From assembly GCA_007449985.2 (NCBI GenBank), contig VIIQ02000712.1, positions 151,536 to 215,535 on the forward strand: 64,000 bases of DNA, read 5' to 3'. Of the stretch, positions 1 to 64,000 are shown in pieces. A model generated the notes under the pieces. It made no database searches. It had not been told where the DNA came from and was given only the letters and a program-made list of their open reading frames with translations. How positions within the stretch are numbered: the stretch's first letter is position 1; each line of letters starts with the position of its first letter. A program made the position numbers and the translations under genes. Source of the stretch: Desmodesmus armatus. Taxonomy: Eukaryota > Chlorophyta > Chlorophyceae > Sphaeropleales > Scenedesmaceae.

Positions 1-488
1 ACCTGGCTGCGCTCATGCCTGCCGCCAGCATAGCAACCTGCACCTCCACCGATTGGCATGCTGGGCCGATGGTACCCACGCACTGCACACCAGGACAGCA
101 TGTCAGCACACAGATGCCGACACAGCATGACAGCGCACATGAGAGGGAGGGAGGTTACAGCATCGCATGGTGAGCCGATTGGGTTCCGCTGTGCATTGCC
201 TCCTGCCTTCTGAGGTTTGGGTGAGCGCCTGTCTGTTCTTGCTGAAGGTTGCACCTGTTGCTGTCCGTTATACTAATGAGTTTATTTATCATATAATAGC
301 AAGGCCTGCAGCAGCTCCTGGCAGTGAAAGGACAAGCAACAGAATACAGCACCACGCTGCCGCCGCCGCTGTCGATACCGCAAATAGCTGCCCACCTTGG
401 TGGCGCTGTAGTTCTGGTCGTTTGGATCCGCTGGCTCCAGGATGCTGGTGAGGTCCAGGTCATGGAAGAAGTGTGATTTCGACTTCAT
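1..488 (-). CDS. Unrecognised gene, first two coding exons (partial, runs off left edge)
   Basis: Two exons can be joined. Exon 1 is 488-396, starting at an ATG and ending in AAG before a gtgggc donor; it reads MKSKSHFFHDLDL, then TSILEPADPNDQNYSATK. Exon 2 is 37-1, after a ggtgcag acceptor, and continues in phase as VAMLAAGMSAAR before the window ends. An in-frame stop just upstream of the ATG supports this start. A likely 5' UTR exon edge (cag acceptor) lies near 570. The sequence is acidic, then helix-prone; I recognise no family and assign no function. Codon use looks normal for the window. Confidence is moderate that it is coding, low on anything else. Confidence 0.45.
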
Positions 489-1686
489 GGCTGTTGCTGT
501 TCAACTCCCGCACGCTCCCGCTGGTCAGCTGCTGTGGAGCTGCCGCTGCTGTTGCCAGAAGCTCAACCCTGCAATACAGAAACAAAGCATATGCTGTGAG
601 ATTCCATGAACGTCGTCAAGGTTCTGGCCCCTTTGATAGGCAACCCCCCAGCGGCAGCAGCAGCACAACTGGTGCCAACAGCAGCAGTTGCGGATTGCAG
701 CGCTGGCGCATCTTGTGCTGTGGCAAAGGTAGTGACTCCATAAGAACATTATAAGCAATTGCACGTTGAAAGTGACGATGCTATGCTCGCTGCAAAACTG
801 TTCACCAGCCTGGGCTGCCCCGCTGCCCCTCAGCAACAACAACGGTGATATAATCCTGCAAAATAAAACATTCGATACCAACCTGAGCCGAGGTTCTCCC
901 CCTGATGCCTGAAGCAGTGCCTTCGTGCAACGCTGCTCTGTTGCCTCTCAATTGAGCGAAAGCGCTTGATCCAACACAATCACCAACAACAACACAGGAT
1001 GATGAGCCCCTGCTGGCCGAGGGGAGTCACCGGCGTTACGGGCAGCGAGCAAGTTTGACCGCAACTGCAGCAAAAGGAGCCGACAGCAGCCATACATGTA
1101 GAACATGGATCTCTTCTGACATCTGTATAACTTTGAGAGCGCAAGCAAAGCAGACGCGGTTGCATGCAACTGCAACTGATGCTCTTTTCAGATCTATGGT
1201 GAGGCTGCCAGGCTGTAAACAAGCTGAAACCGGCCCATACACGGGGGAATTTGCCTAACCTCAGCATGTCAACTCTAGCCTGCTGCAGGTGATTCACAAG
1301 GGCGTGTAGGAATCAGCACTGCTGCCATCAATGCCATGCCAGCGGTCTGCCAGGCTGGACATGACGGAGCCAGGAAGCAGTTGCCCTGCATTCCTTCCAA
1401 CCGACTGAACACACTACTCCAGGCTGATGTATGCCATCAGAAAGTTCTTCCGCACGAACAGTGTTGAACCAACGACCGTCCACTGATGGTGTACAGCTGC
1501 ACTAGAGTATCTGTGCAAGTCTCTCAGACCAAATGATCACGTGATCAGATCAATCACTCAGCCTACACAGTCACAGTACAGCATTACAGTCATGGCCGTG
1601 CTTAGCAACCACCAGCTGCTGCTGGCACAGGTCAAGAAAGTCAAGAGGCAGTCAACCAGCCAGTCAACATATACAGTCAAACACGA
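489..1686. other. Intergenic: 5' side of the left-edge gene and 3' side of DEG
   Basis: Both flanking genes lie on the minus strand. The stretch should hold the 5' UTR and promoter of the left-edge gene and the short 3' UTR of the protease. Open frames here are short and give low-complexity translations on both strands. I see no conserved domain, RNA gene or clear promoter motif. Confidence 0.5.
1584..1588 (-). terminator. Candidate UGUAA polyadenylation signal of DEG
   Basis: The plus strand reads TTACA, so the minus-strand transcript reads UGUAA about 100 nt after the DEG stop codon at 1689-1687. UGUAA is the usual green-algal poly(A) signal. A pentamer also occurs by chance, so position is the main support. 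Confidence 0.45.
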
Positions 1687-4600
1687 TTAGTCAGCCAAAT
1701 CCGCACTGCACAGGTAGGGCACCCTGTATCGCCGCTGCAGCCGCTCTGTTGCTGCGCTAGCTGCTGCTCGCTCCATAATGATCTGCCTGTCATCTTCCAA
1801 CTCTATCTGTATGAACTTTTCATCCCACGCGGGACTGCCGACTTCCAGATCACCCTCACTGCTGCCATCCATGCTGCTGCTGGCGCTGCTCGAGCCGTCG
1901 CTGCCGTTGCTGCTGCCGGTGACGCTGCTGTCTTGGTAGCCGCCGCTGCTGCTGCCATTGCTGCTGGGTGACGGCGCCTGCCCGCTGCTGCTGGCCTCTG
2001 CTGCTGCCGCTGCTTCTGTGATTTCAATGGCTGTGGGTTCTGCTGCTGGCTCTACTGCTGCTGCGGAGGGAGTGCGGCTGCCCTTGCCCATGATCAGCTG
2101 CTTCAGGTGTGCAAGGTTGAGAACGTCCACCCCATTCACCCGCAGCACCTGCGCACAACAGTAGCACAGCAAGGCATGCACCCATGCAGCTCAGCACTGT
2201 GTGGTGCTCCAACAGATGATCTCTGCTTTACTTGTGGCCCAACGATTACATCAAACCCTGAGGGTGGGATCCTGTGGTTTGGGCACATTGCCCAGGACAG
2301 CAAGTACGTTCTGCTTGTCATCCTGCTCTCAAAGGTAAGTACGCACTGGCTGGCAATGATGCAAGCTGCCATGACGCAACAGGGAGCCTGCTGCACTATC
2401 TGCAAGGCATCCAACAGCCCACACGCACCTGCAGTTTCTGGAACTGCTGGTAGCTTGTGTTGATGTTACCCATTACCACCTCAGGCAGTCAACTTCACAT
2501 CCCCAGTAGTCAAGCTTGTCGGACCAAACATTTCAGTCATCAGCAGCCATCCCACAACACCACACCTACCTGCAGGTTCTGGAACTGCTGGTAGCTTGTG
2601 TTGATGTCATCCACCAGGACCTGGCTCATGACAATGATCTGCTGGCCTGGCTTGTCCATGAGACCGTTGAGGGCCTTGTCCACCAACCGCCTGGGCGAGC
2701 TGGTGATCCAGTCATCTCCATACTCGTGCAGGTAAGGCTGACTCAAGGGCACAAACACCAGGCCTGCATTCAGCATAAACCCAGCATGCAAGACGGCATT
2801 ATGCGTCAGTTCGTGAACAGGACAACATGAGATGGTGATGACGTCGATTGGGGGTGACGGGGAGCTAGTGATCCAGTCATCCCCATATTCATGAAGGTAG
2901 GGCTGGCTCAGGGGCACAAACATAAGACCTGCACCACAAGACAAAGATGACCACGAAGTTTTGACTCAATGTGTCAACAGTGAGTGATGGGAGTAATAGG
3001 AGTGAGTGATGGGAGAGACGGGGAGTTGGTGATCCAGTCATCACCATACTCGTGAAGGTAGGGCTATCTCAGGGGCATAAGGTAGCATCGAGGCTCTTGG
3101 CCCAGGGAAATTTCATGAGCAGGTTATAAAGTTGCAGACTGCATTGCGCGCATCATGTGGTGGTGTGGGAGGCACGCGGTCAAGCAACAGCCAAACAGCC
3201 ACATGCGCACGGTGCAGTACAAATTGTACAACCCACAACCTAAATAAAACCAAAAAACCCACAAAAGTAACAGACGTGCTCACCTGCATAGATGAAGTAG
3301 CTGGGCAGCTGGTCGTACTTGTGCACGGGCACCAAAGTCTGGAGCGGCTGCAGCTCAATCTCATACTCCAACTCCTCCCTGTTGCGCAACACCTGCATGC
3401 CACAACCACACGACACGGCACAGCACACCACAGCACAGCACGTAAGGGCACGGCATGCAGCCAGCAGCATCAAAGCAAATACTGCAGAGAGGACTGCATG
3501 CTGAGAGCAGTGCTGCTGTGACACAGTGCACTTTGTTACAGGCGACCCAAACTGCCATAAGATTATATAAGAATAAGAAGCGCACCAGCCCTTGCGCAAA
3601 GCGACTGCACACGTACATCAACGTGTGGAGAACCCTACCTTGACGCGTGCAGTGCTGCCTGTGGGTTTGAGTGTAGTGAAGGCTGTGAAGAAGATGCGTT
3701 CACGAGCCCTGAACGGCACCGTGCCATCGTTTGCGATGGGGACACCGTCAAACTCCATCAGGACGTCACCCTTGCGCAGCACCTGTGGCGGCGGCGGGAG
3801 ACATGCACAAGCACACACTAGCCTGTCAACATTGCGACTGCATGACATGTACCCGATCGCTGCAACTCATGTGTTGAACATGCAGCATCAGTGTCAACAC
3901 ACATGGCACACTCTGTATCACCACACATGTGCAGCTGGGAACCTCTCCACAGGACACCAGCCTTGCGCAGCACCAAGGGCACTGATGCCTCTGATCAAAC
4001 TCAGTTCAAAGTCAAACTTGAAAACAGATTTTTAAATGTCAACTGCCAAGCGACTGCCACTTGACCAACGGTCATGCCGCCTTACTTTTGCAGTGCTGGT
4101 GGTGGGTTGGATCCTGTTGATCAGCACGCCTGTCTGGTGTGCCTTCATGCCCAGGGCCCTGCGTAGGTGTGTGTTGTCCATTGTCTGGAACACGATGCCT
4201 AGGGAGGTGAAGCCCCTGTAGCGGCCATACTTCAGCACCTCACTGGGCCACAGCACATAGCACAGCACGGCGCAGCACAACGACAACACAGCATGATCTT
4301 GTCAGCAGAAAATAAAGCAAACAAAACAAATACCGCATAAATGGGCTCGTCACATTGGACGTGGTGGCGAAGGCGTCATACATAGCATATCATGGGGTGC
4401 TGCCTGATGTCATCAACCTGCTAGCAAAGCCAGTGATGCAACACCGGCACAGCACGGCACAGCATAGCAGATCATCCCTCACCCCATGAAGCGCCTCACA
4501 ACAGGCAGTGGGATGATGTAACCAATGTTGTCAGCGTTGGGCACATTCTGGAAGGCCACACCAATCACCACATCATCTCGCAGGGCGGGTCCACCAGAGT

Positions 4601-6597
4601 TGCCTGTCGGAAAGAGAAAAGCACGGGTGGCATAATTATGGATGTTGCGGAATGGTATGTTGTTGATGGTCACGCAGTTGCCTGCCTAGCGGCGGCAGTG
4701 CTTACCCAGGTTAGTGGCTGCATCAATTTGAAATGGCCATTGGGTGGCTGGCGAGCTCTTGAGCTTCATAGCTACGAGCTCTTGAGCTTCATAGCTGCAG
4801 GTGTAATTTTGAGTTGATTTGATTTAGCGGCATGCGAATGCAGTGTTTAGGTATCCCCTTGGATCACCGCTTTCACCATTGTATTCCACAATCTTATTTC
4901 TAAATCAGCGCTTTCCCCATTCCAACCTGCATTGATCGCCACATCTATCTGGGGTGGCCATCGGGTGGCTGGCTGCGTGCACATAACCTTGTGTCTAGCA
5001 GTCCCCCTGGATCACCCCTGGATCAGCGCTTTCTCCATTCCTACCTGGGTTGATGGCTGCATCAATCTGTATGGCCATGAGGTGGCTGGCTGCGTGCACA
5101 TACAGCGTGACCTCCACACGGCTCACCACACCACTGGTGATGCTGGTGTTGTCGCCGCCTGTAGGGTAGCCGATCACTGACACTTGCTCCTGCAGCACGA
5201 CACAAACACAAACATAAACCCTAACAGTAAGTACAGTCACCAATGCAGTTGCAGTCACACAACTGCTCTAACTGCAATCTCAACTGCTGCATCAGCACTA
5301 CAGTGCCTCTCAGTGCCTGCTCAGCTGCGACACACCTCCCCGCCTTGGCTGTTTTATCAAACACAACTGATACCTCTGTGCTTCTGTCAATCCAAGCCAA
5401 ACACACTCCCTGTGTCTACACACAAGCTACACGGTGCCTCCCTAAGCCAGCTTACCTGCAGCTGTGGCACGTCTCCCAGCTTGAGGGGCTTCATGGATCC
5501 ACCCTCAGAACTTGCCCAAAAGTCATCATCCTCCACAGTCAGCAGCGCTAGGTCAACATCGTGACCCACAGCTACAACATCTGCGGCACACAGTGAGCAC
5601 AGTAAGCACTGTTAGCACAGTGAAAAGTGCTGCTGCTGCTGCTGCCGCCGCCGCCGCTGCCCCTGCTGCCGCCGCGGCCGCCGCTGCCCCTGCTGCCCCT
5701 GCCACTGCTGATGCTGATGCTGCTGCTGCTGATGTTGATGCTGCCGCCGCTGATGCTGCCCCTGCCGCTGCCGCCGCCGCTGCTGCTGCTGCTGCTGCCG
5801 TTGCCGCTGCTGCCCCCTAAACTCACCAGCAGTGAACTTAGTGTTGCTGCTGCTGCTGCGATTCAAACTCACCCGACAGTGTACTTCATGCTGCTGCTGC
5901 TGCCGCCCCCCAACTCACCAGCAGTGTACTTGGTGCTGCTGCCGTGCCTCTTGACTGTGACATATGTCTGGTCTGCCACCACATGGGCATTAGTCATGAT
6001 CAGCCTGTCCCTGATGACAAACCCTGTGCCTGTGCTCTCACGCTTGGGGTGGTTCTGCCACGGCAGGAAGTAATCTGGCCTGCAAGGGGGAACAGGGCAC
6101 AATGATCACAAAAGCTTTGAAAGGTGAATGATGTTAGTGCAGTGGATACGGGTGTCACTCATGGACACGGTTGAAAAGAGGAAATATTTCTGCCAGGTCA
6201 GCAACTACAGATAGGGTTGCCTCCAGGTTGAAAAAGACCCGAGTGCAACACCTAGTTCACATGCCACGTGACGTGCAACAACTGCCACCAGTGATGTGAT
6301 TGCTTCCACACTGAAGTGGCGGGCTATTGAACTGGAAGAACACTATGTAGGTAGTGAAGGCAATCACACAAAACCCCAATGGAACTGTCCATCCAGGTCC
6401 TGCCGACTGCTGCATGCAAACTGCTGGATGCAAAGACAAGGGTAAATGCTGTCACACAAAAGTCTTGCTGTGCTTTTTTTATTACTGCAATAGTAGGCTG
6501 CTGACCTGGAGAACACTGTGTAGATTTTGACGATTGAGTCAAGCACCTCCAAGCCTTTGGCAAACTCCTGTGGCTCCTCAGCAAGGCTGGCAAGCAC
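1687..6597 (-). CDS. DEG: DEG2/9/10-type serine protease (HtrA family), N-terminal exon(s) unresolved
   Basis: ATP-independent trypsin-like endopeptidase of the plant DEG2/DEG9/DEG10 group. Exons (minus): 6597-6506, 6079-5919, 5580-5456, 5189-5045, 4603-4483, 4242-4086, 3782-3639, 3392-3284, 2763-2570, 2148-1687; all junctions are in phase, giving 569 residues. Numbering from 6597, the triad is His63 (TNAHVV), Asp94 (GHDVDLALL) and Ser177 (GNSGGPA). PDZ-like segments follow ([33 protein letters not shown]), then the [15 protein letters not shown] region typical of plant DEGs. The last exon has a long Ser/Ala-rich insertion between [17 protein letters not shown] and the final [16 protein letters not shown] segment; this insertion is unusual. 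The organelle cannot be given because the N-terminus is not resolved; plant relatives act in chloroplast, nucleus or mitochondrion. The first resolved exon ([12 protein letters not shown], then RPDYFLPW) matches the region just before the protease domain, so at least one upstream exon is missing. Several introns hold decayed copies of neighbouring exon edges. Confidence 0.9.
2431..2480 (-). repeat. Decayed copy of a DEG exon 3' end with donor
   Basis: Repeats the end of DEG exon 2763-2570 (coding [11 protein letters not shown]) with a few changes, followed by its own donor-like gtgcgt. It lies in the next intron, about 140 bp from the original. Confidence 0.75.
2868..2937 (-). repeat. Partial copy of a DEG exon 5' end, frame open
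   Basis: Copies the first part of exon 2763-2570 ([18 protein letters not shown], then WITSSP) with one amino-acid change, and has its own ctgnag-type acceptor. The copied part is still open, so it could act as an alternative acceptor or exon start. Confidence 0.8.
3025..3085 (-). repeat. Second, broken copy of the same DEG exon 5' end
   Basis: A further copy encodes [12 protein letters not shown] but carries an in-frame stop just upstream, so it looks dead. With 2763-2690 and 2937-2868 it makes three copies of one exon edge spaced about 160-180 bp apart. Confidence 0.75.
4709..4756 (-). repeat. Decayed copy of the DEG exon end before the catalytic Ser exon
   Basis: Resembles the 3' end of exon 5189-5045 (QIDAAINPG) and ends in a gtaagc donor. 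It sits between the real donor and the GNSGG exon. Confidence 0.65.
4927..4990 (-). repeat. Second decayed copy of the same DEG exon end
   Basis: Resembles 5043-5100, including the coding for a [13 protein letters not shown] end and a gttgga donor-like sequence. Three copies of this exon edge lie between 4709 and 5100. Confidence 0.7.
5625..5818. repeat. Compound GCN/CTG trinucleotide microsatellite
   Basis: About 190 bp of gctgctgcc, gccgccgct and similar triplets fill much of the DEG intron between 5919 and 5580. Because every triplet is GCN or its shift, several frames stay open on both strands and produce false poly-Ala, poly-Leu and poly-Gln proteins. Confidence 0.9.
5818..5918 (-). repeat. 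Two extra copies of a DEG splice donor with preceding codons
   Basis: The true exon end (SSTKYTA then ctg/gtgagt) stops at 5919. Two further copies of the codons for KYT or KFT with a gtgagt-like donor lie near 5876 and 5826, each preceded by a CAG/CTG run. Three candidate donors stand about 50 bp apart. Confidence 0.75.
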
Positions 6598-7792
6598 CTG
6601 TCAGCATGCCATCAACACAGCACATGCAGGGTGACATAACTGTGCATGCATGCCATGTACAGGAGATCATGTACATGTAAATGCATGACGTGCATCCATG
6701 TACATGCATGATGTGAAGAGCTGTCCAAGAGTATCGAACAGCTTTTGACAACCCAGCCAAGGCCTCAGTCTGGTCCCCTCAGTGCCGGTCGAAGCTGTCG
6801 CGGCAGCTGGCAGCAATTCGGTTGACACATATGAATGGTTACAGCACATCCTCAGCAGCAGAAGCTCCCTGCTTCATGCTTCAATAGTAGAGGTGCTGCC
6901 CAACAGACAAAAGCTCCCAGCTGCTGCGCGGCCCGCCCTTGCTAAAAAACACTGTCTCCAGGGTGAAGCCACCATAGACGTTTGTACCTGCTAAGGAGGG
7001 CTTTGGAAGCCGTCTGTATGATGCTTAACACATACAAATCCAATCAGGCTGGTTGCATGCGCATGCAACTGAGGGAGTACCCTACAAGGGGATGACTCTA
7101 CTTGTGTGTCCCTCCACACACCTGCTTCGCAGACTCTGTATCCCACTGGTGCTTGATGCTGGGGGCACGTGCTGCCACGCTCCTAGGCACATGACGTGGC
7201 AGTGGAGGCTCATGGTTTATGATACCTGCACTGTAGGGCCGGTTATCCTGATGAAGGTGCTGCAGCAGTGCAGGTGCTGCTGATCGACTGGCAACAACAC
7301 GGCGACCATGAGAAGAGAGGCAGGTGGGCGCAAAAGGCTTAAAACTGTTCAACATGTTTGTGACTCGCATATATACGCCTGCTGCCCCCCTGCAGGTGCA
7401 ATTCAGCATCCGCGCGTCTGCTGCCCCCCTAGAAGCGCAGCGCAAAATGCATCAAAAGAGCACACATCCAGGTGCAGGGTAGTGCTGAAAGGCACCACTC
7501 TTGTATGCTTACGTTATATGTTATTTTTTGCTTGTTGCCATTTCGTTCGGATCACCCATACACCACGACTGGGATGCTGTACCTTTTAATATCAAATTTA
7601 TCGAGCCTGTTCGTGCTCAGAAATTGTGCCTCGTTGGGTTCCAGGTTGTCTGGGCTCTGATTGGGCCGTGCACCTGCCTTTCAGGTGCCCATCTCAACAT
7701 CAATCGCATTTCAACGTCCAATTGCAGGCCAGCTGCAGGGTAGTGAGCCAGAGCGGATACTACCAGTGTCGAGACGCTGACGCTCGAAGCTC
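6598..7792. other. Divergent intergenic region between DEG and starch synthase III
   Basis: DEG is transcribed leftwards and starch synthase rightwards, so this stretch should hold both promoters, the 5' UTRs and the missing DEG first exon(s). One minus-strand ATG frame at 6849-6667 could be DEG N-terminal sequence, but no splice join is convincing. I see no TATA box or other motif I can defend. Confidence 0.5.
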
Positions 7793-10700
7793 ATGAGGCT
7801 GGGCGCTCCGTGTCCGGCGAAACCCGGATCTAGCACTAGAAGCTCATGTGCAGCCAATGCAGGTGCGATTGCCGCCCCCAACACTCCTGGGTACAGTGAT
7901 TGGGAGTCCAAGCTTATTTGGAGAACTCCTCCTTGTCTCGCAGGCTCTCGATTGCTGCAGCAAAGCCGCACATGCAGCCTGAGCAGCCTGCACAATGCTC
8001 GACGTGCGGCTCCAGGCTGGGGAGGGCAGCAGGACAAACAGGTGGGGTGTGATCTGCAGTAGAGGGGAGGGGGAACAGGAAAGCTTGGATCAGGGTTGTC
8101 GCGCCATGCTACCTCACACTTCTACTTTCATAGGATTCTTTGCAGCAATTGAGCTGCTGATCGCATGCCAGGGGCCGTGCTGCCACAGCCTGACGCCTGA
8201 GTCACTCTGCTGCTTTTCCGATTACATCTGTACCTGCCCTGCACCTACGATGCTAGCACGCACACACCCTCTCGTCACAACGATCATGCCCATCAAACCT
8301 GCATTTGATGGATATGCACTGCAATTGTCATGATCCGCATAGATACCCAATCAAACAACAGGAAGGAGCTTCCAGACTATGGTTTTCGCCCACCTCCCTG
8401 TAGCCAGCATGTGTGCCCAGCACACAAATGCCATGCAGCACCTACACACATCCCTCAACGGCAGTGCCCATGTGTGTTGCTGCAGGTCCGTGTGCCTCCC
8501 CTGCAGGCTGCGCAGCTGAGTCAGGCAGAGCTGGATGAGCTGCTGGCTGAGAATGCAAAGCTGAAGCAGATGCTCAACACCTACAAGGACAGGCTGTCAC
8601 CCGAGCAGGTGGGCTTAGGAAAATCCTGGCTTCATGTATGGGGTAAGGGTGACTTGGACTAGTAACATACGTGCTGCAGGCCCTTGGTGGGTAGGGCAGG
8701 GGGCGGGAATGGGTGGCAGGGGTGACGACTGGCTGTCACCCGTGCAGGTGGGCTCACTGAAAGCCTGGTTTATGTATGGGGTGGTTGTGACTTTGGACGG
8801 AGAATCTGTGCCCCGCAAGCTTGTGGGGGGTGTCGAGCGGGGTGTGTGGGGGTAGTGACGTCACCTGAGCAGTGAGCTGGTGGTCATGGGCGGGGCTCTA
8901 GATTTTTCATACTTGCCAGTATGTCATCGCGGATATGGTCAACTCAGCCAAGGGCCTTGGATACCCTACTTGGTTGTGTTGCTGTAAGTGGCACGCACAC
9001 CGGCCGCAGGTACTGGCTGTGTGGTAAGGTGCATTGGAGTTGAGCCAGCGCATTTGAAGCGACCAAGTTGGTTTGTCACTCCGCCGGCATGCTTGCTTCC
9101 TCCCATTGTGTGCAGGTCAAGCGTCTGGAGAAACAGTATGAGGAAATCGCTGCCCTTGCAGCAGCAGCAGGCCTGCAGCTCGACGACCCCCTGCGCGGTG
9201 GGCCAGCCCCTCAGCAGAAGCAGCAGCAGCCAAAGCAGCAGCAGAAGCAGGGCGCACCAGCTGCACCCGCTGCTGCCGGCAACAAGCCTGCCGCTGCTGC
9301 TGCGCCTCCTGCTGCTGCTGCTCCAGCCAGTAAGGCCCCACAGCCTAAGGCAATTGAGGTTGGAGAGGGTGGAAGCAAGGTGAGCCAGACGGGGGTTGTG
9401 TCACCATAGACAATGCATCTTTATGAGAACGTGCAAGTTGTATGCAAGCAATTCTATCAGGCGCATACATCAAGTTTGGGCCAGGGTGGCGGTATGTGGG
9501 GTGCAAGTGGATAGCAATTGAGCTAGCTAGCACAAGTAGGACGGTTGCAGAGGCCATACGCGCTGGCAAGGACATGACAGCAGTCGGCGTGATTGTACTG
9601 GCGCTGCTTTTTGGCGTCCGCATACTAATCGCCGCGCCTGTGTACAGTCAGCACCATGCACCCAGTACGTTGTACTGCGGCTGCAGTTCCTCTCGGGATT
9701 GGGTTACAGGGCTACCTGCAGGTAGCAGTGAGGATCCAGTCCCAGGGGGGACTGCAGCGGCAGTACAACATACTGAGTGCATGGTGCTGACGGTTAGCAC
9801 AAGTAGGACGGTTGCAGGGGCCATATGCACTGGCAAGGACAACAAGGGGTGTGCATAGTGCTGACTGTTAGGCTAGGGGAGGTGAGGGCATGCAGGATTG
9901 TGCTGGGGTGCTGGAGGTTGCTCTTGCCTCTTGACGTGGTGTGCAAGTGTTCAATACCCAAGTGCCCTCTCGAACTGCCAGCAACCAAGGGTTGAGACTG
10001 CAAAAAAAAGGAAAAAAGAAAACAGCACAGCTGCAGGGAGCTGTCGGAAGGCATAGGTAGCAGTTGTTGGTAGGCATAGGTAGCAGTTGTTGTCTAGGCA
10101 TCGTGGCCAGCCCTGGTGTGATGCATCGTGCCCCCGTGTCCGCTACCTACTGGCCACAAGTACGCATATCTTTGTCACACTTCCTCTGGGTCAAGCTATG
10201 TGCCTTGGGTGCACCTGGGGATGTGTTTGGGGGACATGGCCATCAACCTTTTTCATGACAAATTGATCATGGACACACTTGGTGGGTGTCTGGCATCTTT
10301 GCATCATATCTCACCCTCTACGCCCTTTGGGTCAGGTCCCTCTCTGTCTGGCAGTTGAGCGAAGTGGGCCAGCAAGCATACATGTTCCAATACAGTAGGT
10401 TTGTTAGGCTGCGTGACTGGCTGCAGCTGGCTTTAGTCATCAGGGTTGCCAGCACAACAGCTGCAGGTGGCTTTGGTTGGGGTTGATAGGAATGCATTGT
10501 AGACAGATGCCTGTGTAGGAAATAGGCTTAGGTTCAGGTGTTGTTAGATTGTAGGCAGATTAGGTAGGGTAGGTTAGTTAGGTTGACAGCAGTTTTGAAC
10601 TGCTGCGTCTGCTGCAGTCAGTTCACCACACACAAAACCCAACACAATGCCCTGTCACCTTGCTGCCCGGGGTTTTGCCAATCCCCCAAAACCGCGGTTG

Positions 10701-13700
10701 CAACAGGTCAAGGCTTGGATGCTTGAGAAGGGCGGGGCGATTCAGTTCAGCTTTGACGGGGGAGATGCAAAACGGGGCAAAGCACAAGCCAACACCCCAG
10801 CAGCAGCCAAACTCGACAGCAAACCAGCGCCAGCGGCGGCAGCAGCAGCGCCACCACCAGCAGCAGCTGCACCAGCCGCGCCAAAAGCAGCTGCACCGGC
10901 AGCACCAGCGCCAGCACCAGCAGCAGCAGGCACAACCCAAGCGCCTGCTTCTGCTGCTTCGCGTTCGTCTGATCCTGTTGCTGCTTTCATTCAGGCAACC
11001 AAGGCCAAGGCAGCAGCAAAGCCTCCAGCAGCAGCAGCAGCAGCAGCAGCGGCGCCGGCAGCAGCAGCACCGGCAGCAGCACCAGCAGCAGCACCAGCGG
11101 CCCCCAGCAGCAATGGCGCTGCTGCCAATGGTGCTGCACCCAGCGGCAGCGGTGGTGGCAGGTCTAGGTGGACCAAAATGGCAGAGGAGGCGGAGGCAAA
11201 GCAGAAGCAGGCAACACAGCAGCCTGCAGCAGCAGCACCAGCAGCGGCAGCAGCCGCCGCCAAGCCTCCAGCAGCAGCACCAGCACAGCCACGCGCTGCA
11301 GCGGCACCAGCGCCAGCACCGGCAGCACCGCCAAAGCAGCAGGCGCCAGCACCACCAGCAGCAGCAGCAGCAGCACCCCAGGCAAAGGCTCCCGCTGCTC
11401 CTGCTGCTGCCCCTGCTGCTCCAAAACCAGCGGCTGCAGCAGCTCCCAAGGGGGGTTTCATGCCTCCCCCACCTCCTGCTGCTCGTCTGAAGCCGGGTCT
11501 GCACCAGCCTCAGCCCAAGGCTGCTCAGCCCAAGGTGAGGCTGGGGTTTTGTATAAATTTCCTTCGGTTGTGCTGGGTTTTTTGCTTGAATCATGGGGTG
11601 AAGCAGGAGTGCTACACCCAGGGGCCATTCTCAGTGTGCAGTCTTTAACATCTTGTCAGCAGTTTGCCTTGCATCTGCTGATCCATGATGGTATGGGGAT
11701 GGCTGTCAGTTCCTCGCTCCCCAGCATGAGGTGGTTCAAACTTGCACCACGGGTGCCACCATTGCGCAGCCCTCAACATCTTGTCAGCCCTGTCGCCGTG
11801 ATCACTGATCCATATTGGTATACATTGCTGCCTTCCCTTGTCCCACAGCCTCAGGACTTCACAGGCCCTGCTCCTACCAGCCCCCTGTTCAGTGGCAGTG
11901 CCGCCAGCAGCAGCAGCAGCAGCGGCCCCAGCAGCAGCGGCAATGGAGCACCAAGCAGCAGCAGCAGCAGCAGCAAGGCACCCAGCAGCAGCAGCAGCGT
12001 GGCACCAAGCAGCAGCAGCGTGGTACCAAGCAGCGGACCACCAAGCAGCAGCAGCAGCAGTGTCAGGAGTGGCAGCAGCACTATGGCTATTGTGGATGTG
12101 GGTCCTCCTAAGCCCCCACCTGTGGAAGATATTCTGGATATTCCGGACCCAACCGAGCAGGCTTTAAAATCTGTGGCAGCTATCTCTCCTGAGGAAAGGT
12201 GAGTGTTGGGGGGCTGGGTTCGGATGGGGTTGGTTTCAGGTGGAAGGAGGCTGCTGACAGTAGATGCAGTGGGAGTAGAGCCCGGCCGTTTCAGCAGAGG
12301 AGCAATGGGTGTTGGGGACGGAAATAGGGGGACCGCTGTATGTAGACACAGTTGTGTGAAGGCAAGTGGTAGTTGAAGATGGTACGTGTGGCCCACTGTA
12401 GCTGTGAAGTCAGTACGCCATCTCGCCTGATGAAACCCAATTGTGCAGTAGGTAGAGGGGAGTTGCCATAAACAGACACGGTTGGGGTAGAGCCAAGTGA
12501 CCTGTTGGTGATGTTATGCTTGGCTGCAATGCACGGTTGGCCTACTGTGACGCAACGCTTGGCAAGTGCACGCTTGACTTACTGCGAAGTCACCAGAAGA
12601 CATCTTGCCTGACGGGAAGCGAGTGTTATGCCGTGGGTGGAGGGGAGCTGCCACAAGCAGACATAGTTAGGATAGGGGCAGATGATCTTTCATTTGGCCC
12701 TACCCCAACTATGTCTCCTTGTGGCATCTCCCCTGCACCCATGCCCCAACACTCGCTTCCCTTCATTTTGGTGATGCTACGCTTGGCAAGTGCAAGTACA
12801 CGATTGGCCTACTGCGAACTTATGCTTGGCAAGTGCAAGTGCACGCTTGGCCTGAGTGTGATGTTACCAGCAGACATGTCAACCGATGGGCAGTGCGTGT
12901 TTAGGGTCGTGAATGGTGGGAGGAAAGTGCTTACATAGCCAGTGTTGGCGTCAGGCCAAGTGCTTGTGTACATGCTGGTTCCTACAAACCGACATGCGGC
13001 ACATTAGAAGACTAGTTCAACAAGCAATGTTGACAGCAAGTATCCCCCCCCCCCCCCCCGCCCCCCGCCCCCCCCCAGCTCGGCATGAAGCAGACAGGAA
13101 GACGCAATCAACGATACCGCAACAGTGTTTATCATGTTTGTGGCTGCATGGACAGAAAATGGTATGGCGACTCAGATGATGTGTTTGTGCCTGCTTACCC
13201 CCAGGGCTCGGCGTGAAGCAGACAAGAAGCAGCAGCGTGATGCTGCCAACAAGCTGCTGCAGGCCCACGACCCAACAGCCTCTGCTGCCACCCGTCACTC
13301 CTGGCTCATCTACACAGTGCCTGAAAAGCCAGTTGCAGGTGGGTGGGAAGTCATGTTATTTCTATGTTATTCTGATGTTGTTCTGCTGTTATTTTTCAAC
13401 TACCAGTCATCACCACAGTGATGACAGTTGCCAGTACCAGCAGCAGTGCTGTGCCAGCAGGTGTCAGTGTTGCCAGCAATGTGTTGTTGTACAAGTCAGG
13501 CACGTTCATCCTCATTGACCTTCCCAGACATCACATTACATATGCATGTGTATCAGCGGCAGCAGCGCTGCTCTCACTGCCGTGCTGTTCTTACTTGTGC
13601 AGGGTGTGACGTCATTGTGTACTACAACCGCACACAGAGTGAGGTGCTGCGTGAGCGCAACAGGATACAACTGATTCTGGGTTTCAACCAGTGGGAGATG

Positions 13701-16700
13701 CAGGCAGACCAGGTGGGGTAGCCATTTCAAATATACTCAATTCAGATTCAATTTTACAGGCTCTGCTAAGCCACTGGTGTGTACACAAATCACCAACACG
13801 GGTTTTGACAACCTGGTTTGTCATGTTTCATGTGGTTGGTGTGGCTATTGCAAAGAAGCAACTTCTTGATCAGCAGGGGTGATTTTGAGGGTCCCGATTT
13901 TGGGGTGCTGCTTGAGGTTGCACCCTCAGAGGGGTGCAGCAAGACTTCAGAGGTTTGTTGAGATGAGAAAAGAAGGCGGCCCTGTCTGGTTGGGATGGTT
14001 GCTTGTAAGCTGCGTATGCACAACACCTTTGTATCACTATATTTGTCCACTGCATTTTTGTGAAATGTTGTGTACAAGTTTGTTGTGTTTATCTGGCTGT
14101 TCTGCTGCAGGGCAAGGTAGACCTGTACCCCAGCCCCATCCCACATGTGGACGGCAGTGACTTCTGGACATGCCGCTTCAAGGTGCGGACGGCTGCTCAG
14201 CACATGGCTCCTCAGCCCGCTGCCAACAAAATCAGCTCAAAGAGACACCGTTGCTATTATGTTCTGTAGCAACCGGTGTCTGCAGCGCTGTGACCCTGTG
14301 CATGCAGCGCTGTGGCAGCAGGCGGTGCGCCCTGTCACTTGGGTTGCATCTGAAGCCAATCTTTGCATTCCTGTAGGCCACAGTAGTCAGCTGGTGTCTG
14401 AATATGTTGTGGCATGCTGGTCTTTCCATCTGCATGATGCTTGGTCAGCATGTACGCACATGTCTGCCGTGTTAATTCCCGTCCATGCTGTCATGCACAG
14501 GTGCCAGAGATCGCGTACGAGGTCAACTTTGTGCTGACAGACGGTGAGCAGCGGGAGACACCAGCAACAGCAGTGGGTAGCAACAGCTTGTGCAGCAGTG
14601 AGGATTTTGCAACAAGCATGCGGTGATTCATATGCCAGCTTGGGTGCATGCGCAAGGTTTGCGCTGAATGTTGGGTCCTTGCTATACTCCCACAAGACAG
14701 GCAAACCTCAATCAAAGCCTGTGATAGTCTTGGCCGCAAGTAGCTGATGCCTAGAAGTAGTCACACGTGGTTTTCTGCTAATGCGCCAGACGCCCGCTGT
14801 CCCCTACACATTGACATACCCACGCGTCCACCTATCAGCACAACCCACTGGATTCTACTTTCCATGTCCAAGGTTAGCTTTTTCATTGTCATGTTCATTT
14901 TCAAACGCAACTGCAGGCGAGCAGCTGTTTGACAACAACGAGGGCAAGGACTACACCTACGCCACAGCTGCAGGAGGCAGCTGGGAGGAGTGGCAGGCAG
15001 CAGCTCTGGAGAGGCAGGCGGAGCAGGAGAAGGAGCGGTACGCAGCTGAGGAGGTGAGTGGTGTTTAGGGTTTGATGGTTAATTAAGGGTTCCACAGCTG
15101 GGGGAGGTGAGCGTGCTGGCTTGGTTGTGGCCAACGGAGGTGCCCGTGCTCATGCTGCCATGCTACTGCTCGAGCAGCAGATCGGAGCCTGGCACTGTGT
15201 GCGTATCTTACCTGATTGGGTAAGCGTCAGACCCCAGCCTCGCCTGCACTATGCAACAGCACAACCTTACAACAGCGCGGCAGTCACAATCCTGGTTCTT
15301 GAGTAGTGTGCAAAGGACAGAGGCAAGCAGAACTTGGTCAGAACATTGCCTCTGCCATACTTCGGGGATGGCTACGGGTTCAGGACTGTAGCCCACACTG
15401 ATCTATGGCCGTGAGGCGATGTTCTGACCAGATCCTGCTCGCCTCTGTCCTTTGCACACTGACTGAAGGAGCTGACTAGCATGTGTCTTTGAGTACCGCC
15501 CCCGGGCATGTGTCTATGGATACCGCCCCCGGGGCGGCGCCCTGCTTGTCTTTGTATCCTTGACCTGAGAGATATGACAAGTTGTAGGCCCTGTGGGCAC
15601 CCTCATGAGCCCTTGGCTCGCGGGCTAGTGCCAAGGTTGGGACTCTCTCCCCGATCCCTGTACTGTACTGTACTGTACTGTGCTGTACTGTTTGTGTTGT
15701 TTTGCCAGGCCCGTCGTGCTGCTGAGCTGAAGCGTGCCCAGGAGGAGAAGGAGCAGGCAGACAAGGATGCAGCCATGAAGAGGGTGGCAGGTGAGAACCC
15801 TCAACCCTAACCCCCAATTTCATGATGTTGCAACCCAAATTTTCAAACTCAGATTAATGATGGCATCTGCACCGAGACATGACGATGCCAGTGTTGCATC
15901 CGCAGTGCTCTGCTGGTCAGGTTGTACATGTAGAGATTGCATAGGCTGTCCGTTTCGCTGGGACGTACCTGGATGATGAGTTTGGGTGCGCCACCGTGCT
16001 TTGCTCACGCATGTGCTGTGCTACGCTGCTGTTGTGCTGTGCTGCAGAGCTGCGTGATGGCTATGCCTCACTTGTTGAGGGAGCTGTGACCCGCCGCAAG
16101 GTTGACCCAACAGAGCCCACCAGCGCAACGTATTGGTGAGCTGCCCACATAGTCACAATTACAATTGCAGGCAGTGGCTCAGCAACGGTTGTTACAATTT
16201 ATTTGCTGCTTCAAGCTATGGCGTATGGAGAGTAGAGCAACCTATAATGGTGCCGGAGGCTCATGGCATGGTCTTGCAGATGCCGGGAGTAGATGAGAGC
16301 TGTAGGGCGTTCCACCAACTTGACACAGCACATGTCGTTCATGAGTATCGTGTTGTGAATTGAGCGTATGCAAGTCAGGCTGCTGTAACGGCTCATTGCG
16401 GTCACTGTTCTGTACTTACTGTGCCTCATGCTGTGCTGTGATGGTGTCGTGCTGTGCTGTGCTGTGCAGGTATGTCACCCCTCGGCCCCCCGTGTGCGGT
16501 GGCAAGGCCACCCTGCTGTACAACAGCAAGGCGGGACCTCTGGCATGGATTGAGGACAAGCGCACCACAGCACAGAAGGACAAGGGTAGGTTATGAGCAT
16601 ACGTAAATCCCTATACTTTGCGTTGTTACAGCAGACGCTGCAGGATAGCTAAGCATTTGTTGTCGTTTCAGGTGTACGTCTTTGGCTACTCAGTAGAGAG

Positions 16701-19700
16701 CACCGCTCTGCGGTGAAGGTATCTACTTGTAACACCCCCTCCCCTCCTTCAATAAACAGCCATGGGCTTGCACAACGGGACCTGGACGATTGCTGCACAC
16801 TTGCTGCAACAAAGTGAGCTGCCCTTGGGCTCTAGACCTGAACATGCATGCAGTGGAAGCTGCATTTGAGGCCTGCCTGCCAGTCACGAACTGTGTTGGC
16901 CGCCCACCAACTGCCCATCCCTCACAATCCAGTAGCTGGCTCTCACTCACACTTACTGCCTCACAGCAGTGTGATACATCAACATATGGTCACATAATTT
17001 ACATGTTCAGCCTGCGGCTGTGTTCTGCGGCTGTGTTTTTGCGTCTGCAGCCACCCCTGTTGACGGTCAGCAGGTGCCCAAGGTGCTGTTGGGCTTCAAC
17101 AACTGGAAGATGAAGCTGGACCCAATGCCCATGAAGCACAGCAGTATCCAGGTGCGCTGTCAGTGACAACATTTGAAGTGAATATGAATAAGTTGTTGTT
17201 TGTAAAACGTATGGGTATGATGTTGGCTTCTAACACAGTGTGTCTCCGTGCCTGCGTGTCGTTGGTTGTTGGGTGTTTCCTGCGCTTGAAAAGCAAGCAA
17301 ACTCAAGCAAAATGTCAATATTCTCAAGAAGGTGTTTGTGTGCATGTGTTCGCTGCCGTGTTTGATCAGGGAGAGGACACTGAGCTGTGGTGGGAGGCCA
17401 CCTTTGAGATCCCCAAAGGAGCCGTGGCGGTCAACTTTGTGGTCAACTGCGAGAACGCGTGGGACAACAACGGCGCCAAGGACCACAAAGTATGTTGGGT
17501 TCAGAGTTTTTCAAATGCTGCCATAGACGTCTTCGACACAAGCGTTGTCAGCAACTACCTAAAGCGTGTGAATTGTGTGGGTCAACTATTCATTTAAATG
17601 TGAGCATACACCCAAACTGCAGATCATCGAGCAGTCGAAACTGACAATCTGCGCATGCCGTGCGGTGCTGTGCTATGCTGTGCCTGCAGATCGATGTGGA
17701 CCTGCCCAATCCCCATACCCCCGCCACTGTTGCTGACGTGCTGTGTTGTGCTGTGCTGTGCCTGTAGATCGCTGTGGACCTGCCCAAGCCCCACACCCCT
17801 GCCACTGTTGCTGAGTGGGCTGAGGAGATGTTCCCTGAGTTCCTGAAGCAGGAGAAGGACCAGCGCGCAGCAGCAGAGAAAATCGCGGCCGAGAAGGAGG
17901 CGAAGCGCCTGGTAGCACGCAATGCGGCCAAGGTGGGTGCCTGATATAGTATACAACAAATATACAACAGGGAAGTAGCTGCTTAATATATCAAATTCAT
18001 CATAATAGACATGAAGGTTGCCGCTGAGAAGGAGGCAAAGCGCCCGGTGGCCCACAATGCAGCCAAGGTGGGTGCCAACAGCAAAGTTGCGCTTTTTTAG
18101 CGGCACTACGATTCATCACCTTGCATAATTTACATGTGCGCAGCTGTATCTAGCATAGCATACCATGGCTATTAAGCACGGTAGACATACAGGTGGGACC
18201 CAACAGAACGAACAAACAAATACATGTGATGTCCTGCCTGTGTGACTTCTGCAGGCGACTGCCAAGGCTGTGCTGCGCCGCCAGATGAAGCACGTGATGT
18301 TCACAGAGCCAGAGGTGATCCAGGCGGGACAGAGGGTGACTGTCTACTACAACCCTGATGACACAGTGCTGGCGGGCTCCAGGTGAGGCCGGGGCTGCTG
18401 CTGCTTGGTTTTTGCTGTCAGGCTAGAAGTAATCCGAGCGGGACACAGGGTGATCCAGGCGGGACAAAGGGTGACTGTCTGCACAACCCGTATGACACAG
18501 TGCTGGCGGGGTCCAGGTGAGGCCGGGGCTGTGATGCTGGAGGAAGCTGCATGCAACGGTGCAGTCGATGCGCACGATGCACAATCTCTTGAAGTCTCTC
18601 TATGTGCAGCAGGATGTTTTACATGCTTAATACAACTGATGTGCTCAAACATACATACGGTGCTGCTGTATGAATGAGTGGTGGTCCGCTGCATTTGTGG
18701 AGACAGTGCGGAATTGTGGCTGTGATACACGGCAGGGTGTGGTCTGCACCACAAATGGCAGGAAAGTGGCTGTCACTAAGCCGATCAGAAATGGGTTGTA
18801 AGCAGATGTGTGCCTGTTGCTGCTGTGCAGTCAGCTGTACTTCACTGGAGGGTTCAACCGCTGGAATCACAAGCGCAGCCTGGGTCCCGTCAAGATGCGG
18901 CCCCCAGGCGTCAGCGGCAGGCACTGGGAGGTAAGCAGTGAGCTCTGCTTCAACTCGTACTAGTTCAGGGCTGGGGCCCAGGGTTTGACCGTACCCCCAA
19001 CTCTGACTGAGGCACAGGGTTCAAACCACAGGTGTGTTGCAACACTCAGTTGCAAAGCAAGGGACACGCATTGTGACTGGGTCGGATGCATGATGCTGCT
19101 GCATCTCTTCGGCAGGGCAATGTGGGCTTGCATCAGTGCTGCTTACATCCTTGTTGGGCCTGTTGCATGCTGTTGTTGAACGCCTGCAGGTGCGCTTCAG
19201 TGTGCCCAAGGATGCAGTGCAGCTGGACTTTGTGTTCAGCAACGTGATGAGTGGAGACGGCATCTACGACAACAGGGGTGGCTTTGACTACCACCTGCCC
19301 ATCGAGGGCGGCACAGGTCAGCAGGCACCGCTGCTTGAATGATTGCATCCACGTGCGGATAGCAGTATAATGCAGTGTGCAGTACAGTGCAGTACAGCTT
19401 GTACTGCTACCTTGCTTGCTGGCTGAAGCGCTTCCATTAGTGCTGTACAGCACTCTACGATGACATTACACTCTGTACTCAGTACGGTGTGCAATGTCAA
19501 CGTAGAGTGCTGTTCAGCACGAAAGGAAGTGCTTCAGCCAGCAAGGAAGGCAGCAAGCCATAGGCTTGCAGTTCCCTGCATCCACATGTGCTTGCATCTA
19601 GTCACATGTGTACAGCAACAGCAACCAGGACCTACGCCACCTGTTGCACTGGCCCGCCATGTCATAGATCACCTCACAAGCACCCGCAATGTAGCTGCCC

Positions 19701-22700
19701 CACAGAAATTGTTTATGTCTTGTAACCTTGCAGTGTGCCTTGGCTCGCTGGCTAGTGCTGGGTTTGGGATCCCCTCCCACAATTATCGTTGCTGTCATTT
19801 TTTTTGGGACCAAGCCTGCTAACGCTTGCGCCATGTTGCCCCATGTTGCCCCCCCCATGCATGTGTGCTGCAGGTTCCATCTCTCAGCGGCTGCACGTGT
19901 GTCACATTGCCGTTGAGATGGCTCCCATCGCCAAGGTGGGAGGCCTGGGTGATGTGGTGACTGCACTGGCGCGTGCAGTGCAGGAGGAGGGACACCTGGT
20001 GGAGGTGATTCTGCCAAGGTAAGCATCGTAGTCGAGGCATTGATGTTGACATCTTGTAGTTCAATATGTTCATACATCCCAGCCGGTGGGGGTTGGTCTG
20101 CAGCAGACCGGCAAGGGCAGTGCAGGAGGAGGAGCACCTTGTGGAGGTGATTATGCATTTGAGGAGTTGGATAGCAGCTACTGCCTGCCAGCTAACTCAT
20201 CTGTGGCGCACAGGATGGTACAGACAGTAACGAAGCCAGCATAATAGCATACACTTCTTTCTCCCTGCCTGTGCTGTCCTTCGCTGTACGCCAGTGTGGT
20301 TCGTCCTGGCCTGACGGAACCGTGCTGCACTGTACTGTGCTATGATTGTGGTGGCCTGTAGGTATGACTTTTTCCTGCAGTCCCCTGTGCTGATGGGCCA
20401 GATGCGGTATGAGACAGAGTTTGACTGGGGAGGTACCCGCATCTTTGTGTCTACTGCTATCGTGGAGGGTCTGCGCTGCTTCTTCATTGAGCCCCGCAAC
20501 AGCTTCTTTGCGACACCTACGGTCTACGGACGCTATGACGACGAGGTGTGTTATATTTTTATTTCAAATGGAATGCCAATTTGAGCGCAAACTGGCAGCA
20601 ACGGTTGTTTTGTGGCTGTGGCAAGGTGTTTGCTCGGATGCGTTGGTTTGTGCGGAAGCCTTATAAGCGCTTGTGTCCAGAGTGGGTTGCTCCAGATGCA
20701 TCACAGCTGGAACCTGCATCAGGGCGTCGAACTAATGCAAGCAGTATTCACAAGCAGCTTACACACACATGCCTAGCGTCTCCACCTGCGACCGACGCAC
20801 TCCTCGGTACTGAGGGATCACGTCACTGTTGCCTATCTAGTAGGACAACCTTAGTGAGCTTGCATGTATCCAAGTACACCCTATGTTGACACACACAGAC
20901 AGACACCGTGACAACCAACCTGCACAGCTGCCACCTTGCGCAAACACTGAAGCTTTCGTTTTCACTGTCTGTCTTCTCCCGCGCTGTTGTGCCACCCAGG
21001 TGCGGTTTGACTTCTTCTGCAAGGCTGCTCTGGAGTTCCTGCTCAAGACCGGCAGGCAGCCCAACATCCTTCACTGCCACGATTGGAGCACAGCACACGT
21101 GGCCAAGGCCTTCTGGGAGGACTACCAGCCATACGGACTGTACAACCCCAAGGTGAACACAGGATTTAGAGCTTGGGTTGTCAACCCTCAACCCTATTGA
21201 CCTACATCTGCCCCAGTCCCAGTTATTGCGCAGTGGAGAGGGAGGGGGATCGGTTGGGTTCCAGGGGGCAGGTGGTTTGCGCTCTGTGTTGTGGTGACTT
21301 GTTTTTGGGCTGTGCTGTGATCATGTGTGCTGTGCTGAGCTGTTGTCCTGTGCTCCATCGCAACTCGACGTCAGGGACAGCTTACAACCACACTTCGTGA
21401 ATGTGCCAGGGCCTGTGTGGTTGCTGCGCAAGCATCAAGGTCAAGGGGAAGGCATGCTGTTTTTTTGCATGCTGTGGTTTATTCTATTGGGCTGTGCTGT
21501 ATTCATGTGTGCTGCGCTGTGCTGTGCTTCATTTGCAGGTGGTGTTCACTATCCACAACATGAACTACGGCCAGAAGAAGATCACGGAGGCGGCAGAATA
21601 CTGCCAGAAGTTCACAACAGTCAGCCCTACCTATGCCTTCGAGGTCGGCGGACACCCAGCCCTTGCCGGTGAGTGAACTAGGGTGACACAAGTTATCTCA
21701 TGTTACCCAAAGCGAGCCCAGGCTCAGGCTTTGCAGCGCTGCCGCTCCGCCTGTCCTGCTGCAACACTTTCTCACAAGCACCACCTCTGCGGCGCAGGAG
21801 ATGTGACCACAGCAAATCCTTGCATCATGCTGTTACTCATGAAAGTGCACCCAACCCCTGTTGTCTTGCAGGCAACACCCACAAGTTCATGGGTATCCGC
21901 AACGGCATTGACACCGAGCTCTGGAGCCCCACAGAGAACAAGTACCTGCCAGTCAGCTACGATGCCAACACAATGGAGGAGGGCAAGCGCAGGTGGGGCT
22001 CTAGGGTTAAAAGGGTGGGGGTTGGTCATCAGGGTGTGCGGGTCAGGTCGCTGGGGTTTTGGGTGTAGGGTTTAGGGTGTGCAGAAGTTCCCCCTGACAG
22101 CAGGGCCGCTGTGTTGCCAGTCCGCTGTCCATCTGGTATACCATGTGCCGGATCTATCGGGATGCGAACGTACGTTTCGAGCATGGTGCTCGGTGCATGT
22201 GAGGTCAGCGGTTAGACAAGAGTGACACCTGCATTTTGCCAAGCATCACTCCAGGTGCTGAAGCTGTCTGCTGACAGGGCCGCACCATGGGAACATACAT
22301 GTGTGCTGTTAAACACATCAGTCACAACAAGCAGCTACAGCAGGTGGTGTCAATGTTGTGATGACAGGGTGGTCTCATTCAGTATTTTTTTCAGTAATTG
22401 GAATTTTTGTTCAGTAATTGGATTTTTTTCAGTAATTTCTCAGTAATTCTGTGTGTTGTCATGCTCGATCCTGCAGGGCTCGTGAGGAGCTTCGCAGGCG
22501 TGTCAACTTGTCAAGCTGGCAGGACAAGGCGATCATCGCGGTGGTCAGCAGGCTGACACCACAGAAGGGAGTCCACCTGATCAAGCACGCAGCATACAAG
22601 GTGTGCTGATGCTGATGCTGCACACAGACGTCAACAGGACAAGAGGTTGATGGAACGTCAGCCTGACACAGCGCACAGCATGATGGGCCTCATGGTAATG

Positions 22701-24920
22701 TGTTGTGTGCTCTGCACTGCTTACAACACATTACCATGAGGCTCATCAAGCACGCAGCGTACACGGTGTGCTGATGCTGATGCTGCACAAATATGTCAAC
22801 AGGACAAGAGGTGTACGGAACATCAACCTGACACAGCACACAGCATGATGAGCCTCAGGGTGATGTCTTGTAAGCATCGCAGGTGTCTCTGCACTGCTTA
22901 CAACACATTACCACAAGGATCATCACGCTGTGCGCTGTGTCAGGTCGACAAGTCATCGACTTAATGTTGACCTCCTGTGCACCTTTGATCAGGAAGTGGT
23001 GTGCTCTGTGGCCACGGGCACATGGTATCACCACTCATGTGCTGTTTGCTGGCAACAGCATCAGCTGTCAGCACTTTCCGACGAGCTTTGCCGGCTAGTG
23101 CCAAGGATGCATCCCATATTGGACTCTCTATTCTATTACCACGCTATCCTTTACGTATACTGTACTGCCACTCTGACCGCTTGCTGCTTGTGCATCTTGT
23201 GCTGCAGGCTGTTGAGCGCGGCTGCCAGTTTGTGATCCTGGGTTCAGCGCCAGACCCCAAGGTCCAGGCAGAGTTTGACGAGCTGAACAACGAGATGGGC
23301 CACGGACAGGTGCGCACATCTTTGTCAGGATTAGTCAACTGTCAGGATCACCTGTCAACATTAGTCAACTGTCGAGATAAGTCAACTGTCAGATCAGGAT
23401 TGTGAACTGCTGGCCCTGCTGACAGAGCGGAAGCTTGCTGTGTCTGCATGCCTGCTGTTGGGTTTTTTGAAATTGGCAGCAAGTATTTGGTTATTGCCCC
23501 ATGTGTTGGTTGCCAACTGAAAAAAAAACGCATTGTGCTGACTTATGTGATGTGTTACGCTGTGCTGTCTTGTTGTGTTTGCAGGATGCCGGCTTTGTGT
23601 TCGCATATGATGAGCCGCTGAGCCACATCATCTACGCTGCTGCTGACATGCTGCTAGTGCCATCCATGTTCGAGCCATGCGGTCTCACACAGGTGCGCTA
23701 TGTTTGTGGGATTTAGTTCACACTTGTGTGATGTAGGTCACACAAATCAGTGGACAAAGAGTGAGATTTGTAGTTTACAGAACCCGCTGGTTGGTGTTGC
23801 TCAGTCCAGCTTGAGGTACTATGTTCAACACACAGAGATCGTGTGCCTGTTGCATGCCATACTGGCGAGACCCAGGCATGGGCTTTGCTGTCACCGTCAG
23901 CGGCATCATACTGCAAGATCTGCACTCGGCTGCTGCTCTGGGACTGATGCCTAGTGGCCGGCAACATTTACTGTTTTGACAACAGCACATACCTCTGGAC
24001 ACACAACTTTCATTCACCCACCTGCCCTCGACTTTTGTTTCGCCGTGTACCGTGCTGCTCGCAGATGATCGCCATGCGCTACGGTGCAGTGCCCATTGTG
24101 CGCCACACTGGCGGCCTGCGCGACACCGTGTTTGATGTCGATAACGACAAGCCGCGAGCAGCATGGGAGGTGGCAGGCAGCAGCGACTGGATGCGGGACA
24201 AGCTGGATGAGACCAACGGCTTTGCCTTTGAGGTGAGCTGCTTGGTTGAAGGAAGGTGGCATGTGACACATGGGCACCCGCAACAACATGACAGTCATTT
24301 ATGTTGCTCTGACAGCAGAAAAAAGTAGGGTGATGTAGGGCATCTGCATGTACTGGCATGGTGCAGTTGTTGCTGGTTGACAAGAAGAACAGTTTTGGTT
24401 GCCTCTTTTTGCTGAAACCACTTTGTCGTGTGTTCATGCAGGGCATGGATGAGGGAGGTCTGGACTACGCCCTCAACCGCGCCATCGATGCCTACTACAA
24501 CGACAGGGCATGGTTCAGGGGGCTGCAGGTAGGCAGTAGGATGGAAACATGCCGCCGCTTGGGTTGTGTGGGAGATTTCATAGGTCCCTGTTTGAAGCTT
24601 GCCTTGCCCTGCCCTGCCTCCTGAGGTCGTCACATGCAGGGTTTGGAGCAATACCTTCCATCCTGATATACCATTGAGGCTCTGGCTCTACGATACCCAG
24701 TGTGTGGCCTTTGCTACATGCTTCGTGTGTATCAAGGCCCTCAACACATACACGCATATGACCAGCGGATGTGTCACAACATCAAAATGTAGCAAGTCAC
24801 GTGGTGCTAATTGAGTTTATGTGTGTGCACATACAGGAACGCATCATGCGTCAAGACTGGAGTTGGAACCGGCCTGCCTTGGACTATGTGGAGCTGTACT
24901 ACTCGTGCACTAAGACCTGA
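7793..24920 (+). CDS. SS3: Starch synthase III (three CBM53 modules plus GT5/GT1 catalytic domain)
   Basis: Plastid ADP-glucose:alpha-glucan glucosyltransferase that elongates amylopectin chains. Exons: 7793-8041 (tentative transit peptide), 8486-8608, 9116-9379, 10707-11534, 11849-12198, 13205-13338, 13603-13712, 14111-14182, 14501-14543, 14917-15053, 15709-15790, 16048-16135, 16470-16585, 17051-17151, 17370-17489, 17768-17932, 18255-18382, 18831-18930, 19190-19316, 19874-20018, 20362-20545, 21000-21152, 21539-21668, 21872-21992, 22477-22600, 23208-23309, 23585-23692, 24065-24232, 24442-24528, 24837-24920. All join in phase, giving about 1580 residues. Order: Ala/Ser/Arg-rich start, short coiled coil ([15 protein letters not shown]), Ala/Pro- then Ser-rich linker (about 150-600), CBM53 modules near 650-770, 828-1000 and 1005-1112 ([28 protein letters not shown]), then the GT5 domain with [10 protein letters not shown] (Lys about 1133, ADP-glucose binding), [23 protein letters not shown], and the acidic [10 protein letters not shown] and HTGGLRDTV motifs. 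The three N-terminal CBMs define isoform III. Many introns hold decayed exon-edge copies and foldback elements. The start exon is the weakest part. Confidence 0.93.
8725..8790 (+). repeat. Decayed copy of starch synthase exon 2 end with donor
   Basis: Repeats 8590-8660: the codons for RLSPEQ, the gtgggc donor and the following ~45 bp of intron, with scattered changes. The original and copy are about 145 bp apart. Confidence 0.8.
9644..9794. mobile_element. Foldback element (MITE-like or hairpin), about 150 bp, intronic
   Basis: The left arm begins acagtcagcaccatgcac and the right arm ends gcatggtgctgacggt. The arms pair imperfectly over about 70 bp around a ctacctgcaggtag centre. No coding capacity. 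The sequence just outside the right end (agcacaagtaggacggttgc) also occurs upstream near 9525. Confidence 0.7.
12611..12764. mobile_element. Foldback element, about 154 bp, intronic
   Basis: Arms 12611-12678 and 12698-12764 are imperfect inverted copies (left gacgggaagcgagtgtt, right aacactcgcttcccttc; inner gacatagtta against aactatgtct). It lies in the starch synthase intron 12199-13204, which also holds short direct repeats containing gcttggcaagtgca. Confidence 0.7.
13044..13110 (+). repeat. Poly-C tract plus decayed copy of an exon 5' end
   Basis: A run of 33 bases, all C except two G, at 13044-13076 is followed by an AG and a copy of the start of exon 13205-13338 (ARREADKK against a copy reading ARHEADRK). 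The duplicate therefore carries a strong-looking acceptor about 125 bp upstream of the real one. Confidence 0.75.
15305..15460. mobile_element. MITE-like element with ~41-bp terminal inverted repeats
   Basis: The ends are inverted copies: agtgtgcaaaggacagaggc on the left matches the right end exactly over 20 bp, then continues with few mismatches to ggtcagaacat. The interior is about 70 bp. No clear target duplication (flanks gagt and gact). It sits in the starch synthase intron 15054-15708. Confidence 0.75.
17675..17735 (+). repeat. Copy of an intron 3' end plus exon 5' end
   Basis: The acceptor region and first ~45 nt of exon 17768-17932 ([15 protein letters not shown]) are preceded by a near copy ([15 protein letters not shown]) with its own tgcctgcag acceptor. 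The copy is open but runs into tgtgctgtgctg repeats before the true acceptor, so it is probably intronic. Confidence 0.75.
18015..18080 (+). repeat. Decayed copy of an exon 3' end with donor
   Basis: Copies the end of exon 17768-17932 ([16 protein letters not shown]; copy [16 protein letters not shown]) with the same gtgggtgcc donor. Confidence 0.8.
18425..18530 (+). repeat. Decayed copy of the third CBM53 exon end with donor
   Basis: Copies 18312-18395, including the codons around [11 protein letters not shown] and the TVLAGSR/gtgaggccgggg donor region, but with a frame-breaking loss in the middle. The first part is itself doubled. Confidence 0.8.
19405..19555. mobile_element. Foldback element, about 151 bp, almost no loop
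   Basis: Two arms of about 70 bp are inverted copies (left cttgctggctgaagcgcttc, right gaagtgcttcagccagcaag), meeting at a gtactcagtac centre. Intronic in starch synthase. It could be a MITE or a hairpin RNA precursor. Confidence 0.75.
20100..20160 (+). repeat. Decayed copy of the first GT5 exon end
   Basis: Repeats about 45 bp of exon 19874-20018 ([13 protein letters not shown]); the copy reads gcagtgcaggaggagg then a changed segment, and the donor is lost. Confidence 0.65.
22575..22870 (+). repeat. Tandem ~165-bp duplication covering an exon end, with an embedded stem
   Basis: Sequence from the LIKHAAYK codons through the gtgtgctgatgctgatgctg donor region and ~120 bp of intron is repeated directly at about 22742. 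At the join, 22687-22706 and 22723-22742 form a perfect 20-bp inverted repeat with a 16-bp loop. Confidence 0.8.
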
Positions 24921-27519
24921 AGCGGTTGCCAACCGCTCTTAGTCACAGTGTGACAAGTTGACTAATCGGCTCCTGGGTTTGGCAGGGTGGTTGATACCCT
25001 GTACATCGCCCCAGCCACCTGTGTCGGGGGCGCAGCAGGTGACCCTGTCTGTGTGCAGTCGGCAGTTGGCAGGGTGGTAGTCATGAAGGGGGTTGGTTTA
25101 TCAGCCAGCTTGTAGCGAATGCCCCCAAGTTGTATGTCACCACGCACGATGTTCAGCAACGGTCTGGGCGCAAAGTCGCGGAGCCGCTCGTGTAAGGTGT
25201 TGCTGGGGGCATGTGGTGCACTAGCTGCGGGTGTCGACGCGTGGTCTGTGGCTTCTATGGCATCTTTGCTTGGCTGCACGTCAGCTACAGTCTTGAAGGG
25301 TGGCTGGGCTTTCAAAGGTGGAGTGTGCATTGACACAGTGGGGTCTACGGTGTTGCACAGGGGCCTCTTTTAGTGTTATGTGTGCCCCTTTGTGTGAGTG
25401 CTGTGCGGGCCTGCATACCTTTCAGCAGGAGCCCAATGGGCAGTGTGTGTCAGCTGGTGGACGTGTGAGGTGCTGGCTGTGTGCGCGGTTCTCTGCTGTG
25501 TTGTAAGGTGCAGTGTGCATTGGCAGCGATCCCCTTGGTGCTGCCTCACAGTTTGTGGAAGTCACCGGCACAAGCCATGTGTGGAGGCACGGCATGCATT
25601 TCATGGATGCATGTGCTTGGAAGGTGGATGGTTTCATGGATGCACATGCATCCATGCACGGAGGCATGAATGGGGGTTTGAATCACCTGCATGCATTGGC
25701 GCCTGGTGTGGCAGTTGATGGTGTTGCGTGTGTCAAAATGTTTGCTCGAGGAAAGGGTTTGTTTGTGTCCGCAGTATTTGTGTTGCACAGTTGGTCGGTG
25801 TGTGCGCCTGCAGTTGGTGTGGGTGCGTGCAGGCAGTTGCAGTTTGCTGTTGTATCGTCTACTTCTTGTGCAGGTTGCAGCTGCAGCAGCCAATCACAAA
25901 CACGCAGCGGGTCGGTAGCTGGTTACAATGCAGATGCCAGCCAGTACAGTCAGTCAGTGAAACTGCGTTGCAGGGTGCTTCAAAGCACAGGGTAAGCCAG
26001 GTCCTGCTTATGGCTCTCCTGCTCTGTTGCACTGAGTTGAGGAAGACACACACAGTGGTAATGTGTGATGTGTGACGTGCCTGTGAAGGGTTGCAAGAAA
26101 AGCAGGCAATTGCCAAGGCTGTATGGGCCTGCCAGGGTTTTGGGTGGGGTTATTGAGCAGCGTAGCTGAAGGGTTCAGTCTGGATGAAGCCTCAAGGGCT
26201 TGTCCAGTGCACGTACAGCTGCTTGGGAGCAAGTATCTGTGCTTTTTGGGGAGCACATTGGGCTTTTGCGACACATCTTTTGCAGTGGCTCGCAAGGATT
26301 TTGTATCTGGAGTACGCCCGAAAGGCCATGCCACTGCTTGCAAGCATGCCTGCGGGGCGCACTCTCTCTTGCCTCTGTTTCGGCGCGCAGATTGTGCGAC
26401 GCAAGCTTCAAAAGTGTGTGTGTTGGCCTGGCACGAGTGTATGCCACAGTGTGCAGACATTGCCCAGCCTCCCCGTCTCGACATACCCAGTTTTGCGTGC
26501 TTGTTGTTGTGACACGGCTATGGCTTGTGGGCTGCAGCCAGCTGCATGGGTTTGGACGCGTGTATGATGGTGGTGCAGCTATCCGAGCCATGGGCCACTG
26601 CCGGTTGGCTGCTAGGGATTTGTGTACCATAGTGTAAAGAACTTGCGTGTCTATGGGGCTGGATGGATGGTGGGTCCATCAACACATACACAGCACAGTC
26701 AGCAATTTGGTACTTTGCGCATGCAAGCTGGCAGGATGACTGCATTCATGCGCCATGAACATGGTACATGCTCGCCAATGGGTCTCAACATGTCTCTCCT
26801 AGCTGAACTCCTAGCTGAAGCCGCAAGCCAGCACTACATGGGTGTACTCATTGCTAAAAAGGGGAGTGACCATTCGGCATGCGGCAAGCTGCAGCCTAAG
26901 TTTGGCAACATGCAACAGGCTGTGCTCTGCTTGCAGGCATGAGCCAGCTAGGCAGATCTGTTGGTGATGCCTCAATAAACCATACAACAATCATTGTTAC
27001 ACCTGTAGCTATGCAGCCCCAGGAGCTTATGCCAGCCATTGACTGATATCATGGCGATGACAGAGCAAACCAAAGGAAACCCCAAAGTAAACCCCAGAGC
27101 AAATAGGATCACGCCAGAGAGAAGCCAATGCTCATCAGGATGAACACCACCCAAATACGGGCAGACAATCAACAACAACATGCCTCCAGCTTGAATAAGC
27201 ATGGAGAAACTAGCAACAGGCACAAGTGACGGCAGAAGGTACGACGTATATGATGACATTAGGCCTATGCACATGGTTATACAAATGTGCACGTACACGT
27301 GGCACACGTGTGAGCAGACATTGACCAAACACAACTGCATCAAGTCAGGTGAGCAGCTTTCAGACACCACCTGCCAACACTCAGGGCTAGCACAGGTCAG
27401 AACTCTGCCCTCAACCCTGACTGCAAGCTGCACAATTACAGTACTGAGTGCGTCTTTTACCAGCAAATATGTACAGTAGCTGCAGACGGCAGCTGTGTCA
27501 GTGTGGTCTCCCGCGCCCC
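24921..27519. other. Convergent intergenic region (3' UTRs)
   Basis: The 3' ends of starch synthase and the cysteine-rich gene face each other. TGTAA occurs at 25191-25195 and 26633-26637 on the plus strand; TTACA at 26997-27001 and 27437-27441 would serve the minus strand. A minus frame at 25336-24962 has no recognised domain. A minus frame ending at 26972 contains two hydrophobic stretches (see findings). Around 25635 there is a short near-palindrome built on catggatgca. No further gene is supported. Confidence 0.45.
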
Positions 27520-29813
27520 TCATCCCCAGACGCCCCTCCCACCCCAGCCCGGCTGAGCCACTCCAGCACCCCACGTGTTTCCCGCCCATGTGTTGCCTCC
27601 ACCCCAGCCCCCGTTCCACCCTCCACCCCCACCGCACCCCCATTGCCCCGGCGTACAGCACTGCCCATTCATGCAGCTCTGCCCACTACTGCAGCACATG
27701 CTGTTGCAGCAGGTACTGCCGGGCTGGCAGACAGTCGAGCCGCAAGAGAAGGCCCCAGCGGCAACGCATTGCCCATTCACGCAGTTGCCGGTGTTGCAGC
27801 AGCTGCCGCCGCATGCATTGCTACCAGGGGGGCAGCACATGCTACCTACACAGACGCCGCTGCAGCACTGGCCGTTGCATATGGTCTGTCCTGATGCACA
27901 GCACTGGCCGTTGCCAGCACATGTAGTGCCTGTGTTTGATGAGGATGGCGCGATACGGTAGCAGCAGCAGCAGCAGCACAGCACAGCAGAGCAGGAAGCA
28001 TGAGCAGATGTTCGCATAGCTTGGGTGGGTGCTGGCTGACAGCTGTGCTACCATGGCTGCCGCACAGCAGGATTGTGCATTCAAGCCACACAAAGTACGT
28101 GAAGTACTGCATATTGCCGCTCACTAGTCACTAGTCAACTGCTGCATGTGCATCACATGCAATGCCTTTCACCTGACTACACACACTGCTGCAGCTGCAC
28201 TAGGTTGGGAATGCTGCTACTTAGCTATCAAAACATATCAGCACGATTGCATCAGCCTTCCTGCAGGCTGCGACAACCGTTCCCACCCTCACCTGCCGCA
28301 CAGAGGGGTCAGGCTGAAGTCTAAAAACCCTAAACTCTTACCCTACACCTAAACCCTAGCTCCAACTACCGTTTCCACCCTCACCTGGCACACAGAACGA
28401 CATGCCACACGGAGTGCTTCCCGCAGGTGCACACTGATTACCGATGCAGCTACTGCCGGCCGGACAGCACTGCTGATTGCACACCTGCTGCACAGGGCAG
28501 CACCTGCCGGCAAGGCACTGCTGCCCTGCCTGACAGCAGGTACTCCCACACACCAGGGAGGGATCGCTACAGCAGACTCCAGAGATACATTGCCCCGTAC
28601 AGCACTGCCCCGAGCATAGTATCTGCCCAGTGCTGCAGCACGTGCCAGTCCCAATGCCGCTTTGAAGACACGTCTGTCCTGCTAGACAGCAGCTCTGTCC
28701 ACAGATATTCGCCTGGGTGCAGCAGGTGCTGCCGCCGAGGCAGGTTTGGCCAGTCTGACAGCAATTGGGGCCACAGACGCTGGCTGGATTGCAGCAGCCG
28801 CCGCCTGGGAGGACACCCCCGATTGGACAGCACTGGCCTGTGATTGGGTCGCATTGCTGGTCGGCTGCGCAGCAGCGGCGGTTGCTGGTAGAGCCGCAGC
28901 TCCGGGAGGTTGGGCAGCAGGCGCCGTTGATGCAGGTGCTGCCGGAAGGGCTGCACAGCAGGTACATATATGGTGAGGGGTTGGGTGTGTGGCATGCTAG
29001 ACTAGCACACCCCTGACCCTTCCAGCCCGAGGGCATGGAGGGGCTGCAGCAGGGGGGGTATGGTCAGGGGTGGGGTGAGTAAGTGAGTGAATGACCTGGC
29101 CCGATGCGCTGTCCTTCTGCAGCTGCATATTTTTACAGTGACCAAGGGGGGCGCAACCCCACCGGCCGGCCACGCACAACTCAGTCGAGTCTGCAGCTGT
29201 ATGCAGCTAGGGACAGGGTTGAAGGGTATCCCTCTGCACCCTGAAGATTACCAGTATCCTTCAAGTATCAAGATCCACTGTATCCTTGAGCCGTGTTGGC
29301 TCCCTATAGGTGTTCAAGCACGTCCTGCTTCATGTAACAGTAACAGTAAACGCACAAGTACCACTGTGATAGTAACAGGAAACGCACAAGCACGCGACTA
29401 TGTCTCGCTCACCAGCAGGTGTTGCCACAAGCCTGGCCAGACAGGCAGCACGTAGTCTTCCCCACGCAGACCTGCCCCGTCGCACAGCACGACGCGCCAC
29501 ACATCTGCGAAGGCGCACAGCATGTCGTGCCTCTGAAACACTGTTGGGTCGAGGCACAGCAGCTGCTCAGACACACACTGTCGCTAGGGCAGCACTTGCC
29601 GCCCACCCACATAGTGTCCCCGGCGCATGTGGGACGGTCGCTCTGCAGCCGCTGCTGTGTTGCGACTTCGTCTGGTACGAAGAACATCTGCGCAGTGCTG
29701 CCTAGGTTGATGCATTGGCTGCCTCCCACGCAGACTTGAGGGGCGCGGCAGCAGCTCTGCTGGCCTGGGGGACCACACAGCAACGACCTGGGGCTGAGGG
29801 TGTTGCAGGACAT

Positions 29814-29850
<37 letters not shown>

Positions 29851-29951
29851 CAGCAGGCAGCAGGAAGCGGGGTGGCAATTGCGGCAGCAGGTTTAGTGGC
29901 AAGGCACTCTAAAACTGTAAGAGCTACAGCATGTTTGCAGTAGGATGACAT
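27520..29951 (-). CDS. Secreted cysteine-rich repeat protein
   Basis: Three exons, 29951-29413, 28950-28385 and 27929-27520, join in phase to 504 residues. The N-terminus has a hydrophobic core made by a CTG repeat (poly-Leu), followed by small residues, as in a signal peptide. The rest is a chain of degenerate modules with paired cysteines, for example CCQTGQTCLGGSTCC, CGQSCCLAGQTC, CSGQCCTGQCISGVCC, and a Gly/Trp-rich tail (WNGGWGGGNTWAGNTW). The dense CC pairs imply many disulphides, so an extracellular or cell-wall role is likely; this is inference. The pattern recalls granulin-like and Stig1-like cysteine modules, but I cannot assign a family. The intron after exon 2 holds a copy of that exon's donor edge and telomere-like repeats. 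Confidence 0.75.
28281..28366. repeat. Copy of an exon edge plus telomere-like CCCTAAA repeats
   Basis: Plus-strand 28281-28306 resembles 28370-28395 (the end of exon 28950-28385 with its gtgagggtgg donor). Between them are degenerate ccctaaa, taccctacac and ctaaaccctag units similar to plant-type telomere repeats. Confidence 0.6.
29814..29849. repeat. (CAG)12 microsatellite encoding the poly-Leu core
   Basis: Twelve CAG units on the plus strand are read on the minus strand as CTG, giving twelve leucines in the presumed signal peptide of the cysteine-rich protein. Confidence 0.95.
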
Positions 29952-30176
29952 AAGGAGTGCATCACTCAGTCAAAGTCAACTTGCAGCAAGGGAAGGGCTG
30001 CTTGGTCAAGGACAAAACGCAACACAGCGCCGGGCCCACTCATACAACTTGGATACGTGGTTGCTGGCCCAGATGTGCACCCAAAGTGGTGTGTTCACAC
30101 ATGCTAGTCATCATGGCATGTATCTGTTTGTGGCAAGCCATGTGTCAACACACCCAGCTGGACTACATTGCTAGCT

Positions 30177-30215
30177 CAGGGTTTAGGGTAACAACAACCC
30201 TAAACCCTAAACCCT
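30177..30215. repeat. Interstitial telomere-like repeats in inverted orientation
   Basis: agggtttaggg is followed after a short spacer by ccctaaaccctaaaccct, so TTTAGGG-type units face each other and could form a hairpin. Confidence 0.7.
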
Positions 30216-30630
30216 CAGTACACAAGCTCACCAGCAACTGCGCCCCACTGTGACTTCTCCCACTGCGCAGCAGCCTCCAGTAGGTGCAACAGCACCAATG
30301 GCACTGCAGCAGGGGGTCGCAGCATGGCACATAGCACATCACAGCACAGCACAGCACGCCGTGTTTGTGAACTTCATGCACCCTCGGGTTGGTACGATAG
30401 CGCAGTTCATTGACATGCAGAGCGTGGAAGCGTGTGTGTGCCCTGAAGACAGGTCCCATGCTGTCTCTGCCCTTGTGAGCGCTTAGTCCCATGAGCTGAC
30501 AGATGCTTCCACCAGCATCAATACCGATGGGAACCCTCTGTTTGAAAAAAGCCTGTGCCTGTGCAGACCTATGGTCTGCATGTTGCAGCTGCTGTGGATG
30601 TATGACCACCTGCCAAACTTGCCAATTTTG

Positions 30631-30759
30631 GGTGCTATATAGGATGCCATACATAGGGTTCCAACATCAAGCTTGCTGACTGCACTACAGGAAGTTGGGG
30701 TGCTATATGGAAATGCCATACATAGGGTTCCAACATCAAGCATGCTGTCTGCACTACAG
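30631..30759. repeat. Direct duplication of about 60 bp
   Basis: Copies 30631-30690 and 30699-30759 share gccatacatagggttccaac and end in cactacag, with few differences. Intergenic. Confidence 0.85.
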
Positions 30760-32018
30760 CAACCTTTCTAGCCACCTATGCAATGCAGGAGACGAGGACT
30801 CACCAACAGATCCCAGTCAGCACATCACACTGCTGGGTCGCCGGGTTGCATGTGTTGACAACCCCACAGTTGCCCTGTGCAGCCACACCTGGCAGAGTAG
30901 CAGCAGTGCAGCAAGCATGCTGTCATCTTCCCAACTGCTACGTGATCTACGTCTATGTGTCGTCATGCAGAAGCTGCCTAGTACGTGCACCTGCATGCTT
31001 GCTAGCAAGGCCTGCAGCTGCCTAGCAGCCAGGCAGTCTCAACCCCAGACCTGCCCGTGCTGCACAGCTGCTTTGTCACGCTGATTGATACAGTTTTCAG
31101 AGAACAGAAAGACGCTGTGTGTGTATCACTGCCCCTCTGCATGACTCTGCTGTTGCTGAGGGGAGTGGTCCCAGAAGTGATCAGCATGCCAGCTCACCTG
31201 GAGGTCGAGAGGCAGCCAGCAGCAACAGCAGCAGCTGCAGCAGCGATCTTCCCACATAGTGTGGGACTCCGAGTGGTTGCTGTTGTCTTCGTCGCTGTGA
31301 CGTGGCCAGTCTGTGGTACTCGGCTTCAGCTGACACACTGAGCTGGGGGTCCCCCTGGCTTATGGATATGCTGCTGCCCCTGTCCCGCTGCATGGGTCGC
31401 AGCGGACATGTCATTCTGACTGTGCGCTGATCTGACTCTATGGTGATACTGCACCAGGACAGGAACACAGCTATGCTTCGCCACCCAAACACATCTGCTG
31501 TTCCGATGAGTTCTGAGAATTCAAGTGACACTCGTCCGAGCGGATGGACAGCTCAGTTCAAACCCGCGAATAGTATTGAGCACAATGTTGCAGCAAGAGG
31601 ATGAGCGGAGAGCGCCTAGACACAAAAGTCACTCGTGGTCACAGTTTGGTGCGTGGCAGAACACGTCAGACTTGCCTTTCACGGTACTGAAAGAAAATAG
31701 TGGCCAAAAAACGTATTTCTGGCGTGTGGGTGCGTCCGCCCACCTACTTCGCTAGGATTCAAAACCACAGGGCCGCGGGCGGGTGTGGACCAGCACGCTG
31801 TGGCTGTTATCAACAAGCAATCAGAATCATCATGTGTGACCGTCTGTTGGGTGCGTAGCACCCTTGCCTGTCCCAGAGCAATACAGTGTATTGCTCCTGC
31901 CTTCTATACATCGCAGGCAGCTCTCGTCCATCCCCACCGTCACTTTCAACGTTATAAACAAGCGTATACTGCTGCTGTTTGGTCGCTGGTCCTCTTTGCA
32001 ATAACAGCAGTCGACATC

Positions 32019-34316
32019 ATGGCCATCGACAAGCAGCAGCTTCACGTGCAGGCTTGCTCGCGTTTCACCGAGACCAGCATACATTTCCTTTCCTCTGAAA
32101 ATTCAATATCGACCCTACCCAGCTCCTCCCCAGAGCTGGACACAGAACAGCCTGGCACACCGGTGCGTGTGAGCTCATCAGGCAAAGCCTTTGCCGTCCT
32201 CACGCCGCAGTCCAGCCAAGAAGATGTCTCCACAGACGATATGTGCGCATCTCTTCAGCCGTTGCAGCGCGTGGGCGCATCTCCACCTTCAGCCAGGGTG
32301 CTTCAGCAGGAGGCAGAACAGAGGGCAGCAGCCCAGCAAACAGCAGCAGTCATCATTGCGTGCCTCACGTGGGTCGTCATTTCCTCGGCCACAATCCTCA
32401 TCAACAAGCACATCATGGTGGACCTCTCGTGAGTGTTGGATGTGTTTGGTCCGTTGACCCTGGGCCAGGGAGTGCAACAGCAGATGCATGCAAGCGTGTG
32501 TGCTCGGTTCCCAACAGTCAGTGAAAGCTAGCAATCATTCAGTTGTGCAGGCAATTCAGCTGCCCGCATCAGTCCTGTTGATTTGAGCAAGATGCAGTGT
32601 GGGGAGGATTCGACAGCAACAAACATAGCGCGATTAATAACTTGCGGGCCTTCCAGCAGCTGGGCAGCTGCATACTCTCCCACTTGTGCTGGCTTGTGGA
32701 AGGAGCAAGGGACCTGTAGCGACACTTTATACACTGCTTGTCCTAAACGCGTTGGGGCTCTGGAATATCAGCAGCCTGTCACTCAATCACGTGCGGCAGC
32801 ACCCCAAATTGGGCAGTGGTACTCTGCTGGAAACCGGTTTGGTTGCCGCAGCCTCTCATCCTCTCAAGCAGCTTCTCACAGCAGCTGCCTGCCACTGCCC
32901 TTTGCTATCCAGGTTCCACTTCCCCGCAGCTGTGAGCGCCCTCGGCATGTTTGGCACTACAGTAGCCAGCTTCCTGGTCTGCCGTGTGTTCAAGCTGGTG
33001 CCGTGCAAGGTCACCATCACTCCCTACTTTTTCTGGACGCGCATCATGACAACTGGGTTCCTCATCGCACTGAGCTTCCAGGCTGGCAACACAGCCTATC
33101 TGTACTTGTCAGGTGGGCAGTACATGGTGCAATGAGCCTGTGGGCAGCAGGCACGGGCATCAATAGGCAGTGTGTGCAGACGTAGCAGGCTGTCACACAC
33201 AACAGGCGTGCTCTGCTTTGGGGGCAGGGGGGCAAGTAGCCGTTGGGAATGTTGCCAGTTGATAGCTGCGTGCCAGCATGCCCACAAGCAATTCCTGGTG
33301 TGCCCACCGCCAGCACATGAGGTTTGAGAAGCACCCTTGCTGCCGCATTTGCTTGCAGCTGGCACTCATGATTCCTTACAGTGAAACCATGAGCTGTCGC
33401 TTGCGTGCCTGTCTTGCCTGTTTGTCTGTCGCTCGCTGCAGTTGCGTTTGTGCAGATGCTGAAAGCCTTCACGCCTGTCAGCACGATGCTGTCGAGCTTC
33501 ATGTTCGGCCTGGAGAAACCCTCCGCCAAGCTCATAGCAGCAGTAGGCTGCATCAGCCTAGGCGTGGTGGTGTCCTCCTTTGGCGAGGTCAACTTCAGCA
33601 CCTTTGGCGTACTGGCGATGCTTACCTCCATCGCGGCCGAGGGAGTTCGCACATGCTTGATGCAGCACATGCTGTCATCGAAACAGTTCCACCCGTTGGA
33701 GGCCTGGATGTACCTCGGCCCTGCTTGCATCATCTGGCTGCTGCTGCTGATCGGACTCGTCGAGGGTCAAGCCATCCGCGAGCAGCAGGCGCTCAGCATC
33801 GTGGCAGCGCACAAATGGTATTTCGCGTTCGCAGCCCTTGCTGGCTTCGCGGTCAACGCGCTTGCGATGATGGTGATCAAACTGGCGAGTGCGTTGACCC
33901 TCAAGGTGCTCGGCGTTTGCAAGGACGTCGGGCTCGTGACCTTTGGCGTTCTGCTTCTTGGAGAGAACGTCGCGCCTTTGCAGGTCGGAGGCTACAGCAT
34001 CGCACTGTGTGGCTTTGCAGCATACAACTACATCAAGGCTGTCACACCAGCTCCTGCACTCGACCTGCCCAAGGTCGGCAAAGGAAGCAAAGGGCTGTCC
34101 CGCCAGGACAGCGTCGTTTACCTCAGCAGTAGCGATGGCAGCGGCGATGGCGGGAAGAAGGGGCTCAGCACGGCGTCCAGCAGGACCAGCAGCATGAGCC
34201 ACTTGGCGCAGCAGCAGCAACAGTTCAAGATCGCGGCTTGCCACTCCTTCACGGATGCAACGCACCCCCTGCTCGCCCCAACTGTCCCCCGCATGCTTTG
34301 CGTCAAAAGCCATTGA
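32019..34316 (+). CDS. Membrane transporter of the TPT/DMT superfamily (sugar-phosphate/phosphate translocator-like)
   Basis: Exons 32019-32428, 32913-33112 and 33442-34316 join in phase to 494 residues. After a hydrophilic, Ser-rich N-terminal extension of about 110 residues come hydrophobic segments starting with AAVIIACLTWVVISSATILI and the KHIMVDLSFHFPAAVSALG motif, then NTAYLYLSVAFVQMLKAFTP, a hallmark of plant TPT-domain proteins, and LKVLGVCKDVGLVTFGVLLL near the end of the membrane core. Such proteins exchange phosphorylated sugars or nucleotide sugars across plastid, Golgi or other endomembranes; the substrate cannot be told from sequence. The C-terminal tail of about 80 residues is Ser/Gln-rich. 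The ATG at 32019 is the first in the long open exon; an earlier in-frame start exists, so the extension length is uncertain. Confidence 0.88.
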
Positions 34317-35033
34317 AGGTCTGCATTTGTGATGGTGCTCTCCCCTTGGGTGCATACATATCATGCTGTGAGGTTGGTTTCCTGGGCTTGACTGCCGCAG
34401 GGCAGTGTCCGCAAGATCAGGATGGTTGTTGGGTCATGTTGCTGACTCAGCATACCTCCTCAACTCAAATCGGATGGGTAGTAGTATTGCTTGAAGTCTT
34501 GACAGCAGCGAGACACACATTGGCACACTGCGGCTGCATGCATGTTGCCAAGACGGTGTGTGGCACACCTGTTGCCAAGTCTGGCTTGTTGTCCTTTGCC
34601 CGTGCGTGTGTGTGGTGAAGCTTTGACCAGCATTCGTTGGACAACTGCAGCACTCAGTGCTCAGGCTGAGGCTGGCAGTTTGGCATAGACAACCAATCCG
34701 ACAGGTTCACTCAGAGACCGTCTTTGATAAGACGGTATCAGCAGGCTGTTCTTGGAGACTCTTGCCTTGGAGATGATCGCCTTTGCCAGCAGCATTGGCG
34801 GCAGCTTGTAGCATCAGCAGGATGTGGTAGTACTTTGACTTGGCGCCAGCGCTTCCCTCACCCAAGGGTGGGTGATGAGCACCGCGCAGATTTAGGTTGG
34901 CCTGGGTGGTATGGATGGGGACTTCCCATCCCAGTCAGTTCCTGTATCGGTCGGACCTCAGCAGACAGTTATCGTGACAGCATGGCTGTGCCTTTGTGAG
35001 TAGGCGTGATTTCAGGCGTGATTTCATACCTGC

Positions 35034-35063
35034 CAGTGTGTATTGCAGCTGCAATACACACTG
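35034..35063. repeat. Perfect 30-bp palindrome
   Basis: cagtgtgtattgcag is followed directly by its exact reverse complement, with no loop. Confidence 0.95.
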
Positions 35064-35747
35064 CCGCAGCTTGACGTCAGACTAACAGCACTGTTTGAGG
35101 ACTTTGTATGCAGGATGCTTGACCACCAGCTTATCGGTACTGTCACCAGCATTTCGTCTTGACCACTGCGGCCCGGGGTGTGCAGTTTTCAGGGAAGCTC
35201 GGCTAACTAGGCCCGGGGGGCTCTTGCATTGTGGGTAGCGTGGGCCAAATGTGGTGCTCAGCACGGCTGTATGGGCTTGGGCGCCCGTTTACAAGGCCAC
35301 AATCTCGTTTGGTGCTCAGCAGGGTGTTCAGAGAGGCCTGACCGATGACCTTGACCATTCCAGCAGTTGTCACGACAAGGCCGTTCAGCAGTTGTCGCGC
35401 GCATGAACAGCATATTGCCAGTGGGACAGGGACCTCATTGAGAGAGGTACATCAACCCAGCAAGTGCCAGTGCACCAATTGGGCCACGTGGCCCGGACAG
35501 GCTGAATGTGCGGGTGCTGGCTGCAACCACATTCAACAGCGCATGATGACAGCTCAGCACCCACCGTATGAGCAGGTCAAGTGCCGCCTTTGCTGGCCAC
35601 GCTAGTCAGTACTGACGGGTTGCCTTGTGCAGCGATTGCAGCCAGGCTGCATGTGCCATTGACGGCGCCCCATCGATGCAGCAGATCAAACAGGTATTCT
35701 GAGTTGACGCCATGCAAGCCCGCAGCATTGAGGCAGGAGGTTGGTGC

Positions 35748-35769
35748 GGCAGTGCCACGTGGCACTGCC
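35748..35769. repeat. Perfect 22-bp palindrome
   Basis: ggcagtgccac meets its reverse complement at a cacgtg centre. A second small palindrome (gccagtgcactggc) overlaps its right edge. Confidence 0.95.
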
Positions 35770-37629
35770 AGTGCACTGGCAGGTTTTGTGGTCACGTGTG
35801 GCCCCTGCCACGGTGTGTTTTTGCGGCTTGGGCAAGCTCTGCTGGGCCTTTGTATGCCGTGTGTATGTTTGTTTGTGCCCAGCCTTGCCAGTAGTATGCC
35901 ACATGCGATGAGCCATGGCTCTGCCATCTGGCAATGGTGACTGCTTTTTGAAGGTGGTTTGCTGGGTGACTGGCCGCCAGTGCGCCTCAGGCTCACTTCA
36001 GTGCAGTGCTCATACTATCCGCAGTGCGCCATGATTGCGCCTTCCTGATTCCAATCATCAAACCGGGGTCGGACCCCCCCCCCAGCCACGTCAACTGCCC
36101 CTCTAAGGCATGGCATTCCATCGGGCAGTTGTCTTGAGCACTGTAGGCATTCCAAGTGTGACACTGACACTTCACCTCTTCAAGTTATCGTGCGCACCTG
36201 TGTCACCAATCTGTGGCAGCGCGGCTGTTTGTGTGTGCCCCGGGGCCGACTGTCAAATTTGCAGTAGTTGGGTTGCATGCATGTTTGTCTTCCTGCAGCC
36301 AGGGTTCTTCCTGTGGACTTTTCTGCCTTACTGTGATTTTGACACCTTGTGCGCGTCAGTATGCGCTGGGGCTATGTTTGGCTGAAGGGGTCTCCTAGTG
36401 CTGCAGTTCTTTTATGTGCTGCCGCAGCGCCCCCAGCTGCGGCTCTGCTGGCACCTTTGGGTTTGTTGCTGCCCCATGGCAGGTTTGACAAGTTTGCCAT
36501 CCAGGGATGCCAGGTGTGCTGGGGAAAGTGGGGAAGCACCGCCGGTGATTTGGGCCAAGGCGTTGCTTTCCCTACTTTTTTGCGCGTGTGCCAGTGCCTG
36601 CGTGTGCGTTCACTTTTGCATGGAGCGCTTACTTGTACAGTCACGTTTCACATGTACGTGAGGGGTTATTGTGCTGCCACACCAAGACTTTTGCCTTGCC
36701 TAGCACACCCCTGCCGTACCGGTATGGATGCCCCCTTGTGGGTGAAGCACACATGTTCGGCTGTTGACAGTGCAAGCGCAAAGGCAGACCAGACTGAGCA
36801 TATGCTTGCTGTAGAAGGCCGTCAGGGTCTGTGAACTTGCTTGTATGGGTGCCTGTGGAGGTGTACATAGGGGGAAAGACAGAGTGCTTGTCTCTGACAG
36901 CGCACAAGGTTTGTGTTGAGGTGTTTTGAACTGAATTGAATTGAGGAAGGACCCTGCTTGTGACCTAGCAACTGTGCGCGTATGCAGAAGCAGCCTTAGA
37001 AAGTGCAGCCTGGCATGTCCGGCCGTGCCATTTCACCTGGTGGCACCACATCTTGTGCAAGCCACACTGCTTGCTTGTATCAACCAGCAATCAATTAGTA
37101 GTATATCACGGACCGTTGTGGCATCAGCAGCAGGACAGCATCTCTTTCCTGCTCTTTTGAGCCCTGGCTGTCAGCTGTTTTGAGCCCTGGCTTTCAGTTT
37201 TGGAGAAAGCAGAGGCTCGAATGAGTTCTGGAGAAAGAAGAGGCGTGAAAAATATACGCTCTATTCTGATGCTCCTGCTGTCCTCACACGAATCCTTCAA
37301 ACGTGTCCATAGATCACCGTTCGGATCGTTGAAAACAACGGAAGCCCACAGCAGGACCTCTCGTTGAAGCTCTCTCTTCTGTTACTGCTTCACATCAATC
37401 TCACTGGTACCGGCTGGATATACTCAATACGTTCTGGACCTGCACGCTGATGAGGCTGGCAGACACGAGCAGCAGTAGCTGTTGCGGAGGCAGAGCAGTT
37501 CCAGCTGCCTAGCGGGGTCCAAGACTGCCATCTTGACAGAAGCTGGACTTTACAGAGGGCCCGAAAAGGAGGTTATCTTACCCTTCATAGGCCTTCGCCT
37601 GCCAGCCTTGAAGGGCGAGCTGCAGCAGC

Positions 37630-39262
37630 ATGGCTGTCCGGGTGCCCAACACAGAGATAGCACTGCCCATCATAGTTGGAACTGTAGCAATCCACTTAGG
37701 AAAGAAGGTGAGGAAGGGTGGTCAAACGCATGCAGCAGCCAGCAGATGCCTGGCTGTACAGGCTTCTACACATGCTTGAAGCTATCCATGTCAGCGCACG
37801 CCCCGTCTCCCATGTCTGGAGCTTCTGCCAAGTCTGCACGTGTCTGCCTGTGGCTGCTATGCAGACCACAGATCAGAAGACGCATCAGTGGACAGTCTAT
37901 GTGCGCAGCGCAAACAATGAGGATATCAGCCACATCGTGCCCAAGGTGTGAATGACTCCACAAGGCAGCAGCGCCCCACAGCACATACTCTGCAGCCAGT
38001 CAGGGCCCCCTCATGACCGTGCCTGCTGCTGCACTGTGTTTCCACAGCAGACATAGTAGCATTCAACCATGATGTAACAGTCAGGGTCTTGCCTTTGACT
38101 GTCCTTTGCAGCATGGATGACTGCAAAGACGCGCAGCACTGTGTGTCCATTGCATGATGTACTTCACCGTACTTTTGCGTGTGCACACCACCGTGCTTTT
38201 GGACTGTCTGTCCTCTCCAGGTCGTGTTCAAGCTGCATCCCAGCTTTGCACAGCCAGTAAGGCCCGTGGAGGGTCCATCCTTCGAGCTCACAGAGACGGG
38301 TTGGGGAGAGTTTGACATCCAAGTAGAGGTGAGCAACACACACACACACACTCGTACACTGGGCAGGGTGGATCGGAGATTGTTATCGCAGCACTGAACA
38401 GCGGTAGCATGCCGCAGCATCTGAAACCCGCAAAGCCCGCTGCGGCAGCAGTTGGTCAGCAGTCACGTTTGTGTTCAACACGCCATGATGAGGCAGACAC
38501 TGCTTCAATATCAACAATACAAAGCTCTTCATGGTGGAGTTCCTAAGTAACAGGTTACATCCATAGGCAAGCGAGCTGTCATTATGCTGTGCTGTGCTGT
38601 GCTGTGCTGTGCTCGACAGCTTCACTTTGCCCAGGACTCTGGTGAGAAGCCGATAGAGATCTTCCACAGGCTGAAGCTGTATGCAGATGACGACCCAACT
38701 GGACAGACCCGCAAGCCTGTGGTGTCGGTGAGTCCAAGGGCGATGCTGCTGTTGCTGGTGGGCAAGCATGACACTGACAGCTGTTATGACGCAACCTGGT
38801 TTGGCGCGGGAAGCTGCCTCCTTGCAATCTGTCTCTATCGCATCACCATGCCTGTGGCCCAAGCTATCGTAAGTCAAGAGTCCACTGCGATTGAGTGCGA
38901 CGCTGGGGTGTGTTTGACGTCCAGGGTCGGGAGTGCTTGGATTGCAATCTAAGGCGATGCACGCTAGGCACACCTTCTCAGCTTAGCTGCTTCCTTCCCT
39001 TGTCTTACAGGAGCTTTATGAGGAGATTGTGTTCAGCCAACCCTACCAAGGGTTCTACCAGCGTGTCATGGCAGCAGCCAGCCAGCCGCGGCCGCGTGCA
39101 CCCCTCAGCTGCGAGGCTCACATAAAGCCCCCGAGTGAGGCAGAGGAGCTGCAGCATATAAACGAGATGCGGCGAAAGGTGGCTGTGATGTCGGCGCAGC
39201 TACGCATGCAGCTGCAGCAGCAGCCGACGGACTCACCGACTGCCATGGGCATGCACATGTGA
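37630..39262 (+). CDS. YAF9: YEATS-domain protein, GAS41/YAF9 (TAF14) type
   Basis: Exons 37630-37707, 37865-37945, 38221-38328, 38620-38727 and 39011-39262 join in phase to 208 residues, close to the size of GAS41. The YEATS fold is read in order: [32 protein letters not shown], the signature [15 protein letters not shown], then [12 protein letters not shown]. Family members read acylated histone lysines through an aromatic pocket and are subunits of SWR1, NuA4 or related chromatin complexes in the nucleus. After the domain, [19 protein letters not shown] and a C-terminal helix ([20 protein letters not shown]) fit the coiled coil that docks GAS41 into its complex. The ATG at 37630 starts just before the first beta strand. 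The intron before exon 4 ends in a ctgtg pentamer run. Confidence 0.92.
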
Positions 39263-41082
39263 GCAGCAGCAGAAGCAACACAACCGTCTGCTGCAGCCCT
39301 TCCCACATCCTGGCTCAAAATGGCCTGGGTATGTTCCAAGAGCCTAGCACTGGCTGCCGGAACTGAGCACAGTCATGTGTGCATCGGTGTTTGCGTCCAA
39401 GCACCAACTTGAAAACAACAGAGAGGCTGTCTGTGACAGGTGCTGTTGTGTTTGTTGGTGTGGCTTAGATGGGGCTTTGTGGTTGTCGCACGATGCTGAT
39501 GATGCTCAGCACAGGGGCAGCGTTGGCCAATGGGCGTGCTCGTCTAGCAGTTGAAGGCCACAACAGGTGGGCCTCCTCATGTGCCCACTACCGCCAATGC
39601 ACTGTTCAAAAGTGCATTTCACCCTGGCGTCATCAAAGCCCAGAAGAGACGGTATGTGTAAAAGCAGAACTGGGCTTGCTCTGCACAGCAACTGGGCTTG
39701 CTCTGCACAGCAGGCGCTGGTTTGGCTGCTGCCGCACAGAGCGCTGCAATGCTCGTGTGAGAGGCATAGGTTGGTGTGTGTTGTGCTGGCGGTGATGCCT
39801 GCAGACGTGGGCATAATTGCAGCGCACGTACTATCCCGCCTTGCTGTCAAGTTATGGTGGCTCAGAGGCTGCCTCAGCTGCTGAAGCTGAAGCTCGGCAA
39901 ACACCCAGAGTGCTGTACGCAGCTGCTCAGTCAATGATGACTGAATGTGCTTATGCACTACGCCTGGCTGTGCTGGATTGTGTTGCGATGCTTTTGGTGT
40001 CAGCTATAGTAGCACCACCATCAAACCTCAATGTTTATCACATGTGCTGATATGAGTTGTACTCACAGTGTGCTGTGCAGCATGGGATGGTGCGACATCG
40101 CAACTAGCAGTGCCTTGTGCAGGCACATATTTATGCCTGGCAGCATCCATAAGGAGGCTGGCTGTCGGGGGCAAACAACACTCAATGAACATGCTTGGCA
40201 TAGAGCAACAATGCTGCAAATTTCCTGCTGCCAGCGCTGGTCACTCCCAACCGCTGGGCTCTACTCTGCATACCTCAGTCACATCCCGCACCCTGAGCTG
40301 CCACTATGCTCAACAGGACCTGTGACGGTACTTAACACATCACCTCTGCGAGACTGCCAACAGCCCGTGCTGGAAAATCCATAGCCACAAGGACCAAGCC
40401 CGACTATAGGGGCCAACATGTTTCCAGGGACATGCAGCTCTGCTCAACAACTGCCTAAATCAGCATTAGTGCCCGGTGGGTGCGACATGGCAACAGTCTG
40501 TCGATACAGTTGCCACGTTGCAGTACTCACAACACTTGGCAACAGCCTGGCTCAAAACAGTTGCCAAGCGCAGTCCAGCAACTATTCATGACTGGGTCAA
40601 GTAGCAGCTAGCTACATCCAGTGCTCAAGAGGACTTGCCTGTACGAGGGGACCTGGTTACCACCACAGAAAGCAAGTCCCCAAACCCATTTCTGGGCTTT
40701 TACGTACGCTAATCAAATCAAGAGGGTAGCCTGCAGCAGCACCTGTAGCAAATGCTGACGGCCCACAAGGAAATTTAGTATCTCAACTAAACAGGGCGTG
40801 GTATGCACCCATAATGTTCTGCCACACCCAGCCACCTGACACAAGCAGCAACCTCTCTGTGAGTGCACACTCTGCAAACCCGCACAAAAAACACTCAGTG
40901 CAATACTGTACCTTGGAACCACCAACCATGTTTCAGGCTATCCTGTCTGGCAAATGCACAGCCGTCATGTCAAGTACTGCACCTACAGGTCCCCATTGCC
41001 GCAAGCAGAAGAGCACAGTCCGGCGCCAGCTTGCTGCTTAACACATGGGCAGCAAGTGTGCCCTGCCTACTGTATGCGCTCC
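39263..41082. other. Convergent intergenic region between YEATS and crescerin genes
   Basis: Contains the 3' UTRs of both genes. TGTAA at 39657-39661 is a candidate poly(A) signal for the YEATS gene, about 400 nt past its stop. Around 40,490-40,570 the motif acagttgcca recurs. No coding region is supported. Confidence 0.45.
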
Positions 41083-44000
41083 CTAGCTGCGCACCGCCCC
41101 TCCAAACATGAGCTCCCGAGCACGCTGCTCCGTCGCGCTGCTGACATTAGCGGCTGCGCTCAGCACTGCTGTAGATCCCAACAGCGACCCCAGCAGGCCC
41201 ATGAGCTGCGCAGCTGCAGCTTTTGCATCGCCGCGAGCTTCCTGCACGAGCGAGAACGCCGCTGGCAGCAGCAAGCGCGTCAGCTGCGGCTGAGACTGAT
41301 GCAGCGCTGGCAGCACCATGCCAAGCTTCTCAATCACTGCGATCTTCGTCCGCACGCTGCCGTTGGAGACGGCTTGAGCCAGGCCCTGTATCAGCAGCTG
41401 AGGCTGTGGGGCAACCGCACTGGCGATGATGTTGAGTGCAGAGCTGGCGCAGCCGCGCAGCTTGTCGTTCGTACTGCCAAGGTTGGCTGTCAGTGCAGGC
41501 ATGAGGCTGGGCATGATCAGCACCACCCTCAGGCTGATGGCGTACACCACCTCACACAACACCTGCGCACACAAGCAGCAACAAGGCAGTCATCATCACC
41601 ACACACCAACAGCTATTGATGCACACATGCAGTATGCTGGTGGGAATATCTCGTAAATTATCACTCAGGAGGCTGATCGTGTGTCTTTTTTATGGGTGTG
41701 CAGGCGGGTACATTGTGGCTTGTAGCAGCAGTCGCTGGCCTGCATGAGCTAGTTGAGCTTCATTGCTCAATCATAGTCACATGTGCACCACAGGCTATGT
41801 GTCTGTTCCCCTAGAAAAACTACATGAGCTCACCTCCAGTGCCTTCTGATTGACCTTGGCATTGCCATCGTTGAGCCTCCCAGTCAGCGCCTGCAGCAAG
41901 CCCTCCAGTGCCGGGTTGGGCACCTCAGGCAGTGCTGGGCCCAACGCAGACAGGGCTCGCAGGGCATCCATGCGTGACCGCCAGTCCTTGCTGCACAGCT
42001 GCAGGCCCACCTGCCAGCAACCAACCAGCACAAGCAGGCACAGCCAAGCGGGTCAAAGCAGCTAAGTTCACTAGCATGCGTCCCAGACAATGGAGGATGA
42101 CGTCTCACATGGGATCTGTGCTTCGTACACATCCGGCTGCCTGCTGTGTCACGCAGACTGCCCACACCTGCCAAAACAACTGACTCCAAAAGACTTCTGC
42201 TACCATAGCATGTGCAAATTTGATGCCTCCACAGGCCTCAAAGCATCCCACAAGGCAGCCCGACCTGGTCAACAGCCTCCTGTAGCTCAGCACTCATGGG
42301 CCCAGGAGGCCCGGCAGGACAGCCGCCGCCCGACACCCTCCTGTCACCGCCACTCCTGCTGCCGACCCCACCCAGGCCTCCAGCACCTGCCCCACTGCTG
42401 CAAGGTGATGCAGATCCCAGCGCCCTGCCGCCCTCAGCAACTGCACTAGCAGTTGACCGTCGCCGCTGAGACCCACTGACAGTGGGACTACCAGGAGAGC
42501 CTGGCGACCCACTGGCTGCTGCCCCCGCCCCATGAACCTGCAAGCCAGCGGACATGCTGCTGCTGCTGTTGCCGCTGCCGCCGCTGAACAGCGCACGCCG
42601 CGCTGCGCCACCGCTGCCGCCGCTCGTGCTGCCGACGCTGCTGTACCCGGGCCGCTGGGCAGAGGCGGGGCCGTCGTAGCCGTAGCCCCCTGCTGCTGCG
42701 CCTGCTGCTGTGAGCATAGCTGGCGGTGCACTGAAGGGCGGCGCTGGCTGCAGTCCGGATGTGGGTGTGCTGCAGCCACTGGGCTGCCCACTGCGCGAAG
42801 CCAGGCGCGCACCTGCATGGGCACGGACCATACACAGCAGAGCCAGCCCGCTGTAAGCATGCTTGATGCAACCAACCAACAGGCGATAAGTTGCCAAAAG
42901 GACGAGGCTCAACCTGATCGTGCACACGGATGAACGGACACAGCTGGCCCGTGAACACTTCTTGCTCCCCTGGGGCGTGTTCAGACCATCTCGATTCATG
43001 CAACAGTTGTCGTGTCAGGGTGTGCTGCAAGAGTTGGAACCCATGTCACTGGGTGCACCCCACCCTGAACGTGTGGTGCGCGTGTCAGCAGTGTGGGCGA
43101 GGGCACAAGCCAGCTGATTAGGAGTGCTGACAGCATACCTGAGCCGGCGGCGTTGCGGTTGGCAGGAGGGGGTGGAGGTGCCGGCAGCTCCAGCACTTCC
43201 ACTACACGCCGATGGACGCCCTCTGGTGTGATACCTGTAACCAACACACCCATGCTGGTTAGCACTGCTGCACGATTTTGGGACAGTGCAAAGGACCACA
43301 CAGCTTCACCAGCACAGCTTCCAACACGGAGCACTACAACACATGTTGCAGTTGGGAGCACTAGAACACAAGTCACAATCGCACAGCTTCAGCACGGAGC
43401 ACTAGAACACAAGTTGCAGGGGCTGGACAATCGCACCAGTCACTCCTGCTGGTGACCGCAAACAATCTCCCGTACTTTTCTCAGCACATGCTGCCATGCC
43501 CTGACCCAATGACCTCAATCCCACCTGCCATGAGTCGGTCCATGTCTGGCCTGTTGCCCCGCAGTGCTGCCTTCACGCCCCACAGCAGCCGCTTCGCATA
43601 CGTGCGCGTGTCCAGAGAGCCGTCCTGCAGCATGCCGGCCGCAGTCCTGCAAGTGTAGCACATGCATTCGCGCGGAGGAGCAGCTCAACCATTGTAGTTG
43701 GTGGGCTCATCTTCTTCATGCCGGCTCTTGACATGAGAGGGGGCGGGATGTCACTGACTGACCACAACTCTTAGCAAGTACGGAGCCCTAGCACTAGGGA
43801 CCAGAGGTAACGCCGTTTCAACGGAGTCTGTGGCACTTTTGCCAGCTCCTGGCGGCAGCTTCTGCCAGCACCACACGTGGCTTTCTCACCAACACAACTG
43901 TGCCACTAAAGCAGCTTGTGCGCATCAGCGACGTGTACAGCACATAGATTGCCTGACAATGGAGTAGTTTGTGCTGTGTTTGCCGAGGTGCATCGCCTCT

Positions 44001-47000
44001 TCCTTGCATGTAAGCAGTGCGTTGCTGTGCAGCTGTAACTGCGCCCGGCTGCCCGTTGGACTCACTTGAACACTTTGTCCAGCACAGCCCAGTTGCCGTT
44101 GCGCAGCAGTGGCTCCAGGCCTGCACCCCCTGCAACCACCTCGTCCAGGAGCGCTGCTGTCTTGGTGCGCACGTGAGGGCTCTTGTGGTTGGCTCCTGCG
44201 GCTATGAGGGCTGACAAAGCCCGGGACTCGCTGACTGCTGCGCAGATGGCGGACAGGGCCTTGGCTGCTTCCTGTGCCAGGAAGTTGTCCCGGCCTGCAA
44301 GGAAGACAGACAGCACAGTGCAGAATGGTGCAGTACAAAACAGCAGGATATTTTTAGACTCAAACCGATGGATCTGGAGGCTTATTGGCTTTTTTTTGGG
44401 TTTTACCAGGCTTATTGGCTTCCTTGCACTTGTGTGCCCCTAGCCTCTCTGGTTACGTCCTGGGGGAGTATGCGTCAACCAGAACCAGAAGGGTTCTCAC
44501 ATGCACTGATTGCACATGCAGCAGACAGCACGCATGGTTGCTCGACGGTTGCGCAGCAGTGGGCCTTAGCACAGCCCGCTAACAAATAAGAAGCACGCGC
44601 CAAGTGTGTCCATGCATGCAGCCGTAGGCAAGCCACTGCAACAGCAGCCCCTCAGCAGCTTCCGATCTGACCTGCTGTGCTGAGGTCGCCTGCCTTTTTG
44701 AGTAGCACAGGCACCACCTCATCCAGTTCCCGCTCCATGCTGAGCCCAGAGCTAGGCAGCTCCTGCACACATCACCACAAGCGACAGTGGGGCGTTGCTG
44801 GTCGAGCATTTTGCTTCATACCTCAACTATGGCTGGCGATCAGTCGACCCAGAACCTTGCTGCTCGCTAGTACGCAGGTGGTTGCAAATGGCGCACTCGC
44901 TGGCTGGCCCCGCTGGACACACGGGGTGTATCACCACTAGCTACCAGCAAAGCGCGCATGTGAAAAGTGCACAAGGAGAACAGTCACAATACTGCCGACT
45001 GCAGCCGTTCCTGTTACTGCCATGCACAGTGCAGAGGACAACCTGCATCCCAGGGTGCAAAGTGCAGCTCACCTGGAAGAACAGTAAGGCCATGCGCGCT
45101 GTGGTGCTGCGCAGCTCATCCACCGCAGGTAGAGCTGACAGCACCAGCTCACGAGCAGACGGCCTCATCACCTGCAAACACAAGTGTGCGATTTGAACAA
45201 AGGGTGGAAGTGAACGAAGGGCTGGGTGAAAAAATTGATAGGCCCTCACAGGGTCCACGCAAAGGCACGGGGATGTGTTGAACTAAGCACGCCCAGACAA
45301 GCAGCATGACAGCCGCAGCATGGGGGCTGGTGACTACCAGGCATGGAGGCGACAGTGGTGGCAGGGATCAAATGAGGCTGGCTTGCTGCTGTACAAGCCA
45401 ACTCACGTCCAGGTGGTGTGCCAGCAGACGCCGTGCGTCTGTCAACGCATCCAGCTGCGCCTGCCAGTCAATCTCCTTGCGGGTGGCTACGTTGGCCTGC
45501 TGCAGCTTGGCAATGGTGTGCCTGCATGGAAAAGCACACAGCGGCACAGTGTGAGCAAGGTGACACACCCTGCCATTGGCTGCAGCCAACAAACAGCACA
45601 TGCGCACGCCCACGGCTGCAGCCTGTGCTAGCACGTCTTTTTCGTCCATCACTCATCCACACTACACAGAAACGAATCCAGCACCACACAGCGATTCTAC
45701 CCTGCAGCTTGCTGCTGTGAACCCTGCAGCAGGCCGGAACTCAGGCAAGCTTTCAAGCGAATTGCAAACTCCACATGCATCGGCCAATCCACGCACCTGA
45801 GGCCAGCTTCCGGGTCCTGCAGTGGTGCAAGGTCGGCTCCTGCAAGGTCCACCTCAGCCACTCCACTGGACTGCGGCCGCTCCCCACCACCTGGCACGCT
45901 GTGCAGCCCGCTGCCCACCCTGCCGCTCAAGCCCCCAGGGCTGCGTGTCGGGGACCCAGCAGCACTCATGCTGCCAGGCCCAGGCCCCGCACTACCACTG
46001 CTGCTGTTGAGCCCGCCTGCAACACCGCCCAGCCGGCCTGTGGGGCTGCTGCTGCTGCCCGTGCCCCATTCCGAGGGTGCCTGCTGAGCCGTGCTGTAGC
46101 CTGCGCTGCTGCCAGCACTGATGCCGACTGCAGGGGCGGCGGTCTGAGCCCTGGTTGCAGCGACACCCTGCTGCTGCTGCCGATTGAAGCCTGCACTGGC
46201 TCCTGCAGCACTGCCGATGCTGCCATGCAGCCTACTGGAGCCTGCAGGAAGCCCTGTGGCCTGACCACTAGCACCAGCCTCTGCTGGAGCTGGGGATGAG
46301 GACCCAGACCTAACCTGCTGGAAGCGGCTACTGCGGTAGCCTGGGCCGCCGCCGTCAGCATTACTGCTGCTGGCTGTGTGGGTGTCCACGGGAGCATTCA
46401 TCAGCACCGCCGCTGCGCTGACTGTCCGTGGGACGTTCTGCAGCAGCGGCCCCATCTTCGGCGACCCAGTTGCAGGAGCACTGCCCGTACTGCTCTGGAA
46501 GGCCCTGCCAGATGCCAAGCCGCTGCTGCTGTCCCAGCTGTTGGTGGGGGAGTAGGAGCCTTGGCTGCGGCTGTGTCCTGCATTCGGCTCTGGGCTGCTA
46601 GGATGCAGGCTCTGCTGCTGCTGATGCTGCTGTGGGTGGTACTGCACAACTCCAGACCCTGCAGACCCCAGAGGCAGCACCCTCCCACCGGGCCCTGTGG
46701 GTATGTGCCACTGCAGAAGGGACCCATGGCCGCCTCTTACACTGCTGCCGCTGCCAGAAGCATAGCTGCTGCCTGCTTCCTCCGCTGGGGCGGGAGAGCT
46801 GCTGGCTCCGTACCCAAACAGCCCTGTGCTGCTCGGGGAGTCGGCACCACCGCTGCCTCCCCTCCACCCCAGGGCACCTGCAGGAAATGGGCCTGCTGTG
46901 ACAGCCCTAGGCCCTAGCCCCTCTGCAGACCCTGCAAGAGGTGGTGCTGTCAATGCTCCTGCAAGAGTACCGTCCTGCGAGTCCCACGGGGTGCTGCCTC

Positions 47001-50000
47001 TGGTGCTGCCTGTGGCGCTGACGGCGCGCTTCTCAACCTGCCGGCGTTTGAGTTGAGCCAGGCGCTCACCCCTGCTGGGACTTAACGTCTCAGCACGACC
47101 TACTCAGCAGCACAGGCGGCAGGCAGTACAAGCATCATGCAGGATGGTGAGAAACACGGGTGCAGGACGAACACGAGCAGCAGGCAGACAAGGTGATAAT
47201 CATGTTCCCCTTCACCAAAGGCATTTCCTGCACCCCATCACACGTGGCCGTCGGTACCCTAGACGCCACACAGTCACAACCACATAAAGAAGGACAGCAC
47301 ACCTGGGGAGTACGGGTTAGCGGTCGGCTCCAAGCCAGCGGGGTCAGAAGGCGCCCAGCCAGGCCCAGCTGCTGCCAGCCAGCTGCTGCTGCTGCCGCTG
47401 CCTGTGCCCGCCTGTGCTGGCATCGCTATCGCAGCATGGTGCGTGGCGGCTGCATCCACAGTGAGCCCACGCGCTTGCTCAGCAGTGCTCCTGCGCCCCA
47501 GCAAACCGCTGCCGCTACTGTTGCTCATGCTACCAGGCTGTTGGTACCTCAAGTTGAGTGTGGGCATGGCTTGCAGCCCTGCTTGCTGGCTGCCACCGTG
47601 AGACCAATCTATGCCAGCGCTGTCTGCTTCGGCCTGCTGGCGTCTCCCAGCTGTAGCTGCATCTCCTGCTGCTGCTGGCGTGCTGTGCTGAGACTGGCCG
47701 TCCTGCCGGCTTCCTGCATACCTGCTGCTATCATACATATGCAGATTAGATAGCTGGTCCTGCAAGTGGTCCTGCTGCTGGGATTGTGTCCTGCTGCTAA
47801 TCTGCTGGCCAGCGCCTGCTGACCCTATGCTGCTGCTGCTTGCTTGTAGCATTGCAATGCCGCTGTCGTCCCGCCAACTGCGTGAACCTGCAGTACAGCA
47901 GCAGCCAGCCAATGCATGCTTCAAACTGTATGCGACAAGCCCTTGCTGACCTTATGGAGACATGGAGAGGTACAAGGCCGTTCAGGACAGGCCTGAATTG
48001 ACTTAGATGAAAGCGGCAGAAGTGTGAGGAAGACATTGCATGGCTGCATGATTGCTGGCGTCGAGCTAACACAGTGTGCCGCAGGTGACGTAGGTGACTT
48101 ACTTTGTGGCTGAAGGTGGCTGTGGCTGTTGGCAGCAGCTGGCAGTGCCCGCGGGCTGCCTAGAGGAGACCGCCCAGCCGTGTAATGCTGCTGCTCTGCA
48201 CCGACACTGCCGCTTGACAGGGACAGCTGAAGCTTGTTGCTGTACCTGTCACATCAGCCATGGGCACGGCAGTGTATCTTGGTCAGGCCAGGTGATGCAT
48301 GAGCGCGTACACAAATGCCAGGGACATGTTGGTGGTGAAGGGACCATCGTCGCTGCTGTGAGGGCAAGAGCCAGGTCGGTCACCTCACTGGGTGTTGCTC
48401 TGGCATCCTGCTACACATCCACCCACTCACCTGCTGTCCTGCCCTGGATTGTTCAGCTGACCACGCCCTGATGCCAGTCCACTGACTGGCCTGGAGCCCC
48501 CGGCACCGCTGCCGCTGTGTGCATTGCTGGCTGCCGCTGCTGCTGCCGCGCTGCTACTGGCACTGCTTATGAGCTGCGCATGTGCTGCCAGCGCGCCCAG
48601 GGACCCTGGCGGCAGCATCTGTTGATGCTGCTGGTCCTGGGACCATGCACTCCCCAGGGGCGCGTTGAGCGAGTCTCTCAGAGCTTCAGTTGCTGCATTG
48701 CCAAGGGCCAAACCCTTGCTGCTGCTGTTGTTGCCGCCCAGGTTGAGGCTCCCCAATCCAAAGCTGCTTTCGCTGTTGAAGCTGCTTGCGTGGCTGCTGT
48801 TGTTGGTCCTGTCGTAAAGGCTGGCACCTATCTTGAAGCTGGACCCACCGGGTGCGGCGGCTTCGGCTGCAGCTATGGCGGCTTGGGTAGCACTGCTGTG
48901 CTGGATGCTCATGCCGCCTGGGCCCAGTTGCGGCCGCTGCATCCGCTGCACCTGCATCAGCACCTGTGTGACCTGAAGGTCTGTCCCGCCCGCTTGCTTC
49001 ATAAGGTTCGGCAGCTGTGATCCCAGGTTGTCTGTCGCCAGGGCGAAGGCTTCCATGGCCAGCGCGTGCTGCTTGCTGCTGCTGCTGTCGCCGTCCGAGG
49101 AGGAGCGTTGCATGCTTTTCAGCAGTAGACGCATTGCTGCTGGCAGGTCCAAGCTGCTTACAGGGCCCTTCAGAATAGCCTGCAGTCAAAGCACCAAAGC
49201 AGGAAGATGGATAGCTACCTGCTTGAAAAGGAAGGGAAGCGCAGGCCTGGATCCAGCATTATGATGTTCAAGCGACATGGGAGCGTCTGCACACAAGCAC
49301 CTGCATGCTCTCAGCCCGCTGTTGTGTAGCCAGCTGCAAGGGGCCATGCTGATGCTGTTGCTGTCAAATTCACCCTGACCAGCTGGCAGCGGTGGTGAGG
49401 CTGCATACCAGAATGAGCAGCTCCAGTAGACCACTGCAGTCCTGCCCCTTCCCCATGGCTTCATGCTGCTGCAGCAGCAACAGCTTGTTTGCAAACGCTG
49501 CTGGGTTGCTGCTGTGTGTGTGCTGCATGATGCTGGCCGCTGCCTGGAATGCAGCGGCAGCTACTGGAGTGCGGTGGTCCATCAGCCTGGTGAGCAACAC
49601 AGGCAGCACTTCACTGCAGCACAATTGCAGACAGCACAGGTGACAATAAGACGTGTCAGTTTGTGCTGGGTCAGAACAAAGTGTCAGATGATGCCATCAA
49701 ACAAGTGCTGTTGTGCAGCCTGCAGGCACACATCATGAACACTTGTTCCACCCACCTCATGTGCTGCTGCAGAGCTTGGCCCAGGGTCCTGGCAGCATCA
49801 GCCAGCACACTCAACCCTGCCGTGACAACCTTGAAGTTGTGATCACTCAGCAGCTGCAGTGTGAACGCAGCAAACTCTGGCAGCTGCTGCTGCAGGATGT
49901 TGGTTTGAGCAGGCCCCAGGTGCTGCAGGCCGCGCTGGACTTGCTCGATGGCATTGGAACGTGTCTGCATGTTGAGTAGGAACGAACAGAAGCCGTCCTG

Positions 50001-50229
50001 AAATGTCAGACGTGCTGTACAGCAAAGTGTGTGTCATGTACATGCCGCGTGTTTTGGTCTCTTGCTGTTGTCCTCTTGCACATGGGCATGCTGCACCAAC
50101 AGCAACCAGTACAGCCTCTGCAGCATATGAGGCCAAGTTCACCTTCCAATTGCCAACTTCATTTATGTTCTGCAGGACTGCAGGGGGCAGGAAGCCAAAC
50201 ACAAGCTCGCTGCTGCTGTTGCCTGACAT
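41083..50229 (-). CDS. TOGARAM: TOG-array protein, TOGARAM/crescerin family
   Basis: Ciliary microtubule regulator: TOG domains bind tubulin, and the family sets axoneme length and structure. Exons (minus): 50229-50143, 49964-49756, 49613-49409, 49179-48431, 48245-48103, 47887-47303, 47099-45797, 45521-45407, 45171-45073, 44762-44672, 44294-44066, 43646-43525, 43234-43139, 42812-42265, 42010-41834, 41562-41083. All are in phase, giving about 1745 residues, similar to animal TOGARAM1. Layout: an N-terminal TOG (NINEVGNWK, LLSDHNFKVVTAGLSVLAD, LPVLLTRLMDHRTPVAAAAF), a long Ser/Gln/Gly-rich linker (about 250-1090), a middle TOG (EIDWQAQLDALTDARRLLAH; LVLSALPAVDELRSTTARMA; SPHVRTKTAALLDEVVAG; DGSLDTRTYAKRLLW), a Pro/Ser-rich linker, and a C-terminal TOG (KDWRSRMDALRALSAL; GSTNDKLRGCASSALNIIAS). 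The middle TOG closely follows the TOGARAM pattern. CLASP is the main alternative. Linker exon limits, especially 47099, are the least certain. Confidence 0.87.
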
Positions 50230-50360
50230 GTTTTGCTGCGGTCACTGCCTCAGCAAGAACCTGGCAGGCCACGGTGGTGAAGGGTGCAGCAGGAGCATGC
50301 GGTTTTTACTACACCATGTTGATCGTGTAAAATGCACAAGGGATGTGCAGACCAGTGATG

Positions 50361-51015
50361 TCAGCCGCTCACAAAGTCTCATCCACCAAGTGCTGTCTCA
50401 CGGTTGCTGCACACACTGCACACAAAGTATTTGTTTGTTACTACTGTACTTATGTGGCAGCGCTCTGCGCCAGCTGCTGCTTCTGCCCAGACCTCATCGC
50501 CCCACCCTCGCATGTGTGAGTGTGACCCGGCTTTGTTTCAAAACTGGCGCATCTGCTGGAGCTGCGCTTGTCCCAGAGGGAACGCATCTATATGTTTTGT
50601 CGCTGTTGCTAGGCTGGGGCGCCCCTGGGGCACGCACTGCTGGGGTCGCATTTGAACTGTGCTGATCGTTGCAAGCTGGTCGCTGCTTCCCTCCCTTATC
50701 AAGATCACCTAGACGCAGCTATCTCCTTGGTCTGGAAGTACAAGCAGGGTGCAGCTGCAGGAGCGAGAAGTGCAACGGTACCATTGCCACCCCAGGCAGA
50801 TACCTACTGCTTCTGCTGTCAGGTACCCCCACCCCCAGTTTGACCCCCCCTGGGACCTACACCCCAGGAGCTGCTGCAGCTGTGCCCAGGTGTGCTTCGC
50901 TGGTGGCACTGCTCGCTAAGCTACAATATACATACAACTCATTTGCAAAAGCTTTGGGCTAGCAGCACTGAGACCTGAGCCTTCAGCTACTGCTGGATAA
51001 GACTTTCCTCCCAGC
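50361..51015. repeat. Segment found only in the long units
   Basis: Present here and at 61999-62646, absent from units 2 and 3. Both ends fall next to gcag/tgaaggtgat junctions. It contains a plus-strand stretch with clustered cysteines (YCFCCQ ... SCCSCAQ if a short gtaccc...cag intron is removed), but no stable reading frame between the two copies, so I do not call a gene. Confidence 0.6.
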
Positions 51016-51955
51016 TGAAGGTGATAATGCACTTCTTGGGCTCTTGCCCCTTTCCGCCCATTCCTGCATGCACTCATACAGCTGCTGGGGGGCGTGCTTT
51101 CTCACCGTCTGCTTGCTCCTGCTGTGGTGGGTCTACTTCCATGCAGGCTGTGCAAGCCTTGCACACAAGCTGCCGCTGCTGTAGCTGGCTCCTGCGCGAC
51201 GTAGGCGGCACATTACGCAGGTGAGGTTATATCAGTGTGTTTACAGCCTGAACACGCCGAAGTTATGCTGTGCTCCGCGTCGGAGGCTTGACAGATGGCA
51301 CGATGGAAATGGCCCCACTGCCAGTGCAGCTTACGTTGCACTTGATTACTGCCGTGAAGCACATGAAACGTCTCGGATATATGACTGTAATCAGTCTAGG
51401 CATTTGTTGGGTCGCTGCACGCACTCACCGTAAATGCACAGCAGTGGTGTTGCCAGCTTGTCAACTAGTTCAACTTTGCTGCAGCAACGTGCACGCCCAG
51501 CAGCTGTTTTCAGCACTATAGAGTACTGGAAATCTGTGTGTGCAAGGCTGCGGCAAACGATGCAGGTCTGTGTGGATTTGAGCTGTTGCCACGGTCACAA
51601 CATTGGACGGAGTAAACTGCTGCCACTTGCACTTATCTGCACGATCAGTGACGTTTTTAGATGTATCTTGCGACATTGAGCGCACTGCTGTTCCTTGCCT
51701 GTACCTGTGCTGCAATGTAGGTTTTGGCAGCAGTATTTGACTGTCCCAACAGAACTGCCAGGCAGCAGCAGCAACTCAACTGAGGCTGGCTGCCAGGCTG
51801 CAGACGCGAAGCACACGGTGAGAAGTATACTCTCAGCGAATGTCTGATGCCTGCAGTGCCAGCATGTGTATGCATGAATGCTCACAGCTGAAGGGCTGTA
51901 CAGGCAGTTGTTCAAGCAGTACGGCTGCGCTGCCAGCAACCAAGCAGCCACCCAA

Positions 51956-51960
51956 TTACA
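51956..51960 (-). terminator. Candidate UGUAA signal of the transposase, unit 1
   Basis: TTACA on the plus strand, so UGUAA about 250 nt downstream of the transposase stop at 52214-52212. Repeated in the other units. Confidence 0.35.
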
Positions 51961-52211
51961 TCAATCACCACAGCACCAGACACAAAACCACCCATGCATG
52001 CAGCAGCAGCAGTGGGCTCTGAACAAAAGGCCAGCAGCATGCAGCCCCATCAAGCATGACCAGTACATGGCCCGTACGAGTTACTGCCAAACGCGGGCAG
52101 CAGCGCTGTGCGCGCGGCTGCACCCACAGCAGCAGCAGGCCAAGTGCAGCACAGGCACAGCCAGCAGGTTACCAAACAGGCCAGCATGGCAGTACAGCAG
52201 AGCAAGTGGCA

Positions 52212-54738
52212 TCACCTGTAGTGTGCTGGGGGGTAGTCACCCTCACTACCAAGGTGGATGTCACCCTGATCATCGGTGTACTCCTCACCCCAGGGTGTGC
52301 TGATCACATGCCACAGCAAAGGCAGCCCCTCAACATCCCTTTTGACAGCACCAGCAACAAGCTCCTGCTCAAACACCTTCCTAACAACACTCTGCAACTC
52401 ATGCGCACCCGCTGCACTGGAGGTGTAGTGCTCATAGCGCTCATAGATGTGTGCACGAACCTTTGGCTTGGTGAACCCAAAGATGTGTTCAATGGGCCTG
52501 TTGATGTCAGGGCTGTAAGTAGGGATGTCCACCCTCTGCTTGATGGGGTCCAGCTTAATAACAGGCTCATCATCATACTCGAGGGTGCTGATTTCTGCAA
52601 TCTTCTGAATTTTGTTGTTGTCGTAGCACAGCACCGGGGCATCGGCCTTGTCACCCTTGCCATTGGTTAGGTTGTACTCCTTGGTCTTGCGCTCAAACTT
52701 TTGAACAATCTTGTACAGGTTGTCTGTAAACTCCTCACTTGTTGTGCTCTTTGCATCAATTGCTGTGCCTTTCTTCTGCAGGAGAGGCAAGAAGTGGCAC
52801 AGGCAGCATGCCGAAGGGGCGGTTAGATGCGTACAAGTTGGAGGCACTACAGGGCACAGCAAGCCTGAACAGAGGACTGGATCTTGATCAGCTGCATGTG
52901 CCAGTGCTGACCCTGGAGTGTGGTACCCCTGTCAACATCACCAACAGCAAGGGACTGCACAAGCTGTTCTGGAGGTGTAGCGGCTGTGACCCTGACAGGC
53001 AGCATTATCGGCTGTGCTCAGCTAAAACCCTGAAGTCACCAGAACACCTAGGCTGTCCCTTCTGCCCAGTGCGCCCACGTGAACAGCTGGTGTTACCTGC
53101 AAGCAGCAGAGTGTGCAGCAGTGAGGTCAGGTTCATGCAGCTGTTGTGGAAGTTTAGGCTGGATGCGGGGTACTGCCACCAGGTTGTGCCACCCTTTTGG
53201 GGGGCGCCTGTTGATTTCTACTGCTATGGGGCAGGCATCTGGGTTTTGGTTGATGACAGGCACCATTGGACTGGCATTCACCAGTACTCAAAAGGTGACA
53301 TAGCTGGCAATGATATGAGGCTGAACCTAGCAGCCATGAGGGCTGGCGAGGTGGTGGTGCGGGTGCATGCAGCAGACATGCAGAACCCTGGTTGTGTGCT
53401 GGCTGCCTTGTTTGCTGGCGCGGTTGCTGCCAGGTCTGGTGCTGCTGTGGTGCTGACACCCAGCTATGCTAGCTGTTTGATTGAGTGGCAAGGCAGCGTG
53501 AGGCCGTATGTGGCTGCACTGCTAAACCCCGGCGTGCCGGGGCAGCAGCGGCTGAGTCATGCAACTGCTGATGAAGGTATCTCTGTGGTCACACCCTTGT
53601 AACAGCACAGCAACACCACCCACCTGATAGTTGAAGTCGTCCACACGCGTACTGCCATCCATCCGCTTGTTGTGCTTCCGTTTGATATGGGAAGTACCAG
53701 TGGTGAATTCCATGTAGACAAGGCCGTTGGAGGACTCGAAGGCGGGGTGGGCGCTGACGGCAGCGATGATGTGGACTTTTGTGGGGTCACTCTTGTGTCC
53801 AACAGGGATAGGGCACACATCGCTGAAGTTCACCTCATGCTTGTCACACCACACAGCAACAGAGTCATGATTGCCACCCTGAAGCACAATGCTGGTCTCA
53901 TCAATAAAGACCATATTTTGCAGCAAGGAGGGCTCAACTGCAAGCCTCTCAATCAGCCCCTTAGCCCTAGTGACCCTCTCAGCCTTTTCCTCCTTGCTGA
54001 GTGCGCGCTTGAAGGTAATGCGCCTGCGCACCAGGTCTGGGTCGGCATCGTGCATTGCTGCCCTGAGCTGTGGTACAGTGATGTTGTGGTCGGCAAGGAT
54101 ACTCTGCAGCTCAGGAGTGTGGTCAACTGCGTCCTGAATCGATGTGAAGTACACCAGCCTGTGATGGGTAGCCTTCTTGACCTTGACTTCCACCCACCGC
54201 CCCTTCTTCACAAGCGCAGCAGCCCGCTTTGCCACATCAGGGTCTACCACCCTCGGCCGCCCAGACCTGTGCGCATCTTCGCAGGTGTGGTTGCCGCCCT
54301 TGACATGGTCAAACCAGTCCTGCATGAACCTTCTGGTACGGCTAATGTCACCGCAGTGTGGCAGGTTGTTAAAGGTCTGCTCCCATTCCTTCTTCTGCGT
54401 CTCGAAGGAGGCTGTTGCTTCCTGCCATCTTTCAGTCGAGGAGTGTGCTGTCACGCCGGCTGCTACCACAACACAAACTGCCAGCCACCTGACCCACATG
54501 GGTTTGTAGTGGGGCTCTTTGTGCTTTTCCACAGGATCTACCTCAATGGGGTCTGGAGGCAAGGAAAAGGCAGAATGACAGGGGCAGTTGCAGGCAAGCT
54601 TGTGTCACTGACACCTTCCAGTTGGTAACTGCTTTGACCACGTTTGACTTTCCGGACAGATGTCAGACCCGCAGTGTGAAGGTGATAATGCACTTCTTGG
54701 GCTCTTGCCCCTTTCCGCCCATTCCTGCATGCACTCAT
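52212..54738 (-). CDS. Tc1/mariner-like DDE transposase, unit 1
   Basis: Exons 54738-54615, 54552-53624 and 52775-52212 join in phase to 538 residues. A helix-turn-helix half includes RRFMQDWFDHVKGG and RSGRPRVVDPDVAKRAA. The catalytic residues are Asp259 (MVFIDETSIVLQGG), Asp403 (VLCYDNNKIQ) and Glu447 (PTYSPDINRPIEHIFGF), so D2 and E are 43 residues apart, longer than the 34 of Tc1. The protein would bind transposon ends and cut and paste DNA in the nucleus. An odd hydrophobic stretch (WLAVCVVVAAGVTA) precedes the HTH region. The ATG lies in unit 2, beyond the unit junction, so this frame depends on the tandem arrangement; a later start is possible. Intron 2 (848 bp) holds the antisense nuclease gene. 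Confidence 0.85.
52808..53602 (+). CDS. Zinc-ribbon PD-(D/E)XK (VSR/DUF559-like) nuclease nested antisense in the transposase intron, unit 1
   Basis: A 264-residue frame lying wholly inside transposase intron 2 on the opposite strand. Residues 55-86 form a four-cysteine zinc ribbon (WRCSGC ... GCPFC: Cys57, 60, 83, 86). Residues 104-190 follow the small restriction-like nuclease pattern: Glu106 in a helix (SSEVRFMQLLWKFRLDAGY), Asp136 (PVDFYCYG), an acidic strand then histidines (WVLVDDRHHW: Asp149, Asp150, His152, His153), Asp169 followed by a helix (NDMRLNLAAMRAG), and Arg185 (EVVVRVHAAD). DUF559, Vsr and the phage EDxHD homing endonucleases share this order; the assignment is by pattern only. 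The last ~70 residues have no recognised motif. The stop codon overlaps a TGTAA and lies 21 bp from the transposase donor. The ATG at 52808 is inside the intron; upstream codons are open through a CTGCAG acceptor, so an extra 5' exon is possible. Confidence 0.75.
   Translation: MPKGRLDAYKLEALQGTASLNRGLDLDQLHVPVLTLECGTPVNITNSKGLHKLFWRCSGCDPDRQHYRLCSAKTLKSPEHLGCPFCPVRPREQLVLPASSRVCSSEVRFMQLLWKFRLDAGYCHQVVPPFWGAPVDFYCYGAGIWVLVDDRHHWTGIHQYSKGDIAGNDMRLNLAAMRAGEVVVRVHAADMQNPGCVLAALFAGAVAARSGAAVVLTPSYASCLIEWQGSVRPYVAALLNPGVPGQQRLSHATADEGISVVTPL
53598..53602 (+). terminator. TGTAA overlapping the nuclease stop codon
   Basis: The final Leu-stop codons ttg taa contain tgtaa. If used, the 3' UTR would be very short and would end close to the transposase exon on the other strand. 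Confidence 0.35.
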
Positions 54739-57700
54739 ACAGCTGCTGGGGGGCGTGCTTTCTCACCGTCTGCTTGCTCCTGCTGTGGTGGGTCTACTTC
54801 CATGCAGGCTGTGCAAGCCTTGCACACAAGCTGCCGCTGCTGTAGCTGGCTCCTGCGCGACGTAGGCGGCACATTACGCAGGTGAGGTTATATCAGTGTG
54901 TTTACAGCCTGAACACGCCGAAGTTATGCTGTGCTCCGCGTCGGAGGCTTGACAGATGGCACGATGGAAATGGCCCCACTGCCAGTGCAGCTTACGTTGC
55001 ACTTGATTACTGCCGTGAAGCACATGAAACGTCTCGGATATATGACTGTAATCAGTCTAGGCATTTGTTGGGTCGCTGCACGCACTCACCGTAAATGCAC
55101 AGCAGTGGTGTTGCCAGCTTGTCAACTAGTTCAACTTTGCTGCAGCAACGTGCACGCCCAGCAGCTGTTTTCAGCACTATAGAGTACTGGAAATCTGTGT
55201 GTGCAAGGCTGCGGCAAACGATGCAGGTCTGTGTGGATTTGAGCTGTTGCCACGGTCACAACATTGGACGGAGTAAACTGCTGCCACTTGCACTTATCTG
55301 CACGATCAGTGACGTTTTTAGATGTATCTTGCGACATTGAGCGCACTGCTGTTCCTTGCCTGTACCTGTGCTGCAATGTAGGTTTTGGCAGCAGTATTTG
55401 ACTGTCCCAACAGAACTGCCAGGCAGCAGCAGCAACTCAACTGAGGCTGGCTGCCAGGCTGCAGACGCGAAGCACACGGTGAGAAGTATACTCTCAGCGA
55501 ATGTCTGATGCCTGCAGTGCCAGCATGTGTATGCATGAATGCTCACAGCTGAAGGGCTGTACAGGCAGTTGTTCAAGCAGTACGGCTGCGCTGCCAGCAA
55601 CCAAGCAGCCACCCAATTACATCAATCACCACAGCACCAGACACAAAACCACCCATGCATGCAGCAGCAGCAGTGGGCTCTGAACAAAAGGCCAGCAGCA
55701 TGCAGCCCCATCAAGCATGACCAGTACATGGCCCGTACGAGTTACTGCCAAACGCGGGCAGCAGCGCTGTGCGCGCGGCTGCACCCACAGCAGCAGCAGG
55801 CCAAGTGCAGCACAGGCACAGCCAGCAGGTTACCAAACAGGCCAGCATGGCAGTACAGCAGAGCAAGTGGCATCACCTGTAGTGTGCTGGGGGGTAGTCA
55901 CCCTCACTACCAAGGTGGATGTCACCCTGATCATCGGTGTACTCCTCACCCCAGGGTGTGCTGATCACATGCCACAGCAAAGGCAGCCCCTCAACATCCC
56001 TTTTGACAGCACCAGCAACAAGCTCCTGCTCAAACACCTTCCTAACAACACTCTGCAACTCATGCGCACCCGCTGCACTGGAGGTGTAGTGCTCATAGCG
56101 CTCATAGATGTGTGCACGAACCTTTGGCTTGGTGAACCCAAAGATGTGTTCAATGGGCCTGTTGATGTCAGGGCTGTAAGTAGGGATGTCCACCCTCTGC
56201 TTGATGGGGTCCAGCTTAATAACAGGCTCATCATCATACTCGAGGGTGCTGATTTCTGCAATCTTCTGAATTTTGTTGTTGTCGTAGCACAGCACCGGGG
56301 CATCGGCCTTGTCACCCTTGCCATTGGTTAGGTTGTACTCCTTGGTCTTGCGCTCAAACTTTTGAACAATCTTGTACAGGTTGTCTGTAAACTCCTCACT
56401 TGTTGTGCTCTTTGCATCAATTGCTGTGCCTTTCTTCTGCAGGAGAGGCAAGAAGTGGCACAGGCAGCATGCCGAAGGGGCGGTTAGATGCGTACAAGTT
56501 GGAGGCACTACAGGGCACAGCAAGCCTGAACAGAGGACTGGATCTTGATCAGCTGCATGTGCCAGTGCTGACCCTGGAGTGTGGTACCCCTGTCAACATC
56601 ACCAACAGCAAGGGACTGCACAAGCTGTTCTGGAGGTGTAGCGGCTGTGACCCTGACAGGCAGCATTATCGGCTGTGCTCAGCTAAAACCCTGAAGTCAC
56701 CAGAACACCTAGGCTGTCCCTTCTGCCCAGTGCGCCCACGTGAACAGCTGGTGTTACCTGCAAGCAGCAGAGTGTGCAGCAGTGAGGTCAGGTTCATGCA
56801 GCTGTTGTGGAAGTTTAGGCTGGATGCGGGGTACTGCCACCAGGTTGTGCCACCCTTTTGGGGGGCGCCTGTTGATTTCTACTGCTATGGGGCAGGCATC
56901 TGGGTTTTGGTTGATGACAGGCACCATTGGACTGGCATTCACCAGTACTCAAAAGGTGACATAGCTGGCAATGATATGAGGCTGAACCTAGCAGCCATGA
57001 GGGCTGGCGAGGTGGTGGTGCGGGTGCATGCAGCAGACATGCAGAACCCTGGTTGTGTGCTGGCTGCCTTGTTTGCTGGCGCGGTTGCTGCCAGGTCTGG
57101 TGCTGCTGTGGTGCTGACACCCAGCTATGCTAGCTGTTTGATTGAGTGGCAAGGCAGCGTGAGGCTGTATGTGGCTGCACTGCTAAACCCCGGCGTGCCG
57201 GGGCAGCAGCGGCTGAGTCATGCAACTGCTGATGAAGGTATCTCTGTGGTCACACCCTTGTAACAGCACAGCAACACCACCCACCTGATAGTTGAAGTCG
57301 TCCACACGCGTACTGCCATCCATCCGCTTGTTGTGCTTCCGTTTGATATGGGAAGTACCAGTGGTGAATTCCATGTAGACAAGGCCGTTGGAGGACTCGA
57401 AGGCGGGGTGGGCGCTGACGGCAGCGATGATGTGGACTTTTGTGGGGTCACTCTTGTGTCCAACAGGGATAGGGCACACATCGCTGAAGTTCACCTCATG
57501 CTTGTCACACCACACAGCAACAGAGTCATGATTGCCACCCTGAAGCACAATGCTGGTCTCATCAATAAAGACCATATTTTGCAGCAAGGAGGGCTCAACT
57601 GCAAGCCTCTCAATCAGCCCCTTAGCCCTAGTGACCCTCTCAGCCTTTTCCTCCTTGCTGAGTGCGCGCTTGAAGGTAATGCGCCTGCGCACCAGGTCTG

Positions 57701-58335
57701 GGTCGGCATCGTGCATTGCTGCCCTGAGCTGTGGTACAGTGATGTTGTGGTCGGCAAGGATACTCTGCAGCTCAGGAGTGTGGTCAACTGCGTCCTGAAT
57801 CGATGTGAAGTACACCAGCCTGTGATGGGTAGCCTTCTTGACCTTGACTTCCACCCACCGCCCCTTCTTCACAAGCGCAGCAGCCCGCTTTGCCACATCA
57901 GGGTCTACCACCCTCGGCCGCCCAGACCTGTGCGCATCTTCGCAGGTGTGGTTGCCGCCCTTGACATGGTCAAACCAGTCCTGCATGAACCTTCTGGTAC
58001 GGCTAATGTCACCGCAGTGTGGCAGGTTGTTAAAGGTCTGCTCCCATTCCTTCTTCTGCGTCTCGAAGGAGGCTGTTGCTTCCTGCCATCTTTCAGTCGA
58101 GGAGTGTGCTGTCACGCCGGCTGCTACCACAACACAAACTGCCAGCCACCTGACCCACATGGGTTTGTAGTGGGGCTCTTTGTGCTTTTCCACAGGATCT
58201 ACCTCAATGGGGTCTGGAGGCAAGGAAAAGGCAGAATGACAGGGGCAGTTGCAGGCAAGCTTGTGTCACTGACACCTTCCAGTTGGTAACTGCTTTGACC
58301 ACGTTTGACTTTCCGGACAGATGTCAGACCCGCAG
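54675..58335. mobile_element. Tandem element unit 2, short form (3661 bp)
   Basis: Starts at the junction gacccgcag then tgtgaaggtgataatg. It matches unit 1 from 51016 on at a constant offset of 3661 bp; the one substitution I saw is C at 53505 against T at 57166, changing Pro to Leu in the nuclease. Confidence 0.9.
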
Positions 58336-58399
58336 TGTGAAGGTGATAATGCACTTCTTGGGCTCTTGCCCCTTTCCGCCCATTCCTGCATGCACTCAT
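55873..58399 (-). CDS. Tc1/mariner-like DDE transposase, unit 2
   Basis: Exons 58399-58276, 58213-57285 and 56436-55873. It encodes the same 538-residue protein as unit 1, with the same DDE residues, the same splice sites and an intact frame. Its ATG again lies across the junction in the next unit. Its second intron holds nuclease copy 2. Confidence 0.85.
56469..57263 (+). CDS. Intron-nested antisense nuclease, unit 2
   Basis: 264 residues, differing from copy 1 by one Pro-to-Leu change near the C-terminus (VRPYVAAL to VRLYVAAL). Zinc-ribbon cysteines and all putative catalytic residues are unchanged. Confidence 0.75.
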   Translation: MPKGRLDAYKLEALQGTASLNRGLDLDQLHVPVLTLECGTPVNITNSKGLHKLFWRCSGCDPDRQHYRLCSAKTLKSPEHLGCPFCPVRPREQLVLPASSRVCSSEVRFMQLLWKFRLDAGYCHQVVPPFWGAPVDFYCYGAGIWVLVDDRHHWTGIHQYSKGDIAGNDMRLNLAAMRAGEVVVRVHAADMQNPGCVLAALFAGAVAARSGAAVVLTPSYASCLIEWQGSVRLYVAALLNPGVPGQQRLSHATADEGISVVTPL

Positions 58400-61300
58400 A
58401 CAGCTGCTGGGGGGCGTGCTTTCTCACCGTCTGCTTGCTCCTGCTGTGGTGGGTCTACTTCCATGCAGGCTGTGCAAGCCTTGCACACAAGCTGCCGCTG
58501 CTGTAGCTGGCTCCTGCGCGACGTAGGCGGCACATTACGCAGGTGAGGTTATATCAGTGTGTTTACAGCCTGAACACGCCGAAGTTATGCTGTGCTCCGC
58601 GTCGGAGGCTTGACAGATGGCACGATGGAAATGGCCCCACTGCCAGTGCAGCTTACGTTGCACTTGATTACTGCCGTGAAGCACATGAAACGTCTCGGAT
58701 ATATGACTGTAATCAGTCTAGGCATTTGTTGGGTCGCTGCACGCACTCACCGTAAATGCACAGCAGTGGTGTTGCCAGCTTGTCAACTAGTTCAACTTTG
58801 CTGCAGCAACGTGCACGCCCAGCAGCTGTTTTCAGCACTATAGAGTACTGGAAATCTGTGTGTGCAAGGCTGCGGCAAACGATGCAGGTCTGTGTGGATT
58901 TGAGCTGTTGCCACGGTCACAACATTGGACGGAGTAAACTGCTGCCACTTGCACTTATCTGCACGATCAGTGACGTTTTTAGATGTATCTTGCGACATTG
59001 AGCGCACTGCTGTTCCTTGCCTGTACCTGTGCTGCAATGTAGGTTTTGGCAGCAGTATTTGACTGTCCCAACAGAACTGCCAGGCAGCAGCAGCAACTCA
59101 ACTGAGGCTGGCTGCCAGGCTGCAGACGCGAAGCACACGGTGAGAAGTATACTCTCAGCGAATGTCTGATGCCTGCAGTGCCAGCATGTGTATGCATGAA
59201 TGCTCACAGCTGAAGGGCTGTACAGGCAGTTGTTCAAGCAGTACGGCTGCGCTGCCAGCAACCAAGCAGCCACCCAATTACATCAATCACCACAGCACCA
59301 GACACAAAACCACCCATGCATGCAGCAGCAGCAGTGGGCTCTGAACAAAAGGCCAGCAGCATGCAGCCCCATCAAGCATGACCAGTACATGGCCCGTACG
59401 AGTTACTGCCAAACGCGGGCAGCAGCGCTGTGCGCGCGGCTGCACCCACAGCAGCAGCAGGCCAAGTGCAGCACAGGCACAGCCAGCAGGTTACCAAACA
59501 GGCCAGCATGGCAGTACAGCAGAGCAAGTGGCATCACCTGTAGTGTGCTGGGGGGTAGTCACCCTCACTACCAAGGTGGATGTCACCCTGATCATCGGTG
59601 TACTCCTCACCCCAGGGTGTGCTGATCACATGCCACAGCAAAGGCAGCCCCTCAACATCCCTTTTGACAGCACCAGCAACAAGCTCCTGCTCAAACACCT
59701 TCCTAACAACACTCTGCAACTCATGCGCACCCGCTGCACTGGAGGTGTAGTGCTCATAGCGCTCATAGATGTGTGCACGAACCTTTGGCTTGGTGAACCC
59801 AAAGATGTGTTCAATGGGCCTGTTGATGTCAGGGCTGTAAGTAGGGATGTCCACCCTCTGCTTGATGGGGTCCAGCTTAATAACAGGCTCATCATCATAC
59901 TCGAGGGTGCTGATTTCTGCAATCTTCTGAATTTTGTTGTTGTCGTAGCACAGCACCGGGGCATCGGCCTTGTCACCCTTGCCATTGGTTAGGTTGTACT
60001 CCTTGGTCTTGCGCTCAAACTTTTGAACAATCTTGTACAGGTTGTCTGTAAACTCCTCACTTGTTGTGCTCTTTGCATCAATTGCTGTGCCTTTCTTCTG
60101 CAGGAGAGGCAAGAAGTGGCACAGGCAGCATGCCGAAGGGGCGGTTAGATGCGTACAAGTTGGAGGCACTACAGGGCACAGCAAGCCTGAACAGAGGACT
60201 GGATCTTGATCAGCTGCATGTGCCAGTGCTGACCCTGGAGTGTGGTACCCCTGTCAACATCACCAACAGCAAGGGACTGCACAAGCTGTTCTGGAGGTGT
60301 AGCGGCTGTGACCCTGACAGGCAGCATTATCGGCTGTGCTCAGCTAAAACCCTGAAGTCACCAGAACACCTAGGCTGTCCCTTCTGCCCAGTGCGCCCAC
60401 GTGAACAGCTGGTGTTACCTGCAAGCAGCAGAGTGTGCAGCAGGTGAGGTCAGGTTCATGCAGCTGTTGTGGAAGTTTAGGCTGGATGCGGGGTACTGCC
60501 ACCAGGTTGTGCCACCCTTTTGGGGGGCGCCTGTTGATTTCTACTGCTATGGGGCAGGCATCTGGGTTTTGGTTGATGACAGGCACCATTGGACTGGCAT
60601 TCACCAGTACTCAAAAGGTGACATAGCTGGCAATGATATGAGGCTGAACCTAGCAGCCATGAGGGCTGGCGAGGTGGTGGTGCGGGTGCATGCAGCAGAC
60701 ATGCAGAACCCTGGTTGTGTGCTGGCTGCCTTGTTTGCTGGCGCGGTTGCTGCGCCAGGTCTGGTGCTGCTGTGGTGCTGACACCCAGCTATGCTAGCTG
60801 TTTGATTGAGTGGCAAGGCAGCGTGAGGGTATGTGGCTGCACTGCTAAACCCGGCGTGCCGGGGCAGCAGCGGCTGAGTCATGCAACTGCTGATGAAGGT
60901 ATCTCTGTGGTCACACCCTTGTAACAGCACAGCAACACCACCCACCTGATAGTTGTAGTCGTCCACACGCGTACTGCCATCCATCCGCTGTTGTGCTTCC
61001 GTTTGATATGGGAAGTACCAGTGGTGAATTCCATGTAGACAAGCCGTGGAGGACTCGAAGGCGGGTGGGCGCTGACGGCAGCGATGATGTGGACTTTTGT
61101 GGGGTCACTCTTGTGTCCAACAGGGATAGGGCACACATCGCTGAAGTTCACCTCATGCTTGTCACACCACACAGCAACAGAGTCATGATTGCCACCCTGA
61201 AGCACAATGCTGGTCTCATCAATAAAGACCATATTTTGCAGCAAGGAGGGCTCAACTGCAAGCCTCTCAATCAGCCCCTTAGCCTAGTGACCCTCTCAGC

Positions 61301-61998
61301 CTTTTCTCCTTGCTGAGTGCGCGCTTGAAGGTAATGCGCGCTGATGCCTGCGCACCAGGTCTGGGCGCGTCGGCATTGCATTGCTGCCTGAGCTGTGGTA
61401 CAGTGATGTTGTGGTCGGCAAGGATACTCTGCAGCTCAGGAGTGTGGTCAACTGCGTCCTGAATCGATGTGAAGTACACCAGCCTGTGATGGGTAGCCTT
61501 CTTGACCTTGACTTCCACCCACCGCCCCTTCTTCACAAGCGCAGCAGCCCGCTTTGCCACATCAGGGTCTACCACCCTCGGCCGCCCAGACCTGTGCGCA
61601 TCTTCGCAGGTGTGGTTGCCGCCCTTGACATGGTCAAACCAGTCCTGCATGAACCTTCTGGTACGGCTAATGTCACCGCAGTGTGGCAGGTTGTTAAAGG
61701 TCTGCTCCCATTCCTTCTTCTGCGTCTCGAAGGAGGCTGTTGCTTCCTGCCATCTTTCAGTCGAGGAGTGTGCTGTCACGCCGGCTGCTACCACAACACA
61801 AACTGCCAGCCACCTGACCCACATGGGTTTGTAGTGGGGCTCTTTGTGCTTTTCCACAGGATCTACCTCAATGGGGTCTGGAGGCAAGGAAAGGCAGAAT
61901 GACAGGGGCAGTTGCAGGCAAGCTTGTGTCACTGACACCTTCCAGTTGGTAACTGCTTTGACCACGTTTGACTTTCCGGACAGATGTCAGACCCGCAG
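58336..61998. mobile_element. Tandem element unit 3, short form, second half damaged
   Basis: Same junction and content as unit 2. No difference noticed up to about 60442; beyond that many small indels appear. Confidence 0.85.
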
Positions 61999-62020
61999 TC
62001 AGCCGCTCACAAAGTCTCAT
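59534..62020 (-). pseudogene. Transposase, unit 3, frameshifted
   Basis: The last exon (60097-59534) is intact, but the long middle exon (about 61876-60946) has several indels between 60,946 and 61,390. The HTH half, 61876 to about 61,390, is still open. The first exon here meets a long unit and could start at an ATG at 62020 (MRLCERLTAGLTSVRK). The damage may be real or a consensus error. Confidence 0.7.
60130..60924 (+). pseudogene. Intron-nested antisense nuclease, unit 3, frameshifted
   Basis: Intact through the zinc ribbon, then an extra G near 60443 ends the frame at SSRVCSR. Further indels follow near 60753, 60828 and 60850. Downstream nuclease motifs are still readable in shifted frames. 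Confidence 0.75.
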
Positions 62021-64000
62021 CCACCAAGTGCTGTCTCACGGTTGCTGCACACACTGCACACAAAGTATTTGTTTGTTACTACTGTACTTATGTGGCAGCG
62101 CTCTGCGCCAGCTGCTGCTTCTGCCCAGACCTCATCGCCCCACCTCGCATGTGTGAGTGTGACCAGGCTTTGTTTCAAAACTGGCGCATCTGCTGGAGCT
62201 GCGCTTGTCCCAGAGGGAACGCATCTATATGTTTGTCGCTGTTGCTAGGCTGGGGCGCCCCTGGGGCACGCACTGCTGGGGTCGCATTTGAACTGTGCTG
62301 ATCGTTGCAAGCTGGTCGCTGCTTCCCTCCCTTATCAAGATCACCTAGACGCAGCTATCTCCTTGGTCTGGAAGTACAAGCAGGGTGCAGCTGCAGGCGA
62401 GAAGTGCAACGGCACCATTGCCACCCCAGGCAGATACCTACTGCTTCTGCTGTCAGTACCCCCACCCCCAGTTTGACCCCCCCTGGGACCTACACCCCAG
62501 GAGCTGCTGCAGCTGTGCCCAGGTGTGCTCGCTGGTGGCACTGCTCGCTAAGCTACAATATACATACAACTCATTTGCAAAAGCTTTGGGCTAGCAGCAC
62601 TGAGACCTGAGCTTCAGCTACTGCTGGATAAGACTTTCCTCCCAGCTGAAGGTGATAATGCACTCTTGGGCTCTGCCCCTTTCCGCCCATTCTGCATGCA
62701 CTCATACAGCTGCTGGGGGGGCGTGCTTTCTCACGTCTGCTTGCTCCTGCTGTGTGGGTCTACTTCATGCAGGTGTGCAAGCCTTGCACACAAGCTGCGC
62801 TGCTGTAGCTGCTCCTGCGCGACGTAGGCGGCACATTACGCAGGTGAGGTTATATCAGTGTGTTTACAGCCTGAAACACGCGAGTTATGCTGCTGCTCCG
62901 CGTCGGAGGCTTGACAGATGGCACGATGGAAATGGCCCCACTGCCAGTGCAGCTTACGTTGCACTTGATTACTGCCGTGAAGCACATGAAACGTCTCGGA
63001 TATATGACTGTAATCAGTCTAGGCATTTGTTGGGTCGCTGCACGCACTCACCGTAAATGCACAGCAGTGGTGTTGCCAGCTTGTCAACTAGTTCAACTTG
63101 CTGCAGCAACGTGCACGCCCAGCAGCTGTTTTCAGCACTATAGAGTACTGGAAATCTGTGTGTGCAAGGCTGCGGCAAACGATGCAGGTCTGTGTGGATT
63201 TAGCTGTTGCCACGGTCACAACATTGGACGGAGTAAACTGCTGCCACTTGCACTTATCTGCACGATCAGTGACGTTTTTAGATGTATCTTGCGACATTGA
63301 GCGCACTGCTGTTCCTTGCCTGTACCTGTGCTGCAATGTAGGTTTTGCAGCAGTATTGACTGTCCAACAGAACTGCCAGGCAGCAGCAGCAACTCAACTG
63401 AGGCTGGCTGCCAGGCTGCAGACGCGAAGCACACGGGAGAAGTATACTCTCAGCGAATGTCTGATGCCTGCAGTGCCAGCATGTGTATGCATGAATGCTC
63501 ACAGCTGAAGGGCTGTACAGGCAGTTGTTCAAGCAGTACGGCTGCGCTGCCAGCAACCAAGCAGCCACCCAATTACATCATCACCACAGCACCAGACACA
63601 AAACCACCCATGCATGCAGCAGCAGCAGTGGGTCTGAAAAAAAGGCCAGCAGCATGCAGCCCCATCAAGCATGACAGTACATGGCCCGTACGAGTTACTG
63701 CCAAACGCGGGCAGCAGCGCTGTGCGCGCGGCTGCACCCACAGCAGCAGCAGGCCAAGTGCAGCACAGGCACAGCCAGCAGGTTACCAAACAGGCCAGCA
63801 TGGCAGTACAGCAGAGCAAGTGGCATCACTGTAGTGTGCTGGGGGGTAGTCACCCTCACTACCAAGGTGGATGTCACCCTGATCATCGGTGTACTCTCAC
63901 CCCAGGGTGTGCTGATCACATGCCACAGCAAAGGCAGCCCCTCAACATCCCTTTGACAGCACCAGCAACAAGCTCCTGCTCAAACACCTTCCTAACAACA
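61999..64000. mobile_element. Tandem element unit 4, full-length form, truncated by window end
   Basis: Again contains the 5' segment of unit 1, joined to gacccgcag. Numerous single-base losses relative to unit 1 (for example in the homologue of 51016-51220). Confidence 0.85.
63826..64000 (-). pseudogene. Transposase 3' end, unit 4, partial and frameshifted
   Basis: Matches the end of the last transposase exon, with single-base losses at about 63830, 63896 and 63953. It continues beyond the window. Confidence 0.65.

Follow-up and report, generated by a model that had tools for sequence, protein, structure and literature searches.

In the bacterial transposon Tn7, the PD-(D/E)XK nuclease TnsA, which has a partner-binding C-terminal domain, works with the DDE protein TnsB, the two being encoded by separate genes. 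Elements combining a mariner transposase with a second nuclease are also on record, the nuclease types named in the available text being GIY-YIG and EcoRII-like (PMC3627910). GIY-YIG and PD-(D/E)XK are the homing-type nucleases ('at least two') given for eukaryotic elements in a 2017 review, the available part of which does not name VSR/EDxHD (PMC5718144). I-Bth0305I is a homing endonuclease which derives from a phage and belongs to the group I intron kind (PMC3943268, as far as the accessible text goes). The closest described systems are the shintrons (spliceosomal homing introns) of mirusviruses, published in 2025, in which nuclease genes reside in spliceosomal introns; in the available part of that study, VSR-like nucleases make up one of four shintron types, with 16 of 334 cases (PMC12768974). 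The first-pass annotation of the locus presented here knew of no described case with a spliceosomal intron and opposite strands; as regards the spliceosomal intron, this does not hold in view of these shintrons, the VSR-like ones included.

The window, i.e. the whole stretch of 64,000 nucleotides from Desmodesmus armatus that was analysed, contains a transposase gene for which two exons were defined. Exon A (53624..54604, minus strand), delimited as a stop-to-stop frame, carries an HTH region and the first catalytic D (FIDET), and exon B (52212..52775, minus strand) carries the second D in CYDNN and the catalytic E in RPIEH. In the joined exons these residues are D235, D379 and E423, with 43 residues between the last two, and are presumed to form the DDE/D triad on the basis of the motif. 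Between the exons lies a GT-AG intron in phase 0 of 848 bp (52776..53623, minus strand), which is presumably removed by splicing as judged from the sequence. It interrupts the catalytic core between the first and the second D, and the triad is whole only after joining both exons, so that the transposase gene would need splicing to obtain a complete catalytic core. A self-splicing intron was considered and rejected, as Rfam gave no match at E up to 1 over the region 50300-55100. The putative coding start of exon A is located upstream of HYKPMW, and an earlier intron probably has its acceptor near 54558. Extension of the first exon to 54738, as proposed in the first-pass annotation, was not established since it crosses the junction of two tandem units (54676/54677). 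A hydrophobic, signal-like segment (e.g. HYKPMWARWLAVFVCVSVGVTA) was observed near the N-terminus of the transposase and is conserved across many relatives, a feature which is odd in a nuclear enzyme.

Relatives were collected from a protein database, yielding 27 sequences for exon A and 34 for the nuclease described below (12 in one search and 33 in the other, with 11 common to both), on contigs between about 0.9 and 13.5 kb in length. For exon A, the alignment (A2) comprised 23 of the 27 relatives and the window. Twelve of its 24 members matched NF033545 transpos_IS630 (NCBIfam) with a best value of 1.9e-7, the window's own exon A not being among them, and 18 matched HTH_32 (best 4.6e-5). 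The exon A profile matched a chain of SETMAR, a protein of mariner origin, with values of 9.8e-6 in the DNA-binding part and 0.056 where the catalytic domain begins. Matches of the window's own exons to such transposase and HTH models were weak or missing; no DDE or transposase family was found by Pfam in the joined exons, and DDE_3 against the exon B frame alone remained below the cut-off (0.035). Placed through its relatives, the transposase is best assigned by sequence profiles to the IS630/Tc1/mariner group, and the initial Tc1/mariner-like designation is sustained by these matches.

The intron is almost entirely occupied by a gene on the other strand, a frame of 264 codons (52808..53602, plus strand) coding for a zinc-ribbon-like N-terminal part and a VSR/EDxHD-like core. 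The exons, the GT..AG borders and this frame were read directly, and the arrangement first proposed, namely a transposase intron with a complete antisense nuclease frame, was seen beyond this one locus. The longest open run on the plus strand of the intron reaches 274 codons. First-order Markov sequences modelled on the intron averaged 105, and a single one of the 2000 generated attained 265 codons. A chance open frame was rejected on this test together with the conservation of the active site and the genome-wide co-occurrence reported below.

An AlphaFold2 model of the nuclease, obtained from 24 aligned sequences with a pLDDT of 88.6, was submitted to a fold search. The predicted fold of the core is that of VSR and I-Bth0305I (EDxHD), with a sequence identity of 15-17% to these fold matches. 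A structure prediction without a PD-(D/E)XK core was among the outcomes named in the first-pass annotation as refuting it, and such a core, in its VSR/EDxHD form, is what the model displays. In the nuclease alignment (A3; 23 of the 34 relatives and the window), the core residues occupy conserved columns, with E106 in 23/23 sequences, D136, D149, H153 and D169 in 24/24 and R185 in 23/24. Across aligned sequences sharing 30-80% identity with the window, the active site is strongly conserved. The order E/D/D/H/D/R was equated by us with the EDxHD motif as an order and not as a residue-by-residue equivalence to 3r3p; the VSR/EDxHD-like order noticed initially finds support in the predicted fold and in the unvarying E, D, D, H and D of the aligned set. 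The zinc ribbon was retained in part: its second Cys is present in 20/20 aligned sequences, the first in 12/20 and C70 in 14/21, the pattern as a whole being only partly conserved. A sequence search of the PDB with the nuclease gave no significant match (one at E 1.8), and Pfam searches with the 24 alignment members revealed no clear family, the hits being DUF4873 in seven members (best 0.011), Zn_ribbon_recom in three, the DUF4379 treble clef in two (0.08) and Rpp14 in one (0.0039). Scans for prokaryotic or viral sequence relatives confirmed none of the nuclease in viral_contigs and genome_contigs and none of the transposase in viral_contigs; they used few peptide patterns, a single one in genome_contigs and in one of the two viral_contigs scans for the nuclease, and are weak negatives. 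From the model, the protein is predicted to be a DNA endonuclease of the VSR/EDxHD type, and it presumably cuts DNA.

The transposase gene is part of a tandem array of units of about 3661 bp, to which the first-pass annotation refers just briefly. The first internal unit (51016..54676, 3661 bp) is followed by a second copy (54677..58337) which is 99.97% identical to it and harbours a second intact nuclease frame (56469-57263, plus strand). The third copy (58338..61999) shows 99.2% identity to the first, and its nuclease and exon A frames are broken by indels; their high number perhaps reflects a poor consensus near the contig end. A terminal repeat of about 655 bp (50362..51015) forms the left edge of the array, with unique DNA on its left. 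A further copy of the repeat (62000..62646) lies between the third copy and a fourth unit, the start of which (62647..64000) is cut by the end of the window and of the contig. Units are arranged head to tail, with or without the 655-bp repeat between them, and the junction without repeat reads GCAGT|G|TGAAGG.

Array edges coincide with the 655-bp repeat, which closes the array on its left side in the window and on the right on contigs C530, C581, C336 and C682; on C530 a single unit is flanked by the repeat on both sides. All 21 matches of the repeat in its own genome are on contigs carrying the window's family, and the repeat may be excised or lost separately. By eye its ends appear imperfectly inverted, the pair not being among the 25 longest of 163 computed. 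No TA pair was present at the edges read in the window and on these four contigs; both edges of one insertion were available at C581 only, where the left repeat is truncated. A search for the empty insertion site recovered the left flank only at C680 and C681, both filled. There (C680:201377-202575 and C681:2655-3852), left flank and array edge are identical at 100%, and C680 and C681 are therefore probably two versions of one locus. The units have plainly been amplified recently. Other arrays are 98.1-99.9% identical, nearly as alike as units within one array, and homogenisation within arrays is consequently not clearly demonstrated.

The nuclease and both exons served as queries in a search of the 115.8-Mb genome, all counts being lower bounds. 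Three element families were identified, with the order exon A, antisense nuclease and exon B common to all. The window's family (F1) displays 96-100% nuclease identity in stop-free matches covering most of the query. Undamaged matches of the second family (F2) are 34-35% identical to the window in the nuclease, 40-41% in exon A and 52-55% in exon B, the corresponding values for the third (F3) being 34-36%, 43% and 37-39%. Unit spacings are about 3552 and 4229-4252 in F2, and 3615 and 4288 in F3; since each shows two spacings, the families seem to share an optional segment of roughly 675 bp.

Among the matches listed, an antisense nuclease was found between the exons in at least 102 of 103 exon A/exon B pairs and a sense nuclease in none; the sole pair without a listed nuclease match has a gap of equal kind (825 bases). 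The gap between exons A and B measures 800-1000 bases in at least 99 of these 103 listed pairs. As most of them are near-identical array copies, independence is to be counted by the three families with their separate arrays rather than by the 103 pairs. At least 17 of the 181 nuclease matches listed had no listed exon match within 400 bases, and a nuclease match within the same distance was missing for at least 7 of 123 exon A and 7 of 150 exon B matches listed. These partnerless matches are presumably fragments or contig ends, or have their partner among unlisted matches; for the nuclease ones, a nuclease without transposase is possible. Arrays of 2502-bp units with exon A and an open nuclease frame were observed at C193:30049-53231 (also at C166:4154 and C748:4218), and no exon B match was found for units of this type among the matches listed. 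No intronless copy was detected among the matches listed in the genome, nor among the 22 database relatives which reach the exon A boundary.

The intron borders read GTGGGT...CTGCAG in 26 of 26 checked copies of F1, a set from which copies with damage or missing parts, the third one of the window for instance, were left out. Thirteen of these introns measure 848 bp and thirteen 847 bp. In the copy types that were aligned, the 1-bp gap of the shorter introns falls at nuclease base 4, 43, 45 or 129 (region 52730-52940). Several of the shorter copies retain an open frame of 298 codons, in which the nuclease is fused to an upstream frame extending into antisense exon B. The same reading is displayed by the relatives P0040 and P0041; the nuclease start given here is putative.

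In the database relatives, the donor codon is retained in 22 of the 22 exon A sequences reaching the exon end in frame (21 recognised by pattern and P0038 by eye), a count which leaves out the five of 27 that do not extend in frame to the boundary (P0024, P0027, P0029, P0032 and P0037). All 22 continue with V followed by G, S or R, the translation of a GT(G)(A/C/G)G donor according to the splice-site consensus. Tails longer than 25 residues are present in ten relatives. Compared against the three antisense frames only, eight of the tails correspond to the nuclease of the window read in antisense (E <1e-10), that of P0026 matches it weakly (0.007) and that of P0035 does not. P0054, with 34% nuclease identity, reads through antisense exon B and then the nuclease, and matches the plus-strand frame of the window's exon B at E 1e-20. 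With donor and antisense nuclease reading present in database relatives, the nesting is not peculiar to one genome. In P0060 (a contig of 1098 bases), the end of exon A is followed by the nuclease in the same sense; this is either another arrangement or a chimera, probably one of assembly.

A shintron-like origin, with a nuclease still acting on the DNA of its own element and helping the arrays, is our leading reading, to which slightly less than an even chance is given. The near equality of other arrays and the units of one array lowered this chance somewhat, to the benefit of the passenger reading below. The roles proposed in the first-pass annotation, namely cutting of the empty donor site, protection of the array or parasitism, are each possible. 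In the leading reading, the element would be a DNA transposon of the mariner/IS630 group with two genes, and its intron would derive from a spliceosomal homing intron. Before the three families split, transposase genes still without the intron would have been cleaved by the nuclease at the conserved junction of exons A and B, and repair would have copied the intron into the cut gene. At present the nuclease would cut the element's own DNA, either in copies without the intron, be it lost or never gained, or at other sites of the unit; recombinational repair between neighbouring units would then copy them, by which head-to-tail arrays may be made and kept. The cutting activity, its target and its role in the arrays are what we infer here. 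A homing origin would account for the presence of the intron, for the fold and for the location in a conserved segment of the gene; taken alone, it leaves unexplained the conservation of the nuclease while intronless copies are not observed. Between families, the likeness of the nuclease is slightly lower than that of the transposase exons, which suggests that it has probably been with its transposase since before the family split and has not hopped among the families. Such an old association makes its continued use likely, be it in array growth through action on the element's own DNA or in transposition. A long-lived nuclear DNA transposon with an antisense EDxHD nuclease as a working second enzyme, cutting its own DNA and driving head-to-tail amplification and homogenisation, i.e. 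a homing intron and a transposon that have fused, is possible, though rather unlikely.

The main rival to this leading reading is a transposition partnership, in which the nuclease would aid the DDE transposase in excision or target choice and nesting in the intron would hold both genes together. The co-occurrence in 102 of 103 listed pairs, the lack of an intronless copy among the matches listed and an active site retained down to about 30% identity are consistent with it. So is the co-divergence of both genes: exon A identity and antisense-tail identity are correlated (Spearman 0.79, p 0.02) in the eight relatives with matching tails, a set which omits the two non-matching ones and contains one sequence nearly identical to the window. 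A Tn7-like reading was tried, and no TnsA was present among the fold matches listed, a missing match which is not evidence of difference. Against a partnership, the 2502-bp units of C193 keep exon A and the nuclease with no exon B among the matches listed, and mariner transposases elsewhere are not known to need a second nuclease. A partnership is thus considered possible, though rather unlikely. A selfish nuclease intron which rides in the transposon for its own benefit only, or did so formerly and is now decaying, appears improbable. The phage homing endonuclease among the fold relatives and the stops or indels in some copies point to such a passenger, as does a dN/dS near 1 among recent copies (0.94-1.26), which rests on just 4-9 changes and is too sparse to be informative; the conserved active site and open frames in three families argue against it, as does the fact that just one of 103 listed exon pairs is devoid of a listed nuclease match, that one with the same 825-base gap. 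That the two exons are left over from a broken gene, or that the antisense frame is open by chance, is very hard to believe: the gene model was built from sequence rather than transcripts, the third copy of the window is frameshifted and Pfam gives no DDE match for the joined exons, against which stand open frames in three families, the donor codon in 22/22 relatives, a DDE triad complete only on joining and a fold predicted at pLDDT 88.6 from 24 aligned sequences.

Compared with I-Bth0305I and VSR, to which its likeness is by predicted fold, the nuclease has an added zinc-ribbon-like N-terminal part. In Foldseek against BFVD, much of the model was matched by treble-clef zinc finger proteins and by proteins of giant viruses named 'restriction endonuclease', the best at E 2.2e-5 with a probability of 1.00 and 15 at E up to 0.001, one of which is annotated as treble clef; these are mostly larger proteins, with a low TM (0.26-0.35 by query length for the 15) and a large rmsd. 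Like Tn7 with TnsA and TnsB, the element combines a predicted PD-(D/E)XK-type nuclease and a DDE protein in one transposon. In the mariner elements with a second nuclease, both proteins are encoded by separate neighbouring genes, and the available text on them does not mention an intron (PMC3627910). If our interpretation is true, a VSR/EDxHD nuclease is added to eukaryotic DNA transposons, beyond the GIY-YIG and PD-(D/E)XK types given in the part of the review at hand (PMC5718144).

Shintrons, in the description available, share with the present intron the GT-AG borders, the lack of a group I/II signature and a nested homing-type endonuclease, the latter by predicted fold in our case (PMC12768974). 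With these published, the kind is already known and not categorically new. Shintrons are located mostly in virion morphogenesis genes, whereas the host here is the transposase of a nuclear DNA transposon; the gene here is antisense, at one conserved site and in tandem arrays, the strand of the nested genes not being given in the description compared (PMC12768974). As far as the searches show, new within the open-licence literature are the nuclear DNA transposon as host, the opposite strand, the one conserved site in three families and the arrays. The large number of copies in a single genome would allow array growth, homing and a partnership in transposition to be told apart. If true, spliceosomal homing introns extend from giant viruses to the nuclear genome of the cell and its transposons.
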